Part shown: piece by piece, positions 1 through 5,610 of the stretch | Layout: each line of letters starts with the position of its first letter | How positions within the stretch are numbered: the first letter of the stretch is position 1 | NCBI GenBank assembly: GCA_001873285.1 | Contig: MNYV01000140.1 | Coordinates: 1 to 5,610 of the forward strand | DNA: 5,610 nt | Direction of reading: 5' to 3' | Source of the DNA: Nitrospirae bacterium CG2_30_53_67 | GTDB taxonomy: Bacteria > CG2-30-53-67 | Program-made: the position numbers and the translations under genes | The notes under the pieces: model-generated | Seen by the model: the letters and a program-made list of their open reading frames with translations, nothing else | Database searches by the model: none | Told to the model about the DNA's origin: nothing

Positions 1-595
1 ATTCATCCTGATCCGTGCGGCTGATCCCGAACTCCCGAGCCAGCACCTCGGCCGTCTGCCCCATGTTCAGCCCGCAGTTCGCGTCGGTGAGCCCCATGAG
101 GAGGCCCACGACCGGTTTGAGATGAGCCGGTCGAATCCTCAGGAGCACGCCGAAACGGTCGCTCCATCTCTTTGCCTTCTGAAACGCTTGAAGAATTTCC
201 TGCAGATCCTTGGAAAAAAAGATGGAAATGTTGCTCATGGATTCCACCCCGCCGGCGATGATCACCTCGGCCTCATTTAGGAGGATCTGCCGGCAGGCGT
301 TGACGATCGACTGCATGCCTGATGCACAGTTACGCTGAACCGTGTAGGCAGGAACCTGTATGGGGATTCCCGCCTTGAGGGCGATCACCCTGGCAATATT
401 GGTTGAGTCCGCAGGCTGCCCCACGTTCCCGATGATGACTTCATCCACCATCGAAGGGTCCATCTCCAGACGTTCCATGAGTTCACGGACTACAATCCGG
501 CCAAGCTCGGAGGCGGAGAGATCATTAAAAAGGGTCCATGCCTTGATATAAGGAGTCCGGACCCCGTCCACAATCACAATCCTTTTTCCCATCAT
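1..595 (-). CDS. Thiolase (acetyl-CoA C-acyl/acetyltransferase), N-terminal part, cut by window edge
   Basis: The product is a thiolase, which cleaves 3-ketoacyl-CoA with CoA or condenses two acetyl-CoA in the cytoplasm (beta-oxidation or acetoacetyl-CoA metabolism). The visible 198 residues start MGKRIVIVDGVRTP, the usual thiolase opening, and contain the nucleophile motif NCASGMQS with the acyl-accepting cysteine at residue 90 (89 from the second Met). GGVESMSN follows, and later GLLMGLTD and NMGQTAE, a spacing typical of the FadI/trifunctional-beta-like branch. The C-terminal His and Cys catalytic motifs lie beyond position 1, so the exact subfamily stays open. Two adjacent ATGs are possible, at 595-593 and 592-590. 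The strong Shine-Dalgarno AGGAGG (606-601, minus strand) lies 5 and 8 bases before them, which slightly favours the second. A near-consensus promoter lies just upstream. Family call is confident; substrate is not. Confidence 0.93.
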   Translation of the reverse strand, partial: MMGKRIVIVDGVRTPYIKAWTLFNDLSASELGRIVVRELMERLEMDPSMVDEVIIGNVGQPADSTNIARVIALKAGIPIQVPAYTVQRNCASGMQSIVNACRQILLNEAEVIIAGGVESMSNISIFFSKDLQEILQAFQKAKRWSDRFGVLLRIRPAHLKPVVGLLMGLTDANCGLNMGQTAEVLAREFGISRTDQDE

Positions 596-645
596 GGAAC
601 CTCCTAAAGGGGATAGGATTCATTTAAGTTAATTCGTTTTTTTGA

Positions 646-675
646 GTATACACGATACCGAGATCTGATGTCAAG
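646..675 (-). promoter_or_regulatory. Sigma70-type promoter for the thiolase gene
   Basis: On the minus strand TTGACA (675-670) is a perfect -35 box. It is followed by an 18-bp spacer and TATACT (651-646), five of six matches to the -10 consensus. Transcription would begin near 638-640 and give a leader of roughly 45 nt ending in the AGGAGG ribosome-binding site. No operator-like palindrome overlaps it. Seen by eye only, but both boxes and the spacing are good. Confidence 0.75.
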
Positions 676-907
676 AAAACCAATGATAATCCGTGTAGTT
701 GTATGATATGCCTCAAGACTTTCATGAATAATGTTCTGCTTGACATTCCTGCTCAAGAATATATATTTGTGAATCCCAAGGTAATGACTCTCCACCCGCA
801 TAATGGGTGGTATCAGGAAGCCCTCCAGAGGGGGGCATTGACCCAAAACAAACTCAGTGGCCAGCCAAAACGCCATGCTGTACCGCAACAGAAATCGTAA
901 CCCGTTT

Positions 908-973
908 GTCATTGTCCGGCTTGACCGGACAATCCAGTATGTTCTGGATTCCCCGATCAAGTCGGGGAATGAC
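908..973. repeat. REP-like triple-hairpin palindrome (66 bp)
   Basis: Three back-to-back hairpins make one imperfect palindrome. Hairpin 1 pairs ATTGTCCGG (911-919) with CCGGACAAT (925-933) around the loop cttga. Hairpin 2 pairs AATCCAG (931-937) with CTGGATT (944-950) around tatgtt. Hairpin 3 pairs ATTCCCCGA (948-956) with TCGGGGAAT (962-970) around tcaag. GTC and GAC close the outside (908-910, 971-973). The left 30 bases (908-937) and the reverse complement of the right 30 (944-973) match at 24 positions. The sequence resembles the widespread GTCATTCCC...GGGAATCCAG intergenic repeats of many proteobacteria, which I recall as REP/MITE-like. No second copy is in this window. Confidence 0.8.
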
Positions 974-1003
974 GGTGTTTTTGATTCATCACGAAGTGTA
1001 TAT

Positions 1004-1030
1004 TTGCCGTCCCATCTGATGTGCTATAAA
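1004..1030 (+). promoter_or_regulatory. Possible weak promoter for the SRPBCC gene
   Basis: TATAAA (1025-1030) is a good -10 box. The best -35 candidate, TTGCCG (1004-1009), matches four of six bases but with a short 15-bp spacer. If real, the transcript would have a leader of about 200 nt carrying the 1046-1096 inverted repeat and repeat copy A. Weak evidence; no better plus-strand promoter was noticed nearby. Confidence 0.3.
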
Positions 1031-1045
1031 CTTTTCCACTCTTAC

Positions 1046-1096
1046 ATAGGCTCTTCCTCCTGCTCCATTCAAGGCTTTCCCAGAGGAAGAGCCTAT
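1046..1096 (+). promoter_or_regulatory. 14-bp perfect inverted repeat in the leader region; possible attenuator or terminator
   Basis: ATAGGCTCTTCCTC (1046-1059) is perfectly complementary to GAGGAAGAGCCTAT (1083-1096), leaving a 23-nt loop. The sequence after the stem, CTTATTTCTCC, is pyrimidine-rich but not a clean T-run, so it is a poor intrinsic terminator. A smaller hairpin (CCCGGA 1107-1112 with TCCGGG 1126-1131) follows directly. Position between the possible promoter and the SRPBCC gene suggests a leader structure; a protein-binding palindrome is equally possible. Confidence 0.45.
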
Positions 1097-1140
1097 CTTA
1101 TTTCTCCCCGGATCGGTAGAACCTCTCCGGGTCCACCACC

Positions 1141-1228
1141 AGTGGTACGTCACAAGGAGAGGAACGCAGATGAGACCGCCCTACGACCCTCTCGGTACGT
1201 CACCATATTTACGAACAGGACCACTAAG
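1141..1228 (+). repeat. Dispersed repeat copy A, abutting the SRPBCC ribosome-binding site
   Basis: This is the first of three copies of a repeat of about 85 bp. Its 3' part, 1169-1225, matches the reverse complement of copy B (4043-4099) with three mismatches in 57 bases. Its full length aligns more loosely with copy C (4125-4208), sharing GCCCTACGACCCTC and TATTTACGAA.AGG.CCACTAAG. GGTACGTCAC occurs twice within it, at 1144-1153 and 1194-1203. Its ends can pair (AGTGGT 1141-1146 with ACCACT 1220-1225). It ends in CCACTAAGGAG, so the last bases form part of the ribosome-binding site of the next gene. Confidence 0.8.
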
Positions 1229-1235
1229 GAGAAAA

Positions 1236-1871
1236 ATGCATTTAAAGCCGCCTCAAAAAACTATCATGCTCGTCAGCCTGATGCTTCTTCTGATCCTCTG
1301 CAAGGTTCCTTTTTCATCGGAATTCTCCTATGCGGAGGTTCTCCGGCTTGAGAATATGAGTTATCATATTATGGACACGGATCAACCCGGCATTAAAAAA
1401 TACACCATGGAGGCCGACTTCAAGGGGACCAGGGACCAGGTCTGCGGGGTCATCTGCGACTACTATCACCTCAATACCTATATGCCCAAAGAGTTCGACT
1501 CGAAGGTCTTAAAACAAGATTCGAACCGGATTACTCTAAATGTCACTTTGGACATCCCGTGGCCCTTTGAGGATCTCAAGAGCATCCTCCTGATCAACTA
1601 TGACAAAGACAAAGGGAAAGCACGCTGGAAACTGATCGGCGGGAACATCAAAAAAAATGACGGGACCATCGAGGTTGAACAGCGCGGGGAAACCTCACAT
1701 GTCGTACAGACCACCTATCTCGATATCGGGCGGTATTACCCGGACTGGTTTATTGTGATCTATGCCCGTTCGCTGACTTACAAGGTGATGCGCGCCATGA
1801 GGGCACAGATCGAGACCGAGACCTCAGGAATGGATAGGCGTCAGGAACCCGTTCCCGCGGCCGGACCTTGA
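1236..1871 (+). CDS. Exported SRPBCC/START-like (polyketide cyclase-type) protein
   Basis: This 211-residue protein looks like a periplasmic member of the SRPBCC (START/Bet v1-like) superfamily, which binds hydrophobic ligands in a deep cavity; the ligand is unknown. Residues 1-33 form a signal peptide: basic start, a very hydrophobic stretch at about 10-25, and a plausible cleavage after SYA. Cys22 does not sit in a lipobox. The mature part carries the family pattern: an early strand and helix (TMEADFKGTRDQVCGVICDY, 57-76), central strands with VTLDIPWPFEDLKSILLI (103-120), the WKLIGG strand, and a C-terminal amphipathic helix (about 171-192). I chose ATG 1236 because AAGGAG (1226-1231) lies 4 bases ahead and the signal peptide begins there; an upstream in-frame ATG at 1170 lies inside repeat copy A. 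The polar tail after residue 194 looks disordered. Superfamily call is fairly sure, function open. Confidence 0.82.
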   Translation: MHLKPPQKTIMLVSLMLLLILCKVPFSSEFSYAEVLRLENMSYHIMDTDQPGIKKYTMEADFKGTRDQVCGVICDYYHLNTYMPKEFDSKVLKQDSNRITLNVTLDIPWPFEDLKSILLINYDKDKGKARWKLIGGNIKKNDGTIEVEQRGETSHVVQTTYLDIGRYYPDWFIVIYARSLTYKVMRAMRAQIETETSGMDRRQEPVPAAGP

Positions 1872-1883
1872 GTGAAAACATCA

Positions 1884-1999
1884 GGGGTCAAGGGTTCAAG
1901 GGTTCAAGTGAAATACTGATACCGGTAAACCGAGTACAAGAACGCAAGCAAAATCTCCAGAGAAAAACCTTTAAACCCTTCAACCTTTAAACCTTGCCC
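1884..1999. repeat. GGGTCAAG-type repeat element with inverted ends (copy 1)
   Basis: Starting 12 bp after the SRPBCC stop are three units GGGTCAAG, GGGTTCAAG, GGGTTCAAG (1885-1908), then TGAAA and an AT-richer middle. A degenerate inverted counterpart follows at 1968-1999 (CCTTTAAACCCTTCAACC... ending CCTTGCCC). The two ends can base-pair imperfectly, giving a long weak hairpin. The same arrangement, including the bases AGTGAAA and GGTAAAC in the middle, recurs after xerD. It fills most of the 177-bp gap to the next gene. No clear promoter or T-run terminator is visible here. Confidence 0.65.
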
Positions 2000-2048
2000 A
2001 AGGGTGAACGCGGCCTTTTCCTTGCTTTCTTGATAATTATTCATTACC

Positions 2049-2834
2049 ATGGAAACCATGACACGCATCCGGAATGAAATCCGCGTGAGCCTCCTCCAGA
2101 TCAATCCAGGCCTGCATGACCCGGACAGGAGGATTGAAAAAACGCTGAACCTGATCCGCCGTACCGCGGAAAGCCGGCCCGGGATCCTGGTCCTCCCTGA
2201 GATCTGGTCCGGTGGTTTCGAATACCCCGATGTGCTGAAGCTCAGCCCAAGGACCCCGGATATCCTGAACAGCCTCTGTGAAATCTCCGGGACCCACGGA
2301 ACCATGATCATCGGATCCCTGCCGGAAAAAGAATCAGGGCGCCTCTATAACACCGCGGCCGTTGTGGATCACGGCAGGATCATCGGACGGTACCGCAAGA
2401 GGCGCCTCTTCCCTCCGATGCTTGAAGACCGATATTTCACGCCGGGCCGGTCCAGGAAGATTTTCTCCACGGCCTTCGGCCGGATCGGAATCGCCGTCTG
2501 TTTCGATCTCCGATTTCCGGAACACTTTGCGGGGTTCCGAGGCCGGGGGGCCTGGCTCCTCATCGTCCCCGCACAGTGGCCTGAGCCCCGATGCGCGCAA
2601 TGGGAGTCCCTGCTCATCGCAAGGGCCATTGAAAACCAGGCCTTCGTCGCCGGATGCAACCGGGCAGGACGGACCCGGAACACACGCTTTTGCGGAAACT
2701 CCCTGATCGTGGACCCCGGAGGAACCGTCATCGCCCGGGGAGGGAGGGACGTTCAAGTCGTCTCGGCCGTTCTCCGGCCGGGAGCCGTTGAAACCATCCG
2801 CAAAGAGATCCCCATGCAGACGAAGAAACGGTGA
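2049..2834 (+). CDS. Carbon-nitrogen hydrolase (nitrilase superfamily, omega-amidase-like)
   Basis: This cytoplasmic amidohydrolase of 261 residues is expected to cleave a non-peptide C-N amide bond of a small substrate. The Glu-Lys-Cys catalytic triad is complete: Glu51 in LVLPEIWSGGF, Lys117 in YRKRRLFPP and Cys151 in AVCFDLRFPE. The extra conserved glutamate lies at 126 in EDRYFTPG. VPAQWPEPR (173-181) and ARAIENQAFVAGCNR (191-205) are further family signatures. The pattern is nearest to the omega-amidase/NIT2 and YafV-like branch, but the His usual after YRKx is Arg119 here; the substrate cannot be named. Length is normal. ATG 2049 is the first in-frame start after a stop at 2034-2036; no good Shine-Dalgarno precedes it, and ATG 2058 is an alternative. 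xerD starts 7 bp after the stop, so the two are probably co-transcribed. Confidence 0.92.
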   Translation: METMTRIRNEIRVSLLQINPGLHDPDRRIEKTLNLIRRTAESRPGILVLPEIWSGGFEYPDVLKLSPRTPDILNSLCEISGTHGTMIIGSLPEKESGRLYNTAAVVDHGRIIGRYRKRRLFPPMLEDRYFTPGRSRKIFSTAFGRIGIAVCFDLRFPEHFAGFRGRGAWLLIVPAQWPEPRCAQWESLLIARAIENQAFVAGCNRAGRTRNTRFCGNSLIVDPGGTVIARGGRDVQVVSAVLRPGAVETIRKEIPMQTKKR

Positions 2835-2841
2835 GCATCCA

Positions 2842-3729
2842 ATGGAACAGCACATTCATGAGTTCCTCCATTTCATCCGAATCGAAAAAGGGCTCTCGAA
2901 CAATACGGCGGAGGCCTACCGCAGGGACCTGACACATTTTTCTGAGTTTCTCAAGGGCCAGGGGATCCATAAGGCCGCGAAGATAGACCGCAGGGCGGTC
3001 CTTTCCTATCTGATTCAGATCAAACGATCAGGATTGAATCTCTCCACGGTCCGGCGAAGACTGGTCAGTATCCGGATGTTTTTCCGTTTCCTGATTCAGG
3101 AAGGACGAATCCAGACGGACCCTGCCGAAAACATCGAGTCCCCCAAAACAATCCAGTACCTCCCGCAGACCCTGACTCCCGCAGAAGTGGAGAGCCTCCT
3201 CCGCACACCGGACACGGAATCACCCCTTGGGAAGCGGGACCGGACCATGCTGGAGGTCCTCTATGCCACGGGACTTCGCGTGAGTGAACTGGTTTCCTTG
3301 AAAAACTCGGATATCAACCTTGAAGTCGGATATCTGATCACCATGGGAAAGGGGGGAAAAGAGCGTCTGGTCCCCATGGGTGATTCGGCCCAGGGATGGA
3401 TCAGGGATTTTCTATCGCATGACCGGCCCAGAATATTGAAATCGCGCCGGAGCGATTTTCTTTTTCCCAACCGGTTCGGAAATAGGATGAGCCGTCAGTG
3501 GTTTTTTAAGATCATCAAGAAATATGCCCTCCAGTCGGGTATCCGCAAGGAGATATCCCCTCATACACTCCGGCATTCCTTTGCCAGCCATCTTCTTGAA
3601 AACGGAGCGGATCTTCGATCCGTCCAACTCATGCTCGGACATGCGGATATCTCCACCACACAGATCTATACCCACGTCACAAAAGAACGGCTCAAAAAAG
3701 TTTTCGATAAATTTCACCCAAGGGCATGA
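2842..3729 (+). CDS. xerD: Site-specific tyrosine recombinase XerD-like
   Basis: The product is a 295-residue tyrosine recombinase that with a XerC partner would act at dif sites to resolve chromosome dimers, with FtsK at the septum. The N-terminal SAM-like core-binding domain spans about 1-90 (IEKGLSNNTAEAYRRDL). The catalytic domain carries all conserved residues: Arg146 (ATGLRVSE), Lys170 (GKGGKERLVP), His241 and Arg244 (SPHTLRHSFASH), His267 (LGHADISTTQ) and nucleophile Tyr276. Residue spacing closely matches E. coli XerD, and the ending TQIYTHVTKERL...FHPRA is more XerD- than XerC-like. I chose ATG 2842: the upstream stop overlaps a GGTGA ribosome-binding site (2830-2834) and this gives standard length; an in-frame ATG at 2788 lies inside the previous gene. 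A housekeeping role is most likely, though the gene sits next to a segment framed by inverted repeats. Confidence 0.93.
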   Translation: MEQHIHEFLHFIRIEKGLSNNTAEAYRRDLTHFSEFLKGQGIHKAAKIDRRAVLSYLIQIKRSGLNLSTVRRRLVSIRMFFRFLIQEGRIQTDPAENIESPKTIQYLPQTLTPAEVESLLRTPDTESPLGKRDRTMLEVLYATGLRVSELVSLKNSDINLEVGYLITMGKGGKERLVPMGDSAQGWIRDFLSHDRPRILKSRRSDFLFPNRFGNRMSRQWFFKIIKKYALQSGIRKEISPHTLRHSFASHLLENGADLRSVQLMLGHADISTTQIYTHVTKERLKKVFDKFHPRA

Positions 3730-3738
3730 AGGTGATTT

Positions 3739-3870
3739 GGGGTCAAGGGGTCAAGGGGTCAAGGGTCCGAGTGAAAAGCTTAGCAAGTAGCCGAGGGGTA
3801 AACATATCAAAAACCCCGGGGGTAGGCGAGATGATAGAAGAATACCTAAATCAAAAAAACACTTGACCCC
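3739..3870. repeat. GGGGTCAA tandem array with inverted end (copy 2)
   Basis: Nine bases after the xerD stop begin three perfect 8-bp units GGGGTCAA (3739-3762), then GGGTC and GAGTGAAA. An inverted CTTGACCCC (3862-3870) closes the element and is also the outer end of the 70-bp inverted-repeat arm. The order (array, AGTGAAA, GGTAAAC at 3797-3803, inverted end) parallels the element at 1884-1999, so the two are probably members of one dispersed family. The perfect units here suggest recent expansion by slippage. Confidence 0.65.
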
Positions 3871-3931
3871 TGGAATCCTCGGCCCCTTTTTACACACTAA
3901 ATGGCCGATGGCTCGTAGAGGAGAAGAACCG
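3862..3931 (+). repeat. Left arm of a perfect 70-bp inverted repeat
   Basis: All 70 bases equal the reverse complement of 5536-5605; identity stops at exactly these limits on both sides. The arm starts CTTGACCCCTGG and ends GAGAAGAACCG. It contains a small internal hairpin (TCGGCC 3879-3884 with GGCCGA 3903-3908) and an AGGAG motif. It points inward, toward the MerR gene, as the other arm points toward the RodZ-like gene. Identity was checked base by base. Confidence 0.95.
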
Positions 3932-3955
3932 CTTTTTTAGTAGATTTCTTTCTCA

Positions 3956-3984
3956 TTGACAGTAGATGTTTTTTGTTTTATAAA
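3956..3984 (+). promoter_or_regulatory. Near-consensus sigma70 promoter for the MerR gene
   Basis: TTGACA (3956-3961), a 17-bp T-rich spacer, and TATAAA (3979-3984) make an almost ideal vegetative promoter. Transcription would start near 3991, leaving a leader of about 240 nt before the GTG start at 4230. That leader contains the complete B/C inverted repeat pair. Some MerR-family promoters have 19-20-bp spacers; this one has 17, so there is no sign in the spacing of classical MerR-type distortion control. Confidence 0.75.
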
Positions 3985-4042
3985 TATAGGTAACTTAAAT
4001 CTGTAGTTGTTATGTAATTTGTTTGTAGTAATTCATCGGCCA

Positions 4043-4121
4043 AGTGGTCCTGTTCGTAAATATGGTAGCGTACCGAGAGAGTCGTAGGGCGGTCTCATCA
4101 GACGCGCGACTGAGGCGTACC
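4043..4121 (-). repeat. Dispersed repeat copy B (inverted relative to A and C)
   Basis: Read on the minus strand, the 57 bases 4099-4043 match copy A (1169-1225) with three mismatches. The rest, up to GGTACG at 4121-4116, is more diverged. It lies head-to-head with copy C, the pair being joined by GTACC (4117-4121) and GGTAC (4127-4131) around a 5-base spacer, so B and C together form one large imperfect palindrome within the MerR leader. Confidence 0.8.
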
Positions 4122-4124
4122 CCT

Positions 4125-4208
4125 CTGGTACACCGCAAGGAGCGGAACTTTGATCCGGCTGCCCTACGACCCTCGAATACGACCGTATTTACGAATAGGG
4201 CCACTAAG
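4125..4208 (+). repeat. Dispersed repeat copy C, abutting the MerR ribosome-binding site
   Basis: Aligned with copy A it keeps CTGGTAC, GCAAGGAG-GGAAC, GCCCTACGACCCTC, TATTTACGAA and CCACTAAG, with more divergence and a two-base gap. Like copy A, it ends a few bases before an AAGGAG ribosome-binding site, in the same orientation toward the gene. Its outer end can pair with the outer end of copy B (AGTGGTCCTGTTCGTAAATA, 4043-4062, against 4186-4205, with few mismatches). Confidence 0.75.
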
Positions 4209-4229
4209 CTCAAAAGGAGAAATGACTTC

Positions 4230-4640
4230 GTGACAAACAAAAATAAGATTGATCAACAGGCCTTGTACACCATCGGTGTGGCCTCCGAACTCATTGGAAC
4301 CACAGATCAGACACTTAGGCTCTATGAAAAACACGGGCTCATCAAACCCGCCCGCCGCGGCAAGAATCGGTTTTTTTCCAACAATGACATCCAGTGGATG
4401 AGATGTATACGGGACATGATCCATACGGAGAAAATCAGCATCGAAGGAATCAAAAGGCTTCTGGACTATGCCCCATGCTGGGAGATCAGGCGGTGCCCGA
4501 GCCATGTCAAGGAATCCTGTTCCGCGTTCAAGGAACCGAACAGGCCGTGCTGGGAACTCACCAAAGGGAGTTGCAGTGAAAACGGCAAGGACTGCGACCA
4601 CTGCATCGTCTATATAGCCCGGACCCGTAAAAAAGCCTGA
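4230..4640 (+). CDS. MerR-family transcriptional regulator with Cys/Trp-rich C-terminal domain
   Basis: This is a 136-residue DNA-binding regulator. The N-terminal winged helix-turn-helix (about 12-80) has the MerR hallmarks YTIGVASELIGTTDQTLRLYE, HGLIKPAR and ISIEGIKRLL, closest in style to the HspR/GlnR type. The usual long dimerisation coiled coil is missing. Instead there is a compact tail with two Cys-Trp-Glu motifs and seven cysteines: 83, 89, 97, 107, 115, 122 and 125 (CWEx3C, CWEx5C, CxxC). This resembles the two-CW-type module found in deltaproteobacterial signalling proteins; metal or redox sensing is my inference. GTG 4230 is chosen because AAAAGGAG (4212-4219) lies 10 bases ahead; the frame stays open upstream only by running through repeats B and C. 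The gene converges on the RodZ-like gene with a 17-bp gap and no visible terminator. Confidence 0.88.
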   Translation: MTNKNKIDQQALYTIGVASELIGTTDQTLRLYEKHGLIKPARRGKNRFFSNNDIQWMRCIRDMIHTEKISIEGIKRLLDYAPCWEIRRCPSHVKESCSAFKEPNRPCWELTKGSCSENGKDCDHCIVYIARTRKKA

Positions 4641-4657
4641 AGGGTGTCCGTTGCATT

Positions 4658-5497
4658 CTATGGACTTCCCTCCAGATCCTTTCTCGTCAGCACATAATTC
4701 TTTATAACCTGTCCGGAGCTTCCGAACGGGCCCAAGGTTTTGCCGTTGGCCCGAAGCACAAGGCCCCCTGCATTCCCGATGTTGAGCCGGATGGATTCCA
4801 CCATCTTCAAACGGACTTCTTGGCCGGGCCGGATGATCAGATCATGGTGTTCTTTCCCGTCCAGATCGCAGGAGACCCATGTCTGAGCACGGGCGGATAG
4901 AATCATTTCAATCGGAGCCGGGGAGGGAGCGGCCGGTTCCGTCTGCGGCCCCTCTGCCCTGTTCTGTGGAACGGGCGGGGCCTCCTCTTTTCCCGGTATG
5001 GGAACCTCTTTCGTCTCTTTGTTCACCTTCGACTCCGGGGATGAAACGGACTTTTCAATCCCGCCCTGCTGCAGGGATGGATGCTGAGAGGACGCCTCCC
5101 TCCACCTCCAAAGACCATACCCCGAAGCCATAACAACCGCCGCGGCCAGAAGAGCGGTCAAGATCCAAAGGATCATGGACCTTTTCTTATTCTTACTGAC
5201 GGCGCCGGTCCCGGGGAGATCCATACCAGCCGCCTGCGAATTTCCGGAGGAATCCTTGGCCTTCCGGTATTCCTGATACCGCAGGATAGCCTCGTCCGCG
5301 TCCAGACCGATGTAATTGGCGTAGCTCCGTATGAACCCCTTTGTAAAAACCTCTGCCGGGAGCCTGGATTCGTTGTCTTCTTCTATGGCCTCAAGGTAGC
5401 GGTAGCTGACCTTGGTTTCATCAGAGATCTCTCTTAACGAGATCTCTCTCAGTTCCCGCTCGCTTTTCAGGTACTCGCCGAAAGAAGTCATTTCCAT
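4658..5497 (-). CDS. rodZ: RodZ-like protein: HTH domain, one membrane helix, C-terminal DUF4115-type domain
   Basis: The 279-residue protein matches the RodZ architecture; in rod-shaped cells RodZ links MreB filaments to the membrane-bound elongation machinery. A cytoplasmic Xre-type helix-turn-helix (about 5-75) has SFGEYLKSERELREISLREI and the RodZ-typical LPAEVFTKGFIRSYANYIGLD. A basic stretch (KNKKR) precedes one transmembrane helix at about 108-128. Then comes a Pro/Glu/Lys-rich periplasmic linker (about 135-195) and a beta-rich C-terminal domain (about 197-275: WVSCDLDGKE, IRPGQEVRLK, GNAGGLVLRANGK). Two starts fit: ATG at 5497-5495, and ATG at 5491-5489, for which AAAGG lies 6 bases ahead; I give the longer form. 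No mreB is in view. The 70-bp repeat arm ends 39 bp upstream, so promoter elements may lie in it. Confidence 0.87.
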   Translation of the reverse strand: MEMTSFGEYLKSERELREISLREISDETKVSYRYLEAIEEDNESRLPAEVFTKGFIRSYANYIGLDADEAILRYQEYRKAKDSSGNSQAAGMDLPGTGAVSKNKKRSMILWILTALLAAAVVMASGYGLWRWREASSQHPSLQQGGIEKSVSSPESKVNKETKEVPIPGKEEAPPVPQNRAEGPQTEPAAPSPAPIEMILSARAQTWVSCDLDGKEHHDLIIRPGQEVRLKMVESIRLNIGNAGGLVLRANGKTLGPFGSSGQVIKNYVLTRKDLEGSP

Positions 5498-5535
5498 CCT
5501 TTGTATTCCTTGATACCGGATCTGTGATTGATATT

Positions 5536-5605
5536 CGGTTCTTCTCCTCTACGAGCCATCGGCCATTTAGTGTGTAAAAAGGGGCCGAGGATTCCAGGGG
5601 TCAAG
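5536..5605 (-). repeat. Right arm of the perfect 70-bp inverted repeat
   Basis: It is identical over all 70 bases to the reverse complement of 3862-3931. It lies in the upstream region of the RodZ-like gene, reading toward that gene. On the minus strand it carries TTGACC, close to a -35 box, but no good -10 at proper distance. Its outer end GGGGTCAAG continues at the window edge into GATTC, suggesting another GGGTCAAG-type array just outside. Confidence 0.95.
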
Positions 5606-5610
5606 GATTC

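Follow-up and report, generated by a model that had tools for sequence, protein, structure and literature searches.

In the 5,610-nucleotide stretch of DNA analysed here (the window, which is contig C140 of the 2.36 Mb, 183-contig draft genome of Nitrospirae bacterium CG2_30_53_67), positions 3862–3931 on the plus strand and 5536–5605 on the minus strand are complementary at 70 of 70 nucleotides across a spacing of 1604 nt, a correspondence far beyond chance. Between these two arms lie a gene for a MerR-family regulator and rodZ, in convergent orientation. The question raised by the locus is whether the arms frame a discrete merR-rodZ cassette or owe their symmetry to something more general, and the original prediction left a shared control sequence, the ends of a mobile or invertible cassette, and two copies of a dispersed repeat side by side. 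As detailed below, the arms are very probably the right ends of two copies of a non-autonomous element, a MITE of the ISL3 type with about 100 copies in the genome, whose copies keep a preferred orientation relative to the neighbouring genes.

Results

The window carries the following features.

1143–1235, minus strand: incomplete family-2 MITE copy ahead of the ORF at 1236 (matches 4043–4099 in inverted orientation over 57 nt at 95%)
1871–1995, plus strand: third MITE copy, reduced to a left and internal remnant (it shares GTGAAAACATCAGGGGTCAAGG and CAAGTGAAATACTGATACCGG... with other copies)
2842–3729, plus strand: tyrosine recombinase gene of xerD type, with its end ahead of copy A (TIGR02225, 1e-114)
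3739–3930, plus strand: MITE copy A, approximate extent, left terminus lost, with 8-bp units at 3739–3765 (tandem repeat; inverted 28-nt match to 3859–3886; comparison with the sister genome)
3862–3930, plus strand: copy A of the MITE, right end in the long form, which includes CCGATGGCTCGTAGAGGA (70/70 to 5536–5605; right-end family alignment; ends GAACC, then the flank GCTTTTTT)
4043–4205, plus strand (query orientation): family-2 palindromic MITE copy, 163 bp, just upstream of the merR-like gene (40 scored copies, 86–100% identity)
4230–4640, plus strand: MerR-family regulator, HspR-like (Pfam MerR_1, 3e-17; best NCBIfam model HspR, below its cut-off)
4658–5497, minus strand: rodZ (Pfam HTH_25 and RodZ_C)
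5537–5610, minus strand: copy B of the MITE, right end, truncated where the contig stops and continued in contig C85 (overlap with C85:1–235)

The third-copy remnant follows an ORF that ends at 1871 and precedes a nitrilase gene that starts at 2049. Contig C85 of the same genome, positions 1–235 of which overlap window positions 5376–5610 with 3 mismatches in 235, continues past the overlap with more 8-bp units, a TPR gene ending at C85:406, and pfkB- and mtnP-like genes (the TPR, pfkB and mtnP genes were named by eye from their protein sequences, without a family search). The two contigs can be joined through this 235-base overlap, and the assembly break lies inside the repeat. No Rfam family matched the window.

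A dispersed repeat family

Searched against its own genome, the 70-mer gave 46 matches, ten or so of them near full length at 88–94% identity, besides the two arms and the overlapping contig at 99%. A pattern search of the whole genome recovered 85 short-form and 16 long-form right ends together with 94 left ends (GGATCATCTCCAAAAGAGTGGGTGAAAAC), and reversed control patterns gave 0 matches in the same whole genome. With identical patterns, the sister genome (G001) yielded 15 left ends, and of its right ends 13 were of the short form and 2 of the long. Among 60 genomes, its own counted, the 70-mer matched 3 (its own, the sister and, weakly, G005), all of one family. The genome-wide search for the 70-mer had been proposed beforehand, and its outcome, many copies beside unrelated genes, identifies a dispersed repeat; the reading of the arms as two copies of such a repeat is therefore borne out, at about 100 copies genome-wide.

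The aligned copies bound an element with the left end GGWTCATCTCCAAAAGAGTGGGTGAAAAC and the right end ...TTTTTACCCACTAAATGG(CCGATGGCTCGTAGAGGA)GAGAAGAACC, where the right terminus GAGAAGAACC is common to the aligned copies and is followed by unrelated AT-rich sequence. One subfamily, the long form, has the 18 additional bases CCGATGGCTCGTAGAGGA, and both arm copies of the window belong to it. Terminal inverted repeats are present and imperfect (GGATCATCTCCAAAAGAGTGGGTGAAAA versus GGTTCTTCTCCCATTTAGTGGGTAAAAA; consensus GGWTCWTCTCC...AGTGGGT). Complete copies (n=58 with both ends) measure 83–426 bp and contain no transposase; their core is a variable number of degenerate 8-bp units (CTTGACCC, CTTGAACC, CTGGAATC and CTCGGCCC), whose arrangement lets the whole element fold back on itself. 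A 125-nt copy folds with a z of about −6.5 on either strand, and the 70-mer taken alone showed no notable folding (z of −1.4 and −0.8). An additional hairpin module (CCCCGTTAGAGAG...CTCTCTAACGGGG) is present in some copies (L018, L025, L038, and C85 (L083) at about 240–275), and the internal modules of other copies are different again, such that the core of the element is a mosaic.

Agreement among the flanks reaches 16–21 of 25 copies per position across exactly eight bases and is low beyond them. An 8-bp target duplication matching at 7/8 or better was found in 29 of the 58 complete copies, 15 of them exact, against a permutation mean of 1.5 and a maximum of 9 in 20,000 permutations; the other half of the complete copies show no clear duplication. 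The duplicated sequence is 88% A+T, with a core (AWWT) that is close to palindromic. Within the window no target duplication can be demonstrated, since copies A and B are both without a left terminus.

Parentage of the element

Elements of the ISL3 family have ends beginning with GG. For an ISL3-like element, 8-bp AT-rich duplications have been reported (PMC5559704). The sister genome holds one decayed, partial ISL3 transposase (PF01610; NCBIfam ISL3 family, 7e-60), and the upstream end of this copy, the only one that is recognisable, reads GGGTCTTCTCCCAAACGAGTGGGTA. Used separately, the two MITE ends (the right in its short form) pick the same site as their best match in 6.8 kb, 100–310 bp upstream of that transposase and at about 20 of 24 bases each. 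In two other relatives within the family, the ends of the ISL3 elements do not convincingly resemble those of the MITE. We assign the element to the ISL3 type on the basis of its 8-bp AT-rich duplications, its GG ends and the apparent similarity of its ends to the one recognisable terminus at the sister ISL3 transposase. Given that the decayed sister relative has a matching end and that the PF01610 domain was not found in the 183-contig draft of the own genome, we infer that an ISL3 transposase may have moved the elements in trans. The negative result for PF01610 also counts against an ISL3 parent, as a recently active element would be expected to have its transposase in the host, although this does not strictly define a MITE. 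ISL3 insertion sequences and their derivatives likewise have terminal repeats starting with GG, and the 8-bp AT-rich target duplication (PMC5559704) is a further shared feature, whereas the repeat described here is short, is without a transposase and has a core of 8-bp units, its parent copy not having been found in its own genome. Another repeat (CAAGGCTTGGGGGGTCAGGTCTTGCGGCTTGCA) flanks the decayed sister ISL3 copy on both sides (L103, at about 1245–1300 and 2740–2811).

Identity of the two arms

The 70-mer comprises 69 bp of the element's right end and one chance base. The right terminus falls on base 3930 in copy A and 5537 in copy B, and the next base (3931 and 5536) is a G that two different flanks happen to have in common, past which the sequences diverge (GCTTTTTT at copy A, GAATATCA at copy B). 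At the other end, 3862 and 5605, the copies diverge in the number and kind of their 8-bp units. The arms do end there, as was originally noted, yet the abruptness has ordinary causes: the terminus of the element on one side and divergence of the 8-bp units on the other, with the contig itself stopping at 5610.

The description of a perfect 70-bp inverted repeat stands as far as the printed 70/70 goes, but literal 100% identity is doubtful, because the overlapping contig has a different base inside the 70-mer. One of the three mismatches between the contigs falls there, where C85 reads ACCCACT, the usual family form, and both C140 arms read ACACACT, with a private base; the remaining two fall outside the repeat. 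That the reads of one copy completed the contig end at the other, making the perfect identity an artefact of assembly, stands evenly poised as an account of the 100% figure alone, and does not conflict with the MITE reading. The contig end only 5 bases beyond the arm, and the private base shared by both arms where C85 has the family base, speak for such an artefact, whereas the two differences outside the repeat make strain variation possible and local gene conversion would look alike. The identity of the arms thus reflects shared element sequence and, in addition, gene conversion at the locus or else collapse of the repeat where the contig stops. A contig end can make a repeat match look perfect.

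Orientation relative to genes

A first crude count had already suggested that right ends face gene starts. The orientation count took in 98 distinct right ends, with genes called by a codon-usage model. In it the right end faces a gene start in 70 cases and a gene end in 10, and the left end faces a gene end in 56 and a gene start in 7. At tandem gene junctions the order gene end, element, gene start prevails by 48 to 2 (p about 2e-12). The distance from the right end to the start codon is usually 16–60 bp, and the left end often lies 0–20 bp past the stop codon of the upstream gene. Among the pairs split by the element, as named in a Pfam check of a sample of flanking genes, are prfA-prmC, cdaA-ybbR, ribE-ribBA and uvrB-uvrC. 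So consistent an orientation at tandem junctions, conserved operon pairs included, is unusual for a mobile element. In the sister genome 19 copies are co-oriented and 6 opposed, and the unrelated family-2 MITE of the same genome as the window showed no clear orientation bias in a small sample.

All three copies in the window obey the rule: the third follows the ORF ending at 1871, copy A lies after xerD and before merR, and copy B lies after the TPR gene (in C85) and before rodZ. Since merR and rodZ converge and each has its own upstream copy, copies A and B must be inverted relative to one another. The observation that both arms are directed inward, each upstream of one of the genes, was correct, and is an instance of a family-wide rule. 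A control role, if there is one, would belong to the repeat family as a whole and not to the merR-rodZ pair.

The locus in the sister genome

The sister genome has nitrilase-xerD-merR-rodZ-TPR-pfkB arranged and oriented just as here, and the 70-mer is absent there from both junctions. A short sequence resembling the 8-bp units follows xerD, CCCCGTTAGAGG lies between rodZ and the TPR gene, and in alignments the rodZ-TPR gap is about 64 bp in the sister and about 283 bp here. These remnants suggest that related insertions once stood at both sister sites and have mostly been lost since, pointing to old insertions with loss there, against fresh insertions here.

Discussion

A dispersed MITE accounts for the inverted repeat around merR and rodZ in an ordinary way, and what deserves further attention is the orientation rule. 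Of the target positions, the strongest (A3 and T6) are palindromic, and with a near-palindromic core (AWWT) insertion should not set orientation, although the A-richness of one strand leaves some latitude. As a palindromic target should not fix the orientation, what remains is selection, or an insertion bias invisible in the sequence. Of these we favour, tentatively and from a weak inference, an mRNA-level effect of the sense-strand hairpin: the fixed orientation may reflect selection on an RNA hairpin within co-transcribed mRNAs, exerted through processing, stability or partial termination. ERIC repeats offer a precedent in which orientation decides the effect on transcript cleavage (PMC2229807; PMC3049150). 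Terminator-like hairpins (−8 kcal/mol or below) occur on the sense strand in 22 of 58 copies versus 7 of 58 on the other strand; however, such hairpins on the sense strand would be harmful inside an operon, which counts against the mRNA-level step. An oriented intrinsic terminator was also considered and was not adopted, as most copies have no terminator-like hairpin that strong on either strand.

It is possible, if rather unlikely, that the bias stems from the insertion mechanism, through target asymmetry or the direction of replication or transcription, and involves no selection. The target flanks are A-rich on the element plus strand, with AAWT commoner than AWTT, as this would lead one to expect; nevertheless, the palindromy of the strongest target positions argues otherwise, the few opposed copies do not clearly retain the A-skew, and family 2 is without a clear bias in its small sample. 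Less probable still is the proposal that the right end provides the downstream gene with a promoter or a protein-binding site and that copies are kept for that purpose. The 70:10 preference for gene starts, mostly from 16–60 bp ahead, would suit it, and BrickBuilt, a MITE with promoters (PMC4596501), is a precedent; but sigma-70-like promoters at the right end did not exceed those in shuffled sequence, a comparison that covers sigma-70-type signals only, and many copies lie within classic operon pairs, for which a new promoter is unnecessary.

Returning to the mRNA-level effect, a broader extension of it, that the MITE family is in service as a standard sense-oriented RNA module between operon genes, found at tens of junctions in a 2.4 Mb genome with about 100 copies, is improbable; such a module would set the relative expression of upstream versus downstream genes. 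The orientation rule makes the question of whether hairpin repeats in operons are tolerated or used testable by transcript mapping.

The proposal of a mobile or invertible merR-rodZ cassette delimited by the arms has next to no standing: although the 70/70 inverted identity surrounds exactly two genes and a tyrosine recombinase gene (xerD) adjoins, merR and rodZ keep their place and orientation in the sister genome, where the arms are missing, about 100 further copies lie mostly by other genes, XerD is of the ordinary housekeeping type and occupies the same place in the sister too, and rodZ comes after three closely packed genes (in C85) from which only the element separates it. The comparison with a related genome had likewise been proposed beforehand, and the merR-rodZ unit proved neither absent, moved nor inverted; it is on this synteny that the invertible cassette is rejected. 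The two convergent genes said to be enclosed, for a MerR-family regulator and rodZ, are real, but they form no isolated unit, and the 70-mer around them is dispersed. An oriented dispersed repeat, with two copies before two convergent genes, can mimic a framed cassette.

Related repeats

As far as the literature searched shows, the repeat family is undescribed while belonging to a known kind, the MITE; we found no description of the repeat nor of ISL3-derived MITEs with such a core, which does not prove that none exists. BrickBuilt of Porphyromonas gingivalis similarly has an internal tandem-repeat core and many intergenic copies, but differs in its 23-bp units and other ends, and no orientation rule is noted in the accessible part of that account (PMC4596501). 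The ERIC/IRU repeats of enterobacteria (PMC2229807) are likewise palindromic, lie within transcripts and have an orientation-dependent effect on mRNA; they are unrelated in sequence, and the mRNA effect was tested for them, whereas for the repeat described here it is only inferred. The pneumococcal BOX, RUP and SPRITE repeats (PMC3049150) are also short, folded, mobile and intergenic, and BOX is modular, but they are enriched downstream of genes, in contrast to the present repeat, which lies upstream of genes at tandem junctions.

Two further observations concern other repeats. Family 2, which is unrelated to the 70-mer family, is a palindromic MITE of about 163–164 bp with the ends AGTGGYCCTRTTCGTAAATA and at least 40 copies in the own genome, most of which show a 3-bp TWA duplication within CTWAG, an IS5-like target. 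Window positions 900–1050 are intergenic and contain CATTGTCCGGCTTGACCGGACAATCCAGTATGTTCTGGATTCCCCGATCAAGTCGGGGAATGACGG, which is hairpin-like and possibly another dispersed repeat; positions 982–1050 are 90% identical to L080:957–1025 of the sister genome.
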